Positions 1 through 54,643 of a stretch of 54,643 nucleotides of DNA are shown here, piece after piece. This stretch comes from Candidatus Moraniibacteriota bacterium (GTDB taxonomy: Bacteria; Patescibacteriota; Minisyncoccia; Moranbacterales; UBA2206), in contig JAPLXG010000004.1 in NCBI GenBank assembly GCA_026396175.1, positions 1 to 54,643 on the forward strand. Reading direction: 5' to 3'. The position numbers and the translations under genes are program-made. Every line of letters begins with the position of its first letter. Positions within the stretch are counted from its first letter, which is position 1. The notes beneath the pieces were generated by a model, which made no database searches, was not told where the DNA came from, and saw only the letters and a list, made by a program, of their open reading frames with translations.

Positions 1-2
1 TG

Positions 3-140
3 CCCTCACCTGTCACGTGCTCGTGACATCCTCTCCCGAGGGGAGAAGAGGAGTTGAAGGGACTATTCCATAGCCTCACCTGTCACGAGTACGTGACATC
101 CCTGCCTACCGGCAGGCAGGCTCTCCCTAAGGGAGAGGAG
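3..140. repeat. Family C repeat, two modules in tandem
   Basis: Two copies of a CCCTCACCTGTCACG..CGTGACATC..CTCTCCC..GGGAG module lie head to tail (about 3-51 and 73-140). Each contains two small palindromes. In the second copy a 20-bp near-palindrome (101-120, CCTGCCTACCGGCAGGCAGG) interrupts the module; the copy near 44.13 kb lacks it. The same modules recur at 34.15, 34.63, 37.95 and 44.02 kb. The array may extend beyond the left edge of the window. Confidence 0.8.
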
Positions 141-152
141 GGAATTTTTTTA

Positions 153-1529
153 TTATTTCATAAAATCTTTCCCCCTCAACTTCTTATGATATGTAATCGC
201 AAAACGATGCGCTTCGTCGCGCACGCGCTCGATAATTTCATCCGAAATTTCTGGCACACTGCCAAAGGCATAGCGGTCTAGTTTTTTGCGGGCGGGACCT
301 TTCGCCACTGCGAGGAGTGGAATTTCCAGATGAAAATTCTTGAGCACACGTCGCACCGCCGTGAGATGACCTTGTCCGCCGTCGAGTATAATCAGATCGG
401 GCTTGGGCCAACTATTGCCAAATCTGCGCCCCAACACTTCCGCCATCGACGCCGTGTCATTCGCACCTTCAATTGTTTTGATTTTAAATTTCCGATACTG
501 ACTCTTATTTTCTGTTAGCTCTCCCTGAGAATTATCAAAAACCACCATAGACCCAACACTAGAACGGCCAGAAATATTAGAAATATCATACCCTTCGACG
601 CGAAATATTTTTGAATTTGCATTTTTGTTATATGTTTCATGTTTCATGCTATATGACACGAGCGCAATATCCGCAATATGCTGCAACGCAAAAATAGCAT
701 TCCGCACTTTCCCCGCTCTTTCAAATTCCTGCTTTTCGCTATAAGCCGACATTTCTTTTTTCATTTTCGCAAGCAATGTTTTTTTCTTGCCCTCCAAAAT
801 CATCTTGATTCCCCGAATATTTTTAGCATAATCCTCTTTCGAAATCGCCCCAGCATACGGCCCCGGACAAAGCCCAATCTGAAAATCCAGGCACCCTTTT
901 TCGGTTTTTTGCGCCTTGGAATGATAGGGGGAAATCTTGCGCAAAATCTTGAGCGCTATCTCAATATTTTTCTTTGAGATATAGGGACCAAAAACCCTAT
1001 CGGGTTCAATTTTCAATTTTAAATTTTCTCCGCCAGCTGGCGGATTCAATTCGTTTGAAAATTTAGGAATTGGAAATTGGGTTTTGTTTAGAAATTGGAA
1101 ATTAGAAATTGGAACTTTGAGCAACTCTGTCTTACGTAAAATTACAATTCGCGGAAACAACTCTTTAGTAATAACAACGTAGCAGAATGACTTATCATCT
1201 TTCCCATCCACATTAAACTTCGGCTGCCACTTTTTGATCAAGTCCTGCTCCAAAATATATGCTTCCAAAACAGTTTCGGTTTTCCGAACTTCAATATCTA
1301 CAACTTGGTCTATGAACATTTCAATCGGCCGTTCCCCCATTCGCATATTCGCGTCATTCGCATCAATTCGCGTATTTGTATTAAATTGGAAATATGAAGA
1401 AACGCGATCCTTCAGAGACGTCGCTTTGCCCACATACAAAATAACCCCGGCATTATTTCGGAAAATATAGACCCCTGGAGAGGTTGGCAACTTTTTTAAT
1501 TTTTGCGCTAATTTGCTTGACATTTGCAT
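153..1529 (-). CDS. uvrC: UvrABC excinuclease subunit C, short form
   Basis: UvrC makes both incisions in nucleotide excision repair after UvrA/UvrB damage loading. Visible parts of the 458 residues: the GIY-YIG nuclease domain (about 15-100, with GVYIF, LYVGKATSLKDR), a UVR helix pair that contacts UvrB (about 245-290), and the RNase H-like endonuclease domain (about 308-450, with GYDISNISG, DLIILDGGQGH and RDEAHRFAI). The usual ~600-residue protein also has a C-terminal helix-hairpin-helix domain; here the frame ends just after the endonuclease domain, so that domain is missing. The Cys cluster near 213-225 has Tyr where the last Cys normally sits. Two stretches look like in-frame repeat insertions: residues ~50-68 and ~136-177. 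No Shine-Dalgarno is visible; residue 1 or 3 could be the start. It is transcribed away from the small gene at 1590. Confidence 0.93.
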   Translation of the reverse strand: MQMSSKLAQKLKKLPTSPGVYIFRNNAGVILYVGKATSLKDRVSSYFQFNTNTRIDANDANMRMGERPIEMFIDQVVDIEVRKTETVLEAYILEQDLIKKWQPKFNVDGKDDKSFCYVVITKELFPRIVILRKTELLKVPISNFQFLNKTQFPIPKFSNELNPPAGGENLKLKIEPDRVFGPYISKKNIEIALKILRKISPYHSKAQKTEKGCLDFQIGLCPGPYAGAISKEDYAKNIRGIKMILEGKKKTLLAKMKKEMSAYSEKQEFERAGKVRNAIFALQHIADIALVSYSMKHETYNKNANSKIFRVEGYDISNISGRSSVGSMVVFDNSQGELTENKSQYRKFKIKTIEGANDTASMAEVLGRRFGNSWPKPDLIILDGGQGHLTAVRRVLKNFHLEIPLLAVAKGPARKKLDRYAFGSVPEISDEIIERVRDEAHRFAITYHKKLRGKDFMK

Positions 1530-1545
1530 AGATATAAGCTACATT
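1517..1545 (+). promoter_or_regulatory. Predicted sigma-70-type promoter
   Basis: TTGACA (1517-1522), 17-bp spacer, TACATT (1540-1545). It would drive the small gene starting at 1590 and overlaps the first codons of the divergent uvrC. The same consensus recurs before other small genes in the window. Confidence 0.55.
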
Positions 1546-1589
1546 ACAATATCTTCTTTGACAATACAATTAACCAAATTGGAGGTTAT

Positions 1590-1772
1590 ATGGCAGAAAA
1601 AAAATTATTGCACGAATATCTTATCGTCATTAGCCGTGAAGGTGAACTAGAAGTTGTTCCCTTTGGAAATGAATACGCCATAAAAGAAATAGAGGCATAT
1701 TTTAATCGCGTTTCCGAACAATGGTCGGATGCATATTTATGTAAAGTTATCAGAGGACCGATTGAAATTTAG
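1590..1772 (+). CDS. Small hypothetical protein (60 aa)
   Basis: Not recognised. The start at 1590 was chosen because a GGAGG site (1581-1585) lies six bases upstream; an ATG further upstream has none. The product is short and mixed charged/hydrophobic (MAEKKLLHEYLIVISREG...), without a membrane segment or Cys motif, and looks like a small alpha/beta protein. A predicted promoter lies at 1517-1545. The leader TTCTTTGACAATA...AACCAAA..GGAGG is partly repeated about 230 bp downstream (1786-1814), ahead of a second possible small gene. Confidence 0.6.
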   Translation: MAEKKLLHEYLIVISREGELEVVPFGNEYAIKEIEAYFNRVSEQWSDAYLCKVIRGPIEI

Positions 1773-1870
1773 ACAGCAATTTTCTTTGACAATAACGCAC
1801 AACCAAAAAGGAGGCACAGGCGAGAGGAAGCTTTCATAGAAACGACCCGCAATGGCAAAGAGACAGGGTC

Positions 1871-1942
1871 ATGGTGCTTTATCGTATTGCACCGATTGTT
1901 TTTCTAATCATTTTCACTATCGCATTTTTCTGCGATAAATAA
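1871..1942 (+). CDS. Possible 23-residue single-pass membrane peptide
   Basis: Open frame MVLYRIAPIVFLIIF... with one hydrophobic run of about 15 residues ending in FFCDK. It sits between two small genes on the same strand. A strong AAGGAGG (about 1808-1814) lies too far upstream to set this ATG, although the frame stays open back to that site and lacks only a start codon. An overlapping frame starting at ATG 1852 would give a 28-residue Cys/His-containing peptide instead. Speculative. Confidence 0.25.
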   Translation: MVLYRIAPIVFLIIFTIAFFCDK

Positions 1943-1962
1943 CCCAGATAAGGAGGTCAGGG

Positions 1963-2256
1963 ATGATTATCAATGGTACTTTTAAAACAATACACGGAAA
2001 GAATACAACGATTGAAAGCGGAGATTGCATGAACTATGACCGTGCCGAAAAAGCGATTGGCTTTTTCCGCAAGGACAGACTCATGCAATTAAACAACTCG
2101 CGCAATGTTTCATTGCCACTCGAGCTCGAAACAGATCGCGTGGCTTTTAAGAACATGGCGCTGGTAATGGCCACACTTTCCGGCCTAAGTGTTGAGGTTG
2201 ACTGCTCAAACGAGCATGTCTTCTTGGCCAATTTTTTTAACAATCGAGGAAGTTAA
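1963..2256 (+). CDS. Hypothetical protein (97 aa)
   Basis: Not recognised. It is well supported as a gene by an AAGGAGG site (1950-1956) seven bases before the ATG and by an intrinsic terminator right after the stop. It looks soluble, with one late Cys (VEVDCSNEHVF) and no transmembrane run. It lies last in a short plus-strand set with the 60-aa gene at 1590 and possibly the 23-aa peptide at 1871, likely one transcript from the promoter at 1517. Confidence 0.65.
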   Translation: MIINGTFKTIHGKNTTIESGDCMNYDRAEKAIGFFRKDRLMQLNNSRNVSLPLELETDRVAFKNMALVMATLSGLSVEVDCSNEHVFLANFFNNRGS

Positions 2257-2269
2257 AGACTTCACATCT

Positions 2270-2312
2270 CCGACCATGCAATGTTATTTTTTCCTTGCTG
2301 GTCGGTTTTTTT
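2270..2312 (+). terminator. Intrinsic terminator
   Basis: CCGACCA..TGGTCGG stem followed by seven T, 14 bases after the stop of the 97-aa gene. Confidence 0.8.
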
Positions 2313-2336
2313 ATTTTCCCAAAAACCTCCTCCCTT

Positions 2337-2455
2337 GTCATTCCCGCGCAGGCGGGAATCTAGTCTAAAAACTAAATTAACTAGACTGACCCAATGCTTG
2401 GATTAACTATTTTAACAAAAAATTTACACTGGATCCCCGCCTCCGCGGTGATGAC
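2337..2455. repeat. Family B REP pair, copy B1 (non-coding)
   Basis: Left arm GTCATTCCCGCGCAGGCGGG..., right arm CACTGGATCCCCGCCTCCGCGGTGATGAC-type, each a hairpin, in inverted orientation 119 bp end to end. The interior is AT-rich and holds no gene, unlike copies B4-B6. Confidence 0.85.
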
Positions 2456-2510
2456 ATAAAAGGAAGGTTTTTATCTTGAAATTTGCATTTTACATTATAC
2501 ATAATACATT

Positions 2511-5500
2511 CTACTTCCTACTTAATACTTCTTTTAGGTATTTCCCCGTCCAACTCTCCTTATGCCACTTCGCAACTTCTTCCGGCGTGCCGGAAACGAT
2601 TACTTTCCCGCCCTCTTTCCCACCTTCCGGTCCCAGATCAATAATCCAATCGGCGGTTTTGATTACGTCTAGGTTATGCTCGATTACAATCACAGTATTA
2701 CCCGCATCAACTAAGCGATTGAGAATTCCCAATAATTTTTTGATATCATCAAAATGCAAGCCTGTCGTTGGTTCGTCTAAAATATATAAAGTATCCCCTG
2801 TCGCCCGGCGAGACAGTTCAGTGGAAAGCTTGATTCGTTGCGCTTCTCCGCCGGAGAGTGTCGTGGCGGATTGGCCGAGTTGAATGTAGCCCAAGCCGAC
2901 ATCTTCCAAGACTTTGAGTTTGTCGGCAATGTCGTGAAAATTGGCGAAAAATTCGCGCGCTTCGGAAATGGTCATCGCCAAGACATCGGCAATGTTTTTA
3001 TCGCGATATTTTACTTTGAGCGTTTCGCTGTTGTAGCGTTTCCCAGAGCAAACATCGCACGGCAAATAGACATCCGGCATAAATTGCATTTCAATTTTGT
3101 TGTATCCATCGCCTTCGCAATTATCGCATCTTCCCCCACGAACATTAAAGGAAAATCTTCCCGGCGAATAGCCTTTCGCTTTGGCATCGCGCGTCTCAGC
3201 AAACAGCTCGCGAATCGCCGTGAATAGTCCCGTGTAGGTCGCCGGATTAGATCTGGGTGTGCGACCAATCGGTGACTGATCAATCATAATCACTTTGTTG
3301 AGATAGTGATCACCCACAATTTCGCTGTGCTTGCCCGGCCGTTCCAGCGAACGCATAATCTTAGCTGAAAGAGCTTTATATAATATATCTTCAACCAGAG
3401 TTGATTTGCCTGAACCAGATACACCAGTCACGCAGGTCAAAACTTTGAGTGGAAACGACACAGTAATGTTTTGCAAATTATGCTCGCGCGCTCCGCGCAC
3501 CACGAGTGTTTTTTTATTTTTGAGCGATCGCCGAAAAGCCGGAATTTCAATCTGCATTTCCCCTCGCAAATATTTCGCGGTGAGGGAATTTTTGCTTTTC
3601 ATCACTTCTTCGGGCGACCCTTGCGCCACAATTTCTCCGCCGTGTTTTCCCGCACCCGGCCCAATGTCCACGAGATAATCCGCCGCACGCATTGTTTCTT
3701 CGTCGTGCTCCACAACAATTAAAGTATTGCCGACATCTCTGAGTTGCAAAAGTGTGGCAAGCAATTTTGCGTTATCGCGCGCATGAAGTCCAATTGATGG
3801 TTCGTCAAGAATATAGAGCACGCCGACCAGTTGCGAACCAATTTGGGATGCCAAGCGGATGCGTTGGGATTCACCGCCGGCTAGAGTGTTCGCGGCGCGA
3901 CCAAGCGAAAGATACCCAAGACCGACGTCTTGCAAAAAGCCCAAACGGTTTTGAATTTCTTTGAGGATCCGACTGGCAATTAATTCTTCGCGCTTACTCA
4001 AATTTATTTTTTGAAAAAAATCCAAAGTTTCTCGCACGCTAACATTGGAAACTTCCTGGATGTTTTTATTTCCCACGGTTACGAGTAGCACCTCTTTTTT
4101 ATAGCGTGAACCTAGACAAGTCGAGCAGGGATTTTGCGACATATATTTTTCAATATCTGTGCGCACGCCTTCTGAATCTGTTTTGAGATAGCGATCTTGC
4201 AAATAGCCGACCACTCCCCGCCAACGCATATTATATTTCCAACTTGATCCAGTTTTGCTCCGCAAAGTCACCGGAATTTCGTCCGCCTCTTCTTCGGCAA
4301 TCATATCCTGGGCTTCCGGTCTGCCATAAAGCAAAGTATTAAAGTCATCGTCAGATAAATCCCGCAGCCGCACATTATCGCGGATATGATAGAAATTCGT
4401 CACAGCGCGCAAAATCGTCCCCTGCCAATTATTTTTCTTGTAACTCCACGGCATAATTCCGCCTTCAGCGATAGTTTTATTCATATCCGGCACAACCAAA
4501 TCTGGATCAATCTCTTTTTTCACGCCCAAACCTTCGCAAGATGGGCAAGCACCAAAAGGACTATTGAAAGAAAACAAGCGTGGCTCCAGTTCGGGAAAAT
4601 CCACCTCATGCACCGGACAAGAAAAATTCTGATTAAAAATCATCCCGCTGTTTTCATTTTTTTCTCCATCTGTAGCACTGCTTGTTTTTTTATCCTTTTT
4701 GTCATTGGTATTTTGGGTTTTGGATTTGATTTGAAATTGGAAATTTGAAATTGGAAATTTTACCCTCACTATGCCCTTGGAAAGTTTCAGTGCTTGCTCT
4801 ACGCCTTCAAAAATCCGCGAAATATTCTCGGAATTAATTTCCACCTTGTCGACCAAAATATCAATATTATGTTTTTTGTAGCGCTCCAACTTCACCCGCG
4901 TCCCAATCTTTTCATCCAGCGTATATTTTTTTCCATTGACTACTGCGGTGGAAAAACCGCGCCGGAACATTTCCTCAAGGAGCGTCGAGTATTCACCTTT
5001 GCGCTCTCGCACAATCGGAGAAAAAATTTCAATCGCGCACCTAGACGCATTAAAATGCGTCTCTACATTATTTTTTACGTCACAAACATTCAAAATTCGA
5101 TCCACAATTTCATCTGTGGAAAGTTTCACGATTTCGTGACCGCAGATGGGACAATGCGCCACGCCGATTTTAGCATAGAGCAAACGCAAATAATCATGAA
5201 TTTCCGTCACCGTTCCCACAGTTGAACGCGGATTATGTGAAGCGGCTTTTTGATCAATCGAGATCGCCGGGCTTAGTCCTTCAATCGAATCAACTTCCGG
5301 CTTTCCCATTTGCCCCAAAAATTGCCGCGCATAGCTCGAGAGACTTTCGAGATATCTCCGTTGCCCTTCGGCAAAAATGGTATCAAAAGCCAGCGTACTC
5401 TTCCCTGAGCCGCTGATCCCGGTAAAAACAATAAATTTATTCCGCGGCAGGTCAAGGTTTACATTTTTCAAATTATGCTCTCTTGCACCGCGAATGATTA

Positions 5501-5513
5501 ATTCATCTTGCAT
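2511..5513 (-). CDS. uvrA: UvrABC excinuclease subunit A, ATPase
   Basis: UvrA is the dimeric ABC-type ATPase that finds lesions and loads UvrB. Visible: Walker A of the first ATPase (GISGSGKST, ~33-40), a zinc module starting CPICGHE (121), a second one with CPVHEV...CPSCEGLG (~299-325), the signature LAGGESQRIRLASQ with ILDEPSIGLH, the second Walker A (GVSGSGKST), the zinc finger CDNCEGDGY...CDVCSGKRY, and a second signature LSGGEAQRIKLS with ILDEPTTGLH. At 1000 residues it is about 60 longer than usual. The excess lies in two stretches with no counterpart in standard UvrA: ~144-158 (NNVETHFNASR) and ~252-293 (PISNFQF...), both read from repeat DNA kept in frame. The second zinc module has Cys-x-x-His instead of CxxC. 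There is no Shine-Dalgarno before the ATG. Confidence 0.97.
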   Translation of the reverse strand: MQDELIIRGAREHNLKNVNLDLPRNKFIVFTGISGSGKSTLAFDTIFAEGQRRYLESLSSYARQFLGQMGKPEVDSIEGLSPAISIDQKAASHNPRSTVGTVTEIHDYLRLLYAKIGVAHCPICGHEIVKLSTDEIVDRILNVCDVKNNVETHFNASRCAIEIFSPIVRERKGEYSTLLEEMFRRGFSTAVVNGKKYTLDEKIGTRVKLERYKKHNIDILVDKVEINSENISRIFEGVEQALKLSKGIVRVKFPISNFQFQIKSKTQNTNDKKDKKTSSATDGEKNENSGMIFNQNFSCPVHEVDFPELEPRLFSFNSPFGACPSCEGLGVKKEIDPDLVVPDMNKTIAEGGIMPWSYKKNNWQGTILRAVTNFYHIRDNVRLRDLSDDDFNTLLYGRPEAQDMIAEEEADEIPVTLRSKTGSSWKYNMRWRGVVGYLQDRYLKTDSEGVRTDIEKYMSQNPCSTCLGSRYKKEVLLVTVGNKNIQEVSNVSVRETLDFFQKINLSKREELIASRILKEIQNRLGFLQDVGLGYLSLGRAANTLAGGESQRIRLASQIGSQLVGVLYILDEPSIGLHARDNAKLLATLLQLRDVGNTLIVVEHDEETMRAADYLVDIGPGAGKHGGEIVAQGSPEEVMKSKNSLTAKYLRGEMQIEIPAFRRSLKNKKTLVVRGAREHNLQNITVSFPLKVLTCVTGVSGSGKSTLVEDILYKALSAKIMRSLERPGKHSEIVGDHYLNKVIMIDQSPIGRTPRSNPATYTGLFTAIRELFAETRDAKAKGYSPGRFSFNVRGGRCDNCEGDGYNKIEMQFMPDVYLPCDVCSGKRYNSETLKVKYRDKNIADVLAMTISEAREFFANFHDIADKLKVLEDVGLGYIQLGQSATTLSGGEAQRIKLSTELSRRATGDTLYILDEPTTGLHFDDIKKLLGILNRLVDAGNTVIVIEHNLDVIKTADWIIDLGPEGGKEGGKVIVSGTPEEVAKWHKESWTGKYLKEVLSRK

Positions 5514-5524
5514 AATAATACACT

Positions 5525-5712
5525 GTCATTCCCGCAAAGGCGGGAATCCAGGTTCCACTAGTTATAAACTCTCGAAAATCGAATTGAGAATTCTCTAGCT
5601 TTATGTTTCAGTTAGCTTACTGCTTAATTAATTCGTATTATTTATTATCTATAGCCCGAGGTGCCTGGATCCCCGCCGGAGTTTATACTCGTGAAACGGG
5701 TGCGGGGATGAC
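5525..5712. repeat. Family B REP pair, copy B2 (non-coding)
   Basis: GTCATTCCCGCAAAGGCGGG at the left, GGATCCCCGCC...GGTGCGGGGATGAC at the right, 188 bp end to end. A short insert (GGAGTTTATACTCGTGAAAC) widens the right hairpin. The interior is AT-rich with no open frame. Confidence 0.8.
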
Positions 5713-5773
5713 ACAAAAAATTTAGTATAGTTTAGTTTAAAACTTTTTGACTTTTCCTGCAAGCCAATGACTT

Positions 5774-5813
5774 AGATAAAATAATAGCCGGCTTCAGATC
5801 GCTGAAGTCGGCT
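5774..5813 (-). terminator. Intrinsic terminator
   Basis: Minus-strand stem AGCCGACTTCAG / CTGAAGCCGGCT with a four-base loop, followed by ATTATTTT. It closes the small-gene cluster 5840-6565. Confidence 0.75.
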
Positions 5814-5839
5814 AAAGTCCTGGTACCGCTGGGACTGGA

Positions 5840-6025
5840 TTAATAAAAAATTACAACATTCCCTGATTCGAGAGAGATGTCTTTTTTTACCCCTTTGTTA
5901 AGATCAAATGAGTTGGATCCGAGTTCAACTGTTTTCGAGCTTGCAACTGAGGCTGGATCATATCTGTATACTTTCTCGATAAACTCACCGAGAGTTTTCG
6001 AGTCTACAACTGGAAATTCCGGCAT
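5840..6025 (-). CDS. Small protein, possible MoaD/ThiS-like beta-grasp fold
   Basis: 61 residues, no family recognised with certainty. The pattern KTLGEFIEKVYRYDP (~10-24), a polar middle, and a C-terminal L-x-SGNVVIFY strand resembles the layout of ThiS/MoaD-type beta-grasp proteins (T-x-x-E-L-L, then L-x-x-G-D-x-V-x-I). The Gly-Gly tail needed for sulfur transfer is absent. AAGGAG precedes the ATG by seven bases. It is last of a three-gene minus-strand cluster, with the terminator just behind it. The protein at 8209 ends in the similar KDRVVFY. The fold call is inference from sequence pattern only. Confidence 0.6.
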   Translation of the reverse strand: MPEFPVVDSKTLGEFIEKVYRYDPASVASSKTVELGSNSFDLNKGVKKDISLESGNVVIFY

Positions 6026-6040
6026 ATCTTATCTCCTTTT

Positions 6041-6286
6041 TTAATCGAAAAAACCAATTCCCCCGATGGGTCGACAATCAAGCTTGAGTGCAACGATGGC
6101 ACCCTCTCCAACAGGAACGCTTCCGAGATCTTCCTGGCAGGGAACATATACCTCCTTGCCACCACTTCCAAAGTTGTTGATGACCTCAATAGTGGTGACT
6201 TTTTCCATCATATCAGGATCGGAAATACCTACGCCCTGGACAATTGCTCCCAATGTTGTGGGGACTTCAATCTTTTTTTTAAGCAT
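6041..6286 (-). CDS. Small protein (81 aa), possible beta-grasp fold
   Basis: Start set at 6286 because GAGGAGG lies a few bases upstream (6291-6297); a longer frame to 6328 has no such site. Residues TTLGAIVQGVGISDP, then KVTTIEVINNF, then VPVGEGAIVAL follow the same order as its neighbour at 5840 (helix after T-L-G, strand, late Gly turn plus strand). It ends in a glycine-rich tail GGIGFFD. It sits 15 bases from the next gene, so the two are almost certainly co-transcribed. Function unknown. Confidence 0.6.
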   Translation of the reverse strand: MLKKKIEVPTTLGAIVQGVGISDPDMMEKVTTIEVINNFGSGGKEVYVPCQEDLGSVPVGEGAIVALKLDCRPIGGIGFFD

Positions 6287-6320
6287 ACATCCTCCTCTTG
6301 GAAAAAGTTGAAAAACAATC

Positions 6321-6565
6321 TCACGCATCGGAAAGAATCCCCGACCAGTAAACTTTACTGTCCAGGAAAATAGTCACAGACTCTCCTGTGACCAACAAAA
6401 CATTCTTGGCAATTTCCGAATAAATATGCCGCAAATGCCTTGGTCCGACAACCACCCTCCTGATGTTATCCGGTGAAATCTTATTTTTCTCCAACAATTC
6501 GAGCAAGTTTCTCGATTTGTGGATCGCTACTGCTCTGGTAAAGCATAACTATCAAATATGCTCAT
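6321..6565 (-). pseudogene. Small beta-grasp-like gene with an apparent -1 frameshift
   Basis: The ATG with a good GAGGGGG site is at 6565, but that frame (MSIFDSYALPEQ) stops after 12 codons. One frame over, coding continues as FTRAVAIHKSRNLLELLEKN... to the stop at 6321, ending KNVLLVTGESVTIFLD..., the same layout as its two neighbours. A single missing base near 6543-6547 (in GCTTTACC) would restore an ~81-residue protein. It could be a sequence error, a real mutation or ribosomal slippage; restart at TTG 6506 is also possible. Confidence 0.45.
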
Positions 6566-6634
6566 GATACCCCCTCTTTTTCCTGAATTGACAAAAAACA
6601 AAAACTACTCCAGCCTCTATCCATATAATAAGCC

Positions 6635-6663
6635 AGTATGTCGCAAAAACCCAATTTTGTCAA
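6635..6663 (-). promoter_or_regulatory. Predicted promoter for the small-gene cluster
   Basis: Minus-strand TTGACA (6658-6663), 17-bp spacer, CATACT (6635-6640), about 70 bases upstream of the ATG at 6565. The -10 box is weak. Confidence 0.4.
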
Positions 6664-6737
6664 GCTAACTATCACGCCCTTGACACGAAGCATTAAAACT
6701 GCTATATTTAGCGTAGAATTACTACGAAAAGATCCCC

Positions 6738-7259
6738 TTAAGGTTCCGTCCTTCTGGGGCGCTTTTTATTTTTATACCCCAATTTATCTTTTAACTCATT
6801 AAGAAAAGCAAGTCTATTCCGAGCCGTTTTCTTTATGAGCGCTGAATAATTATGCATATCCGGAATTAACACTTTTTCTAATTTGTCATTTTCTAATAAA
6901 TATTTAATCAAACAATAAAAATCACCATCGCCTGTCACAATAACCGCTTTCTCATATTCCCGATAATCAATCATTGACTGTAGGACGAGTTCCGCATCGC
7001 AATTACCCTTTATTCTGCCATCCTTATTTTTTAATGTTGGCTTAAAAACTATTATGTAGCCATTTTTCTGTAAAGAATTATACAGATTTTGATTTTCCGG
7101 AACATACCCTATAAATATGTAGGCTATTTTTACTTTATACTTTTCTTTCAGATAAACTCTAAATTTGAAAAAATCCAACTTCCAGCCCAAACGTTGAATT
7201 GATAAATTCAAATTCTGGCTATCGATAAACGCATAGTTTTTTACCTCTTTATTTTGCAT
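6738..7259 (-). CDS. NYN-domain (PIN-like) predicted ribonuclease
   Basis: 173 residues matching the NYN/LabA-DUF88 fold: first acidic strand YAFIDSQNLN (D13), a middle CDAELVLQSM, and VTGDGDFYCLIKYL carrying the third acidic pair. These Asp/Glu residues form the metal site of PIN-like nucleases, so RNA cleavage is the likely activity; the substrate is unknown. A basic tail (KNKKRPRRTEP) could bind nucleic acid. The start has no Shine-Dalgarno. It follows the LexA-like gene by 13 bases on the same strand, so it may share its transcript and respond to damage. The last codons overlap a possible terminator hairpin (about 6729-6762). Confidence 0.8.
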   Translation of the reverse strand: MQNKEVKNYAFIDSQNLNLSIQRLGWKLDFFKFRVYLKEKYKVKIAYIFIGYVPENQNLYNSLQKNGYIIVFKPTLKNKDGRIKGNCDAELVLQSMIDYREYEKAVIVTGDGDFYCLIKYLLENDKLEKVLIPDMHNYSALIKKTARNRLAFLNELKDKLGYKNKKRPRRTEP

Positions 7260-7272
7260 ACTTTTTGTTTTC

Positions 7273-7932
7273 TTATAAACTCACATATTTCACCGGCAAA
7301 ACTTTGCGGAAAATTCCGGCGAAAATGAATGAGTCGGATTTGTGGATGAAGATTGGTTGATGGATCGGATTGGTTGATTTGGGAAAAAGGCCAATCACAT
7401 CTTCGCTGACTTTTTTGTAGCGCTTGATGGTTGCCATTCCATTCACTACCGCAACAACAATTTTGCCTTCCAACTCTTCCTGCTGTTCATATTTTTCAAA
7501 AATGACATAATCGCCGTCGTTGATTTTTTCTTTGTCCATTGAATCGCCGAGAGCCTTCACCGCAAAAAGTAGCGACTCGTCTTTGTCGCGAAAAAGGGCT
7601 TTAGAAATTTGCAAAAAGCCATCGACATTATCCTGCGCATAGGCCAGCGCTTCGCCGCAAGACGCCAAGCCATAGACTGGAACAGAGAAGATATTTTTGA
7701 AATTAGTATAATTCTTATTTTCCACCAGATAAATTTTCTTTTTCTTGTCGCGCTTGATCAAATCTTTTTTCTCCAACGATTCAATCACTTGCATCACCGA
7801 TTTCAAACTGTCTCTCCCGCCTTGGGACTCTAAAAATTTTTGCAAACGATAACTAGTGGGGTTTTCTTTCCCCTGACTAATTAGTTCTCGAATTGATTCG
7901 AGAATGTTTTGTTGTTTGGCCGTTAGAAGCAT
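7273..7932 (-). CDS. lexA: LexA-like S24 autocleaving repressor
   Basis: 219 residues. The N-terminal ~70 resemble the LexA winged helix (LTAKQQNILESIRELI...), and the C-terminal part is an S24 peptidase domain. The Ser/Lys dyad is visible: Ser131 in ALGDSM and Lys170 in MATIKRY. The self-cleavage bond is probably Cys92-Gly93 (LASCGEA); LexA normally has Ala-Gly, whereas Cys-Gly is the UmuD-type bond. With uvrA, uvrB and uvrC in the same window it is the natural candidate SOS regulator, but no matching operator was identified. The end of a family A repeat lies 8 bp before the ATG and offers a G-rich GGTGGGGG. No other Shine-Dalgarno is seen. Confidence 0.82.
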   Translation of the reverse strand: MLLTAKQQNILESIRELISQGKENPTSYRLQKFLESQGGRDSLKSVMQVIESLEKKDLIKRDKKKKIYLVENKNYTNFKNIFSVPVYGLASCGEALAYAQDNVDGFLQISKALFRDKDESLLFAVKALGDSMDKEKINDGDYVIFEKYEQQEELEGKIVVAVVNGMATIKRYKKVSEDVIGLFPKSTNPIHQPIFIHKSDSFIFAGIFRKVLPVKYVSL

Positions 7933-7940
7933 AATTTTGT

Positions 7941-8076
7941 TTTATCCCCCACCACTTTTCCGCTTATAAATTACCACGACTCTATTAGCTACATATTACA
8001 CGGCGCTATCAGCAGCAATTCAATAAGCTTTTTTAATTGCGCACAAAGTGCGAGCGGAAAAGTGGTGGGGGATGAA
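7941..8076. repeat. Family A inverted-repeat element, copy A1
   Basis: 136 bp bounded by TTTATCCCCCACCACTTTTC and its inverse AAAAGTGGTGGGGGAT, with a small hairpin GCGCACAAAGTGCG just inside the right end and an AT-rich unique centre. There is no open frame of note, so this is a MITE-like element. It lies between lexA and the small gene at 8209. Confidence 0.9.
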
Positions 8077-8138
8077 TTTAATTAATTACAGTGTTATTTT
8101 ACCATTGATAGCCTAACACTGTCAAGTAGCTACTCTCA

Positions 8139-8177
8139 AGAAAAAACAAGGCCAGTCGCGAGAGTCTCGAAACTGGC
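8139..8177 (-). terminator. Intrinsic terminator
   Basis: Minus-strand GCCAGTTTCGAGA / TCTCGCGACTGGC hairpin followed by CTTGTTTTTTC, just after the stop of the 64-aa gene. Confidence 0.75.
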
Positions 8178-8208
8178 TGTTTGTGGCAAAACTATCCTGG
8201 ATCGGTTC

Positions 8209-8403
8209 CTAATAAAACACCACTCGATCCTTCTCGGAAAGGAGCAGCTCTTCAGAATCCTGTAAATTAAATATACCCTTTTTGATAATGCCAACCATAT
8301 GAGCATTATCAAAAAGACCCGGATACAGCTCTTTGACATGTGTCCAAAGCTGTCCAACAGTATTGAAACCGTCGGCACCAAATTCATTGTCTCTTTTGAT
8401 CAT
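8209..8403 (-). CDS. Small protein (64 aa), possible MoaD-like fold
   Basis: Pattern FNTVGQLWTHVKELYPGL (~13-30), MVGIIKKG, then ELLLSEKDRVVFY resembles MoaD-type beta-grasp proteins: T-V-x-x-L, then Y-P-x-L, then a final L-x-x-x-D-x-V. It lacks the diglycine tail. It resembles the 61-aa protein at 5840 in length and ending, so the two may be distant paralogues (inference). A strong AAAGGAGGG precedes the ATG. It is a single-gene unit: a predicted promoter is at 8448-8476 and a terminator at 8139-8177. Confidence 0.6.
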   Translation of the reverse strand: MIKRDNEFGADGFNTVGQLWTHVKELYPGLFDNAHMVGIIKKGIFNLQDSEELLLSEKDRVVFY

Positions 8404-8447
8404 GACTTCCCTCCTTTTAATGTAGCGGCTTCTATTTGCCTAGCTAA

Positions 8448-8476
8448 ACACTAATTCAACTAATTGCCTTTGTCAA
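8448..8476 (-). promoter_or_regulatory. Predicted promoter
   Basis: Minus-strand TTGACA (8471-8476), 17-bp spacer, TAGTGT (8448-8453), about 45 bases before the ATG of the 64-aa gene. Confidence 0.45.
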
Positions 8477-8483
8477 ATATCAA

Positions 8484-8520
8484 CCAAAAAAACAGAACCA
8501 AGAAACTAATCTCGGTTCTG
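8484..8520 (-). terminator. Intrinsic terminator
   Basis: Minus-strand CAGAACC..GGTTCTG stem followed by TTTTTTT, 28 bases after the stop of the anchored thioredoxin-fold gene. Confidence 0.8.
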
Positions 8521-8547
8521 CTAAATTCTCTTTTTTTTCCGACAAAA

Positions 8548-9645
8548 TTAATTTCCGCAAGCAGCTCCGGCAGCAGCGCCAGAACCAGCAGGGGCAGTCC
8601 CCTCACCAAATCCTGATGCGGGAGCAGTTGTTGAAAGAGTTGTTGAACATTCTTTTGGAGCAGTTTTGAATCCGGAACAGATTGTTTTGAGAAGACTGGC
8701 TGAATCTCGTCCAGCGGCAGAAGCTTCCGCGCCATTGATCACGAGCGTCGGAGAACCTTTCACGCCATATTTATCATTGTCCGCTTTGTTCACCTCAAAC
8801 ATTGGGAAAGTTCCTTGATAGGTACTCTTGTCCTGGAAATCTTTCGTCACATTAAACTGTTTGTCTGCTTGGGTCATACAACTTGCCACTGTTGCGGCAT
8901 TGACGCCGGCAGATTGCATACAGCTGGTTTCTGTTCCTTTTCCGACCTTAAGAAAGCAGGTCAGATAGGTGCTCAGCTTGGCCGGTTGATTTTTTTGGAT
9001 ACAATATTGTCGCAAGTTTTCATCCAACTCTTTTCGGTCATTAGAAGCGAGGTCATTATGCATCGAGTAGGACACAAATTTCAAAGTATAATTGATCTTT
9101 GCTCCCAAGGCAGTAATGGCCGGGATGATGCCTTTTTCAATTTGCGTTCCATATGGGCAATAACTCATCACAAACAATTCCACCGTTGGTTTGTCGGTTT
9201 TGGGAATATCTGCTTGTTTCGCCGCCGCAGCTTGACTGGCGTCCGGCTTAGCTTTCTGTTCGATCTCGGCGATATCCATCACGCTGGGAAAAAATTTCGT
9301 TCCATCGACTGAAAGGTAGGAGGTGATGGTTTGTTTTTGTGTTCCCTCACCAATTTCCACCGCTACCTTAAACATTCCGTTCTCCTTGGTCACCGAAGCA
9401 ATATTCGCCTTCATTCCGCCTTGCATCAAATTATTGTTGATGAAATCCTCCACTTTCGTCTTCGCCTCAGCCTCACTTAAATTGTGCTTTTTCCAAACTA
9501 ATTTATAGTAAGCAAATCCACCAAGCACAACCACCAACAGCACCGTGGCGATTATTTTTGGCAGATGTTTTTTATACTTCTCGCAACCACACTTGTTTTT
9601 TTCACAACAGTCCGCGTCTTTGGACTCTTTTTTTTCTTCTTCCAT
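8548..9645 (-). CDS. Membrane-anchored thioredoxin-fold (DsbA-like) protein
   Basis: 365 residues. The cytoplasmic N-terminus is Cys-rich (ADCCEKNKCGCEKYKK, 11-26), followed by one transmembrane helix (~30-49) and an extracytoplasmic part. The thioredoxin-like motif VELFVMSYCPYG (C163-P-Y-G) with a later VKGSPTLVING (cis-Pro loop) places it with extracytoplasmic thiol oxidoreductases. The two-Cys motif is reduced to one Cys before PYG, so disulfide chemistry would need another Cys; several CxxxC-type cysteines follow (QYC, LTCF, SCM, ASCM). The tail is Ala/Gly/Ser-rich and ends AACGN. A family A repeat ends about 5 bp upstream of the ATG; a terminator follows. The likely role is extracytoplasmic protein folding or redox. 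Confidence 0.75.
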   Translation of the reverse strand: MEEEKKESKDADCCEKNKCGCEKYKKHLPKIIATVLLVVVLGGFAYYKLVWKKHNLSEAEAKTKVEDFINNNLMQGGMKANIASVTKENGMFKVAVEIGEGTQKQTITSYLSVDGTKFFPSVMDIAEIEQKAKPDASQAAAAKQADIPKTDKPTVELFVMSYCPYGTQIEKGIIPAITALGAKINYTLKFVSYSMHNDLASNDRKELDENLRQYCIQKNQPAKLSTYLTCFLKVGKGTETSCMQSAGVNAATVASCMTQADKQFNVTKDFQDKSTYQGTFPMFEVNKADNDKYGVKGSPTLVINGAEASAAGRDSASLLKTICSGFKTAPKECSTTLSTTAPASGFGEGTAPAGSGAAAGAACGN

Positions 9646-9650
9646 AGTTT

Positions 9651-9785
9651 ATTTATCCCCCACCACTTTTCCGCTTTTTTAAATTATTTTGCAACAGGTT
9701 ACCGCTCGGTCTTATACGCGATAACTCGCTAAATTATTTCTTGCCCGTACATAAGGTGCGAGCGAAAAAGTGGTGGGGGATGAAT
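9651..9785. repeat. Family A inverted-repeat element, copy A2
   Basis: Same TTTATCCCCCACCACTTTTC terminus and inverse as A1, with the GTGCGAGCG subterminal motif on the right. It abuts the start of the gene at 8548-9645. Confidence 0.9.
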
Positions 9786-9912
9786 TAAGTTTGTTATTTA
9801 TTAGTTTTATCGGCTCATTTCCGATACTTTTAGTATTATAAACAATCCGCAAATTTAGTGCAAGTATCCCGCAATGGCAGCTCTTGCCAAAAAATAATGC
9901 TCGTGATGCCAT

Positions 9913-10332
9913 TTAATGCGGCATCTGCGAAACAATCGCTCCCAAAATTTCTTGCCGAACAGCCGCCGCTTGCTCCTCTTTTCCCACATATTTAATTTCT
10001 TTACCCTCTACCGCGTTGGCGACAACGCAAGTCACGTATTTTAGCCGCTCAGCCAAACCATCTTTGCGAGTAGGACTAATCCTTTGCCCAATTTTTTCCA
10101 TTTCCCTGAGAATAGGCCACAGTCCCTGAAGATTGAATTTCTTTTCATCCGTGTAAACAATAACATTTTCCAACCTACTGAAAATATTCCTGACTTCTTC
10201 TTTCAGGGAATCTTCGATTTGTTCTTTGTTTGGAAATTCAATTATCTTCCCATTTCCCTCGCCACGAGACAGCATTTGCTCTCTCTTCGGCATACCGCCA
10301 GGAATAACGGTAAATTTATTTCCTTCGCTCAT
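9913..10332 (-). CDS. Hypothetical protein (139 aa)
   Basis: Not recognised. Soluble, mixed charge; it begins MSEGNKFTVIPGG and contains an Arg/Lys-rich centre (KIGQRISPTRKDGLAERLKY) and an acidic-amphipathic C-terminus. A longer frame starts at a TTG at 10350; the ATG at 10332 is preferred, though neither has a clear Shine-Dalgarno. It lies 13-30 bases after the Nudix gene on the same strand and so is probably the last gene of the 9.9-11.8 kb operon. Confidence 0.6.
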   Translation of the reverse strand: MSEGNKFTVIPGGMPKREQMLSRGEGNGKIIEFPNKEQIEDSLKEEVRNIFSRLENVIVYTDEKKFNLQGLWPILREMEKIGQRISPTRKDGLAERLKYVTCVVANAVEGKEIKYVGKEEQAAAVRQEILGAIVSQMPH

Positions 10333-10362
10333 AGATTTATTACTTTTCAAAAAATTATCCAG

Positions 10363-10866
10363 TCAACAGAACAACTCAAAATATCTCTTCATATTCGGCC
10401 CGAATTTCTCTGGCTGTTCCTTGAGTTGCTTTTCTAATTCTTCTGGCGAGATCCAATCCACCCCTTCAACTTCCTCCGCTTGTAATTCAAATTCGCTGAG
10501 CTTTTTATCCGTTGTCATCGTGTACCACTGAAGAAAAAAAGAATCATTATGCTGTCCCATTTTTATCTTGGGCCCCGGTTCTGGCTTGATATTTTCAAGT
10601 CCCAATTCTTCTTTGGCTTCCTTGATGATATTATCCAAATATGACTCGCCCACCTCAACAGTTCCCGCGACAGCCGGGCCCCATGTTCCCGGATGATGAA
10701 ACTTATTGCGATGACGCTTGGCAATTAAAATTTCCCCGCGAGAATTGGTCACCCACAAAGCAGAAACGCGACAGATATCTTGCTTTACCGTAGCACCTCT
10801 CTCTTTGAAGCCAACAACTTCGTCATTTTGATCAACTATGATTATTTTTTGTTTGGCTGGTTCCAT
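10363..10866 (-). CDS. Nudix hydrolase, IDI/YfcD-like
   Basis: 167 residues with a full Nudix box GTVEVGESYLDNIIKEAKEE followed by LG (~68-90), where the usual Arg of REUxEExGU is Lys. The start (KQKIIIVDQNDEVVGFKERG...) and the RVSALWVTNSRGEILIAKR strand resemble isopentenyl-diphosphate isomerase-type and YfcD-type Nudix proteins, which act on nucleoside or prenyl diphosphates. The substrate cannot be told from sequence. It lies six bases after the DUF523 gene on the same strand. Confidence 0.85.
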   Translation of the reverse strand: MEPAKQKIIIVDQNDEVVGFKERGATVKQDICRVSALWVTNSRGEILIAKRHRNKFHHPGTWGPAVAGTVEVGESYLDNIIKEAKEELGLENIKPEPGPKIKMGQHNDSFFLQWYTMTTDKKLSEFELQAEEVEGVDWISPEELEKQLKEQPEKFGPNMKRYFELFC

Positions 10867-10872
10867 AATTTT

Positions 10873-11286
10873 TTATAAATCTTCTTCCGTCAAAACTTCG
10901 ATGCCATTTTCTTTGAGCAGTTTCGTCGTGATTCCATCACCTTCAATAATATTTCCTGAAAAAGTCCCGTCATAAATTTTCCCGCATCCGCAAGAAGGAC
11001 TCTTTTGTTTCATAATAACACTCTTTATTCCTTTAGCCTTGGCAATCTTCAAAACTTGCTCGGCGCCCTTTTTGAAGCTGGCTGTAACGTCAACCCCGCT
11101 TTTCGTGAAAACTCTATCACCTTTTGGCTCAGTTTGTTCTCGCGGAGTTGAAAAACCGCCCAACTGTTCCGGGCAAACTGGAATCAAAATTTCTTTTTTA
11201 GCCAATTCCAAAACTTTCTCATTAGCTTTGTCGCCGCCATCATAGCGGCATTTTATGCCCAGAAGACATGCACTGCAAAGTTTCAT
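10873..11286 (-). CDS. DUF523 family protein
   Basis: 137 residues, with the hallmark DUF523 motifs SACLLGIKCRYDG (5-17), VCPEQLGGFSTPRE (~37-50) and KSPSCGCGKIYDG (~95-107). The conserved cysteines suggest a metal or cluster site; the biochemical role of the family is not established. The start codon overlaps the stop of the HIT gene by 4 bases, a sign of coupled translation. Confidence 0.88.
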   Translation of the reverse strand: MKLCSACLLGIKCRYDGGDKANEKVLELAKKEILIPVCPEQLGGFSTPREQTEPKGDRVFTKSGVDVTASFKKGAEQVLKIAKAKGIKSVIMKQKSPSCGCGKIYDGTFSGNIIEGDGITTKLLKENGIEVLTEEDL

Positions 11287-11786
11287 AGTTTTTTTCTTAT
11301 TGATAGAGCCAACTTGCTTAATTTTTTAAAATCCGCCATTGGACCATCAGCTGAACTCAGGTAGCCTGCATATTTTTTGAAGTAATCAGTTTTTTCACTA
11401 TTGTATCGTTTCCAAATCCCCTTTTTCATGTGTCCCGTTCCGTGCATCGGAATGAGCTTAATGTGCGCATGATCAATTCCAGTGCCTTCCATAATGAGCC
11501 CGACTCGACCAACATCTTTGAAATAGTTTTCTAAGATTTTTGCCACTCTTTTGGCAGCCAAAATAAATTTCAAAAGAGCCTTATCCTCCATTTTCAAAAC
11601 GTCACTGGCGTAATGCTTTTTGGGAATGATCATCGCAAACCCCTCAGTATTAGGAAAAGGAGAAAGCCAAGCCATAAAATCCCTATCCTCCCAAATTAAA
11701 CCATCGCCCAAAGGTTTAATTTTGCCCTTGGCGATTTCACAAAAGATACATCCGCCTGCGTCTGTTTTGGTTTTATAGTTTGCCAT
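11283..11786 (-). CDS. HIT-family nucleotide hydrolase/transferase
   Basis: 167 residues. N-terminal CIFCEIAKG (C13, C16) is the usual zinc end of HIT proteins, and GFAMIIPKKHY is the conserved strand. The HIT triad reads H106-A-H108-I-K110 instead of HxHxH: the middle His, the nucleophile in the family, is kept, while the third is Lys. The residues after it (LIPMHGTGHMKKG) are longer than usual. Expected chemistry is hydrolysis of a nucleoside phosphate ester such as Ap4A or AMP-lysine. First of the HIT/DUF523 pair, translationally coupled to the next gene. Confidence 0.85.
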   Translation of the reverse strand: MANYKTKTDAGGCIFCEIAKGKIKPLGDGLIWEDRDFMAWLSPFPNTEGFAMIIPKKHYASDVLKMEDKALLKFILAAKRVAKILENYFKDVGRVGLIMEGTGIDHAHIKLIPMHGTGHMKKGIWKRYNSEKTDYFKKYAGYLSSADGPMADFKKLSKLALSIRKKL

Positions 11787-11817
11787 AATATTTTCGTGTT
11801 ATCTTACTCATCCCAAA

Positions 11818-12303
11818 TTATTGTATATTGCCATTTATAATATTCAGCCCATACTCAGTAAAAGCCTCACCCCGATGGCTTGCGGTCAAGTCATTTTTAA
11901 CACTAATCTTATAACCCAAATCAAAACCATCATAGGCAGACGCAAGAACACATGCGTCTGTGTCGAAACCGCACAAAGTTAGTTCTGCTATTTTATTTTT
12001 TTTAATATATCTAAGAAAAGATTTTGATTTGAAAATGGAATATGTACTTTTAATAAAAACTGTATCTTTTTTCGTATAGGGTAAAAGATTTTTGCAAATG
12101 TCGGTGTCTGGCGATGAGCACATTTTTTTCCAGCTTAAATTATTCCAAAAACTTGAGCCTTTATTGTTTACAAATTTGGCAAACAAAATATAGTCAAAAT
12201 TAGTTTGCTTTATGTATTTTTCGATTTTCAGAGGCAGCTTTTCCGTGTAGCTATTAATATAGTAGTTTTGGACATCAATAATGAGCAAGGCTTTTTTTGA
12301 CAT
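11818..12303 (-). CDS. Isochorismatase-like cysteine hydrolase
   Basis: 161 residues of the isochorismatase-like fold: Asp10 in LLIIDVQN, Lys85 in VFIKSTYSIF and Cys118 in GFDTDACVLASA make the catalytic triad of this family. Members hydrolyse amides or vinyl ethers (nicotinamidase, ureidoacrylate hydrolase and others). The protein is at the short end of the family and the substrate is not predictable. It stands 32 bases upstream of the HIT gene on the same strand. Confidence 0.85.
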   Translation of the reverse strand: MSKKALLIIDVQNYYINSYTEKLPLKIEKYIKQTNFDYILFAKFVNNKGSSFWNNLSWKKMCSSPDTDICKNLLPYTKKDTVFIKSTYSIFKSKSFLRYIKKNKIAELTLCGFDTDACVLASAYDGFDLGYKISVKNDLTASHRGEAFTEYGLNIINGNIQ

Positions 12304-12334
12304 GAGTTTTATTTAGAGTCCATTATTTACTGTC

Positions 12335-12357
12335 GGTTCAAGTCTCTGACTTGAACC
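12335..12357. repeat. Small palindrome GGTTCAAGTC-TCT-GACTTGAACC
   Basis: Perfect 10-bp arms around TCT, 30 bp upstream of the isochorismatase-like start. There is no T run, so it is probably another short palindromic repeat and not a terminator. Confidence 0.6.
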
Positions 12358-12425
12358 TTTCATTTCTTACCCAACTTTATCATAAACAATAGCTATTTTC
12401 AACGTGTAGCCGGGTTGGCATAAGA

Positions 12426-12486
12426 ATAAAAAAGCCGCGCGGGTTCTGTTGTAAACTCAAAGTTTGCAATCAAAACCACACGCGGC
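12426..12486 (-). terminator. Intrinsic terminator
   Basis: Minus-strand GCCGCGTGTGGTT...AACCCGCGCGGC stem followed by TTTTTTATTC, 40 bases after the stop of the membrane protein gene at 12527. Confidence 0.8.
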
Positions 12487-12526
12487 CAAAGGAGTCTGCT
12501 TTTTCAGATTATTTTCTATACATAAG

Positions 12527-13165
12527 CTAATCAGAAAAAATAACCCAGGGATGCTCATCAATCCATACCCAATGTCTTTCCCAATCCCTCAAAGTCATCC
12601 ACGACGATCCCAGGGATGCCAGATGAAGCATCTCCTCTTCTAACGCCCTTATTTTAGCCCAGCGCTCACCACAGTCCGTCGCCGCATCTGTCAGTATTTT
12701 TCTTGCCTTACTTGGAATCTTTCCTTTTTTGGGCGGTTCAATATGAGTGGCGCCGTACCAAGAACAGTGCTCATTAAATGCCAGCCACGTCTGATTTGCC
12801 TCGAAAAGAGCGTGCAGCGATTTATCTCTATCGGTTCTGTCCCCCCAACTAGCATCTCTTTTCAGATACCGATTTACATCACGATACAACATCCAGAGAT
12901 AGCGATCATAGCTTCTGTCAAGAAGCTTAAACACTTCATCTCTGGCACAGGCACGCCTCCTTTTGTCGAACATTATACTGTTAATGTACGCCATCCCTTG
13001 CTCGACGCAGGGATGAGCGTAGCCACCACGATCCTCTGCGATTATTTCCCAAAGATGGGAAAGATCTGCATAGAATTCTGCTTTTTTGGTCATTTCGCGC
13101 AATTTTATCCACGCTACTACGACCACGATACACACGATAATCGCCCAAATTACATGACTGTTCAT
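12527..13165 (-). CDS. Hypothetical membrane-anchored protein (212 aa)
   Basis: Not recognised. One N-terminal transmembrane helix (VIWAIIVCIVVVVAWI, ~5-20) followed by a soluble, Trp/Arg/His-rich helical domain (for example YDRYLWMLYRDVNRYLKRD, RDWERHWVWIDEHPW). AAAGGAG lies 10-13 bases upstream of the ATG. It has its own terminator. The sequence has a higher Trp content than its neighbours. Which side of the membrane the soluble part lies on is not clear. Confidence 0.65.
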   Translation of the reverse strand: MNSHVIWAIIVCIVVVVAWIKLREMTKKAEFYADLSHLWEIIAEDRGGYAHPCVEQGMAYINSIMFDKRRRACARDEVFKLLDRSYDRYLWMLYRDVNRYLKRDASWGDRTDRDKSLHALFEANQTWLAFNEHCSWYGATHIEPPKKGKIPSKARKILTDAATDCGERWAKIRALEEEMLHLASLGSSWMTLRDWERHWVWIDEHPWVIFSD

Positions 13166-13314
13166 GAGGACCTACTCCTTTATTTTGTTTGGGCATAATT
13201 GCCCTAATTTAAGGTGCTATTTATTTCTCAGGCGTTAGGCCCAAGAATACACCGAACGTAGCATAGAAATTCAACCTAATCAAGTTGATAGCTATTTTGA
13301 ATCTTATTTCTTAC

Positions 13315-15414
13315 CTAACTCCTCTGCATCTTCCGCAACTGTGAAATCTCGTCGCGAATAATCGCCGCACGCTCAAATTCCAAGTTTCTGGCGGCGTCTT
13401 TCATTTCTCGTTCGCGCAATTTCACATAGCCCGCAATATCTTCCAGTGTTTCCAGTTGGGAAAAATCTTGCACGATTTTGGGATTGATTTCGTGATCGAC
13501 AATCGAGCTGATTTTTTTCTTGATTGTTTTAGGTGTAATGTGGTGCTTTCTGTTGTATTCCCTCTGCAACTTTCTGCGTCTTTCTGTTTCTGCAATAGCC
13601 CGTGTCATTGAACCGGTCATTTGATCGGCATAGAGAATGACTTGTCCGTGGACGTTTCTGGCCGCGCGACCAATCGTTTGAATGAGCGAAGTTTCACTGC
13701 GCAAAAAGCCTTCTTTGTCAGCGTCAAGAATAGCGACCAATGCTACTTCAGGAAGATCTAAGCCTTCACGCAAAAGATTAACACCAACCAAAACATCAAA
13801 TTCCCCACGCCTAAGTTTTTCCAAAATTCTAACTCTGTCCAAAGTGTCCACACCACTGTGCAAATATTCCGCTTTCACTCCACTCTCTTTCAAAAAATCC
13901 GACAGGTCTTCAGCCATTTTCTTGGTGAGCGTCGTCACCAGCACACGATTTTTTTTGGCAACCGTTTTTTCAATTTCCAGGACGACATCCTTCACCTGAC
14001 CTTTGGCCGAGCGGATAATGATTTCCGGATCAATGAGGCCGGTTGGGCGGATGACTTGTTCAATGATGCCGGTGTATTCTTTGGGCAACGGGGTTTTAGA
14101 CGCAATGAATTGCGTCTCTACCGCATTTTTTATGATAGATTTTTCAATTTCATATTTCCCCGGTGTCGCCGACACAAAAATTGTTTGCGCCATTTTATTT
14201 TCAAATTCTTGGAATTTTAACGGTCGATTATCAAAGGCGCTGGGCAAACGAAAACCATTGTCGATTAAATTTTCTTTTCGTGAATGATCGCCGTTATACA
14301 TTCCGTTCAGTTGAGAAACAGTCACGTGAGATTCATCGATCACGGTCAAGAAGTCTCTGCTGTCTCCAGTATTATGTGAAGCGTTACGGGCGGACCCGCC
14401 CGCAACGCTTCGCGTAGCGATGCGGGCGGGGAAGTAGTCCATCAAGGTGTAGGGTGCTTCGCCGGATTTACGACCGGTTAAATATAGCGAATAATTTTCA
14501 ATGCCATTGCAATAACCAACTTCGCGCATCATTTCCAAGTCTTGCCGCGTCCGACGCCAAATTCGCTCCGCTTCCAAAATCTTTCCTGCATCTCGAAAAT
14601 ACTTTTTTTGATCTTCGAGTTCTTTTTCAATTTTTCCCAGCGCGCTTTCCATGATCGCTTCCGGCACGACAAAGTGCTTGGCCGGATAGATGAACGTCTG
14701 TTCGAGCGTCGCTAGTTTTTCGCCAGTCAAAAAATCATATTCCACAATTTTTTGAATTACATCCCGCTCCAAATCAATCCGCGTCACAATTTCCCGACCC
14801 GGTGTGATGACTTCGAGCGTCGTTCCGGTCAAGCGAAATTTTCCCCGCGCCAAAATATCCGAGCGCGCATATTGCATATCGACGAGAATTCGTGCAATTT
14901 TTTCCCGTTCCATTTTCGCGCCGATTTTCATTTCCAACATCGAATTGCGATAATAATCCGGACTGCCCAAACCATAGATACAAGACACAGACGCGCAAAT
15001 AATCACATCATCGCGACTCATCAACGCCGCCGTGGCGGCGTGGCGCAAACGATCAATCTCTTCATTGATCTGAGATTCTTTTTCGATGTAGGTGTCCGTC
15101 GAAGCAATGTAGGCTTCGGGTTGATAGTAGTCATAGTAGGAAACAAAATATTCCACCGCATTTTTGGGAAAAAAAGTGCGAAATTCTTGTGCCAGTTGCG
15201 CGGCCAAAGTTTTGTTTGGCGCAATGACCAGTGTCGGCTTTTGCACTTTTTCAATTACGTTGGCAATCGTAAAAGTTTTCCCTGACCCAGTCACACCCAA
15301 AAGCGTCTGGCTTTTCTTGCCAGCATTTAGCCCGGCCGTCAGTTGCGCAATCGCATTAGGCTGATCGCCTTCGGGACGAAATTTAGATGAAATTTTGAAT
15401 TTGTTTTCAGACAT
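13315..15414 (-). CDS. uvrB: UvrABC excinuclease subunit B, helicase-like
   Basis: UvrB is the damage-verifying helicase-like subunit. Visible: Walker A GVTGSGKTFT (~40-49), the beta-hairpin region YYDYYQPEAYIASTDTYIEK (93-112), motif II VIDESH (~358-363), NRPLKFQEFE, motif V/VI GVNLLREGLDLPEV and QTIGRAARN, and a C-terminal UVR helix pair (~655-690). It is 699 residues, some 30 more than usual. The excess lies in two stretches: ~330-353 (ARIATRSVAGGSARN...), placed between DYFP and the motif II strand, and ~426-447 (VETQFIASK). Both are read from short palindromic repeats. There is no Shine-Dalgarno. It diverges from the gene at 15515. Confidence 0.97.
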   Translation of the reverse strand: MSENKFKISSKFRPEGDQPNAIAQLTAGLNAGKKSQTLLGVTGSGKTFTIANVIEKVQKPTLVIAPNKTLAAQLAQEFRTFFPKNAVEYFVSYYDYYQPEAYIASTDTYIEKESQINEEIDRLRHAATAALMSRDDVIICASVSCIYGLGSPDYYRNSMLEMKIGAKMEREKIARILVDMQYARSDILARGKFRLTGTTLEVITPGREIVTRIDLERDVIQKIVEYDFLTGEKLATLEQTFIYPAKHFVVPEAIMESALGKIEKELEDQKKYFRDAGKILEAERIWRRTRQDLEMMREVGYCNGIENYSLYLTGRKSGEAPYTLMDYFPARIATRSVAGGSARNASHNTGDSRDFLTVIDESHVTVSQLNGMYNGDHSRKENLIDNGFRLPSAFDNRPLKFQEFENKMAQTIFVSATPGKYEIEKSIIKNAVETQFIASKTPLPKEYTGIIEQVIRPTGLIDPEIIIRSAKGQVKDVVLEIEKTVAKKNRVLVTTLTKKMAEDLSDFLKESGVKAEYLHSGVDTLDRVRILEKLRRGEFDVLVGVNLLREGLDLPEVALVAILDADKEGFLRSETSLIQTIGRAARNVHGQVILYADQMTGSMTRAIAETERRRKLQREYNRKHHITPKTIKKKISSIVDHEINPKIVQDFSQLETLEDIAGYVKLREREMKDAARNLEFERAAIIRDEISQLRKMQRS
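14356..14427. repeat. Hairpin repeat inserted in uvrB
   Basis: CCCGCCCGCAACGCTTCGCG / CGATGCGGGCGGG palindrome (about 14396-14429) plus adjoining bases, read in frame. The same hairpin is found between rpsF and ssb at 33607-33643. Confidence 0.75.
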
Positions 15415-15443
15415 TTGACAATTTAGTTAAATTGTGCTAGTAT
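15415..15443 (+). promoter_or_regulatory. Predicted promoter
   Basis: TTGACA (15415-15420), 17-bp spacer, TAGTAT (15438-15443), preceded by TGTGC. It overlaps the first bases upstream of divergent uvrB. Confidence 0.65.
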
Positions 15444-15514
15444 ATGTGGTTCTCTTGGTATTAGTAATATATTAGCACCTTACCATCAATCAATATAGAA
15501 AAGGAGTAAACAAG

Positions 15515-15955
15515 GTGAACAAAAAAACATTTCTTACTTTCCAAGCAAAATATTATGACGCCCTGTGCATAGTTCTAAACTTGCCCATAAATGAGAGTTT
15601 TTCTATTGAGGAACTGGGTTGTAGAAGAGCAGTTATACAAAGCATGTACCGAGACATATCCAAATATAATCTCGGCAAGGGCTTGGCTTTTTTTGGAACA
15701 ATCGCATCTTGGTTTATCCAAATAACCTTAGCAGAAAGTTGGGATTCCAATGCCTCTGATTGTACATGGGAAAATCTTAAGAAAGTCCTAGCTAAGGACG
15801 AAAAATGGACAAGGCTTTATCTGCGCTTTTTTACAATAAATCCCATCCTTGCATTATCCGGATTTAATTTTAAAGATACCGCAGAAGAAAAACTAATTGT
15901 ATCCGAATTAGCATTGATGTGGTATGAGATGCACAAATCTTGCGCCAAAAAATAA
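15515..15955 (+). CDS. Hypothetical protein (146 aa)
   Basis: Not recognised. Starts at GTG 15515, chosen for the AAAGGAG at about 15500-15506. A mostly helical soluble protein with several Trp and Cys residues; the weakly hydrophobic stretch GLAFFGTIASWFIQITLA (~55-72) is probably a buried helix. It has its own promoter (15415-15443) and terminator, so it is a single-gene unit divergent from uvrB. Confidence 0.65.
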   Translation: MNKKTFLTFQAKYYDALCIVLNLPINESFSIEELGCRRAVIQSMYRDISKYNLGKGLAFFGTIASWFIQITLAESWDSNASDCTWENLKKVLAKDEKWTRLYLRFFTINPILALSGFNFKDTAEEKLIVSELALMWYEMHKSCAKK

Positions 15956-16002
15956 CATGACCAACGACACCTCTTACCACCATCAAGCCAACTCCTTTCA
16001 TC

Positions 16003-16052
16003 AAGTCAGCATTTTTCCACCCATTGCGGATTCGGAGAGGTGCTGGCTTTTT
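16003..16052 (+). terminator. Probable intrinsic terminator
   Basis: AGTCAGCA..TGCTGGCT stem with a long loop, followed by TTTTTA, about 50 bases after the stop of the 146-aa gene. Confidence 0.55.
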
Positions 16053-16075
16053 ACTTTGGCTTGGAAAAAAATAAT

Positions 16076-16248
16076 GTCATTCCCGCGGAGGCGGGAATCT
16101 AGTCTCGGAATTATCTTAGAATACCAATTACCAGAACTAAGCCTATTCTACTGAATTCATTCCCTTTACTTTCATTGCTTACCAAAACATATAGCTATTC
16201 CTTTTTTCTTAAGCTTCTACACTGGATCCCCGCCTCCGCGGGGATGAC
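16076..16248. repeat. Family B REP pair, copy B3 (non-coding)
   Basis: GTCATTCCCGCGGAGGCGGG at the left and CTGGATCCCCGCCTCCGCGG...GATGAC at the right, inverted, 173 bp. AT-rich interior, no gene. It lies between the convergent 146-aa gene and manC. Confidence 0.85.
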
Positions 16249-16258
16249 ACAAAAAAAA

Positions 16259-17300
16259 CTAAAGATATTTCTCCAACCCCCGCACCTTTATCTCTTTAAC
16301 TAAACTAGAAATCCTAACCACATCATCCTTGTGCACAACCACGATGGCGTCTTTGGTATTGACGACCACCATACCTTTGAGGCCGACTGTCGTCACTATT
16401 TTTCCTGGTTCAAAATTATAGACCAAACTATCCTTTGTTTCAAAGTCCACCACATGGCCTTTGGTCACATTCGAATCACTACTTTTTTCCAGTGCTTCTT
16501 TCAGCGCATAGAGTGTGCCAGGATCACTCCAACCCATATTGGTTTTGAGGATGACAGCGCTCGAAAGATCAACTTTTTCGATGATGGCGTTGTCAAAAGA
16601 CAGTTTTTCGCACGTTTCATATTTTCCCTTGGTCACACATTTGAAAATTTCCGGTGCTAGTTTTTTGTAGCAATCATGCAAAAATTCCACAGAAGTGATG
16701 AAGTAGCCAGGGTTCCAATAATATTCGCCTGATTTAAACATCTGATCGCAAAGCGCTTTTTCCGGTTTATACTTCCAGCCTTCAAAACCAAAATAATCGC
16801 GCTTCCCAATCTCCCCCTTTTGATCTCCCACTTTCATCCAGCCCAAATTATTATTAGCAAAGCGCGGACGCTCAGCAATGAACACAAAACGATCGGATTT
16901 TTGCTCAATCAATTTTTCACCCGCTTTCAGGGCTTTCGTAAATTCGCCAACCCGATCCATTAAATGATCTGCCCAAACAATTGCCATCGGGCCACTGTGA
17001 CCCATTTTGACCAATTGATTAACGGCAAAGCAAACGGCCGGACCATTATCCCTTCGGGCCGGTTCAAGAAAAATATTGCCTTTTGGCAAACCGGGAAGTT
17101 GTTTGCGAATCATTTTCTGATAGGCCGGCATGGTTTGGATAAAAATATTTTTCGCGCCAAAAGCGGGGGCCACTCGATCATAGGCTAATTGCAAAGTGGA
17201 TTTCCCATTAAAAATCTTATCAAACTGCTTGGGAGAATTTTCCCGAGACAGTGGCCACATTCTTGTTCCGACTCCTCCGGCGGAGATAACTATTTTCATA
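16259..17300 (-). CDS. manC: Mannose-1-phosphate guanylyltransferase
   Basis: 347 residues of the GTP-mannose-1-P guanylyltransferase family, making GDP-mannose. The nucleotide-binding signature VISAGGVGTRMWPLSRENSP is at the N-terminus, followed by PKQF, the strand AIVWADHLM with the metal Asp, and NPGYFI / TNMGWSDPGT near the sugar site. The start is taken at 17300 (MKIVISAGG). A frame seven residues longer exists, but those residues are read from the end of the family A repeat. It lacks the C-terminal isomerase cupin found in bifunctional ManC/AlgA; a separate cupin gene is at 20353. With the mutase at 22581 it makes a GDP-mannose route. Confidence 0.92.
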
Positions 17301-17305
17301 GTGTT

Positions 17306-17442
17306 TTTATCCCCCACCACTTTCTTGCTTATTATAATGCTCTATTCCATAAACTACTCCCGTGTGCTTATGAAATATGGCACCAACTCAACATTTCTAA
17401 TCACGCATAAAATGCGAGCAAAAAAGTGGTGGGGTATGAATT
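17306..17442. repeat. Family A inverted-repeat element, copy A3
   Basis: TTTATCCCCCACCACTTTCT at the left, AAAAAGTGGTGGGGTATGAA at the right, with the ATGCGAGC motif subterminal. It starts 5 bp upstream of the manC ATG. Confidence 0.9.
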
Positions 17443-17564
17443 ATCTATTTATGCTACCCTCTAATTAAACCACACCACCCAAAAAAACGAAAGGCAGTCG
17501 TTTTTATCCCGCGCTATTTTGGCTATCCCAAGCCAAAAAATGGCTAGAAATAGCCAAATTGCCC

Positions 17565-17593
17565 TTGACGAAAGAATAGCGCTGTGCTAATCT
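17565..17593 (+). promoter_or_regulatory. Predicted promoter for secG
   Basis: TTGACG (17565-17570), 17-bp spacer, TAATCT (17588-17593), preceded by TGTGC. Small hairpins (GGCTATCCCAAGCC; TGGCTAGAAATAGCCA) lie just upstream. Confidence 0.6.
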
Positions 17594-17640
17594 CAAATGA
17601 GTTATTGGACAGAATTTTTAATCTTTTTGAATTTAAAAAA

Positions 17641-17871
17641 ATGCTAAAAATAATCAACATTGTGGAAATCGTGATCGCCATCGCGCTTATTGTTTCCATT
17701 CTTTTGCAAAACAGAGGCGCGGGACTTTCCGGAACATTCGGCGGCGGATTTGGAGGATACTACACACGACGCGGCTTTGAAAGCTTCCTGGTTTATTTTT
17801 CCATTTTTCTCTCCACCGCTTTTGTCATCTTAGCTATTATTAATTTGATTTTGTCTAACAAGTTAAATTAA
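17641..17871 (+). CDS. secG: Preprotein translocase subunit SecG
   Basis: 76 residues. SecG is the small two-helix partner of SecYE. Visible: first transmembrane helix IVEIVIAIALIVSILLQ, the hallmark NRGAGLSGTFGGGFGGYY loop, and a second helix (FLVYFSIFLSTAFVILAIINLIL). Start at MLKIIN (17641); an upstream in-frame start would add 19 residues that the family does not have. A predicted promoter lies at 17565. The substrate-binding-protein gene follows after 14 bases. Confidence 0.92.
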   Translation: MLKIINIVEIVIAIALIVSILLQNRGAGLSGTFGGGFGGYYTRRGFESFLVYFSIFLSTAFVILAIINLILSNKLN

Positions 17872-17885
17872 AATATATTAGTAAC

Positions 17886-19583
17886 ATAACCGAAAATTAC
17901 AAACGGTTCTCACCACAAGGCATCCTCGCGCTCTACCGAGTCAGCAATTTTAAAGAAAAAATTCTCCTTTCTTTTTTAGTTTTACTTTTTATTTCTTCTT
18001 TGGGTTATTGGGGAATTTCTTCCTATTATTCTCACACTACCGCGCTTCCGAGTTATGGCAGTGAATACATTGAAGGTAGCGTCGGACAACCGCAACACAT
18101 CAATCCCCTCCTTGCCGCTTCTAATGACGTCGACGCCGATATTTCCAAGATTATCTACAATGGACTTTTGAAATATGACGGGAAAGGCGGACTCATTCCC
18201 GACCTCGCTGAAAGTTATGAGATTAGCGATGATAAAACCACCTATACGTTTCATTTGAAAAAAAATGTCACCTGGCACGACGGCACACCATTTTCCGCCA
18301 GAGACGTCATTTTTACTTTCAATTTAATTACCGACCCGGCCTACAAAAGCCCTTTGCGCGCCAACTGGCAGGGCGTTTCTGCTAATCTCGTTGACGACTC
18401 CACGGTCACTTTTGTCACCAGCCCCTATGCCGGATTTTTGAATAATGTTACTTTTGGCATCTTGCCCCAGCACATTTGGGACAGCGTAAAGCCAGACAAT
18501 TTTCCTCTGGCGCAACTAAACCTGGAACCAATCGGTACGGGTCCGTTTAAATATAATGCCTTTCAAAAAGATTCTAAGGGCAACATTCTTTCCTACAAAT
18601 TAGTTGCCAATCCTAACTATTTCGACGGCAAGCCTTATCTTTCTAAAATCACTTTTAATTTCTATGTCGACGAGACCTCCGCACTTGATGCCTACAACCG
18701 CAAAGAAATTATGGGAATGAGCAACATCTCTTCGCAAAAAATTACTGAAATTAAAAATCAAAAAAGTTCCCTGGAACATTCTTTTTCCATTCCAAGATAT
18801 TCCGCTGTCTTTTTCAATCAAACAAAAAGCTTGCCACTGACTGATGACAAAGTAAGAGAAGCACTGAACCTCGCGACTGATCGAGACGATCTGATTAAGG
18901 CTGTGCTCAATGGAAAAGGTACTCCCGTCTATTCGCCAATCCTGCCCGGTATGCTGGGATATTCGGCTGACTTAGGAAGAGTCAGTTATGATCCGGAAAG
19001 AGCCAAGCAGATTCTGGATGATGCTGGTTGGAAAATGTCGGATGACAACTTCCGCAAGAAGAATGATAAGACGCTAGAGGTAAGCATCGTCACGACCGAT
19101 TGGGACGAATTTTCCAAAAGCGCCGAGGTTCTCAAAGCTCAATGGAAAAAAGTGGGCGTGAAAGTCAACATTAATAGTCTTTCTGTATCTGACATCCAAC
19201 AGAACTACATCCGCCCAAGAGAATATGAAGCTTTGCTTTTCGGACAAGTGATGGGCGCTGACCCCGATCTCTATTCTTTTTGGCACTCCGCCCAAAAGAA
19301 AGATCCGGGACTAAACCTGGCACTGTTTGGTGACAGCGCAACCGACAAGCTGATTGAAGACGCCCGCGTCGAATTCGATCAAAACAAGCGCGCTGACCTC
19401 TATGCGCAATTCCAACAAAAATTAGTAGCCGAAATTCCCGCCATCTTTCTTTGCTCCCCGGAATATATCTATCCGGTAAACAAAAGCGTCCAAGGCATCA
19501 CGGCAGTGAACATTTCTTCTCCGGCTGAACGTTTTTCGAATGTTGCGAAGTGGTATATTAATACTAAGAGGGTGTGGAAATAA
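17886..19583 (+). CDS. Peptide/oligopeptide ABC transporter substrate-binding protein
   Basis: SBP family 5 (OppA/DppA type) that captures peptides outside the membrane. Motifs: EGSVGQPQHINPLLAASNDV, YNGLLKYDGKG, LIPDLAESYEISDD, TYTFHLKKNVTWHDGTPFSA, and PIGTGPFKY. Coding clearly starts before the first TTG (18000): the same frame, open back past 17886, reads TENYKRFSPQGILALYRVSN, then KEKILLSFLVLLFISSL, a basic segment plus one transmembrane anchor. No ATG, GTG or TTG lies in that extension; ATA at 17886 (in AACATAACC) is the best candidate, ATT at 17877 the alternative. There is no Shine-Dalgarno. No permease or ATPase gene is in the window. A family A repeat abuts the stop. Confidence 0.85.
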   Translation: MTENYKRFSPQGILALYRVSNFKEKILLSFLVLLFISSLGYWGISSYYSHTTALPSYGSEYIEGSVGQPQHINPLLAASNDVDADISKIIYNGLLKYDGKGGLIPDLAESYEISDDKTTYTFHLKKNVTWHDGTPFSARDVIFTFNLITDPAYKSPLRANWQGVSANLVDDSTVTFVTSPYAGFLNNVTFGILPQHIWDSVKPDNFPLAQLNLEPIGTGPFKYNAFQKDSKGNILSYKLVANPNYFDGKPYLSKITFNFYVDETSALDAYNRKEIMGMSNISSQKITEIKNQKSSLEHSFSIPRYSAVFFNQTKSLPLTDDKVREALNLATDRDDLIKAVLNGKGTPVYSPILPGMLGYSADLGRVSYDPERAKQILDDAGWKMSDDNFRKKNDKTLEVSIVTTDWDEFSKSAEVLKAQWKKVGVKVNINSLSVSDIQQNYIRPREYEALLFGQVMGADPDLYSFWHSAQKKDPGLNLALFGDSATDKLIEDARVEFDQNKRADLYAQFQQKLVAEIPAIFLCSPEYIYPVNKSVQGITAVNISSPAERFSNVAKWYINTKRVWK

Positions 19584-19717
19584 TTTATCCCCCACCACTT
19601 TTTAGCTTTTGATTTCTTATTCACTTTATTTAGAATTACGCTAATCTTGTTTATAAATAATTTAATCAACATCCCTCATTTGCGCTACGGCGCGAGCTAA
19701 AAAGTAGTGGGGAATGA
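19584..19717. repeat. Family A inverted-repeat element, copy A4
   Basis: TTTATCCCCCACCACTTTTT starts directly after the TAA of the substrate-binding-protein gene; the right end AAAAAGTAGTGGGGAATG has diverged at two positions. It ends about 12 bp before the next ATG. Confidence 0.88.
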
Positions 19718-19729
19718 AAAACAAATACT

Positions 19730-20338
19730 ATGCAAAACAACTTTGAATTTGTGCCCAAGCACTATGCGGCACGCGAACATGAAAAAATGGTCGACGTCCT
19801 GATGGATCCCAACGGCGTGGGTCCGGCCATTCACTACTATATGATCCGCGGCGGAATTGAGCAAAAAAATATTACCGTCTGGGAACCGGGCACGATTTCC
19901 GGGGAATATATCAAAACCTATGGCCACTACCACGTCGGACAATTAGACGAAACTTACAATATCCTCTTTGGCGAGGGCATCGCACTTTTGCAAAAATTAT
20001 CCGTTGACGAAAATGGTGAAATGATCGCCGATTCAGTTTCCGAGTTCAAAGCGATTGTCACAAAAATCGGAGAAGAAATTTATATGCCACCAAGCTATGG
20101 CCATCTCTTGGTCAACACCGGACACACCTATTTTGTCACTGCAGACACCAGCCCGGTTAATTTTGACGAAAAAAATCCAGTAAGCTTTCCCGGCCACGCT
20201 GATTACGAACCAGTCAAAAAAATGCGCGGCTTCGCCTACTATGTCGTCGAACACGATGGCAAACCAGCACTCAAAAAAAATCCGCTTTACAAAGAAATTT
20301 TGAATGAAGATTTGGGAGGATTGCCGATAATCAACTAA
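19730..20338 (+). CDS. pgiA: Cupin-type glucose-6-phosphate isomerase
   Basis: 202 residues of the metal-dependent cupin GPI family, known mainly from archaea and some bacteria, unrelated in fold to classical Pgi. It interconverts glucose-6-P and fructose-6-P. Visible: the cupin metal motif YIKTYGHYHVGQLDETYNIL (His, His, then Glu) and the second cupin motif YMPPSYGHLLVNTG carrying the last His ligand. The C-terminal tail after ~165 is typical. It is followed by a mannose-6-P isomerase-like cupin after 14 bases, so the pair links glucose-6-P to mannose-6-P. Confidence 0.92.
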   Translation: MQNNFEFVPKHYAAREHEKMVDVLMDPNGVGPAIHYYMIRGGIEQKNITVWEPGTISGEYIKTYGHYHVGQLDETYNILFGEGIALLQKLSVDENGEMIADSVSEFKAIVTKIGEEIYMPPSYGHLLVNTGHTYFVTADTSPVNFDEKNPVSFPGHADYEPVKKMRGFAYYVVEHDGKPALKKNPLYKEILNEDLGGLPIIN

Positions 20339-20352
20339 TAATTCCAAAAAAT

Positions 20353-20757
20353 ATGCCTGACACCAACAGCGAAAAAATCAACGAACGTCCCTGGGGAAGA
20401 TATGACATAATGTCGATCCCCAAAAATCATCAGGTCAAGATACTCACCGTTTATCCTGGTGGCATATTGAGCCTGCAATCACACAAGCACCGCTCGGAAC
20501 ATTGGATCGTCCTACGCGGAACAGCGAAAGTTACTAATGGGGAAAGCGTGAAAATTTTCAATGAAAATGAAAGTGTTTTCATCCCCGTTGGCAATATCCA
20601 CCGCCTGGAAAATCCGGGAAAAGCACTCCTAGAAGTCATTGAGGTGCAAATTGGTGATTACTTAGGAGAAGATGACATTATTCGCTATGAAGATCACTAC
20701 AATCGCGAAACAGAAAAGTCCACACCTACCAACATACCAGAAAAAACTTTAATCTAA
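20353..20757 (+). CDS. Cupin mannose-6-phosphate isomerase (ManC C-terminal type)
   Basis: 134 residues equal to the isomerase half of type II PMI/GMP proteins: ERPWGRYD (~11-18), KILTVYPGGILSLQSHKHRS (metal His residues), EHWIVLRGTAKVT, and FIPVGNIHRLENPG. It converts fructose-6-P to mannose-6-P. In many bacteria this domain is fused to the guanylyltransferase; here the two halves are separate genes (16259 and 20353). It is co-directional with the GPI gene (14-base gap). A hairpin follows. Confidence 0.9.
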   Translation: MPDTNSEKINERPWGRYDIMSIPKNHQVKILTVYPGGILSLQSHKHRSEHWIVLRGTAKVTNGESVKIFNENESVFIPVGNIHRLENPGKALLEVIEVQIGDYLGEDDIIRYEDHYNRETEKSTPTNIPEKTLI

Positions 20758-20811
20758 CTGAACAAAAAATCCCTGCGTCTTGTTGCAGAGATAAATTGCC
20801 TAAGTCTTAAA

Positions 20812-20849
20812 ATAATCGCTTCTAATTTATCATTAGGGCGATTTTTTTA
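20812..20849. terminator. Intrinsic terminator between convergent genes
   Basis: AATCGC..GCGATT stem followed by TTTTTTATT on the plus strand; it reaches the stop codon of the convergent gene. Confidence 0.6.
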
Positions 20850-21671
20850 TTTATTGCTCAGATACTTTTGATAGGCTTTTTCGTCGTGCAGATGCACCCA
20901 ATCTTGGTCTAATTGATATCCATACAGCTCGCCTTGCTGGGACAGAGTTGGAAAGATGTCACGCTCCATTGAGATATTGGCTTTTTTGGCCAGAGCAAAA
21001 ACGCCCGGTTCGAGAAAATAGACACCGCCGCTCACCAGGGGCAACACTCTATCCTTGGTAGATGGCTTTTCACTAAAGCCCGTAATTTTTGGCCCTTTCA
21101 TCGTGACCGCTCCCAGCCCAACTGGATTATTGACTACCGCCACGCTAAGCGTCGCCAAACCGCCTTGCTTTTTGTGATAATTATACATATCCTCAATATC
21201 AATTTTGTCTAAAAGAATATCGCCATTCATCATCAGAAATGTTTCCTTGAACTGCTTTTTAACATGCACAAACATTCCGGCCGTGCCACTCTTTCCTTCT
21301 TCATAGAAACTAATTGCTACTCCCAGCTTTTCACCATTCCCGACAACTTTTTTAATTTCGCTCACCCATTCGCGCGCGGAGATGATCACTTCGCTAACGC
21401 CGAAGCGTTTCAGGGTTTCGAGATTTTTTTCGAGCAGGGTTGTCTTTCCTAGTGGCACCAAAACCTTGGCAATAGTTTTGCTACCCAACTTCACTCCCTG
21501 TCCGCCGGCCAAGATAACCGCTTTGTTGAGAATATGATGCTTGAGAACGATTGTCTCAATCGCATTAGACCGATTGCGCACCTTCTCGCCGTCGATAATA
21601 GTATCGATTTTATTCATCACATCCGAGCGGATGGTAATGGTAATTCTTTCTCGTCGCATATTTTTGAGCAT
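20847..21671 (-). CDS. Ribbon-helix-helix domain fused to a sugar nucleotidyltransferase
   Basis: 274 residues in two parts. Residues ~5-45 (RRERITITIRSDVMNKIDTI..., RSNAIETIVLKHH) have the pattern of a CopG/Arc-type ribbon-helix-helix DNA-binding domain: a beta strand with alternating hydrophobics, then two helices. From ~50 follows a nucleotidyltransferase domain of the glucose-1-P type: KAVILAGGQGVKLGSKTIAK, LVPLGKTTLLEKNL, MMNGDILLD, GAVTM, GFSEKP and VSGGVYFL. The G-x-G-T-R-L signature is altered to GVKL, so activity is uncertain. The combination suggests a sugar-nucleotide enzyme that also binds DNA, or a sensor. Divergent from the operator-bearing gene at 22046. Either Met1 or Met5 may start it. 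Confidence 0.8.
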   Translation of the reverse strand: MLKNMRRERITITIRSDVMNKIDTIIDGEKVRNRSNAIETIVLKHHILNKAVILAGGQGVKLGSKTIAKVLVPLGKTTLLEKNLETLKRFGVSEVIISAREWVSEIKKVVGNGEKLGVAISFYEEGKSGTAGMFVHVKKQFKETFLMMNGDILLDKIDIEDMYNYHKKQGGLATLSVAVVNNPVGLGAVTMKGPKITGFSEKPSTKDRVLPLVSGGVYFLEPGVFALAKKANISMERDIFPTLSQQGELYGYQLDQDWVHLHDEKAYQKYLSNK

Positions 21672-21720
21672 TAGTTAATTATTTTAGAACTTACTCGTTC
21701 ACCAAAAAAACAACTAAACT

Positions 21721-21861
21721 GTGTCATCCTGAGCGAAGCGGAGCGAAGTCGAAGGATCTACTTTCTATTATCATAAGCCCTGCTATTAATTAGAAAGCTC
21801 TGGGTTACGGTTAGCAGATCCTTCGGCTGCGTCTGAGTACAGACTTCGCTCAGGATGACAG
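21721..21861. repeat. Family E inverted-repeat element (GTCATCCTGAGCGAAG)
   Basis: TGTCATCCTGAGCGAAGCGG...GAAGGATCT at the left and AGATCCTTCGGC...CTTCGCTCAGGATGACA at the right, about 140 bp. The GTCATCCTGAGCGAAG sequence is a REP-type motif seen in many bacteria. Only one copy is in the window. The interior has no gene. Confidence 0.8.
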
Positions 21862-21936
21862 GTTTAATTTAAGCATGTAGGTCTTATACCCAAACAATCA
21901 CATTATATCATACAAAAACAGCCCCAATCAACAGGC

Positions 21937-21974
21937 TTGACAAAATATCAATGGTATGATAGTATCATACCATT
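21937..21974 (+). promoter_or_regulatory. Promoter with overlapping palindromic operator
   Basis: TTGACA (21937-21942), 17-bp spacer, TAGTAT (21960-21965). A perfect inverted repeat AATGGTATGAT-AGT-ATCATACCATT (21950-21974) covers the -10 box and likely start site. This is the layout of a repressor operator. It is followed by a second small hairpin (GACGG..CCGTC) in the leader. Confidence 0.65.
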
Positions 21975-22045
21975 AGTTTTTTGACAAGCAGACGGCTTCA
22001 AAACCGTCGAAAATATTAACCGCAACTAATCAGAGGAGGAGCAAC

Positions 22046-22432
22046 ATGAATAGTCTGACATTTTTTATTTTTGTATTTTTGATAAGCGTGATTATGACAC
22101 TAGTTGGCAACTCGACCGGTGCAACAGCACTCTTGTTTAAACTTCCTTGGTGGGTCGCTCTCAGCTATTACATGGCCAATATACTCTTTGGAATGGCAAT
22201 TTATCTAGCAAGTTGCCGTTTCGTAAAATGGTGGAAGTGGGCGCTATTGGTGGTCATAGCTGTCGTTGAAGTTCAGGTCAGAAATGCAACTGGGGCCACG
22301 CTAGCTCTAAGCGGGCTATCTAGATGGCATGTATGGATATTTTCCTTGCCCATATATGCTATGGGAATTTTCCTAGCCATTTGGATAAGAAAACTACATG
22401 AAGAAAGGAGGTGGAGGAAAAGGAAAAAATAA
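22046..22432 (+). CDS. Hypothetical four-helix membrane protein
   Basis: 128 residues, not recognised. About four hydrophobic helices (FFIFVFLISVIMTLVG; WWVALSYYMANILFGMAIYL; WALLVVIAVVEVQV; WIFSLPIYAMGIFLAIWI) with a strongly basic tail (HEERRWRKRKK). An internal echo, GNSTGATALLFKL and RNATGATLALSGL, suggests a duplicated hairpin unit. GAGGAGG lies upstream of the ATG. It has its own promoter with an overlapping palindromic operator and a terminator, so it is a tightly controlled single-gene unit. Confidence 0.65.
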   Translation: MNSLTFFIFVFLISVIMTLVGNSTGATALLFKLPWWVALSYYMANILFGMAIYLASCRFVKWWKWALLVVIAVVEVQVRNATGATLALSGLSRWHVWIFSLPIYAMGIFLAIWIRKLHEERRWRKRKK

Positions 22433-22438
22433 GCCCGA

Positions 22439-22478
22439 AGCGCCGGAGTGAGCATATCACTTCCGGCGCTGTTTTATT
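22439..22478 (+). terminator. Intrinsic terminator
   Basis: AGCGCCGGAGTGA / TCACTTCCGGCGCT stem with a short loop, then GTTTTATTT, six bases after the stop. Confidence 0.85.
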
Positions 22479-22580
22479 TATTCTGGCCCATTTCCGCCCA
22501 ATTAGCGCCAGTTTATTCAAAAACAATCGATTTTGTGCTATTATGGCGTTATAGATAATTAACCATTAACTACAAAAAAT

Positions 22581-24020
22581 ATGAAAGTAAACCCAAATAT
22601 TTTTCGGGGCTATGACCTGCGGGGCATTGTCGACAAAGATCTTAGTCCGGAAATCGCCGAGCATCTTGGCAAGGCGCACGGAACGTATATGAAAAGGCAC
22701 GGCGTGACGAAAGCGGTGGTTGGACGTGATTGTCGATTTACCAGCGCCGAGTATGGTGAAGCTCTCATTCGCGGATTTAGTTGGGCTGGGGTGGACACAA
22801 TTGATATTGGAATGTGTTTAGTGGGGACTTTTTATTGGGCGCAGTATTATCTCAAATCACCCGGTGGCGCATTTGTCACTGCTTCGCATAATCCCTCGGA
22901 ATATAACGGCTTCAAATTCGCGATTGATTTTTCCGAAACGCTGGTCAGCGAAAGCATCCAGGAAATTCGCCGAATGGTTGAGGAGGAAGATTACGTTCAA
23001 GGCGAAGTGTCAGGAAAGATTGAAAAGCAAGATATTGGTGAGGCTTACTTTCAAGATTTAAACAAGCGATTGCCGATCACGAAAAAATTCAAAGTTGTTG
23101 TTGATCCAAGCAATTCCACTGCCGGCGCAATTGTGCCAGAATTTTTGCGAAAAATTGGTTGTGAAGTTGTAGAAAAGAATTGTAATATTGACCCATCGTT
23201 TCCATCGGGAACGCCCGATCCAACCGAAAGCCTAGTTGCGAATAGAATAAGCCAAGAAGTTCTCGAAGCAAAAGCGGATATCGGATTTTCCTATGACGCC
23301 GATGGCGATCGCATTGGCATTGTTGACGACAAGGGTGGAATCATTTGGAACGACGTGTTGGTCGCTATTTTTGCCACTGATGTTTTGCACACGCATCCGG
23401 GAGAAAAAATAATGTATAACACCCTATGTTCAAAAGTGGTGGAAGACACAATCCTGGCCAATGGTGGCGTTCCTTTTATGTGGCGAACCGGCCATTCATT
23501 TCTCAAGAAAAAAAATCAAGAAGTGAAAGCGGCATTCATTGGAGAACTTTCCGGCCACTTCTTTTTCTCGGCTGATTTCTATAACCACGACGATGGAATC
23601 TATTCCACTTTGCGCCTGCTCGCCTATCTCTCGCGAACAAATCAATCCCTTTCAGAAGTGGTTGAGAAATTGCCAAAATACATCTCTAGCCCGGAAATTA
23701 AACTGGGTTGCCCCGATGACCAGAAAGTTGCCCTAATTGAAAAAATGAGCGTAGTGCTGGAAAAAGATTATCCTGAAGCTGAAGTGATTTCTGACGAGCG
23801 CGCGGGCGATGGCGTCAGACTCAACCTGACTGATTCAATGTTTGTAGTGCGCTATTCCCAGAATGGACCATATCTCACCATCAAGTTCGAAGCACAGACC
23901 CAAGAGCGCTATGACGAACTGAAAAAATATCTCAATGAATTTCTGCATGGTTATCCAGAAGTAGACTGGACCGGAAAAACCATCACTACAGTCAATGCGG
24001 AGGCGATTGAGCTAGACTAA
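22581..24020 (+). CDS. manB: Phosphomannomutase/phosphoglucomutase
   Basis: 479 residues of the alpha-D-phosphohexomutase family, interconverting hexose 6-P and 1-P. All four signature loops are present: the catalytic Ser102 in FVTASHNPSEYNG, the metal loop YDADGDRIG, the sugar loop GELSGH (usually GEMSGH), and the phosphate loop VVRYSQNGPYL. With the cupin isomerases and the guanylyltransferase it completes fructose-6-P to GDP-mannose, presumably for surface glycans. There is no Shine-Dalgarno; a terminator follows. Confidence 0.93.
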   Translation: MKVNPNIFRGYDLRGIVDKDLSPEIAEHLGKAHGTYMKRHGVTKAVVGRDCRFTSAEYGEALIRGFSWAGVDTIDIGMCLVGTFYWAQYYLKSPGGAFVTASHNPSEYNGFKFAIDFSETLVSESIQEIRRMVEEEDYVQGEVSGKIEKQDIGEAYFQDLNKRLPITKKFKVVVDPSNSTAGAIVPEFLRKIGCEVVEKNCNIDPSFPSGTPDPTESLVANRISQEVLEAKADIGFSYDADGDRIGIVDDKGGIIWNDVLVAIFATDVLHTHPGEKIMYNTLCSKVVEDTILANGGVPFMWRTGHSFLKKKNQEVKAAFIGELSGHFFFSADFYNHDDGIYSTLRLLAYLSRTNQSLSEVVEKLPKYISSPEIKLGCPDDQKVALIEKMSVVLEKDYPEAEVISDERAGDGVRLNLTDSMFVVRYSQNGPYLTIKFEAQTQERYDELKKYLNEFLHGYPEVDWTGKTITTVNAEAIELD

Positions 24021-24043
24021 CCAATAATAAATCCTTCATCACT

Positions 24044-24070
24044 AAAAAAGAGCCGCGAGGCTCTTTTTTG
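24044..24070 (+). terminator. Intrinsic terminator
   Basis: AAAAAAGAGCC-GCGA-GGCTCTTTTTT, symmetric, so active on either strand. Confidence 0.85.
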
Positions 24071-24114
24071 TTATACTATGACGAAAAACTTAAGTAAACG
24101 CTGGAAAAACAATT

Positions 24115-24415
24115 GTCATTCCCGCGCAGGCGGGAATCCAGTCACGCAATTAGCTTAAAATAGAGGTCGTCCCAGTTAGGATTATTTTGTTCGATAAGAT
24201 TTATTTTCCACGCTCTGTTCCATTTTTTGAGTGCTTTTTCCCTGGCAATAGCTACTAAATCCATCAGTAATCTTGGTTTTATGTTGCTGGATTCTTTTAA
24301 TTAAATCTGAGGTTACGCCGATGTATAGTGTCCCGTTTCTGTTACTAGCTAAAATATAGAGATAGTAGCTTTTCATTAAGTCTTTACACTAGATTCCCGC
24401 CTGCGCGGGAATGAC
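24115..24415 (-). mobile_element. Family B cassette B4: REP pair around a decayed GIY-YIG gene
   Basis: Left arm GTCATTCCCGCGCAGGCGGG..., right arm CACTAGATTCCCGCCTGCGC...GGGAATGAC, inverted. The interior is filled by one gene remnant on the minus strand. The cassette lies between manB and trpS. Confidence 0.85.
24142..24376 (-). pseudogene. GIY-YIG nuclease, frameshifted by internal deletion
   Basis: N-terminus MKSYYLYILASNRNGTLYIG, then VTSDLIKRIQQHKTK, matches the intact copy at 30394. After KITDGF the DNA lacks 56 bp that copy B6 retains; this shifts the frame and gives a 64-residue protein with a false tail. The original C-terminus (NRAW..., LIEQNNPNWDDLYFKLIA) is still readable in another frame down to a TGA at 24142, directly beside the REP arm. 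A single-copy T-A-C at the junction suggests slippage or microhomology deletion. Confidence 0.85.
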
Positions 24416-24433
24416 AATAATTTTTTGGATTTT

Positions 24434-25585
24434 TTACAAAACAAACCCCACTTTCTTTTTCACCTCATCCAATTTCTTTTTCGCGAGCGGCCTGACTTTT
24501 TTTGCTCCATCTTCTAAAATCTTCAAAACTTTTTCGTCAGACAACTCCCCCATTTTCTTTTGGAATGGCTCGAGAAATTTAATAATTATTTCTGCGAGTT
24601 CAGTCTTAAAGTCAGAATATTTCTTGCCAACAAGAAGTTTTTCGACTTCTTTCGGTGTCTTATTATCTAGGAGGCTATAGATATTAATCAAGTTTTTTAG
24701 CGCTGGCTTATCATCACTATAAACTATTTCGCTACCGGAATCCGTCACCGCTTTTTTGATTTTCCTGCGCACCGTTTCGGCGTCATCATTGAGAGCAATG
24801 TAGTTATATTCCGATTTGGCCGATTTGGACATTTTCTTGGTTGGATCATCGAGGCCCATAATGTTTTCGCTTTCTGGTTTTGTGTAGGCCTCAGGGATAA
24901 TGAAAGTTTCGCCGAATTTATGATTAAATCTTTGCGCTAATGTTCTAGCTAATTCAATATGTTGTTTTTGGTCTTTGCCGACCGGCACCACTTGCGTGTC
25001 ATATAAAATAATATCCGCAGCCATCAATACTGGATAATCGAAGAGGCCAACAGCTGATTTATTGAATGGCGCAAGAATTTCCTGCTTAAATTGATCCACT
25101 ATAGATTTGTATAACAAACTAACCTGCCTCGCTCTATCCATTTTGTTATACGCAACACTATCAACTTCAGGGAAATTTTTTCTTACATAATCCTCACTCA
25201 TTACATCACCCGATTCTATGAAGGTATTAAAATCTGATTGAATGCCTGTCTTGTCTTTGAACTGTGTCATTTTTGACAAATCACTATTCCTTGCAATCGT
25301 ATTTAAAATCCAACATAATTCAGCATGTTCAGAAACGTGCGACTGAATAAAAATAGCGCATTTCTTTGGGTCAATGCCCGCTGCTAAATAAATCTTCGCG
25401 ATTTCGATTGTACGTTTGCGCAAAACTTCCGGGTCTTGCGGAACGGTGATGGCGTGCATATCCACGACACAAAAAATTGAATCATACTCCTCTTGCAACT
25501 TGACCCAATTCTGGATTGCGCCGAGATAGTTTCCGATGTGAAGGTTGCCTGATGGCTGAATGCCGGAAAAAATTCGTTTTTTCAT
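24434..25585 (-). CDS. trpS: Tryptophanyl-tRNA synthetase
   Basis: Class I aminoacyl-tRNA synthetase that charges tRNA-Trp. Visible: IFSGIQPSGNLHIGNYLGAI with the HIGN signature (~17-20), the Trp-pocket region, VPVGKDQKQHIELAR, and the KMSKS loop in DPTKKMSKSAKSEYN. At 383 residues it is ~40-50 longer than bacterial TrpS such as that of Bacillus; the extra lies in the middle (near ESGDVMSEDYVRKNFPEVDS), a connective region. There is no Shine-Dalgarno. It lies four bases downstream of the lipoprotein gene on the same strand, so the two are likely co-transcribed. Confidence 0.95.
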   Translation of the reverse strand: MKKRIFSGIQPSGNLHIGNYLGAIQNWVKLQEEYDSIFCVVDMHAITVPQDPEVLRKRTIEIAKIYLAAGIDPKKCAIFIQSHVSEHAELCWILNTIARNSDLSKMTQFKDKTGIQSDFNTFIESGDVMSEDYVRKNFPEVDSVAYNKMDRARQVSLLYKSIVDQFKQEILAPFNKSAVGLFDYPVLMAADIILYDTQVVPVGKDQKQHIELARTLAQRFNHKFGETFIIPEAYTKPESENIMGLDDPTKKMSKSAKSEYNYIALNDDAETVRRKIKKAVTDSGSEIVYSDDKPALKNLINIYSLLDNKTPKEVEKLLVGKKYSDFKTELAEIIIKFLEPFQKKMGELSDEKVLKILEDGAKKVRPLAKKKLDEVKKKVGFVL

Positions 25586-25589
25586 AATA

Positions 25590-26582
25590 TTATTTGGTAA
25601 GCTTAAAAGTTTTAATGATGCCTTGGACTTCTTTCATCCTTGCTTCAATATCACTATCTTTGGCGTATTGAGCTTGCGCCCAGACGAAAACATAGGTTCC
25701 ATTTTCGCCGAGTAATTCCGGCACTGGACCGCCTTCGCTTTTGATCGCCTCCCACTGTTTTTTGGTGTGGAAACTGATATTGAAAAGCCCATCCGGTTGA
25801 GCGGGAAGACCAAAATCAATCGAATCGCTCTGCCCATCACTGCCCCAATCCAAAGTTCTGTTTGTCGCGTTATAGTCTTGCCAAGTAGCCGGGAAAGTCA
25901 GTTCAAATCCATATTTAGCATTTTTATAGACCTGAGTGGCAGTGGCCGCGCTATCGATTGGTTTTGTCAGCAATGATTGATAGACAGAAACTCCATCAAG
26001 CTTGATGCTATTTAACATTTCTCCGTCAACTTGGCAATCAAAAATACAAGCCGGCTGGAGACTGAAAGTCACTAAGGTTTTTAGCCCCTTAGAATAGGCA
26101 GCGTAGACTCGGAAACTTTCCAAATTGGCCACACTGACTTCAGGATTTTCCTTATCCACTGTCCAGGATATTTTATTGGGCAATGCTAAATTTTTGTATT
26201 TATCTTTTACATATTTTTCGGCGCTGATTTGATCGGAGCTAGCTACATAATAAATCGAAAGAATAGGATCGATGTAACTGCCATTAACACTCTCCCCTTC
26301 TTGCATCTGCCCGATAGACACAGTCTCTCCGTTTTTTGTCACAAATAAATCATGACAGGCGGCGGAGTCCTGGCAAATCTTGGCCGGGTACTCAAAACTA
26401 AAAGCCGTCCCATTGAAGGAAAAAGTTTTCCATTCGGCTTTTTTATCTACCTGAGCTTCCGGCGCCGGCTGTTCCACTACAGGCGCTGGTGTCGGTTGTG
26501 TCTGAACCACTTGCGACTGTCCACATCCCGCCAAGAAAATTATTCCCAAAAGTACCACACTTGTTTTAAGTATTTTTTGCAT
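25590..26582 (-). CDS. Predicted lipoprotein of unknown function
   Basis: 330 residues from the ATG at 26582 (MQKILKTSVV); a longer frame to 26609 would put nine extra residues before the signal peptide. The lipobox is IIFLAGCGQ, so the protein should be anchored by a diacylglyceryl-Cys. A Pro/Gln-rich linker (QTQPTPAPVVEQPAPEAQV) follows, then two similar PsbP-like/hypothetical beta domains: FSFNGTAFSFEYPAKICQDS and YKNAKYGFELTFPATWQDYN both read as the start strand of such a domain. Role unknown. Confidence 0.75.
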   Translation of the reverse strand: MQKILKTSVVLLGIIFLAGCGQSQVVQTQPTPAPVVEQPAPEAQVDKKAEWKTFSFNGTAFSFEYPAKICQDSAACHDLFVTKNGETVSIGQMQEGESVNGSYIDPILSIYYVASSDQISAEKYVKDKYKNLALPNKISWTVDKENPEVSVANLESFRVYAAYSKGLKTLVTFSLQPACIFDCQVDGEMLNSIKLDGVSVYQSLLTKPIDSAATATQVYKNAKYGFELTFPATWQDYNATNRTLDWGSDGQSDSIDFGLPAQPDGLFNISFHTKKQWEAIKSEGGPVPELLGENGTYVFVWAQAQYAKDSDIEARMKEVQGIIKTFKLTK

Positions 26583-26624
26583 AGTTTTTTTAAATAAATT
26601 ATTTAGCAATTTTATTTTTCTTCG

Positions 26625-26903
26625 CTACTTCCAATACTCGCGGAGCCACCGCATCGGACGATTTACCGCTCTTTCTCCCTCTTTTTGAACTACCGAGGAT
26701 TCCTCGGATGTTCGTTTTTCTTCCAATTCTCTTTCTGTGTAGATATTTTTTAGATGCAAAGCAACATTATCCACACTACAATCAAAAAGTTCCGCCATTT
26801 GCTTTTGTGAAAGCCACACTGTTTCACCATCAAAACGCACATCAATCTTAGTCTCGCCCGTTTCTGTTTTGTAGATAATTATTTGTGATTGCGGTTGTTT
26901 CAT
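26625..26903 (-). pseudogene. RhuM-like protein, truncated remnant
   Basis: The first ~75 residues match the N-terminus of RhuM/virulence-type proteins: IIIYKTETGETKIDVRFDGE, TVWLSQKQMAELFDCSVDNV, HLKNIY and SSVVQKEG. Intact members continue with YNLD...VGYR and are over 300 residues. Here the match stops at ERAVNRP, and the frame ends 10 codons later. In the next frame SDAVAPRVLEVAKKNKIAK can be read to a stop, perhaps the end of a different gene, so this may be a deletion junction. There is no Shine-Dalgarno. Confidence 0.7.
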
Positions 26904-26956
26904 AACTCCATTTTAGCCCATTTTCCCGTTTCAAGCAATTCTCGACACAGTCAAAG

Positions 26957-26985
26957 CAAAAGTCCCGCTCAGGCGGGGCTTTTGT
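26957..26985 (-). terminator. Hairpin, probable terminator
   Basis: AAAAGTCCCGC-TCAG-GCGGGGCTTTTG, near symmetric; it lies 58 bases after the RNase J stop and before the RhuM remnant. T runs are short. Confidence 0.55.
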
Positions 26986-26994
26986 TTGAATATT

Positions 26995-27038
26995 ATTTGT
27001 ACATTCGTATATTCGTACTAAATTCGTAATTCGTAGAG
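26995..27038. repeat. Family D AT-rich repeat, copy D1
   Basis: TTTGTACATTCGTATATTCG..TAATTCGTAG, at the 3' end of the RNase J gene. Related copies lie before ychF, before rpsF and as an inverted pair before infC. Confidence 0.65.
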
Positions 27039-27042
27039 AAAT

Positions 27043-28860
27043 CTACACCTCAATAATCACCGGCAGAACCATCGGACGCCTTTGCGTTTGTTGGAAGAGG
27101 TAGAGTCCAACGACTTCGCGGATGTTGTCTTCGATGAATTTCTTTTCCGGTGAAGTTTTTTTCGATGTTGTGTCTTTGATTGCTTTTTGCACTCGCCTTT
27201 TGGTTTCATTGATCAGATCAAAATTATCTTTGACGTAGATGAAACCACGGGACGTGATTTGAATGTTTCCAACCACTTCTTTTTTCTTGCTGTCCAAAAT
27301 AACAGTGATGACAAACATACCGTCGGCACTGAGCACTTGGCGGTCACGAATGACCACCTGCCCCACGTCGCCCACGCCCAGTCCGTCCACCATAACGTAG
27401 CTTGTATCCACTTTTTTCGGTAACAGTTTTGCCTGGCCACGTTGCACTTCGAGTACATTGCCATTGTCCATAATGAAAATGTTTTCTTTGCGAAAACCAA
27501 TTCGCACAGCTAACTTTTCCGCTTCTTTTAGCATATAGTGATTGGCATAGACCGGCAGGAAAAAGTCCGGTCGCACTTGCCTGAGCATTTCTTGAATATC
27601 CACCGCACTGCAATGACCGCTGGTGTGCACATCCATCACGTCAGAGTGGATAACATTGTCGCACTTGCGATAGAGATTATCTTTCAAGCGTTGAATTGTT
27701 CTTTCATTGCCCGGAATGACCGAAGAGGAAAAAACAATTGTATCATTTTTTTTGACTTTGATGTGTCGGTGATTGTCGGTAATGATTCGAGAGAGCACAG
27801 CGTTACCTTCGCCTTGCGCGCCAGTGCAAACAATCACCACTTTGTTTTCCGGATATTTGTGCAAATCGTTGACGGAAATTAAAGTTTCTTTGTGCATTTT
27901 GATGTAGCCCAGTTCTTTGGCAATGTCGATATTCATTTTCATACTATAGCCATCCAGTGCCACTTTTTTGCCGATCTTTTCGGCGTATTCCAAGATATGA
28001 CCAACTCTTCTGATTTGCGAAGAGAATGTGCCGATGATGATTTTACCGGTCGCTTCACTGATCAGTTTTTCCAAGTTGTGATACATTTCATCTTCTGTCG
28101 TGCGTGAAGGATTGGTCACAATCGCGCCAAGACTTTCCAGCATCAAGATGCGTGGGCTTGGCAATTTGGCCAGATGATTGTAATTCACCAGACTTCCGCC
28201 ATGGGGAGTTTTTTCCATCGTCCAGTCGCCAGGATGAATGACGGTTCCATCCGGAGTTTTGAGAATCACGCCGACGGCGTCCATAATGGAATGCTCCACT
28301 TCAAAAAATTCAATTTCGAATTTTCCCAAACGCAATTTATCTTCCACACTTTTTATGCGGATTGTTTTTAAATTTTGCGCGGAACCTTTTTCAAAGTCTT
28401 CCAATTTTTTCTTGACCATCGCCAAGGTCATATCGCGCCCAATAATTGGCGGATAGCCGAGTTGACGCAAAAGGATTGGCGCGGCGCCGATGTGGTCCAA
28501 GTGACCATGACTCAAAATCACGCCCCGGATATTTTTTTCCTTGCCTTTGAGATAGCTGATGTTGGGAATGATGTAATCAATTCCCGGCATATCCTCTTCT
28601 GGAAATTGCAGACCCATGTCCAAAATGACAATATCCCCGCCATATTCAAACAGCGTCATATTGCGACCAACTTCTTCTTGGCCTCCCAGGGGGATGATTC
28701 TCAAGGCTCCCTTGGTGCTTCCCGAATTCATCTGCATCGGCATCGGGTTCCGATTAGTCTTGGGTTTTATCCTCGCGAGACCATCGAGGTTTCTGGGTAT
28801 CGTAAAGCTGTTTGGACGTGCCAAACCAGCCGGCGATACATTGGTTGTTTTTTTAAACAT
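27043..28860 (-). CDS. rnj: Ribonuclease J
   Basis: 605 residues, beta-CASP metallo-beta-lactamase RNase with endo and 5'-3' exo activity on RNA. Visible: the metal motif ILSHGHLDHIGAAP (~116-129), VEHSIMDAVGV, IHPGDWTM, LESLGAI, the beta-CASP part with GTFSSQIRRVGHI, CTGAQGEGNAVL, and the late His motif DVHTSGHCS. The C-terminal ~100 residues form the dimerisation/tail domain (ADGMFVITVILDSKKKEVVG). The N-terminus has ~50 basic, low-complexity residues before the catalytic core (ALRIIPLGGQEEVGRNM). There is no Shine-Dalgarno. It is transcribed divergently from ychF. Confidence 0.93.
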   Translation of the reverse strand: MFKKTTNVSPAGLARPNSFTIPRNLDGLARIKPKTNRNPMPMQMNSGSTKGALRIIPLGGQEEVGRNMTLFEYGGDIVILDMGLQFPEEDMPGIDYIIPNISYLKGKEKNIRGVILSHGHLDHIGAAPILLRQLGYPPIIGRDMTLAMVKKKLEDFEKGSAQNLKTIRIKSVEDKLRLGKFEIEFFEVEHSIMDAVGVILKTPDGTVIHPGDWTMEKTPHGGSLVNYNHLAKLPSPRILMLESLGAIVTNPSRTTEDEMYHNLEKLISEATGKIIIGTFSSQIRRVGHILEYAEKIGKKVALDGYSMKMNIDIAKELGYIKMHKETLISVNDLHKYPENKVVIVCTGAQGEGNAVLSRIITDNHRHIKVKKNDTIVFSSSVIPGNERTIQRLKDNLYRKCDNVIHSDVMDVHTSGHCSAVDIQEMLRQVRPDFFLPVYANHYMLKEAEKLAVRIGFRKENIFIMDNGNVLEVQRGQAKLLPKKVDTSYVMVDGLGVGDVGQVVIRDRQVLSADGMFVITVILDSKKKEVVGNIQITSRGFIYVKDNFDLINETKRRVQKAIKDTTSKKTSPEKKFIEDNIREVVGLYLFQQTQRRPMVLPVIIEV

Positions 28861-29098
28861 ACTTTTCGAAAAAATAAAGATACCAAAAAAAAGTTGGTTA
28901 TCTCGAATAAAAGCGACTTCGCGCTTTTTCTAATTAAAGAAATTAAGATAATAAAAGAAATAGAATAAAATGACTAAAACAAAAGGTTTTCTTCCACTAC
29001 TGAAATTATATCATACTATTATACACGCATCAATGGATTTGTCAATAGCGGCTCATATTTTACTAATCCCCCCAACTGTTATATGCTTAAAACAGTTT

Positions 29099-29140
29099 AA
29101 TTTGTATATTTGTAAATTTGTACTAATTCGTAATTTGTAG
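29099..29140. repeat. Family D AT-rich repeat, copy D2
   Basis: AATTTGTATATTTGTAAATT, then TGTACTAATTCGTAATTTGT, ending five bases before the ychF start codon. Confidence 0.7.
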
Positions 29141-29145
29141 ACCTT

Positions 29146-30192
29146 ATGAAGATCGGAATTGTCGGCCTCCCGAACGTCGGAAAATCAACCCTGTTTAAGG
29201 CGCTGACCAAGACGCAAGTGGATATTAGCAATTATCCTTTTTGCACGATCGAACCTAATGTGGGAATCGTGAAGGTTCCCGATGAGCGCCTCGAAAAGCT
29301 CTCCGAGATGTCAACGTCGGAAAAAATCATTCCGGCCATCATCGAGTTTGTCGATATCGCCGGCATTGTGAAAGGCGCTTCGACTGGCGAAGGCTTGGGT
29401 AATAAATTTCTCTCAAATATCCGTGAAGTTGATGCCATCTGCCAAGTGGTGCGAGTTTTTGATAATTCGAATATTATTCATGTTAATAATAAAATTGATC
29501 CGGAAAGTGACATTGAGACAATCAACACTGAATTAATCTTGGCTGATTTGGAAACTATCCAAAAAGTGAAAATTCGCCTCGAGAAAGAAACGCATGGTAA
29601 TAAAAAAGGCGCCGCCGAACAACTGGCCGTGCTTAATCATATTAGGGAAAATCTTGAAGCTGGCCAAGTTGCCAACTCCACTAGCCTAGATTTTGAAGAC
29701 GAAAACACCAAAATTATCGTGCGCGAACTGTCACTGCTCACTATGAAACCGTTTTTATATATTTACAATGTTTCCGATGTGGCAGAAAAACTGCCAGAAA
29801 ATTTAGAAAAATTACCCCACGTCAAATTAGACGTTAAGATAGAAGAAGAGTTAATCGAAATGACAAAAGTTGAAGCAGAGGAGCTTGGCGTCAAATCAAA
29901 TCTAGACGAGCTCATTGTCCGTGCCTATGAACTTTTAGGACTAATCACGTTCCTAACTACCGGCAAAGATGAAACGCGCGCTTGGACAATCAAAAAGGGC
30001 TGGACGGCGCCACTGGCTGGCACTGCCATTCACAATGATTTCAAAGATAAATTCATCCGCGCCGAAGTAATCAACTGGCAAAAATTATTGGACGCCGGGT
30101 CGTGGTCGAAAGCGAAAGAGCTTGGGACACTCAGACTTGAAGGTAAGGAATATGTGGTGCAGGATGGGGATGTTGTAGAATTTAAGATATAA
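29146..30192 (+). CDS. ychF: Obg-family ATPase/GTPase YchF
   Basis: YchF/OLA1 is a ribosome-associated Obg-type P-loop ATPase involved in translation and stress. Visible: G1 [11 protein letters not shown] (7-17), G3 [10 protein letters not shown] (~67-76), the helical-hairpin insert, YIYNVSD in the place of NKxD, and a C-terminal TGS domain ([20 protein letters not shown]). At 348 residues it is slightly shorter than the ~363 usual, mainly in the coiled hairpin. The family D repeat fills the leader and there is no Shine-Dalgarno. Confidence 0.95.
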
Positions 30193-30354
30193 CAAAAATG
30201 GGGATGCCTGCCCCGTGCAATCCGCCAGCTGGCGGAGATTTTACGGGGTGATTGAATTTAAGATTTGATAGAGTGGACCATGATTTGATTTAGCATAATC
30301 CTCGAAAACATTCACAATGACACGAGGCTACTAAAAATAAAAACCAGCAAGATT

Positions 30355-30711
30355 GTCATTCCCGCGAAGGCGGGAATCCAGTGTAAAAACTCAATGAAAA
30401 GCTACTATCTCTATATTTTAGCAAGCGAAAAAAACGGCACCCTATATATTGGAGTAACTTCAAACTTAATCAAAAGAATCCAAGAGCACAAAACCAAGAT
30501 TATAGATGGCTTTACTAAAGAATATGGCATAAGCAAGCTCGTGCACTACGAACAGACAGAAAATATTCATTCGGCTATTGCCAGAGAAAAAGCGCTGAAG
30601 AAATGGAATAGGGCGTGGAAAATAAAGCTCATCGAACAAAATAATCCTAACTGGGATGACCTCTATTTTAAGATAATTGCGTGACTAGATTCCCGCCTGC
30701 GCGGGAATGAC
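30355..30711 (+). mobile_element. Family B cassette B5: REP pair around an intact GIY-YIG gene
   Basis: GTCATTCCCGCGAAGGCGGG at the left and TAGATTCCCGCCTGCGCGGG..ATGAC at the right, inverted, 357 bp. The gene fills the space: its ATG is 13 bp inside the left arm (CCAGTG), and its TGA is 2 bp from the right arm. The 45 bp outside the left arm (ATCCTCGAAAACATTCACAA...CTACTAAAAATAAA) is also found beside copy B6, so the mobile unit may be longer than the REP pair. Confidence 0.85.
30394..30684 (+). CDS. Single-domain GIY-YIG endonuclease, intact copy
   Basis: 96 residues, COG2827-type GIY-YIG domain. The motif is present as YYLYILASEKNGTLYIGVTS (GIY-like strand YIL, YIG), then the conserved Arg in LIKRIQEHK, the Tyr/Lys in TKEYGISKLVHYEQ, and the catalytic-type Glu in AIAREKALKKW. 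Proteins of this type resemble the UvrC N-terminal nuclease. It carries no separate DNA-binding domain. It is the only intact member of three copies (24142, 38890), each enclosed by inverted REP arms, so the gene is likely part of the element. There is no Shine-Dalgarno; the ATG sits 13 bp from the REP arm. Confidence 0.85.
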   Translation: MKSYYLYILASEKNGTLYIGVTSNLIKRIQEHKTKIIDGFTKEYGISKLVHYEQTENIHSAIAREKALKKWNRAWKIKLIEQNNPNWDDLYFKIIA

Positions 30712-30779
30712 AATTATTATTTAATATTTAAACCTAAGTTTTCCGTCATAATAAAAAATAATTATATAACTATATTTCT

Positions 30780-31583
30780 ATGACAACAATCCACGCAATA
30801 ATTTTCGGCATCATCCAAGGTTTGGGAGAATTTTTGCCTATCTCCTCCTCGGCGCATTTAATTATCTTCCCCTGGCTTTTCAAGCTTCCTGACCCGGGCT
30901 TGTCTTTTGATGTTGCTCTGCATTTTGGTACGCTCATCGCAGTGGTGCTCTTTTTTTGGAAAGATTGGCTGAACATTATCGCACGCGCTTTTGGTTTTGG
31001 GGAAAAATTAAAATTATCTGCTGTTATAAATTATCCGAAAAATACGCTTTGGCTTTTGGTGATTGCCACAGTTCCCGGAGCAATCTTTGGATTTCTGTTT
31101 GAAAAACAAGCGGAAACAATTTTCCGCGCGCCTCTGCTCATTGCCGGCACGCTGACACTCGCCGGATTGGTTTTATATTGGCTAGACATTACCAGCAAAA
31201 AAGATCGGGATTTCACCAAAATTTCTCCTAAAAATGCCCTTCTCATCGGCCTTTCTCAAGCCGTTGCCATTATTCCGGGAATCTCTCGCTCCGGCGCCAC
31301 CATTTCCACCGGCCTCGCTTTAGGCTTCAACCGAACCAGCGCCGCCCGTTTTTCCTTTTTGATGTCCGCGCCAATAATTTTTGGCGCCACTATTTTGAAA
31401 TTCAAAGAACTTTTGCACAACTTCACCTCGGTCGAATTTGTAGCAATTCTTTCCGCCGCCATCACCGGCTACATTGCCATCGCCTGGATGCTAAAATTCA
31501 TCGAACGCATAAGCTACAAAATCTTTTTTTGGTACCGCCTGGCTTTTGCTTTGATTATTGTTTTGGTGTTTTTCTGGCGGTAA
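30780..31583 (+). CDS. uppP: Undecaprenyl-diphosphatase UppP (BacA)
   Basis: 267 residues, polytopic membrane phosphatase that recycles undecaprenyl diphosphate for wall and glycan synthesis. Signatures: IIQGLGEFLPISSSAHLII (12-30), the Glu-rich first motif, and the second motif IPGISRSGATISTGL (~164-178). Six to eight hydrophobic helices fill the protein. There is no Shine-Dalgarno (ATTTCT before ATG). A long perfect palindrome follows 24 bases after the stop. Confidence 0.95.
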   Translation: MTTIHAIIFGIIQGLGEFLPISSSAHLIIFPWLFKLPDPGLSFDVALHFGTLIAVVLFFWKDWLNIIARAFGFGEKLKLSAVINYPKNTLWLLVIATVPGAIFGFLFEKQAETIFRAPLLIAGTLTLAGLVLYWLDITSKKDRDFTKISPKNALLIGLSQAVAIIPGISRSGATISTGLALGFNRTSAARFSFLMSAPIIFGATILKFKELLHNFTSVEFVAILSAAITGYIAIAWMLKFIERISYKIFFWYRLAFALIIVLVFFWR

Positions 31584-31606
31584 AATTATTATGTCGACAG
31601 CGGAGC

Positions 31607-31654
31607 AAAAATCGGAGCTCAACTCCGGAGCTCCGGAGTTGAGCTCCGATTTTT
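31607..31654. terminator. 48-bp perfect palindrome without a loop, probable terminator
   Basis: AAAAATCGGAGCTCAACTCC, GGAG, then the exact reverse complement: 24-base arms with no mismatch and no spacer, followed by GATTTTTTT. A second 46-bp perfect palindrome of the same design is at 32632. Confidence 0.8.
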
Positions 31655-31669
31655 GATTTTTTTCAAACA

Positions 31670-31701
31670 AAAAAGACTGCCCAATGAAGGCAGCTTTTTT
31701 T
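31670..31701. terminator. Bidirectional intrinsic terminator
   Basis: AAAAAAGACTGCC-CAATGAA-GGCAGCTTTTTTT between uppP and the convergent gene at 31817. Confidence 0.75.
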
Positions 31702-31816
31702 ATATACAAAAAGTTGAAATAATATTTATGGTATCTTGGGGTGCGTCGCTGCGCTCCCCAAGATTGCTACCAAGTCGATTGTCGATTGTCATTTAACTTT
31801 CAGGTTCGGAATATAC

Positions 31817-32524
31817 TTACACAAATAAAAGGGTTCCGGTTGAGGTTTCCGCATTCAGATTTTCTTCCATAGAGTGATTTAAGCCGCTGGCATTTGAGGC
31901 GAAAATCATAGCCCCCATTCCAAAGCCGGTATCCGTGGCAGCGCGTGAGGAGCCCAGGTCGGAAGAGCCGTTAATAAACGCAACACGTAGAGGAGCCCCC
32001 ATTGCCGGTTCGACCGTGACAACGCACAGGGCCTGGCCAATAGCGTTAAAGACATTTTCAGGAACCACCGCCTTGATATACGAGGTTGTCGTCTCAGGAG
32101 TGTTTGCCGCTTTACTTGAAAGAATCCATGCGCCGCTGGTATTGCCGTCGATGGTTGCCAGCGCTGCTGCTGATTTCGTATCCGTGTATTGATCTGCAAT
32201 AATGTACGTGGCGCCGATTACGGTCGGGGCTATGTCTTTTTTCATCGAGAAAATGGCTGTCGGGGCACTGGCTGTGTTGGCACCGTACAGTACGACTTCG
32301 GAAAAGGGTGCGGACGCATAAACCATGACGGCGCCCGGGAGGTATTGATTGAAACTGATTGTCGTAATATCACCACGAACGTCCGCCGAGTGAATCGCGA
32401 CTGCCTGCGTCTGATCATTGTTGAAATTCGTCGCCTGTGCTTGACCATTTGTCCCGAGTGTCATCAGCGCGAAGGCCACAAGTGCAATCAATAAAAACAT
32501 TTTTTGCTTCATGAACCGTTTCAT
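31817..32524 (-). CDS. Secreted hypothetical protein (235 aa)
   Basis: Start taken at 32524 (MKRFMKQKMFL) because AAAGGAA lies upstream and a signal peptide follows at once; the longer frame to 32680 is not supported. Signal: KQKMFLLIALVAFALMTLG, with cleavage probably after AQA (GQAQA-TNFN). The mature part is Ala/Thr/Ser-rich and likely beta-sandwich, for example VAIHSADVRGDITTISFNQY, VMVYASAPFSEVVLYGAN, and VPENVFNAIGQALCVVTVEP. Not recognised. A promoter (TTGACA-N17-TAATTT) lies at 32586-32614. Confidence 0.7.
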   Translation of the reverse strand: MKRFMKQKMFLLIALVAFALMTLGTNGQAQATNFNNDQTQAVAIHSADVRGDITTISFNQYLPGAVMVYASAPFSEVVLYGANTASAPTAIFSMKKDIAPTVIGATYIIADQYTDTKSAAALATIDGNTSGAWILSSKAANTPETTTSYIKAVVPENVFNAIGQALCVVTVEPAMGAPLRVAFINGSSDLGSSRAATDTGFGMGAMIFASNASGLNHSMEENLNAETSTGTLLFV

Positions 32525-32585
32525 AGACAAATTCCTTTCACATGATAGGTTGAAAAAACAATCGACTTGTGTAGGTACTACATCT

Positions 32586-32614
32586 AAATTAGCTTGCTGA
32601 GCGAAACTTGTCAA
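32586..32614 (-). promoter_or_regulatory. Predicted promoter
   Basis: Minus-strand TTGACA (32609-32614), 17-bp spacer, TAATTT (32586-32591), about 60 bp before the ATG of the secreted protein. Confidence 0.65.
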
Positions 32615-32631
32615 ATCCAAGTCTAGGTAAA

Positions 32632-32677
32632 AAACAGAAGCTAAGCTTCGGGAGCTCCCGAAGCTTAGCTTCTGTTT
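32632..32677. repeat. 46-bp perfect palindrome
   Basis: AAACAGAAGCTAAGCTTCGG, GAG, then the exact reverse complement, with no loop. The centre GGGAGCTCCC echoes the centre of the palindrome at 31607 (CGGAGCTCCG). It overlaps a family F repeat at its right end. Confidence 0.85.
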
Positions 32678-32749
32678 CAATCAGGTGTAATCAGGAAAAT
32701 CATGTGCTAACTTGTCTGCCGGCGAGGCAGATCAGTGGTCAAATTTGAC
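32675..32749. repeat. Family F repeat, copy F1
   Basis: TTTCAATCAGGTGTAATCAG..AAAATCA..GTCTGCC..GGCAGATCAGTGGTCA. A second copy is at 46779-46850. Confidence 0.7.
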
Positions 32750-32765
32750 TAATCCCCGATTATGC

Positions 32766-32870
32766 GTTAAGCTATAGAAACAATCTAGAAAGCCCCAAAG
32801 TTCTCTCGCCTGGCCACTCGCCAGGATAAGAGCACAAACATTCCGCACAGGGGCGATTCTGGGGCGGATT
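32766..32870 (+). other. Possible structured RNA in the rpsF leader
   Basis: GCCCCA...TGGGGC (about 32793-32867) can pair and enclose a strong inner hairpin CTCTCGCCTGGC-CACTC-GCCAGGATAAGAG, followed by ATTCCGCAC. The S6:S18 autoregulatory leader has a CCG-containing pairing upstream of rpsF in many bacteria; this could be such an element, but more than 180 bp and further repeats separate it from the rpsF start. The rest of 32870-33004 is repeat-like (ATTCGC..CCCC / GGGG..GCGAAT, enclosing the 20-bp palindrome at 32901). Confidence 0.3.
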
Positions 32871-33003
32871 TTCGTTATTCGCTTCGCGAACCCCCACTAC
32901 CTGCCTACCGGCAGGCAGACGAAAGGGGAATATGCGAATGAATTTATATATAATTATTTTTAACAACGAATGATGCAGGTTTTCTGCAAATATATAACTA
33001 AGC

Positions 33004-33047
33004 TAATTTGTATATTTGTAAATTTGTATTTAATTCGTAATTTGTAG
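33004..33047. repeat. Family D AT-rich repeat, copy D3
   Basis: TAATTTGTATATTTGTAAAT, then TTGTATTTAATTCGTAATTT, ending one base before the rpsF ATG. Confidence 0.7.
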
Positions 33048-33048
33048 T

Positions 33049-33555
33049 ATGCGTTACGAACTATTCTATCTCGTCGGCGTTTCCAAGGAACTCGATCTGG
33101 AGAAAATTAAAGCTGAGGTGGACGAAATTGTCACCGGTCACTCGGGCGTTTTCGAAGAGAAAATGACTCAGGAGAAAAGAAAGATGGCCTACAAAATTAA
33201 AAAGGACACCCATGGCATCTATATTGCCAAGCGGTTTTCCACAGAGGAACCAGCTAATGTGCCGGAAATCATCAATAAGCTTAATTTGAATCCGGGAGTT
33301 TTGCGGTTCATCATTAGCGATGCGTCAGAATTGCCAGAGCTGAAAACCAAAGAAGAGCGCATTGAACAAGAAGAAAAAAGAGGCGAAGTAGAAAAAATGC
33401 GTGAAGCCAAAAAAGAAGCCGCGGAACTCGAGAAAAATCCACCGAAAAAAGAAGAAGTCGCTCCAGCCGCTCCAAAAACTGAAGCTGAAAAAATTCAACA
33501 AGCCCAAGATTCAGAGGCGATTGATAAAAAATTAGAAGAAATACTTAATATCTAG
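33049..33555 (+). CDS. rpsF: Ribosomal protein S6
   Basis: 168 residues. The first ~97 are the S6 ferredoxin-like fold (MRYELFYLVGVSKELDLEKI, AYKIKKDTHGIYIAKRF, and LNLNPGVLRFIISD). The rest is a long charged extension, Glu/Lys/Ala-rich with a PKKEEVAPAAPK linker; S6 is usually about 95-130 residues. The tail is likely disordered or coiled. Start at the ATG directly after the family D repeat, without Shine-Dalgarno. It heads the classical rpsF-ssb-rpsR cluster. Confidence 0.93.
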   Translation: MRYELFYLVGVSKELDLEKIKAEVDEIVTGHSGVFEEKMTQEKRKMAYKIKKDTHGIYIAKRFSTEEPANVPEIINKLNLNPGVLRFIISDASELPELKTKEERIEQEEKRGEVEKMREAKKEAAELEKNPPKKEEVAPAAPKTEAEKIQQAQDSEAIDKKLEEILNI

Positions 33556-33595
33556 TTTTTAATTATTTAAAACCCCTTAGTCGTACCGTCTTGCT

Positions 33596-33645
33596 TAGCC
33601 AGCGGGCCTGCCCGCAACGCTTCGCGTAGCGATGCGGGCGGGGAA
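33596..33645. repeat. Hairpin repeat GCCCGCAACGC..GCGATGCGGGC
   Basis: The CTGCCCGCAACGCTTCGCGT / AGCGATGCGGGCGGG palindrome between rpsF and ssb is the same sequence that is inserted inside uvrB (14356-14427). It leaves GGCGGGG 13 bases before the ssb ATG. Confidence 0.75.
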
Positions 33646-33654
33646 AATAAACTT

Positions 33655-34137
33655 ATGAACATCAACAAAGTGATTCTCGTGGGAAGATTGACCCGAGATC
33701 CTGAAGTAAGAACGACAGCAACTGGACAAACCGTCACTTCAATCTCAATGGCGACTAACCGCTTTTGGAAAGATAAAAACGGACAAAAACAAGATCAAAC
33801 AGAATTTCACAATGTCGTACTTTGGGGAAAATTAGGAGAAATCGCCGGACAATATTTGACTAAAGGACAAGAGGCATATATTGAAGGAAGAATGTCTACG
33901 AGAAAATATACTGGAAAAGACGGACTCGAAAGACGCACAACAGAGGTGGTGGCAGAAAATATGCAACTCGGATCCCGCGCCGGACAAGGTGGCGTACAAG
34001 CAACGGGAACATACAACAGACCAGCCGCCGCTCCTGCTCAAGCCCAAGCTCCACAAGCACCGATGGTAGAAGAAATTCCCACCATCAATCTTGATGAAGA
34101 AGAAGATGAGGTGAGGATTGAGGATGTTCCCTTTTAG
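33655..34137 (+). CDS. ssb: Single-stranded DNA-binding protein
   Basis: 160 residues. OB-fold residues 1-110: MNINKVILVGRLTRDPEVRT, SISMATNRFWKD, EFHNVVLWGKLGEIAGQYL, and AYIEGRMSTRKYTGKDGLER. A Pro/Ala/Gln linker is followed by an acidic tail ending EVRIEDVPF, the usual partner-binding tip (normally DDDIPF). It protects ssDNA and recruits repair enzymes. Standard position between rpsF and rpsR. The only upstream G-rich element is the end of the hairpin repeat. Confidence 0.95.
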   Translation: MNINKVILVGRLTRDPEVRTTATGQTVTSISMATNRFWKDKNGQKQDQTEFHNVVLWGKLGEIAGQYLTKGQEAYIEGRMSTRKYTGKDGLERRTTEVVAENMQLGSRAGQGGVQATGTYNRPAAAPAQAQAPQAPMVEEIPTINLDEEEDEVRIEDVPF

Positions 34138-34149
34138 GTTATTATAATT

Positions 34150-34345
34150 CCTCCTCTCCCTTAGGGAGAGCCTGCCTGCCGCCTGCCTGCCGGTAGGCAG
34201 GGTAGGCAGGGATGTCACGTACTCGTGACAGGTGAGGGAAAAGGGTTGAAAATTATAAGCAAACTAAATAAAATTAGTTTTTCTATATTATCAAGTCCCC
34301 TCCCTCATCCGCCCTTCGGGCACCTTCTCCCTAAGGGAGAAGGGG
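34150..34345. repeat. Family C composite repeat, copy C-2 (inverted)
   Basis: Left module CCTCCTCTCCCTTAGGGAGA...GTGACAGGTGAGGG and right module CCCTCATCCGCC..CTCCCTAAGGGAGAAGGGG. The left module contains the 20-bp palindrome inserted into another copy of itself (34171-34210). It fills the ssb-rpsR gap. Confidence 0.85.
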
Positions 34346-34380
34346 TAATTCGTTTAATTTGTAATTAAGTAATTTAAAGT

Positions 34381-34623
34381 ATGTATAACAATCGCAACAG
34401 CAATGAAATCAGTGTAGTGGAGAAAAAACTCTGTCACTTTTGCCAAAATCGAATTGAGAAAATCGATTTCAAGGATGCCTATTTCATCCGTCGTTTTATG
34501 AATTCTCAAGGCAAAATCTATCCACCAAAACGCCACGGCACTTGCACCAAGCACCAAAGAATTCTTACCAACGCCATCAAAAAAGCCCGCGTTATGGCGC
34601 TTGTGCCTTTTGTGGCGAGATAA
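34381..34623 (+). CDS. rpsR: Ribosomal protein S18
   Basis: 80 residues: CHFCQNRIEKIDFKDAYFIR, FMNSQGKIYPPKRHGTCTKH, and QRILTNAIKKARVMALVPF are the S18 core. The CHFC pair with the later GTCTKH Cys suggests the zinc-binding form of S18, which many bacteria have lost. No Shine-Dalgarno precedes the ATG. It is separated from ssb by a family C composite repeat and from efp by another. Confidence 0.93.
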   Translation: MYNNRNSNEISVVEKKLCHFCQNRIEKIDFKDAYFIRRFMNSQGKIYPPKRHGTCTKHQRILTNAIKKARVMALVPFVAR

Positions 34624-34630
34624 TAAATAT

Positions 34631-34781
34631 CCCCTTCTCCCTTAGGGAGAAGGTGGCTGAAAGCCGGATGAGGGAGGGAACTTTCAATAATCCACATTCC
34701 ACTGATTAGAAAGATTTTCCTTCCTACTTAGCCCTTTCCCTCACCTGTCCTCCGGACATCCTCTCCCTAAGGGAGAAGAGG
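34631..34781. repeat. Family C composite repeat, copy C-3
   Basis: CCCCTTCTCCCTTAGGGAGA...GGATGAGGG, about 60 bp of unique sequence, then CCCTCACCTGTCCTCCGGAC...GGGAGAAGAGG. It fills the rpsR-efp gap. Confidence 0.85.
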
Positions 34782-34825
34782 CTTGTTCATTTGATTTCTA
34801 ACCTACTAAAAAATAAAACTATCTT

Positions 34826-35383
34826 ATGATTGGAATTTCCGATATTAAAACTGGGAAAAATATAATTTTGAATGGTATGCCGTTTGCTGTTCTGTATCAC
34901 GAACATTCTAAAACCGGCCGCGCCGGATCAGTTTTGCGCACACGACTGAAAAATCTGACCAACGGCGCAGTGCTGGAAAAAACTTTTCAAGGTTCTGAAC
35001 ACGTTGAAGAAGCACAGATCACCAAATCAAAAGCGCAGTTTCTCTATAAGGAAAATACGGATTATTGTTTTATGGATAATGAATCCTATGAACAATTTTC
35101 TCTTTTGACAGAAACACTAGGTGATAATGTTGACTATCTGACTGAAGGCACGGAAGTTTTATTTCTAAATTTCGACGGCGTTGCCATCAACATTGAACTG
35201 CCGGTCAAAATGAAATTGAAAGTCACTGAAGCGCCACCAGGCATCAAGGGCAACACCGTTTCCACCGGCGGAAAAATGGTCACGCTGGAAACCGGCAAAA
35301 AAATCTCCACTCCCCTTTTCGTGGAAGCCGGAGATGAGATTATCGTCAACACGGAAAAAGGGGAATATGTTAGTCGAGCATAG
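34826..35383 (+). CDS. efp: Elongation factor P
   Basis: 185 residues. EF-P relieves ribosome stalling at polyproline. Three beta-barrel domains are readable, including FLNFDGVAINIELPVKMKLK and VTEAPPGIKGNTVSTGGKMV of domain III. The tip loop that is modified in other bacteria reads HSKTGRAGSVLRT: the tip residue (32) is Arg, not the Lys that EpmA modifies. Arg at this position is the EarP rhamnosylation type, but the surrounding residues differ and no EarP gene is in the window. No Shine-Dalgarno. Confidence 0.94.
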   Translation: MIGISDIKTGKNIILNGMPFAVLYHEHSKTGRAGSVLRTRLKNLTNGAVLEKTFQGSEHVEEAQITKSKAQFLYKENTDYCFMDNESYEQFSLLTETLGDNVDYLTEGTEVLFLNFDGVAINIELPVKMKLKVTEAPPGIKGNTVSTGGKMVTLETGKKISTPLFVEAGDEIIVNTEKGEYVSRA

Positions 35384-35402
35384 AATTTAGAATGATTTGT
35401 GC

Positions 35403-35473
35403 GTAGAGACGCAATTCATTGCGTCTAGAAACCTCGCAATCATAACCCAAGACGCGATAAATCGCATCTCTAC
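35403..35473. repeat. Family G palindrome pair (GTAGAGACGC..GCGTCTA)
   Basis: GTAGAGACGCAATTCATTGC, GTCTAG, then ..AGACGCGATAAATCGCATCT, CTAC. Single arms of the same palindrome are inserted in uvrA (5040-5084), uvrB (14074-14139) and the C39-like peptidase gene (42038-42060). Confidence 0.75.
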
Positions 35474-35492
35474 AACAACATGTTATTTTACA

Positions 35493-35509
35493 AAATACTT
35501 TTAGGGGAG
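35493..35509. repeat. Left copy of a 17-bp inverted repeat around the zinc-ribbon gene
   Basis: AAATACTTTTAGGGGAG; the exact reverse complement is at 35795-35811, and the gene at 35527-35751 lies between. In RNA, the two arms could base-pair around the whole message. Confidence 0.7.
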
Positions 35510-35526
35510 TTAAAAAAGGAGGCCAT

Positions 35527-35751
35527 ATGCCCATCGCAACGGAAGCTACTAAATTCGTTTGTCCTGAGTGCCATACGCAGGCAGTAAGGGATGAAAAGAC
35601 TGGTCAGCTGTCTTGTTCTAAGTGCAAAATTCAACCCACTACTTTCATTGGATCGGGATACAATCTTTTCACAGCTGGATTTGACGAGGAAATGAAATTT
35701 CCTGAAGATTTTCCGTTTAATCCAAAATATTATCGCCATCAAGATTTTTGA
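35527..35751 (+). CDS. Small zinc-ribbon protein (74 aa)
   Basis: Not assigned to a family. CPECHTQAVRDEKTGQLSCS, then KC, gives two CxxC knuckles (about 12-15 and 30-33) of a zinc ribbon, followed by a Phe/Pro/Tyr-rich tail. A clear AAAGGAGG lies six bases before the ATG. The gene is flanked by an exact 17-bp inverted repeat (35493-35509 and 35795-35811), and a stem AGGGG..CTGT / ACAG..CCCCT without T run follows the stop. Function unknown. Confidence 0.7.
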   Translation: MPIATEATKFVCPECHTQAVRDEKTGQLSCSKCKIQPTTFIGSGYNLFTAGFDEEMKFPEDFPFNPKYYRHQDF

Positions 35752-35794
35752 TTTCGAAACCACTCCCCAAGGGGAACTGTGAATTACAGCTCCC

Positions 35795-35811
35795 CTCCCC
35801 TAAAAGTATTT
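35795..35811. repeat. Right copy of the 17-bp inverted repeat
   Basis: CTCCCCTAAAAGTATTT, inverse of 35493-35509. Confidence 0.7.
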
Positions 35812-35830
35812 GGCGAAATTTTCCATTTAG

Positions 35831-35962
35831 GCAGGAGCGGGTTTGAAACCCGCTCCTTTTAGTTTACTAACTGCAAATTTTATCAAACGCACTCTAAATA
35901 AAAATCCATCCAAAAAAAATAAATAGTAAACTATGCGAAACGGGTTATAAACCCGTTCCTGC
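35831..35962. repeat. Inverted-repeat pair with AGCGGGTTT palindromes
   Basis: GCAGGAGCGGGTTTGAAACC, CGCTCC at the left and AACGGGTTATAAACCCGTTC, CTGC at the right, 132 bp end to end; each end is itself a hairpin and the whole is an inverted pair. It lies between the zinc-ribbon gene and smpB. The interior has no gene. Confidence 0.75.
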
Positions 35963-36013
35963 GTTAATGACAAATTTTTTTGCCAACGCCCAAAAAAATG
36001 CTAGACTAGGTTT

Positions 36014-36457
36014 ATGGGCACACTAGCAATCAACAAAAAGGCGGGTTTGGACTATTTCCTCGAAGATCTTTACGAGGCTGGTTTGGTTTTGAATGGGCAA
36101 GAGGTGAAATCGGTCAGATCGGGGCAAGTTAGCCTCAAGGAAAGCTTTGTGACACTCAAGGGCACGGAGCTATACCTTACCAACGCCTATATCGCCCCCT
36201 ACAAACAAGCGGGTTTGAAGCAAATCAACGACCCAACCCGACCCCGGAAGCTCCTTTTGAAAAAGTCAGAAATCCGCCAATTGATTGGAAAAGTACGCAC
36301 GGAAGGCTTGACATTAGTGCCACTTCGGTTGTATACTAAGAAACGACTATTAAAGCTGGCTTTTGCCGTGGGAAAAGGCAAAAAGAAGTTCGATAAGCGC
36401 GAAGATATCGCCAAAAGAGAGGCGAAACGGAGTATCGACCGAGCTTTAAAAAGTTAA
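36014..36457 (+). CDS. smpB: SsrA-binding protein SmpB
   Basis: 147 residues. SmpB delivers tmRNA to stalled ribosomes. Visible: NKKAGLDYFLEDLYEAGLVL, NGQEVKSVRSGQVSLKESFV, YLTNAYIAPYKQAG, RPRKLLLKKSEI, and the C-terminal basic tail KKKFDKREDIAKREAKRSID that follows the mRNA path. No Shine-Dalgarno (TAGGTTT before ATG). The tmRNA gene follows 212 bp downstream on the same strand, the usual arrangement. AT-rich repeat sequence fills the gap. Confidence 0.95.
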   Translation: MGTLAINKKAGLDYFLEDLYEAGLVLNGQEVKSVRSGQVSLKESFVTLKGTELYLTNAYIAPYKQAGLKQINDPTRPRKLLLKKSEIRQLIGKVRTEGLTLVPLRLYTKKRLLKLAFAVGKGKKKFDKREDIAKREAKRSIDRALKS

Positions 36458-36550
36458 GAATTTTTAATTTTATAATTTTTGAATTTTTAAATAATGTCCC
36501 AATTTTTGAATGTTTAAAAATTGAGTCATTTAAAATTATTTCAAAAATTA

Positions 36551-36570
36551 CCTGCCTGCCGGTAGGCAGG
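36551..36570. repeat. 20-bp near-palindrome CCTGCCTGCCGGTAGGCAGG
   Basis: Free-standing copy between smpB and ssrA. Other copies: 101-120, nested 34171-34210, 32901-32918, 37973-37992 and 46814-46833. Confidence 0.75.
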
Positions 36571-36669
36571 AAAATTAAAAAATTAAAAATTTCCTTCCAA
36601 TCTTCACTACAGTCAGATTTCTCCACTTATATTACTTTACTGCCCAGTCTATCAGTAAGCAATATAGTT

Positions 36670-37227
36670 GGGGATGCCTGGTTTCGACAGGTTGTACGTT
36701 TAAAATATGCAAGCCGAGCTCTTATGGCTGCTCGTTTATCCCCCACCACTTTTTTACTCGCACTTTGTGCGCGAGAGATAGTTTACTAATTTATCATCAG
36801 TAAGTTAATAAAAAACGACTTACATGCAAGATAATTTCAAAAAGTAGAAAAGTGGTGGGGGATGAAAAACCGCTATTAAAGTTATAAGTGCAAACTTACT
36901 AACAAAAGCAAAAACTGCGATTGCTGAGGCTTTCACAGTCAACTTTGCTACCGCTCTTGCCTAATACTAGCCTTTACTAGTTAGGGCATAAGCCATCGAA
37001 TTTATTTTCGCCCAAGGGGTAAATTTCGGTGTCATATTATTGGGCTAGCTTTTGGCACTTTTCTTGGCTGCCACTTGCGAAATCAATGCCGAGAATAGAT
37101 TGAGAAGGTTTTGTTCGCCTTTCACTTTTCGATCGACCCCGCCTCGTGTGGGAACCAAGGCGAAATAAGCTTGTAGTATATTTTAGATGAATAATTTTGG
37201 ACGCGAGTTCAACTCTCGCCATCTCCA
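36670..37227 (+). ncRNA. ssrA: tmRNA, interrupted by a family A element
   Basis: Standard ends: 5' GGGGATGCCTGGTTTCGACA and 3' GCGAGTTCAACTCTCGC with CATCTCC + A; GGGGATG pairs with CATCTCC. The CCA is not encoded. The first pseudoknot is built from GAGC/GCTC (36716-36733) and ATGGC (loop) with GCTAT (36872-36876). The ~132-bp family A repeat lies between GCTC and GCTAT. The tag frame starts GCA at 36890 and ends TAA at 36964, giving the 24-residue tag ANLLTKAKTAIAEAFTVNFA plus TALA. Without the insert the gene would be about 426 nt. Upstream gene is smpB; infC follows. Confidence 0.93.
36735..36866. repeat. Family A inverted-repeat element, copy A5, inside ssrA
   Basis: TTTATCCCCCACCACTTTTT at the left, AAAAGTGGTGGGGGATGA at the right; the GTGCGCGAGAG hairpin is on the left here, so the element is reversed relative to A1-A4. 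Its inverted ends would form a long helix in the RNA. Confidence 0.92.
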
Positions 37228-37236
37228 CGTGCAGCT

Positions 37237-37354
37237 CTCTACGAACTACGAATTAAGTACGAATATACGAATAATTTATATCCAGCTATTTCTAGCTTTC
37301 GCCGGCTTTCTGTTTTAGATTAGTATATTCGTAAAAATTCGTAGTTCGTAGAGA
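37237..37354. repeat. Family D inverted pair in the infC leader
   Basis: CTCTACGAACTACGAATTAA...CGAATATACGAATAATTTAT (37237-37275) and its near inverse TAGTATATTCGTAAAAATTC, GTAGTTCGTAGAG (37321-37354). The pair would form a ~118-nt hairpin between tmRNA and infC. Confidence 0.7.
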
Positions 37355-37365
37355 CTACGTAAAAC

Positions 37366-37938
37366 ATAACCACTAACACTAAATTTATCAGACGAACACC
37401 CTACAAAAGACCAGTTGTCAGAAAAGGTCCGATTACCAGAATTAACGATCAAATCCGCGTGCCGGAAGTACGTGTTATTCGTGATTCCGATAATGCCCAA
37501 CTTGGAGTCATCCCAACTACCCAGGCGCTAGAGCTTGCTCGCGAAGAAGGCCTGGACATCGTGGAAATCGCGCCACACGCAAAACCACCCGTTTGCAAAA
37601 TAATGGACTTTGGAAAATTTCAATATCAAAAATCCCGCCTGGAACGCGTGAATAAATCCAAACAGAAAAAATCAGAAGTAAAAGGCATTCGTTTGGGAGT
37701 GCGCACTGACACGCATGACTTGGAATTCAAAAAAGCCCAAGCGGAAAAGTTTTTGAAGAAGGGCGCGAAAGTTAAGATAGAACTGACGATGCGCGGCAGA
37801 GAAAAAGCTCATCAAGATCTGGCTCGCGAAAATCTGAAACAGTTTCTTCACGAAATCGCGATTCCCTACAAAATTGAACAAGAAATCAAACGTTACCCGG
37901 GAGGATTTAATGCGATTATAGCTCCCGATGAAGAGTAA
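37366..37938 (+). CDS. infC: Translation initiation factor IF-3
   Basis: IF-3 prevents premature subunit joining and checks start codons. Visible: RINDQIRVPEVRVIRDSDNA, QLGVIPTTQALELAREEGLD, VEIAPHAKPPVCKIMDFGKF, and the C-domain KGIRLGVRTDTHDLEFK. The N-terminus begins well before the first GTG (37459): the same frame gives TNTKFIRRTPYKRPVVRKGP. The only candidate start codons are ATA at 37366 (in AACATAACC, one codon after an in-frame TAA) or later ATC/ATT. infC in other bacteria starts with a rare AUU that IF-3 itself discriminates against. First of infC-rpmI-rplT, separated here by family C repeats. Confidence 0.92.
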   Translation: MTTNTKFIRRTPYKRPVVRKGPITRINDQIRVPEVRVIRDSDNAQLGVIPTTQALELAREEGLDIVEIAPHAKPPVCKIMDFGKFQYQKSRLERVNKSKQKKSEVKGIRLGVRTDTHDLEFKKAQAEKFLKKGAKVKIELTMRGREKAHQDLARENLKQFLHEIAIPYKIEQEIKRYPGGFNAIIAPDEE

Positions 37939-37950
37939 TTTTGTTTATAT

Positions 37951-38115
37951 CCCCTTCTCCCTTAGGGAGAAGCCTGCCTGCCGGTAGGCAGGGTGGTCGA
38001 AGACCGGATGAGGGAAAGGGTATTATGCTAAGAAAAAATAAACTTAGATTATTCTTAACGTAAAGCCCTTGCCCTCACCTGTCCTCCGGACATCCTCTCC
38101 CGAGGGGCGAGGAGG
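37951..38115. repeat. Family C composite repeat, copy C-4
   Basis: CCCCTTCTCCCTTAGGGAGA with the 20-bp palindrome inserted (37973-37992), then GGATGAGGG, unique spacer, CCCTCACCTGTCCTCCGGAC...GGCGAGGAGG. It fills the infC-rpmI gap. The same module without insertion is at 44019. Confidence 0.85.
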
Positions 38116-38163
38116 ATAATTTCATTAAGCTAAATAATTATTGAGTTAGACTGGAAAAAATTT

Positions 38164-38358
38164 ATGCCAAAGCTAAAAACTAAAAAAGCGCTAGCGAAGA
38201 AAATTAAGATTACCAAGAACAAAAAAGTAATCCGCCGCTCAACCGGACAAAATCACTATAACTCCAAGGAAAACGGCAAAGTCGGGCGAGAGAAAAAGGG
38301 CGACAAGAGACTTTTCAAGGCTGACGAGAAAAATGTTCTAAAAAGAATGCAAGTATAA
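38164..38358 (+). CDS. rpmI: Ribosomal protein L35
   Basis: 64 residues, strongly basic: MPKLKTKKALAKKIKITKNK, VIRRSTGQNHYNSKE, and KGDKRLFKADEKNVLKRM match L35. Standard place between infC and rplT. No Shine-Dalgarno. Confidence 0.92.
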   Translation: MPKLKTKKALAKKIKITKNKKVIRRSTGQNHYNSKENGKVGREKKGDKRLFKADEKNVLKRMQV

Positions 38359-38454
38359 TAAGTAAATTTTTAAATTATAAATTTCGAATCAATTTGAGAT
38401 TATCAATGCATTTCATTGAAAATTGAAAATTGAAAATTGAAAATTACCCCAAAT

Positions 38455-38799
38455 ATGACCAGAGTAAAACGCGGGATGGCCTCCTCAAAAAGAAGAAAGA
38501 ATTTATTGGAAGACGCCAAGGGTTTCAAATGGAGAAGAAGTACTAATTATCGCGCCGCGAAAGAAGCGGTGATTAAGGCTGGCTCCTATGCCTTTCGTGA
38601 TCGTCGTGCCAAGAAACGCGTGATGCGAAAATTGTGGATTACGAGACTCAATATCGCGCTTCGCGAATTGGGACTAAAATATAGCCAATTCATCAAGATT
38701 ATGATTGATAAGCACATTGAATTGGATCGCAAGGTACTTTCTCAACTGGCAGTGAGCGATCCGAAAGTTTTCGCTAAATTGATTGAGTCGGTAAAATAG
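38455..38799 (+). CDS. rplT: Ribosomal protein L20
   Basis: 114 residues from the ATG at 38455 (MTRVKRGMASSKRRKNLLED); an upstream TTG would add six unrelated residues. Also visible: KGFKWRRSTNYRAAKEAVIK, AYRDRRAKKR-type AFRDRRAKKRVMRKLWITRL, and the tail LSQLAVSDPKVFAKLIESVK. L20 binds 23S rRNA and, in many bacteria, represses this operon. The AATTGAAAATTGAAAATT repeat lies in front of the ATG. A terminator follows. Confidence 0.95.
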   Translation: MTRVKRGMASSKRRKNLLEDAKGFKWRRSTNYRAAKEAVIKAGSYAFRDRRAKKRVMRKLWITRLNIALRELGLKYSQFIKIMIDKHIELDRKVLSQLAVSDPKVFAKLIESVK

Positions 38800-38816
38800 A
38801 TTTATTGTTTTAAATA

Positions 38817-38848
38817 CAAAAAAATTCCCATATTGTGGGAATTTTTTT
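38817..38848 (+). terminator. Intrinsic terminator of infC-rpmI-rplT
   Basis: AAAAATTCCCA-TATTG-TGGGAATTTTTTT, 18 bases after the L20 stop. Confidence 0.85.
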
Positions 38849-38862
38849 GTATTTATTTTTTT

Positions 38863-39138
38863 GTCATTCCCGCGCAGGCGGGAATCCAGTCACGCAATTA
38901 GCTTAAAATAGAGGTCGTCCCAGTTAGGATTATTTTGTTCGATAAGATTTATTTTCCACGCTCTGTTCCATTTTTTGAGTGCTTTTTCCCTGGCAATAGC
39001 TGAATGAATATTTTCAGTTTGTTCATAATGAACTAATTTTCTAACATCATACTTTTTACTAAATCCATCAGTAATCTTGGTTTTATGTTGCTGGATTCTT
39101 TTAATTAAATCTGAGGTTACGCCGATCGCGGGAATGAC
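38863..39138 (-). mobile_element. Family B cassette B6: REP pair with truncated GIY-YIG gene
   Basis: GTCATTCCCGCGCAGGCGGG at the left. The right arm is only the outer part, CGCGGGAATGAC, joined directly to gene sequence. The 45 bp beyond it is the same flank that lies outside copy B5 (inverse orientation), so both copies share more than the REP pair. Confidence 0.85.
38890..39126 (-). pseudogene. GIY-YIG nuclease, 5' end deleted
   Basis: Reads IGVTSDLIKRIQQHKTKITD, GFSKKYDVRKLVHYEQTENI, then the same C-terminus as the intact copy (NPNWDDLYFKLIA) and ends at TGA 38890 against the REP arm. The first ~19 codons are gone: sequence jumps from the YIGVTS codons straight into the right REP arm (GCCGAT|CGCGGG). 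An open frame through the junction exists but starts in repeat and flank DNA. Confidence 0.88.
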
Positions 39139-39208
39139 AATCTTATTTATTTTATTTTTAGTAGCGCTGTGCCATTGTGAATGTTTTTGAGGATGATACA
39201 CGAAGATG

Positions 39209-39409
39209 CTACCTCTTCTTCCCCAAAATCACCTCCCGAATCAGTCGACGGAGTCCATAAAAGGGTAGCCAGATCCAGAGCGTTTTCAAGACCCATTTAT
39301 TCCAAAAACCATTCGGGTTGGTGGAGAAATAATCAAAAACCAAGTAGAGCAAAAAAAGGATTAAGATAAAAGGCCCGAAGGTGAGAACATACGCGTCAAA
39401 TTTATTCAT
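39209..39409 (-). CDS. Small hypothetical membrane protein (66 aa)
   Basis: Not recognised. Start at the ATG at 39409 (MNKFDAYVLTFGP); a longer frame takes six residues from the family A repeat. One or two hydrophobic helices (YVLTFGPFILILFLLYLVF; LKTLWIWLPFYGL) and a basic end (RRLIREVILGKKR). The family A copy A6 begins 3 bp upstream, leaving GGTAGGGG as the only purine-rich stretch before the ATG. Confidence 0.55.
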   Translation of the reverse strand: MNKFDAYVLTFGPFILILFLLYLVFDYFSTNPNGFWNKWVLKTLWIWLPFYGLRRLIREVILGKKR

Positions 39410-39412
39410 AGT

Positions 39413-39548
39413 TTTATCCCCTACCACTTTTTCACTCGCGTTCGCGATATGCAGGCAGAGTTTTGTTAATTAAATTATTTACAGCTTATCTAAGCAAACT
39501 CAAATGTAAATTAAGGTAAAAAAAGTGAAAAAGTGGTGGGGGATTAAT
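39413..39548. repeat. Family A inverted-repeat element, copy A6
   Basis: TTTATCCCCTACCACTTTTT at the left, AAAAAGTGGTGGGGGATTAA at the right. The CACTCGCGTTCGCGA hairpin lies on the left, so orientation equals A5. It overlaps the last codon and stop of the HAD gene at 39544. Confidence 0.9.
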
Positions 39549-40263
39549 TCTTATTATTAATTTCATAGATCACATCTTTTTTCTCTACCACAATTCTCCA
39601 CTGATTTTTCTCCGCAATTTTTCGCAAATTCAAATCTGGATTAAACGCAATCGGCCGATCAACCAACTCCAAAAATGACGCGTCGGATTGGGTATCCCCC
39701 ATCCCGAAAGAATCAACCAGCGAAATATCATTTTCAGCGACGAATTGTTTCACCACCGATCCCTTGTCATGCGTTGGTTCAAAAATCGTACGCCCGGTAT
39801 AAATTTTGTTTTTATCAATTTCATAGACACTGCCGAAATAGGCATCAAAACCAAAAATCTCCGCATATTCTTTCACAATCTCGATTGGCGAGCCGGAGAT
39901 CACAAGCATTACGTGATCGCTGCGCATTTCTTCAATCAGTTTTTTGGCAAAAATATAGGTTCGCTTGATATTGAACTCAGCCACGATTTTGGCGGCTTTC
40001 ATGATGTCTTCCTGGCTTTTGCCGGCAATGTTTTTTTCATACAGCTCCACCAGCTTTTTGCGATAGGCTTCATAGGTGCCTTCGTTGTCCAGCCAATGAC
40101 CATAGAGACCGATCAGTTCATTCCTGACAATTTTGGGAAAAATCTTCATCCAGGAGAGTTCGTTTAAAAGTTCAAAAGCTAAATTTTTGCGAAAAATTGT
40201 ACCATCAATATCAAAAACGGCTAACTTTTTTTTGTGCGTTTTCTTGCAAATTTCTTTTATCAT
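39544..40263 (-). CDS. HAD-superfamily hydrolase, SerB/PGPC-like
   Basis: 239 residues from the ATG at 40263 (MIKEICKKTHKK). HAD motif I VFDIDGTIF (nucleophile Asp near 17, acid Asp +2), motif II VISGSP, motif III Lys in THDKGSVVKQF, and motif IV GMGDTQSDASFL. Subfamily IB resembles phosphoserine phosphatase and sugar/lipid phosphatases. It hydrolyses a phosphate ester; substrate unknown. Its last codons lie inside the family A element. No Shine-Dalgarno. Confidence 0.85.
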   Translation of the reverse strand: MIKEICKKTHKKKLAVFDIDGTIFRKNLAFELLNELSWMKIFPKIVRNELIGLYGHWLDNEGTYEAYRKKLVELYEKNIAGKSQEDIMKAAKIVAEFNIKRTYIFAKKLIEEMRSDHVMLVISGSPIEIVKEYAEIFGFDAYFGSVYEIDKNKIYTGRTIFEPTHDKGSVVKQFVAENDISLVDSFGMGDTQSDASFLELVDRPIAFNPDLNLRKIAEKNQWRIVVEKKDVIYEINNKN

Positions 40264-40342
40264 AAAAAAATAAAAATACAAACCCTGGGGCAAGCGCTGG
40301 ATCATCTCCTTGATAAGCCACAGAGAATTTACTTAAAATTAG

Positions 40343-40376
40343 CTCGTCCGCCGAAGCTTCAGCGTAGGAGGATCAA
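40343..40376. repeat. Palindrome CTCGTCCGCCGAAGCTTCAG..
   Basis: CGTCCGCCGAAGCTTCAGCG, TAGGAGGA between the HAD and exonuclease genes. Related sequence (CGCCCGCCGTAGC...TTTAGCGTCGGAGG) is read as part of the C39-like gene at 41886-41945. Confidence 0.5.
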
Positions 40377-41041
40377 AATCTCAAATATTTATCCCAGTGC
40401 GCATAGAGTTCGGCAGTCGTTACCAAGTCCCTCGCGCAATAGCGGGCGATTTCTAAATATTTTCCGGCCTGATAGAGTTCGCCAACCATCGACCCAGTAG
40501 TCCCCTCGTCCTTGGAACTTTTGATCCCAAAATATTTTGCATAAAAATCCAGAGTATATCTGCGCGTCGCGCCATAGAAAGTTAATTGCTCCAGCAAATC
40601 ACAATGCGTCTTGTGGTCATAGCGATAACCGAATAAATTCTTGGCTGGATGAATCTCGTGCTTGGCACTACGCAATGAAAGAAATGGCCCGTCAAAACTG
40701 CGCCCGTTGAAAGTGATCACTTGATCATAGTTTTTCACCAGCTCCCAAAATTTTTCCAAAATGGCTTTTTCTGATCCACTTTCATATTGGATACCGTTCT
40801 CTTCAAACTCGCTTTTTTCCTCCTCTTTATTTTGAAATAACACGATGCCTTTTCGCGTTTCCGGATTGAGCATTCCGATTGTCACAATTTCGCCCGTCAG
40901 CGGACTGAGCGCCAATTTCTTTTTTACCTCCTCACGCTCCTCATCAGTTTCGCTATACTTGAACAAATACTCTTGCGTTTTCTTTTCAAACGCCTCAAAA
41001 TCAACTCCGATCGTCTCGATATCGACAACTATTTTCGGCAT
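40373..41041 (-). CDS. Predicted 3'-5' exonuclease (DnaQ-like fold)
   Basis: 222 residues from ATG 41041 (MPKIVVDIETIG). DEDD motif: D7 and E9 in VVDIETIG; Asp in FNGRSFDGPFL; and Asp in YCARDLVTTAEL with the Tyr two turns before. This matches the PolB-type 3'-5' exonuclease-like family, seen as stand-alone proteins in many bacteria. It may trim DNA or RNA. It overlaps no other gene; the small membrane gene at 41058 lies 17 bases upstream on the same strand, so they are probably co-transcribed. Confidence 0.85.
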   Translation of the reverse strand: MPKIVVDIETIGVDFEAFEKKTQEYLFKYSETDEEREEVKKKLALSPLTGEIVTIGMLNPETRKGIVLFQNKEEEKSEFEENGIQYESGSEKAILEKFWELVKNYDQVITFNGRSFDGPFLSLRSAKHEIHPAKNLFGYRYDHKTHCDLLEQLTFYGATRRYTLDFYAKYFGIKSSKDEGTTGSMVGELYQAGKYLEIARYCARDLVTTAELYAHWDKYLRF

Positions 41042-41057
41042 ATTATTAGAAAAAATA

Positions 41058-41228
41058 TTACATCCGTAGCTTAACATATATCCCATAAACCGCTAAAATC
41101 AAAGCGATGAGCATCCATTGAGTTCCCGCGAGTCCAAAAATATCTGCTTTAAATAGAAAATTAAAACCGGAAACCAGCGCCGCCAGAACGGAAAGTCCCA
41201 TCAAAATATCGCTGTGTTTTTTCATCAT
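41058..41228 (-). CDS. Small two-helix membrane protein (56 aa)
   Basis: Below the usual size cut-off but well supported: AAAGGAGGTGGG lies four bases before ATG-ATG at 41228, and a TGCTAGTAT -10-like sequence (41251-41259) lies upstream. The product MMKKHSDILMGLSVLAALVS, GFNFLFKADIFGLAG, QWMLIALILAVYGIYVKLRM has two hydrophobic helices and basic ends. Function unknown. It ends 17 bases before the exonuclease ATG. Confidence 0.65.
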   Translation of the reverse strand: MMKKHSDILMGLSVLAALVSGFNFLFKADIFGLAGTQWMLIALILAVYGIYVKLRM

Positions 41229-41318
41229 AACCCACCTCCTTTCTTTTTTTATACTAGCATATTGAGCTAAATTTTAAAAACAGGGAAAAATTCGAGCTTC
41301 TGCTGACCATTTTTGCCT

Positions 41319-42068
41319 TCATTCAACCACGATCATCGCTTTTCGTCCTGTTTCAATCTTTTTCGCGTCGCCCGGAAAATCGTAAATAGCGCCATAGAGC
41401 GTTTTGATGTTATAGCGATAGCCCTGGCCTTTGCGCGTCCCTGGATCATTAGTGATAATCGTGTCGCCATCATAACCAATGAGCACGAGATTATGATAGA
41501 GCGGACCGGGCGCCGTGAAATTAGGATTGCCCAGTCGCCTTCCCGCGGCCGGCACAATAATCGGTTTTCCTTGTGAGAGATATTTTTTCAAATCCTCCGC
41601 GGTGAAATCATAGACCACGCGCAAATTTTTTAGACCATAATAATTTTCACCTAGCGTTGCTGTTTGGGCCACCGTGCTGTCTTCATAGCCTTTGGCAAAT
41701 TTAATTTCATAAGCGATAAGCGCTTGAATTTCTTTTTCCGCCACGACTGGCGTCAGCTTTTTGTTCTGCAAGAAATAGTCCAACATCACAAGTGATGCCT
41801 CTTCACAAGCTTCCTCGTGATAGGCGTCCCACTTTCCAAATGGTGCTTGAGAAGTGAACGGCACATCGATTAAAATTTTTGTTGCTTCGCCCGCCGTAGC
41901 TTTTTTATCCGCCAAAGCTTTAGCGTCGGAGGAAGCGGAGGAGGGTTCAGTAATGACATTATTATTTTTTATTTCTTCGGATACTATTTCTGAATTATTA
42001 GCTGTTTTTGAAGAAATGTTTTCTGCGGGAGAAAGACGTGACAGTGCCACGTCTCTACGAATATGCAC
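41319..42068 (-). CDS. C39-like cysteine peptidase domain protein, N-terminus disrupted
   Basis: Peptidase C39-like (C39_2) domain: FTSQAPFGKWDAYHEEACEE with the catalytic Cys, later GPLYHNLVLIGYDGD with the His, and TNDPG. These proteins cleave peptides or act as scaffolds outside the cell. A GTG at 42068 opens this frame, but the family G palindrome (42038-42060) lies right there and the true start is probably at 42150 in another frame, which encodes a membrane anchor. Residues ~42-63 (SSASSDAKALADKKATAGEA) also look repeat-derived (CCGCCGTAGC... TTTAGCGTCGGAGG). If made from 42068 the protein would lack a signal and stay in the cytoplasm. Confidence 0.7.
   Translation of the reverse strand: MHIRRDVALSRLSPAENISSKTANNSEIVSEEIKNNNVITEPSSASSDAKALADKKATAGEATKILIDVPFTSQAPFGKWDAYHEEACEEASLVMLDYFLQNKKLTPVVAEKEIQALIAYEIKFAKGYEDSTVAQTATLGENYYGLKNLRVVYDFTAEDLKKYLSQGKPIIVPAAGRRLGNPNFTAPGPLYHNLVLIGYDGDTIITNDPGTRKGQGYRYNIKTLYGAIYDFPGDAKKIETGRKAMIVVE
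42038..42060. repeat. Family G palindrome inserted in the C39-like gene
   Basis: Read on the minus strand: GTAGAGACGTGGCACTGTCA, CGTC. Compared with the uvrA and uvrB insertions it lies in a reading frame that creates a TAG. Confidence 0.6.
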
Positions 42069-42150
42069 AATTAAAAATTAATGACGCTAAAATAATTAGC
42101 GCCACTAGATACCAAGAAGCTTTTTTAATTGTTTTGTTTTTAGTAGCCAC
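42055..42150 (-). pseudogene. 5' fragment of the C39-like gene (signal anchor)
   Basis: GTG start at 42150 gives MATKNKTIKKASWYLVALII, LASLIFNCAYS and then TAG (42055-42057). A short basic start and one hydrophobic helix form a typical signal anchor. The stop arises inside the inserted palindrome; without it the frame would lead toward the peptidase part. So anchor and catalytic domain were probably one protein. Confidence 0.55.
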
Positions 42151-42232
42151 AGAAATTAACACTCTGCAGGTTCAGGCATCTCGTCTAAACCCATGGAATA
42201 TTATAATAAAAGCCTGTAAAAATACTTTTAAT

Positions 42233-42802
42233 TTAATCCCGTGTGACTTGTTCTGAGCTATACGCTTCAATTGCCAAATTTGTCACACTTATTATTGTCG
42301 CCATGCCATCATTCGTACTCGGATTATAAATATCACATGCCATCTCAAGGATTTTTTCTACAACATTCCATTTTAAAACCCCTGCATACTCTCCTGTTCC
42401 CATATCATTAAGCTCAACACGTCTTTTTGATTCTTTCAAGATTAGCTCTACAGCCTTAAGCGCTAAATCCGTTGCCTCTTCCACCGACATCGGCTTATTT
42501 CCGTCTTTATACTTATCAAATAAAAGTTTCGCTGCATAGAACACTTCGTCAGTCACTTTCTCGACAAAAGCTTCATTGGAAATTCCAGTTCCTTTATTAT
42601 TTAAGCCTCTAAACCTTTCCCTTTCCTCTAGAAATATATTCATCACTTCAAGCTTAAAATCACTAACTTCTAAATCAACCGTATCATCCCTTTGAGCTAT
42701 TTCTTCCATCTCAATGACTTCACTTTTTGGATCATCGATTTTAACGGCATCAGGCATTTTCGGTTGGTTTAAATTTCCAGTCCATTCTTGTTTTTCGACC
42801 AT
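42233..42802 (-). CDS. Hypothetical protein (189 aa)
   Basis: Not recognised. AAAGGAAA precedes the ATG. A mostly helical acidic protein: the first ~45 residues are low-complexity acidic, then two similar halves can be seen, LNNKGTGISNEAFVEKVTDE and LNDMGTGEYAGVLKWNVVEK, each followed by a helix with AAKLLFDKYKDG or MACDIYNPSTNDG, an internal duplication of about 80 residues. No membrane segment. It lies between the C39-like and L,D-transpeptidase genes. Confidence 0.65.
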   Translation of the reverse strand: MVEKQEWTGNLNQPKMPDAVKIDDPKSEVIEMEEIAQRDDTVDLEVSDFKLEVMNIFLEERERFRGLNNKGTGISNEAFVEKVTDEVFYAAKLLFDKYKDGNKPMSVEEATDLALKAVELILKESKRRVELNDMGTGEYAGVLKWNVVEKILEMACDIYNPSTNDGMATIISVTNLAIEAYSSEQVTRD

Positions 42803-42839
42803 ATCATTTTCCTTTAAATAATTAAGTTATACTTCTATT

Positions 42840-43988
42840 CTAATATACAATTAATGGCGTGCCAATCTCCGCCCAGTCGTAGACAATTTTAGCCGGACCG
42901 ACTCCGAGGCGAATACAACCGTGCGAAACTGGCGTGCCCAAATGATTGGCACCTTCCTTGTAGCCTCCTGGCCATTCCGGCAGTTCGTGAATGCCCATTT
43001 TGCCATCCGCCAAAAACGCCATCCAGTTAGGCATATAGAGGCCGTAGGCCTTGGAATAGGCGCGGGGAGACTTGTTGTAGATCTGATGCGTGCCAATGGG
43101 TGTTCCCATTCCCCTTTTGCCAGATGAAACCAGATAGGCATCCAACAGCGTTCCGTTTTCAAAGGTCGTCATTATTTGGGTTGTTAAATTAACGTCGATA
43201 TATTTTCCAGTCGTTATTTTCGCTTTAGTATATTTCCTGGCTTGATCGAGGCGTATTGCAAAATCTTTTTCCCAAGCGACCGGAGTGGTTTTCAGCGTTT
43301 CAAATGATCCGGCATAGAGCGCTTGATAGTGCTCATCGCTATCGCCCGCCGCTTTTATGGAAATTTTTAGCGAATATTGAACACCGTCTTCCACTTTGCT
43401 TCTGGGTAAAATTTTGAACTCGGTCTTTTCGGGATTATTTTGATATTCCACTCCGCCGTCCGGATTTAATTGAAAATCGACATAATAATCTTTGGTCGAT
43501 TTATCAAAATCGATGATAATCGGGTCTTCCGCGCCAATAATCACACCCTTGGTTCCATCAGTCGGAAAAACTTTTGTTACTTGCGGAAAATTGGCCACGG
43601 AAAAAGTCAATTTTTTCCCGGCAATTTTGGTCAGCATCGCTGTGCGCCCTTCCGGCAACACAATCGCATAATCTGTTCCGGATTGCCAAAATTTTTCCGG
43701 GGTGATGATTAGTTTTCTTTTTGCCCCATCAAAATCCAGTTTGATTTTTTCTTCCGGCACAGTTTTTATTTTTGTCGCGTAGTCTTTATTCCAAACCGGC
43801 ACGGAAAAATTAACTTCAAGCGCCTCTTTCACTTCAATATTTTTTGCCTTTTTCAAGGTCACATTTTCCGCGTAGGATTTTTGATAGAACTGCCAACCAT
43901 AAAAAATAATCAACGCCAAAGAAGCCAACGCCAAGGAGAGTAGGAAGGTTTTGGTGAAGATTAGGAAAAAGTTTGATTTTTGTTGCAT
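42840..43988 (-). CDS. L,D-transpeptidase (YkuD family), membrane anchored
   Basis: 382 residues. Signal anchor ~8-32 (FLIFTKTFLLSLALASLALI). An Ig-like/SbsA-type beta domain follows (VNFSVPVW..., KVFPTDGTKGVII). The YkuD catalytic domain is C-terminal (~260-382) with HLGTPVSHGCIRLG, where Cys (~358) forms the acyl-enzyme and His is part of the site, and KSPRAYSKAYGLYMPNWMAF before it. It cross-links peptidoglycan peptides by 3-3 bonds or attaches proteins. No Shine-Dalgarno. Confidence 0.92.
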   Translation of the reverse strand: MQQKSNFFLIFTKTFLLSLALASLALIIFYGWQFYQKSYAENVTLKKAKNIEVKEALEVNFSVPVWNKDYATKIKTVPEEKIKLDFDGAKRKLIITPEKFWQSGTDYAIVLPEGRTAMLTKIAGKKLTFSVANFPQVTKVFPTDGTKGVIIGAEDPIIIDFDKSTKDYYVDFQLNPDGGVEYQNNPEKTEFKILPRSKVEDGVQYSLKISIKAAGDSDEHYQALYAGSFETLKTTPVAWEKDFAIRLDQARKYTKAKITTGKYIDVNLTTQIMTTFENGTLLDAYLVSSGKRGMGTPIGTHQIYNKSPRAYSKAYGLYMPNWMAFLADGKMGIHELPEWPGGYKEGANHLGTPVSHGCIRLGVGPAKIVYDWAEIGTPLIVY

Positions 43989-44018
43989 AAACCTTAAATT
44001 GTGGGATAAAATTTAATT

Positions 44019-44177
44019 CCCCTTCTCCCTTAGGGAGAAGGTGGCCGGAGGCCGGATGAGGGAGGAGCCTTTTGATAATTGACCAGCACTATTTCAAATA
44101 TCGTTTTCTTTTTTATCAACGCCCCCTTCCCTCACCTGTCACGAGTACGTGACATCCTCTCCCTAAGGGCGAGGAGG
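44019..44177. repeat. Family C composite repeat, copy C-5
   Basis: CCCCTTCTCCCTTAGGGAGA, AGGTGGCCGGAGGCCGGATG, AGGG; unique spacer; CCCTCACCTGTCACGAGTAC, GTGACATCC, CTCCCTAAGGGCGAGGAGG. Uninterrupted version of both modules. Confidence 0.85.
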
Positions 44178-44182
44178 AAAAT

Positions 44183-45202
44183 TTATTGACTTTGAAACAT
44201 AACTTTCGCCGCGTCCCAAACTTCCGGATGATTATTCCCGAATTTGAGCCAATACCACCATTCTGCGCCCCACAGATAAATTTCCGGAAAACCGACTTGT
44301 CTGGCAAAAGAAACATTGGCTTGCAACTTCTGCGCGTTCATCGATTCAAATTGTTTGTCTAGCGGTTGATTGGTCGTCCAACCGGCAATCCAGGGTTCCG
44401 CCTGCAGTTCGATCACAATCGCGTTATCGTTTTTAGTAAATATTTGATTCATCCAATATTTAAACTGGAAAAAGCGCGGACCGATTGGATAGGTATAAAA
44501 TCCACCATACTTAGCGCTATAAATCGTGCGGTACATCGTTGTGCCAAAGATATCGGCGCGCGAAATTGCTTGCCGCCACAAGCTCAATTCTCCCGAATCG
44601 GTGATGATAATTTTGCGGCTCGGATCAGTCTGCCGCGCCACAGCAATTTCACTGTCCAAAAGATTAGTGTCGAGATCCGGACAAACACCAAACTTCAAAA
44701 ATGGTTCGTTTTCAATCTGCCAATATTTCACCGCCGAAGAATTTTTATAACGCGAAACGACGACACGCACAAAATCCACCAGTTCTGTTTTTCTTTTAGC
44801 ATCATCATTTTTGAGATATTCCGGGATAAAGCACTCCGGCCAGCGTGGCACTTTTTGTCCAACTACCAAAATTAATTCCGCATTTCTTTCTTGGGCTTCT
44901 TGCACTTGCCAATCTAAATCTTTGAAATCATATTGCCCGAGTTGCGGTTCCACCCAATCCCAATAAACCGGAATGCGGATTTTCCGCGCGCCCAAATCAT
45001 CCATAGTAGCGAGATAGACCGCGCGCCAATCCAGCCCGATATCCTCGGCATAGCGCTTGGAAAAAGTGATGCCCAATTTCGCGTCAGTATTTTCATTGAG
45101 CACGGGAATGTTGAAATAAATCAAAAGAATGCAAGCCAAGGCGAAAATCACAAGAAAGGTTTTGAAAATAAATTTGAGCACAGCTTTGATTTTTTGTTTC
45201 AT
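44183..45202 (-). CDS. Membrane-anchored glycoside hydrolase-like protein
   Basis: 339 residues. N-terminal anchor (FIFKTFLVIFALACILLIYF), then a TIM-barrel of the GH5/GH42 clan A type: LGITFSKRYAEDIGLDWRAV, IRIPVYWDWVEPQLGQYDF, KYWQIENEPF (E166, general acid/base position), and IVIELQAEPWIAGW with E265 or E269 as the likely nucleophile. WGAEWWYWLK at the end lines the sugar site. It probably cuts a beta-glycan or surface glycan outside the cell. A family C composite lies after the stop. Confidence 0.8.
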   Translation of the reverse strand: MKQKIKAVLKFIFKTFLVIFALACILLIYFNIPVLNENTDAKLGITFSKRYAEDIGLDWRAVYLATMDDLGARKIRIPVYWDWVEPQLGQYDFKDLDWQVQEAQERNAELILVVGQKVPRWPECFIPEYLKNDDAKRKTELVDFVRVVVSRYKNSSAVKYWQIENEPFLKFGVCPDLDTNLLDSEIAVARQTDPSRKIIITDSGELSLWRQAISRADIFGTTMYRTIYSAKYGGFYTYPIGPRFFQFKYWMNQIFTKNDNAIVIELQAEPWIAGWTTNQPLDKQFESMNAQKLQANVSFARQVGFPEIYLWGAEWWYWLKFGNNHPEVWDAAKVMFQSQ

Positions 45203-45375
45203 ATTTATTTATAAACCCTGTGTCCAAAAGAAGCCTGATCCACAGCGTTGAGAATAATAATTCTAAATTTTAAGTTTAAAATTTTAAATAAAGTCTAAAT
45301 TAAAAGAATTTTAAATTAAGAATTTAATCATTTGGATTTGATTTTAAATTTTAAATTTAGCCTTTCAAATTTCAT

Positions 45376-46314
45376 TTACTTCTTCATATGCGAAACTAAA
45401 AATATTCCAATAGCGATAATCACAATCGCGAAAATTTTCTGCAAAACGGTTTTGAGATCCTTTTTTTCTTGCATCACTTCCGGCACCCAGGCGGAAAAAA
45501 TAATGCCAAGGATGAAAATAAAGACATATTCCACGGAAACCAGGGCGCTGACAATCGTCACGCTGGCAGCCGCCAGCGAAGTGGCATATTCCTTGAGAAA
45601 TGATCCACTACCACCTAAAATTTTGGCTAAAACGAACGATCCGCCGGATTGCTTGCTTTCTTTTCCCGGTTTTTTGAATTTCAAAAGTGAACCCAAAATG
45701 GCTTTTCGCCAAGTGGGAATCAGAAAAAAACTGAGTGTCCCTAAGAATGCCCCCATCCGCGTCCAGCCAAAAACATTCAAAAAATTATCGTGGATATAGA
45801 GCGATTTGATCATCGTCGCCGCTATGGCTAGAAAAAACCCCGCCAAAAGCGAAGCTCGAAAACCCCGGAAAAATACGCGCTCCTCTAGCTTATCCAATTC
45901 AAAAGAGATGAGCAGTCCGCCGAAAATGAGGACTCCAATTCCCAAAATTCCGCGCGCGCCTAAACGCTCGTGCAAAAATATGACCGCCAGGAAAAAAGTG
46001 ACAATTGGAATCACCGCCCCCACCACCGGAAGCACGCGACTGGCCTCGCCTTTACGCACGGCAAAAAACAACGCCAACATTCCATAGATAAAAATCATTC
46101 CGGCAATGAAGCTGAAAAATATCTTTGCCAGACTAATGATATGAAAACCGCCAAAAACAAGACCAATAACAATGGCGAAGAGCCCCATCGTCCCGGAATA
46201 AAAGGCATAGATGGCCGGATGGGAAACGCGTTTGGAAGAAAGCAAAAACTTGTCCAGAATAATTTCCAACGCCAAAAGAAAATACGCGACTATGGTAATG
46301 ATTAGCCAGTTCAT
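45376..46314 (-). CDS. EamA/DMT-family transporter
   Basis: 312 residues from ATG 46314 (MNWLIITIVAYFLLALEI). About ten hydrophobic helices in two halves, with the EamA pattern FFAVRKGEASRVLPVVGAVIPI in the first half and FLKEYATSLAAASVTIVSAL in the second. DMT transporters export or import small metabolites; the substrate is unknown. An AT-rich repeat tract (45240-45375) fills the gap to the glycosidase gene. Confidence 0.85.
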   Translation of the reverse strand: MNWLIITIVAYFLLALEIILDKFLLSSKRVSHPAIYAFYSGTMGLFAIVIGLVFGGFHIISLAKIFFSFIAGMIFIYGMLALFFAVRKGEASRVLPVVGAVIPIVTFFLAVIFLHERLGARGILGIGVLIFGGLLISFELDKLEERVFFRGFRASLLAGFFLAIAATMIKSLYIHDNFLNVFGWTRMGAFLGTLSFFLIPTWRKAILGSLLKFKKPGKESKQSGGSFVLAKILGGSGSFLKEYATSLAAASVTIVSALVSVEYVFIFILGIIFSAWVPEVMQEKKDLKTVLQKIFAIVIIAIGIFLVSHMKK

Positions 46315-46370
46315 AAGTTTATTATACACCATAATTTGACACAAAACCAGCTTTGGACTAAAATTATGTC

Positions 46371-46727
46371 ATGGTAAAAAACACTAAGACAAAAAACGAG
46401 TATATTACCTCCAAGGACTTAGCAGAACAAACTAAGACCATTCTTGAAGCGGTTGATTTTTCTTTGCAAAAATATCACAAAGAAACGGAGGCGCGATTCG
46501 ATGGTTTAACTAAGGAATTATATGCAGTCAGAAGTGAATTAAAAACCGAGATTAGAGAGGTAAGAGATGAGCTGAAAGCTGACATTAATAATGTTCAAAT
46601 TTTGATTGACGGTTATGTTAAGGCGCAGGAAGATTTTAAGCAGGAATTCGTGATTATGAAAGAAGAGGTGCGGATGATGAAACAGATTTTCAAAGAAAAA
46701 CTGGGCGTAGAAATTCGGGCATTTTAA
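46371..46727 (+). CDS. Hypothetical coiled-coil protein (118 aa)
   Basis: Not recognised. Nearly all helix: residues ~17-115 (AEQTKTILEAVDFSLQKYHK..., ELYAVRSELKTEIREVRDEL...) show heptad spacing of a coiled coil, ending FKEKLGVEIRAF. Such short coiled-coil proteins are common in CPR genomes. No clear Shine-Dalgarno. It is divergent from the EamA gene; a terminator follows. Confidence 0.65.
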   Translation: MVKNTKTKNEYITSKDLAEQTKTILEAVDFSLQKYHKETEARFDGLTKELYAVRSELKTEIREVRDELKADINNVQILIDGYVKAQEDFKQEFVIMKEEVRMMKQIFKEKLGVEIRAF

Positions 46728-46747
46728 TTTGAATTTGTTTTGATTTT

Positions 46748-46774
46748 AAAAACCGACGATTAGTCGGTTTTTTT
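46748..46774 (+). terminator. Intrinsic terminator
   Basis: AAAAACCGAC-GATTA-GTCGGTTTTTTT, 25 bases after the coiled-coil gene. Confidence 0.85.
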
Positions 46775-46778
46775 GTGT

Positions 46779-46850
46779 TTTTCAATCAGTGCAATCAGAA
46801 AAATCAGTGCGAACCTGCCTACCGGCAGGCAGGTCAGTGGTCACGAATTC
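46779..46850. repeat. Family F repeat, copy F2
   Basis: TTTTCAATCAGTGCAATCAG, AAAAATCAGTGCGAACCTGC...AGGTCAGTGGTCACGAATTC. It includes the 20-bp palindrome at 46814. It runs into the stop codon of the lysozyme-like gene (46841). Confidence 0.7.
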
Positions 46851-47566
46851 GCCTTTCCATAATATAGCGCCACGTCTGAAATCCATTTGCGCACGCCGGC
46901 CGGATCGTGCCCGGCGCAACTGGAACCGCATTTCCAAACTACCATTTTTTCCGCCGTATCAATTTTTTTATCCAATAGCTCCCGGATTCTTTCTCCTACC
47001 ATCGCGATTGCTTGTTCGGGCGAATCAAAACAGCTGTAGCCGGAATCAGTTTGATTATATGTCCCGCGATAGCCCCAATAGTTGAAGCAATCACGACCAT
47101 CTTTTTGGGGAGCATATTTTCCAAAATCACTTTCTTTTTTGGCAATCGCGATTAAAAAGGAAGCGGTTTCATTGTCGCACTTAGCGATAAACGGCAACAT
47201 TTCTTCCAATGGACTACCGGATACTAAATCTTGATATTTTTGCTCTTGGTCATTTTTCGGTTCAGTGTCCTTTCTCTCCTGCGCGCTTTTTTCTTGTTGC
47301 TCTTTCTGTTTTTCCAGCTCAATTTTCTCCACACTATTTTTGACCTTTTCCATCGGATCAAATTTAAGTAGGGACGGTTCATAAATCGCGTCTATGCTGT
47401 TGATGCTAGCATCCGGCATAACCTCCAGATCCGCTTTGACGGAAGTCGCTAGCGTGCTGTTTTCCTGAAAATAGACTGAAAAAAACAGCCCCATAGCGAG
47501 TATGAGCGTCATTTTGCCTCTAATATTTGGTTTTCCGATCCCCTTACTCGGCAGTTCGTCGTCCAT
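46841..47566 (-). CDS. Lysozyme/transglycosylase-like protein
   Basis: 241 residues. A hydrophobic segment (~19-34) anchors or exports it, a charged Glu/Lys/Gln linker (~73-115) follows, then a lysozyme-like domain (~120-238): FLIAIAKKESDFGKYAP with Glu145 as catalytic acid candidate, DCFNYWGYRGTYNQTDSGYS and FDSPEQAIAMVGERIREL. Role: cutting peptidoglycan or a surface glycan. The C-terminal codons overlap a family F repeat. No Shine-Dalgarno. Confidence 0.75.
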   Translation of the reverse strand: MDDELPSKGIGKPNIRGKMTLILAMGLFFSVYFQENSTLATSVKADLEVMPDASINSIDAIYEPSLLKFDPMEKVKNSVEKIELEKQKEQQEKSAQERKDTEPKNDQEQKYQDLVSGSPLEEMLPFIAKCDNETASFLIAIAKKESDFGKYAPQKDGRDCFNYWGYRGTYNQTDSGYSCFDSPEQAIAMVGERIRELLDKKIDTAEKMVVWKCGSSCAGHDPAGVRKWISDVALYYGKANS

Positions 47567-47675
47567 AAAAGCCTTGCCCCTGTCCTCCTTCGCTCTTCAA
47601 TTATGGTTAAAAAATCACCCAATTATTCTAGCAGGAATCGGATTTAAGGTCAAGCGCCTATTTCTCTTTTTGAGA

Positions 47676-48791
47676 TCAATCCAAGCATTTTTTAAATTCC
47701 GGATATCTCTCAAAAAAATCTGTGTCTTGGTTTTGGGTTATTTTCTTTTCCGAAAAACAATAGTTGAGGATTTTTTGCAAGTACTCGGTAGATACCGGTC
47801 CGTAATCAGGAATAAATTTTTCCAGATTGCCAAAATTCATCAGGGATGACTCGGTCGGTCGGATAAAATTGTCCGATCCGGCGCAAGTTTTGAAATAACC
47901 GACACGGTTGGGATATTTTTTGGCCAAATCCCCCCACCATTCTTTAGCCGTTTCCTCATCCGGAGCGCAGTTGGGACCATCAGGTGTGTGGGGCGCGCCA
48001 TCCGCTTTGGCAATAACAAATTTTTCTTCGTCTTTTAGGCCGAAAGAATGACCAAGTAAATGAGCAAACAGATAGCTGATGGCAAGACTGTTGCTCTCAT
48101 CGAGTTTGTCTTTCAAGCTGAAAAATATCCCAGAATTTTCCAGGCGCGTCACGTTGGCCCAAGATTGAAAATCTTGTCGAGAAAGCACGATCAATCTGAA
48201 ATTTTCCAATTGCAACTTTCCTAGATAATCATTGATTTTTGCGTCGCAACGCAAGACGGGCTTTCTCTCGTTTTCCGTCTTGACCTGACACAATTGCGTT
48301 TCCATTCCCGGATTTATTTTATAGATATTATAATTAGCATATGTCTTCCATGGCTCAATCTGCCCTATACCAATCATCAGATCAGTAATGTCATTATCAA
48401 ACTCGTCCCAGGAATTATAGTCATCGGCGAAAAAAACCAAATTCAGTCCGCGCGGATGAACTGCTTGGGGATTATGATAGAAATCCGTTTTTTTGACTTC
48501 TTGCGAACTCGCAGGATTTGCCGGAACTAAAAAATCATTTTTAGCATTATGCCGGAAACTAAAAAAGTAAACTATTCCCAGTGCTAAAATGATCGCGGAA
48601 AGAAAAATCAGCAATTTAAATCGGCCCTTTTCTGTTGTAGGATTTGGTTTTTTTGTGTCTGCAAACGTCTTGTCATCGGTTATTTTTAAAACAGATCCTT
48701 TTCTTCCAAAAAAATACCAAAAAAGAGCAGCCAGCAAACTGCTGTTTAGGATGACCACGCAAATAATGACGAGAATTAACTTAATATCCAT
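47676..48791 (-). CDS. M64-like metallopeptidase homologue, catalytic Glu replaced
   Basis: 371 residues. Two transmembrane helices (about 4-27 and 58-78), then a domain that resembles peptidase M64/IgA-type: LVFFADDYNSWDEFDNDITD, LIVLSRQDFQSWAN, and the zinc motif region YLFAHLLGHSFGLKDEE. Active members have HELGHSFGL; here the Glu is Leu (H244-L-L-G-H248), so hydrolysis is unlikely unless another residue serves. Cys pairs late in the protein (PNCAPDEE, KTCAG) may form disulfides. It overlaps no gene; 6 bases separate it from the next upstream gene. Confidence 0.7.
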   Translation of the reverse strand: MDIKLILVIICVVILNSSLLAALFWYFFGRKGSVLKITDDKTFADTKKPNPTTEKGRFKLLIFLSAIILALGIVYFFSFRHNAKNDFLVPANPASSQEVKKTDFYHNPQAVHPRGLNLVFFADDYNSWDEFDNDITDLMIGIGQIEPWKTYANYNIYKINPGMETQLCQVKTENERKPVLRCDAKINDYLGKLQLENFRLIVLSRQDFQSWANVTRLENSGIFFSLKDKLDESNSLAISYLFAHLLGHSFGLKDEEKFVIAKADGAPHTPDGPNCAPDEETAKEWWGDLAKKYPNRVGYFKTCAGSDNFIRPTESSLMNFGNLEKFIPDYGPVSTEYLQKILNYCFSEKKITQNQDTDFFERYPEFKKCLD

Positions 48792-48797
48792 AGCGGT

Positions 48798-49352
48798 CTA
48801 TTTTTTTATCAGATCCAGTTCGCCTAAGTCTTTTTCCGAATTGGCCTCGAGAAAAAAAGCTGGGGCATCGCCTTTCAGGCGGTAAGTATTGTCCTCGGGA
48901 AGCACCTCGGCGTAGTAACGGCCGGAATTCAAAGAAATCTCTATTTTTCCACTTTTATCCGTCTTGGTTTCAAAAATCTTTTCGCCTACCGCGATGAATT
49001 TTATGCGCACGGAAAAATCCGGAGCTTTTTCGGTGTCCGCCAAAAGAATTTTCGCCCTGATTACTCCGGGGGCAATCGCCGGATCAAAAGCCGGCGCGCT
49101 TGGCTCTGCTTGGGCGGCGGCAACTTGTTCATTTCTGGCTTTCGTCTCAGCATCAATTTTTGTGAGTTCCGCCAAGTCTTTTTGTTCTTGGCTCTGATAA
49201 TCCACAATTTTTGTTTCTTGCGCTTGGTAGGCGGGATTATTGGAAAACAATTCCTCTCCATAGGAAGTTAGTTTGACAATAGTGTAGGGAGAAAAAACGA
49301 TCGCCAGGATAATCAAGGGGAAAATTATGAACGTGATTTTTTTGTTTGGCAT
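48798..49352 (-). CDS. Anchored protein with carboxypeptidase-regulatory-like domain
   Basis: 184 residues. One N-terminal transmembrane helix (ITFIIFPLIILAIVFSPYTI), a Gln/Glu/Ala-rich stalk (~45-90) and a C-terminal beta-sandwich of the CarboxypepD_reg/Cna-B type: VIRAKILLADTEKAPDFSVR, FETKTDKSGKIEISLNSGRY, YAEVLPEDNTYRL. This class is used as stalk or binding module at the surface. It lies just upstream of the M64-like gene on the same strand and may be its partner. Confidence 0.7.
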   Translation of the reverse strand: MPNKKITFIIFPLIILAIVFSPYTIVKLTSYGEELFSNNPAYQAQETKIVDYQSQEQKDLAELTKIDAETKARNEQVAAAQAEPSAPAFDPAIAPGVIRAKILLADTEKAPDFSVRIKFIAVGEKIFETKTDKSGKIEISLNSGRYYAEVLPEDNTYRLKGDAPAFFLEANSEKDLGELDLIKK

Positions 49353-49414
49353 AGATTTTTTTTGTTAGGAATAATTAGTTTTCTAGTTTGACACCTGAAA
49401 AATTTGACTTACAC

Positions 49415-52400
49415 TCAATTGCAACACATAACATGGTTACCGGTAGCACAAGAGCTAGCTGATTGTACGGCAGAATTTGGATAAATCATCGTTCCATAAT
49501 AACTACCTGAATTAGTTGTCCAGTTCCAACAGTCGCTATTAGTTGTGTTATTGCCTCCATTATTAGAATGGTTATCCACCCAACCGCCACTGGCAATAAC
49601 TGTATACCCCAATGTGAAATTATATATTCGTCCAATATACTCCGTTTGCGTACACATATGATAACCGGTAGCACAGGCTGTGGATGCACTTGCACCATCA
49701 GGTGTCCCCGTTGTTAAATAATAATAGCTTCTCATATTGCTCTGAACATACTTTATCGCCGCAAACAAAGTCGAACTCATCGAAGCCGCATCCGCATTCG
49801 TGCCGATCCTTGAAAGAATCGTCGTTTGATTAGCCGCTGTTGCGTCGCCAAAAGCGGATGAATCAAAACCATCTAATTTATCAGCATTCAAGGCATAGCC
49901 AACTTTCACCGGTGAGCCATGATTGGAAGTTATGTACCAATACGTACCATCCCAAGCATTAGAGATATAATAGGATCCCGGATGAGAGGTGGACCAAAGA
50001 TAGGTGGAATAAGTTGATGTTGTGGCAGTAGTAGCTGTTGTGGCAGTAGTAGCGCTTGTCGCATTGCCTGATAAAGCACCGGAAAAGGTAGGCGCGGTCA
50101 CGGTGCCGGTGCCATAGATTGGACCCTGAAAATACCCGGCGTAAGCTGACCCAGTTGCCAATAAACCATATCCTCCCGTACCGTTAGCATGGATTGTCCA
50201 GTCCGCAGCGGATTGAGTGACCTGAAGTTTATAGGAAGCAGCGGACGTATCACCTATTTTTACATTCCCATATGCCATAATAGTTCCTCCTGAGTTACCG
50301 ATTCTTGTCGGACCCGAGCCGTCTTGGTTGTAATAACAGGAGCCTCCATTGTTGCAATAAAACTGGTTTGAATCTTGTATTGTGCTTGAGTCATTAGTGA
50401 CACGGAAAGATGTACCGTATACAGTACTAGAAAATGAAGAGTAACTTGCATAGTTACCACTATCAAGCATCTTTCTCCACGCTCTCAATGTCCCTGCCGT
50501 AGCCTGACGCACATAAACATTGTCATCACTATATTGACCAACAATCTGAATACCATAACCACCAGAATAGTGCATTGATTGAAAACCCTGCACATGAGAC
50601 AAGCCCGACGGATAACCTGTTCCACCCCACACATCAATGAACCCAGCCCGCCCGTTAGTGAAAACTTCATCCGGCCCTTGAGCGTTGCGCCCCATCGCAC
50701 CCGTGTCATAGGTAGGATTCGCACCATCCGCTCCATAAGGATCACCATGATTGTAATGCTGAAGCCTAAGGCCATTAATCGTAGTTGTTACATTGGTGGC
50801 GGTTGCCGCATTACCACTTATGTTAACCTGCGGATTCGCTGCAGAGTATACACGATTGCCTACATCATATAACCCGGAAGCATTTAAAGAAGTATTAGAA
50901 TAAAGCCCCCAAGTGGTACTCCCAGCTAAATAATATGAGGCGTTTGTTCCCGATCCTTGACCAGATTGATAACCGGGATAAATATACTGCGCAGTGCCTT
51001 GGGTCACGGTACCGTTTAAATATACGCCCGCTGAATTACCAACGTTCGTTACTCCGGTACCTGACCAGTTGAGATAACAGGCAGATGCACTGTTGCAATA
51101 AAACTGATTACTGTTCATGCGGGAAAGAGCCCCGGCAGTGCTGATAATCTCACCGCTTAAATTCACATTTGCAAATGTCGGACTTGATGTCGTTAATACT
51201 GCCTGATTTAAATAAGCAGAAAGATAGGTACTTCTTACACCAAGATAAATATCATTATTTGCCCAAAAGTTATAGGCTGCCCAACCCTTCGTTCCATAGG
51301 CACCAGCATCATTATAAAGATACACCCAATCACCAGATTGCAGAAACTTCATATCCGTTCCAAGCCAAAGAGTAGCGCCCGCAATATCTAATGTCCCAGT
51401 TAAGGCAGCGGCAGAACTAATTGTCTGACCATTAATGAGGCCAGAAGTGATTGTGTTTGCTCCAAGATTAAGAGCGCCACTTGAAGTAATTGCACCAGAA
51501 TTAAATGTCCCTGCTATTTGCATATTACCAGTTGTAACTTCTATTGCGGCTTTTGGTGCAACGCCTGTAGCACCCCAGACAAATCCTCTTCCTGCCGTAG
51601 CATCCATTTGGGTTTTAATACTATAAGTTGTAACTGGACCATAATAATAATCAGCAGCAGCTCCCATGGAAATTTTGTAATTTGTACAATCAGTCCAGAA
51701 ACAAAGGCCATTGCCACTAGCGGCTGAAACCTTATAATATGGTGCTGTTACATCAGTAGAGACCGCCACGGTGCCCGTAAAATTCGCCGCGGAGGAAATT
51801 GTTTGACCATTAATGAGACCGGAAGTGATGGTGTTGGCTCCCATTGCCAGCGCTCCCGAAAGAGTAAGCGAGGTCAATGTTCCCACAGAAGTTATGTTGG
51901 GCTGAGCCGCTGTTGTTACTGTCGCCGCAGTTCCGGTTGTATTTTGATTTAGCGTTGGAAAATCCCCCGCCACAGCAATGCTTGGCACGCCTGTTCCGGT
52001 AGTATTTTTGAGAATTCCAGTACCCAAACCGGACATCAATGTGCCATTAATTTTAACCACCGTGAGGGCGGTTGCTCCCGTGGCATCTCCAGTATGCGTA
52101 GCATTAGTGACTAGGCCAGAGTAGAGTGTGTTGACGGCATTGTCTCCGGTGTTGCTTCCACTAAAAGAGAGATTTGGAACGTTGCCTAGGCCAACCATCG
52201 TGGCAGTAACACCCGAAACTGTGCCAGTAAAAGTGGGACTGGTAAACATTGTTGCTTTGCTTTCATTGGTGACATTTCCTAAACCAATTTCACTGGCAGT
52301 ATAAGTCGGTTTAGTAGCCGCCTTTGCCCAGGCATAAATAGTGGGATCGGTTTCGCTGAAGCTATTTGAGCTCCAGCTTGGCACCCCACTAGAAACGGTA

Positions 52401-53047
52401 AGAATTTTACCTTCCGCCCCAATCGCTAATTTAGAAAGCGTCGTACCGGAAGCGTAGTAGAGAATGTCGCCACTGGTATAGCTGGAAATTCCCGTGCCAC
52501 CATTGGGAACAGTTAGGGCAAGCGTTAAGTTTAGATTGTTGAAAGTGGGCGTATCGGTCGTTTGAACATTTTGATTCATAGCATACAGTTCGTATTGGCC
52601 TTGACCGGTACTGAGTGTGGCGAAAGTCGGACCACTGGTGGTGGTGATATTTTGAATCGTGTCGAGGGTGGTACCACCGGTCAGTTTGAAATTGGTGACA
52701 CTGTAGTTTAAACTGGCTGTGTTCGTGGTAAGGTTGAGTGGCGCCGTCCAACTATCGGCTCTGTTTGTGTAAGCCGTGTTCCAGTTAGTGGAAGTGCCAC
52801 CAGTTGTAGTAATCACTCCAGAACCCATATCCAGTGCCGTGCCGGGAGCAGTCGTGCCGATACCGAGGCGGTGATTAGTTGAGTCGAGGTAAAGTGTGCC
52901 ACTATCAAAGTTCAGCGAGTAGTGATTGATGGTGGGGTCAATGGTCAGATTAGCGTCTAAGGTCATGGCATTTTTCATCTCGCTAAAGTCAATCGAGTTA
53001 GCTTGGATGATGCCGGTTTCACCGGAGACCGCTCCCCAGTAAGCAGA
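49415..53047 (-). CDS. Giant tail-fibre-like surface protein, C-terminal part
   Basis: About 1200 residues, Ser/Thr/Gly/Asn-rich. The upstream part is built of NGGTGISSYTSGDILYYASG-type and STGQGQYELYAMNQNVQTTD repeats. Further along are phage tail-fibre-like modules: YLWSTSHPGSYYIS..., YALNADKLDGFDSSAFG, LRAWRKMLDSGNYASY, DSNQFYCNNGGSCYYN and MNSNQFYCNSASACYLN. The C-terminal ~110 residues have paired Cys (STACATGYHMCTQTEYIGRI, SDCWNWTTNSG, SSCATGNHVMCCN). It is the same gene as 53041-54643, separated by a one-base frame change near 53045; open sequence before AYWGAVSGETG is out of frame. Confidence 0.75.
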   Translation of the reverse strand, partial: SAYWGAVSGETGIIQANSIDFSEMKNAMTLDANLTIDPTINHYSLNFDSGTLYLDSTNHRLGIGTTAPGTALDMGSGVITTTGGTSTNWNTAYTNRADSWTAPLNLTTNTASLNYSVTNFKLTGGTTLDTIQNITTTSGPTFATLSTGQGQYELYAMNQNVQTTDTPTFNNLNLTLALTVPNGGTGISSYTSGDILYYASGTTLSKLAIGAEGKILTVSSGVPSWSSNSFSETDPTIYAWAKAATKPTYTASEIGLGNVTNESKATMFTSPTFTGTVSGVTATMVGLGNVPNLSFSGSNTGDNAVNTLYSGLVTNATHTGDATGATALTVVKINGTLMSGLGTGILKNTTGTGVPSIAVAGDFPTLNQNTTGTAATVTTAAQPNITSVGTLTSLTLSGALAMGANTITSGLINGQTISSAANFTGTVAVSTDVTAPYYKVSAASGNGLCFWTDCTNYKISMGAAADYYYGPVTTYSIKTQMDATAGRGFVWGATGVAPKAAIEVTTGNMQIAGTFNSGAITSSGALNLGANTITSGLINGQTISSAAALTGTLDIAGATLWLGTDMKFLQSGDWVYLYNDAGAYGTKGWAAYNFWANNDIYLGVRSTYLSAYLNQAVLTTSSPTFANVNLSGEIISTAGALSRMNSNQFYCNSASACYLNWSGTGVTNVGNSAGVYLNGTVTQGTAQYIYPGYQSGQGSGTNASYYLAGSTTWGLYSNTSLNASGLYDVGNRVYSAANPQVNISGNAATATNVTTTINGLRLQHYNHGDPYGADGANPTYDTGAMGRNAQGPDEVFTNGRAGFIDVWGGTGYPSGLSHVQGFQSMHYSGGYGIQIVGQYSDDNVYVRQATAGTLRAWRKMLDSGNYASYSSFSSTVYGTSFRVTNDSSTIQDSNQFYCNNGGSCYYNQDGSGPTRIGNSGGTIMAYGNVKIGDTSAASYKLQVTQSAADWTIHANGTGGYGLLATGSAYAGYFQGPIYGTGTVTAPTFSGALSGNATSATTATTATTATTSTYSTYLWSTSHPGSYYISNAWDGTYWYITSNHGSPVKVGYALNADKLDGFDSSAFGDATAANQTTILSRIGTNADAASMSSTLFAAIKYVQSNMRSYYYLTTGTPDGASASTACATGYHMCTQTEYIGRIYNFTLGYTVIASGGWVDNHSNNGGNNTTNSDCWNWTTNSGSYYGTMIYPNSAVQSASSCATGNHVMCCN

Positions 53048-54643
53048 GTGGTTCCTTGGCCGGTGATGAGGTCTCCTCTTTGCACTGTTCCTGGATTGGT
53101 GTCGGAGTGAGAAATGGACAGCAAGGGATGGGCGACAGCGGTCACAGCGGAAGCCCAAGATGGTGCGCCACTGGAAAGAACCAGAATTTGACCATCGGAG
53201 CCTTTGGCTAGTTTGGAAAGCGTGGTGCCGGAAGCATAGTAGAGAATGTCGCCGGTAGTGTAGGAGTTTAGTCCCGTGCCTCCGTTGGCCGTGGTTAGTT
53301 GATTGGTAAGCGTGAGGCTACTAAAGGTTGGGCTATCGGTGGTGCGGACATTTTGATCCATGGCATACAGTTCATATTGACCTTGGCCGGTGCTGATGGA
53401 AGCGAAAGTGGGAGTGCTCGTTACCGCGATGGATTGAGGTAAACTTAAAGTAATAATTCCTGTAGCGGCCGTGGCGTTGATTTGATTGGTAGTACCGGAA
53501 AGATTAGTTACGCCGGCATTGGTGATCGTCACTACTCCCGCGCCATTGCTCACCGTGATGCCGGTGCCTTGGGTGAGGGTGGAGAGCGTTAAGTTATTGA
53601 AAGTTGGGCCATCGGTTGTTCTCACATTTTGATCCATGGCATACAGTTCATATTGTCCTTGACCGGTGCTGATTGTCGCAAAGGTGGGTGTGCTGGTTAC
53701 CGCAATGGATTGAGGCAGACTAAGTGTGATACTGCCGGTGGCGGCAGTGGCATTAATTTGGTCAGTCGTGCCAGTGAGATTAGTCACGCCGGCATTAGCA
53801 ATGGTGATTGTTCCCGCGCCATTACTGACTGTGATGCCAGTGCCTTGAGTAAGTGTGGAGAGAGCATATCCAGTGCCATTGCCAATGAGGAGTTGTCCAA
53901 TACTGGGAGTGGTAGTGAGACCGGTGCCACCGTTTCCAATCGCCACGGTAGTACCATTCCAAATTCCCGTCGTAATCGTACCGAGGGTAGTGATGTTGGT
54001 TGTGCCTGCCCAAGTGGAAAGGGCAGTATTTTCCACACTGCCAAGATTGATGTCGGTTTTAGTTAAAGTATACCAAGCGCTGTCTGTGCCGTCCGAGCGC
54101 AAAAATTGTCCACTGGTTCCAAGTGCCAAGCGACTCCAGGTAGTTGTTGCTCCTTGTCCAGTGATCAAATCCCCTCTTTGCACTGTGGCCGGAGTGGTGT
54201 CAGGATGCTGCCCCGATAAGAGGCTATGCGAAGTCGCCGGAGCAGTGCCACTCCAAGCCGGCACACCGTCTTTGACGATGAGCATATAGCCTTCTGTGCC
54301 GATGGGCAAATTAGTCATCGCACTGCCGGAATCGTAGTAAAGCATATCCCCGGCGGTATAGCTGGTTAGTCCTAGGCCGCCATAAGTCGTTGCCAGTGTA
54401 CCCTGAATGTCACTGGCTAGATTAATTTTTTTGATACTCAGGCTTTGGCCGGAAATGGAAATGAAACTGGCACCGCTGACAGTTAGTGTTTTCAGGCGTT
54501 TATCATTGCCCAGCACTAATTGATTAGTGCCGGTGCCGGTGGGGAGACTACTGATGTCAATTTGACCGCTGGCGTCAAGGGCGACGATGTCACCGGTATT
54601 TGTGCCCACCTTTTTGCCATTAAGGAGCAGTGCATTAGCGGAA
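53041..54643 (-). CDS. Giant tail-fibre-like surface protein, N-terminal part, partial
   Basis: The frame is open across the right edge of the window, so the true start lies outside. It contains repeats of the type FLRSDGTDSAWYTLTKTDIN, LPQSIAVTSTPTFATISTGQ and GTGITVSNGAGTITIANAGV. Two tandem units of 276 bp (92 codons) lie at 53324-53599 and 53600-53875. The frame reads GDLITGQGTTLL and then runs into an unlike tail; one base over, SAYWGAVSGETG continues the pattern. The same LITGQG motif upstream continues normally, so a base is probably missing near 53045, either a real mutation or a sequence error in the repeats. Confidence 0.7.
53324..53875. repeat. 276-bp tandem repeat in the fibre gene
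   Basis: Two units of 276 bp (53324-53599, 53600-53875), coding for 92 residues each, about 80 percent alike by eye. A third, partial match (STGQGQYELYAM segment) is at 52555-52635. Confidence 0.8.

What the first reader, a model, noticed from the sequence alone, without database searches (positions are those of the whole stretch)
999..1124. Repeat coding for PISNFQF inserted in frame in both uvrC and uvrA
UvrC residues ~136-177 and UvrA residues ~252-293 lie where standard proteins have no residues. Both begin PISNFQF, read in the same frame from GGAAATT/AATTTCC-rich DNA. The uvrC copy also contains the small palindrome CCGCCAGCTGGCGG (read PPAGG). This resembles the Rickettsia palindromic elements that sit in genes without breaking frame.
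Basis: partly seen in the sequence, partly recalled or inferred. Interest (0 to 1): 0.75.

Follow-up and report, generated by a model that had tools for sequence, protein, structure and literature searches.

The report
Seven-base repeat hairpins inside genes
A short hairpin-forming DNA repeat built from a seven-base unit, scattered through this small uncultured bacterium and about a seventh of sampled species of its phylum, has landed inside essential genes such as uvrC and uvrA without breaking them, because versions carrying stop codons survive only between genes.

Summary
The uvrC insert (window 1004-1118) is a complete ~115-bp imperfect palindrome with arms of a 7-nt unit (GAAATTx / AATTTTC) and a GC core, CCGCCAGCTGGCGG. 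The uvrA insert (4705-4760) is one arm. Five congeners (Moranbacteria-like Patescibacteria) have a short uvrC loop. The uvrA insert is older: three congeners share it, others lack it. TsaD, LeuRS, LigA, RsmH and UvrD of the same genome carry further copies with empty sites in congeners.

"Same frame" is not evidence: a stop-free 7-nt array gives the same heptapeptide in all three frames. The real signal is a stop filter. Over two samples, stop-bearing AGAAATT arrays lie in genes 0 of 28 times; stop-free GGAAATT arrays 57 of 62; TGAAATT arrays in genes are all antisense (26 of 26), the only orientation without stops. The GC core reads PPAGG in all 11 family-confirmed interior insertions. The same loops carry unrelated repeats in relatives.

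Four-unit arrays occur in 55 of 380 Patescibacteria genomes, never in the reversed control. It works like Rickettsia palindromic elements but is not shown to be a member. How it moves, and why arms are mostly exactly four units, is unknown.

The parts
153..1529 (-). uvrC coding sequence (458 aa) that carries the insert at about residues 140-173
   Evidence: Pfam GIY-YIG, UVR, UvrC_RNaseH; five congeners have a 20-22 aa loop instead of 50
1004..1118 (+). complete palindromic heptamer element inside uvrC
   Evidence: Model R1, built from 11 intergenic copies and not from this one, matches 1004-1114 over positions 1-122, 57 bits, E 6e-5 in the whole genome; hairpin z-score -2.9
1005..1028 (+). 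left arm TTCAATTTTCAATTTTAAATTTTC
   Evidence: period-7 array by TRF; pairs with the right arm in the DNA fold
1029..1044 (.). GC-rich palindrome TCCGCCAGCTGGCGGA, read PPAGG
   Evidence: 21 exact copies in this genome; PPAGG frame in all 11 family-confirmed insertions
1056..1118 (+). right arm with GTTTAGAAATTGGAAATTAGAAATTGGAA array
   Evidence: period 7 and 14 arrays; aligned with the intergenic consensus
2511..5513 (-). uvrA coding sequence (1000 aa), insert at residues ~252-275 just after the UvrA interaction domain
   Evidence: Pfam UvrA_inter ends at residue 252; PDB homologue has 6 residues where this one has 38
4705..4760 (+). half element (one arm with leader TTGGGTTTTGGATTTGATTTG and four units) inside uvrA
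   Evidence: TRF period 7/14; shared with congeners G003, G004, G005, absent in G006 and different in G002; R1 gives only E=2.7
38362..38449 (-). probable intergenic copy in the window, including a (AAAATTG)4 array at 38415-38445
   Evidence: R1 41 bits, E 0.006 over 327 kb searched; TRF score 62

Best explanation
The uvrC and uvrA inserts are copies of one family of short dispersed palindromic repeats found widely across Patescibacteria. An intact copy is a hairpin of ~115-130 bp whose two arms are each made of about four 7-nt units (six bases that pair, one variable base), often with another short GC palindrome nested inside. Copies land or are copied into many places, probably without regard to function. 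Selection then filters them. Copies with stop codons in every frame (AGAAATT type) persist only between genes and in rRNA insertions. Stop-free copies (GGAAATT, CGAAATT, and TGAAATT in antisense) persist inside genes when net length is a multiple of three and they fall in a flexible surface loop. Because 7 is not a multiple of 3, a stop-free array gives the same heptapeptide in any frame, so entry phase does not matter within the array. Shown: copies, empty sites, stop filter, loop placement for UvrC. Inferred: neutral or selfish nature, and the means of movement, which is unknown.
For: Empty sites for six of seven genic copies in this genome. Full and empty intergenic sites, sometimes with a different repeat family in the same gap. 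Full-length match of uvrC to a model of intergenic copies. Stop filter in two samples drawn from different genomes: A-type 0/28 in genes, G-type 57/62, T-type genic 26/26 antisense; A-type arrays do not hide broken genes apart from one doubtful case. Homogeneous A-type is closed in all six frames, G and C open in all, T open only antisense. AlphaFold2 model: residues 141-170 have block-mean pLDDT 42-48 in a linker between 127-137 and 176-183. The same UvrC loop holds the array in other genera in either orientation and other repeat families elsewhere. Reversed-pattern control zero in all 380 genomes of the phylum sample.
Against: No target-site duplication or dedicated transposase was identified, so movement is not shown. 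Two LeuRS arrays in other genomes sit in a loop of unchanged length, which looks like overwriting rather than insertion. G-type arrays prefer antisense in genes 44:13 (p=5e-5) although both strands are open, so peptide-level or element-level constraints exist beyond stops. A-type arrays point at start codons 22:5, so intergenic copies may be functional.
Confidence: 0.75

Rival explanations
1. A plain microsatellite: heptamer tracts arise in place by replication slippage from chance GAAATT seeds in AT-rich codons, with no mobile element.
For: Short arrays; two LeuRS arrays replace a native hairpin of similar sequence (KFKIENSEYEFEI / KFEIRNSKFEI) with no length change; phylum-sample arrays share almost no flanking sequence.
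Against: Array length is peaked at four units (3:36, 4:53, 5:6 in the sample drawn by >=3 units; 4:78, 5:3 in the sample drawn by >=4), not decaying as slippage predicts. uvrC carries both arms plus an unrelated GC palindrome. The same six bases recur across the phylum, with none of the reversed control.
Confidence: 0.12
2. A functional leader or spacer: the arrays are translation or mRNA-processing signals kept by selection upstream of genes, and genic copies are accidental spill-over.
For: A-type arrays end mostly 2-17 nt upstream of co-directional starts (22 start-facing against 5 stop-facing, about 17 against 5 after removing orthologues), including rpsL, rpsG, fusA, rpsC, rpsK and rplP. 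RNA hairpins of -27 and -41 kcal/mol between rpsL-rpsG-fusA in one genome.
Against: Orthologous gaps in congeners are empty or hold unrelated repeats; several relatives have none; in this genome R1 copies face stops as often as starts.
Confidence: 0.1
3. DNA-uptake-type recognition sequences spread by transformation bias.
For: Inverted pairs between genes plus in-frame copies in tolerant protein positions resemble the layout of uptake sequences (general knowledge, not tested).
Against: Tens of copies per genome rather than about a thousand, and patchy presence between congeners.
Confidence: 0.03

Closest known systems
Rickettsia palindromic elements (RPE; Ogata et al. 2000, as reviewed in PMC2229807)
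   Same: 100-150 bp palindromes, intergenic and in frame in conserved protein genes and also inside structured RNA genes; tolerated in loops
   Different: Different phylum; arms made of heptamer arrays with one variable base; single-arm copies common; sequence relationship not tested
Correia/NEMIS elements of Neisseria (PMC2229807)
   Same: One version with open frames found inside genes and a stop-bearing version almost only between genes
   Different: Correia has defined terminal repeats with 5'TA3' ends and target duplications; here the versions differ by a single base per 7-nt unit
TAACTGA heptanucleotide repeats of Beggiatoaceae and cyanobacteria (PMC4679880)
   Same: Tandem heptamers just upstream of start codons, few with a Shine-Dalgarno sequence
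   Different: Different unit; forward TAACTGA always carries stops; here palindromic arms and many in-frame copies in essential genes
PARCEL palindromic coding repeats (PMC2996958)
   Same: Palindromic DNA with coding capacity spread between genes; that paper lists in-frame selfish inserts for Rickettsia, Wolbachia and Methanocaldococcus
   Different: PARCELs are long amphipathic protein repeats of surface proteins
Short uncharacterised insertions and intervening sequences in CPR 23S rRNA genes (PMC11270868)
   Same: One copy here sits in a 23S hairpin loop, apparently of the kind used by classical intervening sequences
   Different: That survey does not mention repeats or palindromes in its main text

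Membership tests
Rickettsia palindromic elements | 100-150 bp palindrome predicted to form a long stem-loop | tested here: met
   uvrC copy 115 nt, z -2.9; intergenic copy z -4.9
Rickettsia palindromic elements | Present between genes and in frame in conserved genes | tested here: met
Rickettsia palindromic elements | Insertion shown by empty orthologous sites | tested here: met
Rickettsia palindromic elements | Occurrence in Rickettsia and sequence homology to a named RPE family | not tested
   No RPE sequences were in hand; the host is a Moranbacteria-like Patescibacterium
Miniature inverted-repeat transposable elements | Terminal inverted repeats | tested here: met
   outward-facing arms at both ends
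Miniature inverted-repeat transposable elements | Target-site duplication | tested here: inconclusive
   none obvious at the full/empty pairs, but the flanks are only 70-87% identical
Miniature inverted-repeat transposable elements | Matching transposase or parent element | not tested
   not searched
Slippage microsatellite | Copy number decays with length | tested here: not met
   sharp peak at four units
TAACTGA-type heptamers | Unit TAACTGA | tested here: not met
   unit is GAAATTN

The most novel reading that the evidence does not exclude
A phylum-wide element with a fixed four-heptamer arm is still being written into Patescibacteria genomes by a copying process that can overwrite as well as insert. 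Its variable base marks two lives: A-type hairpins act as operon spacers or 5' leaders just upstream of start codons, while G/C/T-type arms are frame-indifferent coding inserts in essential proteins.
Probability: 0.2. Interest if true: 0.85.

Novelty: new variant of a known kind. Interest (0 to 1): 0.65.

Why it matters
In-frame palindromic 'selfish' inserts were listed in the literature read here for Rickettsia, Wolbachia and Methanocaldococcus. A family spread over Patescibacteria, with dozens of copies in housekeeping genes and clean empty sites between congeners, makes the question of how repeats become protein sequence directly testable. It amounts to a natural insertion scan of loops in UvrC, UvrA, LeuRS, TsaD, LigA and others. 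It also warns annotators: peptides such as PISNFQF, GNWKLEI and PPAGG in these proteins are probably repeat-derived, not functional domains. The 7-nt period gives a simple reason why entry frame does not matter inside the array.

Tried and rejected
Conserved extra domain in UvrA/UvrC: rejected, loops are short or filled with unrelated sequence in relatives. Frame bias of heptamer arrays: tested, absent (22/30/31, p=0.41), and expected to be uninformative. A-type arrays merely hiding broken genes: one doubtful locus (L244) among the pure A-type arrays; the other flagged loci are mixed arrays inside open frames. Known RNA family: none in window 1-7000. Target duplications: none recognised by eye in full/empty pairs. 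First ORF extraction scripts failed because loci were not oriented; repeated over six frames. Literature searches for this repeat in Patescibacteria found no description.

Full report
What is there. The window lies in a 0.98-Mb genome (16 contigs, 95% complete). Its closest relatives carry records named Candidatus Moranbacteria/Moraniibacteriota, i.e. Patescibacteria. uvrC (153-1529, minus strand) and uvrA (2511-5513, minus strand) are intact by Pfam. UvrC has PISNFQF at residues 140-146 and UvrA at 254-260. The repeat is real: GAAATTGGAAATT with at most one mismatch occurs 91 times in the genome, and the reversed pattern twice.

Insertion, not conserved sequence. In UvrC the stretch between conserved R132 and G181 is 50 residues, against 20-22 in five congeners and a minimum of 12 in 51 homologues. 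In UvrA the best-scoring solved protein has 6 residues where this one has 38. Congeners G003, G004 and G005 share the UvrA insert (NFQF), G006 is short and G002 differs, so it is older than the UvrC one. Five further genes of this genome carry arrays: tsaD, leuS, ligA, rsmH and uvrD. All five inserts are longer than, or absent from, the congeners' proteins; G001 has a similar insert at the tsaD site and a different repeat at the ligA site.

Anatomy. Intergenic copies align to a consensus of the form (AATTTTC)n AAACAATTTTCAATGATTCAATTT ... AAATTTAGTCATTnAGAAATTAGAAATTGTTT(AGAAATT)n, an imperfect palindrome with outward-facing heptamer arms. A model built from 11 of them finds the uvrC insert over its full length (E 6e-5 genome-wide) and the rsmH one (1e-4); uvrA matches only as one arm. 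E-values are rough because the calibration is short and the sequence AT-rich. GC-rich palindromes are nested in several copies: CCGCCAGCTGGCGG in uvrC and a CCTGCCTGCCGGTAGGCA-type palindrome in uvrD. In one relative the hairpins between rpsL, rpsG and fusA consist of 6-bp blocks separated by one mismatch every 7 nt, which would explain a unit with six fixed bases and one free one.

Frames and stops. A tandem of a 7-nt unit gives the same heptapeptide in all three frames: GGAAATT gives GNWKLEI, or PISNFQF in antisense. The shared peptide in uvrC and uvrA is therefore guaranteed. In uvrC the whole element is open in only one of three antisense frames. Pure AGAAATT arrays have a stop in every frame on both strands, TGAAATT only in sense, GGAAATT and CGAAATT in none. 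This predicts where each type can live. In an order-level sample of arrays with three or more units: G 28 in genes and 4 outside, A 0 and 22, T 10 (all antisense) and 13, C 7 and 5. In a separate phylum-level sample, fetched after the rule was formed and at loci with 84% ORF coverage: G 29 and 1, A 0 and 6, T 16 (all antisense) and 3, C 11 and 0. The first sample is enriched for G-type because some loci were fetched with a GG pattern; this does not affect the in/out ratio within a type. Genes were called as long ORFs, so an A-type array in a gene would appear as a break; a direct check found one doubtful case. The GC palindrome is open in all frames but reads PPAGG in all 11 family-confirmed interior insertions: three UvrC, LigA, MetRS, two UvrA, rRNA adenine dimethylase, two CCA-adding-type enzymes and MsrA. 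Chance for 11 of 11 is 6e-6, somewhat optimistic because the two CCA enzymes may share one event. The other frames appear only in short or family-less ORFs or in N-terminal stretches outside the recognised domains.

Place in the protein. AlphaFold2 with a 51-sequence alignment gives the UvrC insert a block-mean pLDDT of 42-48, between a structured segment at 127-137 and a strand at 176-183. The same UvrC loop holds arrays in other genera in sense (L226, L270) and antisense (L245) orientation. In other relatives it holds unrelated repeats such as VIASEAKQS, VIPSLSRDL, PTGQAG and SPFRKRG; the UvrA loop holds KPHPSPLLIKERE, LTPALSQRARG and NPPAGG. Tolerance of the loop, not a special property of this repeat, appears to decide the site.

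Between genes and in rRNA. Orthologous gaps in congeners are empty or filled by other repeat families. In the wider sample A-type arrays end 2-17 nt upstream of a co-directional start far more often than they face a stop (22:5; about 17:5 after removing orthologues, p=0.017), often before translation genes. A functional role for intergenic copies is therefore not excluded. Three copies lie in this genome's 23S rRNA gene: one in a hairpin loop at model position 1218, one in another loop near position 1577, and one inside a 485-nt insertion. That recalls RPEs in tmRNA and RNase P RNA (PMC2229807).

Open points. Arm length is sharply peaked at four units. Two LeuRS arrays leave loop length unchanged, as if overwritten. 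G-type arrays prefer antisense 44:13. No target duplication or mobility gene was found. These leave the copying mechanism open and keep the overall confidence at 0.75.

Noticed in passing
G000 contig C5, L034:214-5664: The 23S rRNA gene is stretched to about 5.45 kb by insertions, including three copies of this palindromic element and a LAGLIDADG homing endonuclease ORF (203 aa).
   Followed up: partly
window 7941-8091, 9652-9799, 17306-17455, 19584-19733, 36735-36881, 39413-39562: Another palindromic intergenic family: TTTATCCCCCACCACTTTT...AGC paired with its complement about 110 nt away, six copies in the window.
   Followed up: no
window 24105-24426, 30344-30722, 38852-39149: About 300-bp dispersed element bounded by GTCATTCCCGC / GCGGGAATGAC, three copies, one inverted; parts of two copies are identical.
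   Followed up: no
L232 (G087 contig C79): All three gaps of the str operon region (before rpsL, rpsG and fusA) hold a four-unit AGAAATT array ending 8-15 nt before the start codon.
   Followed up: partly
L475 and L494 (LeuRS editing-domain hairpin): Heptamer arrays occupy the native hairpin with no change of length, looking overwritten rather than inserted.
   Followed up: partly
window 53304-53862: 276-bp tandem repeat inside a long ORF.
   Followed up: no
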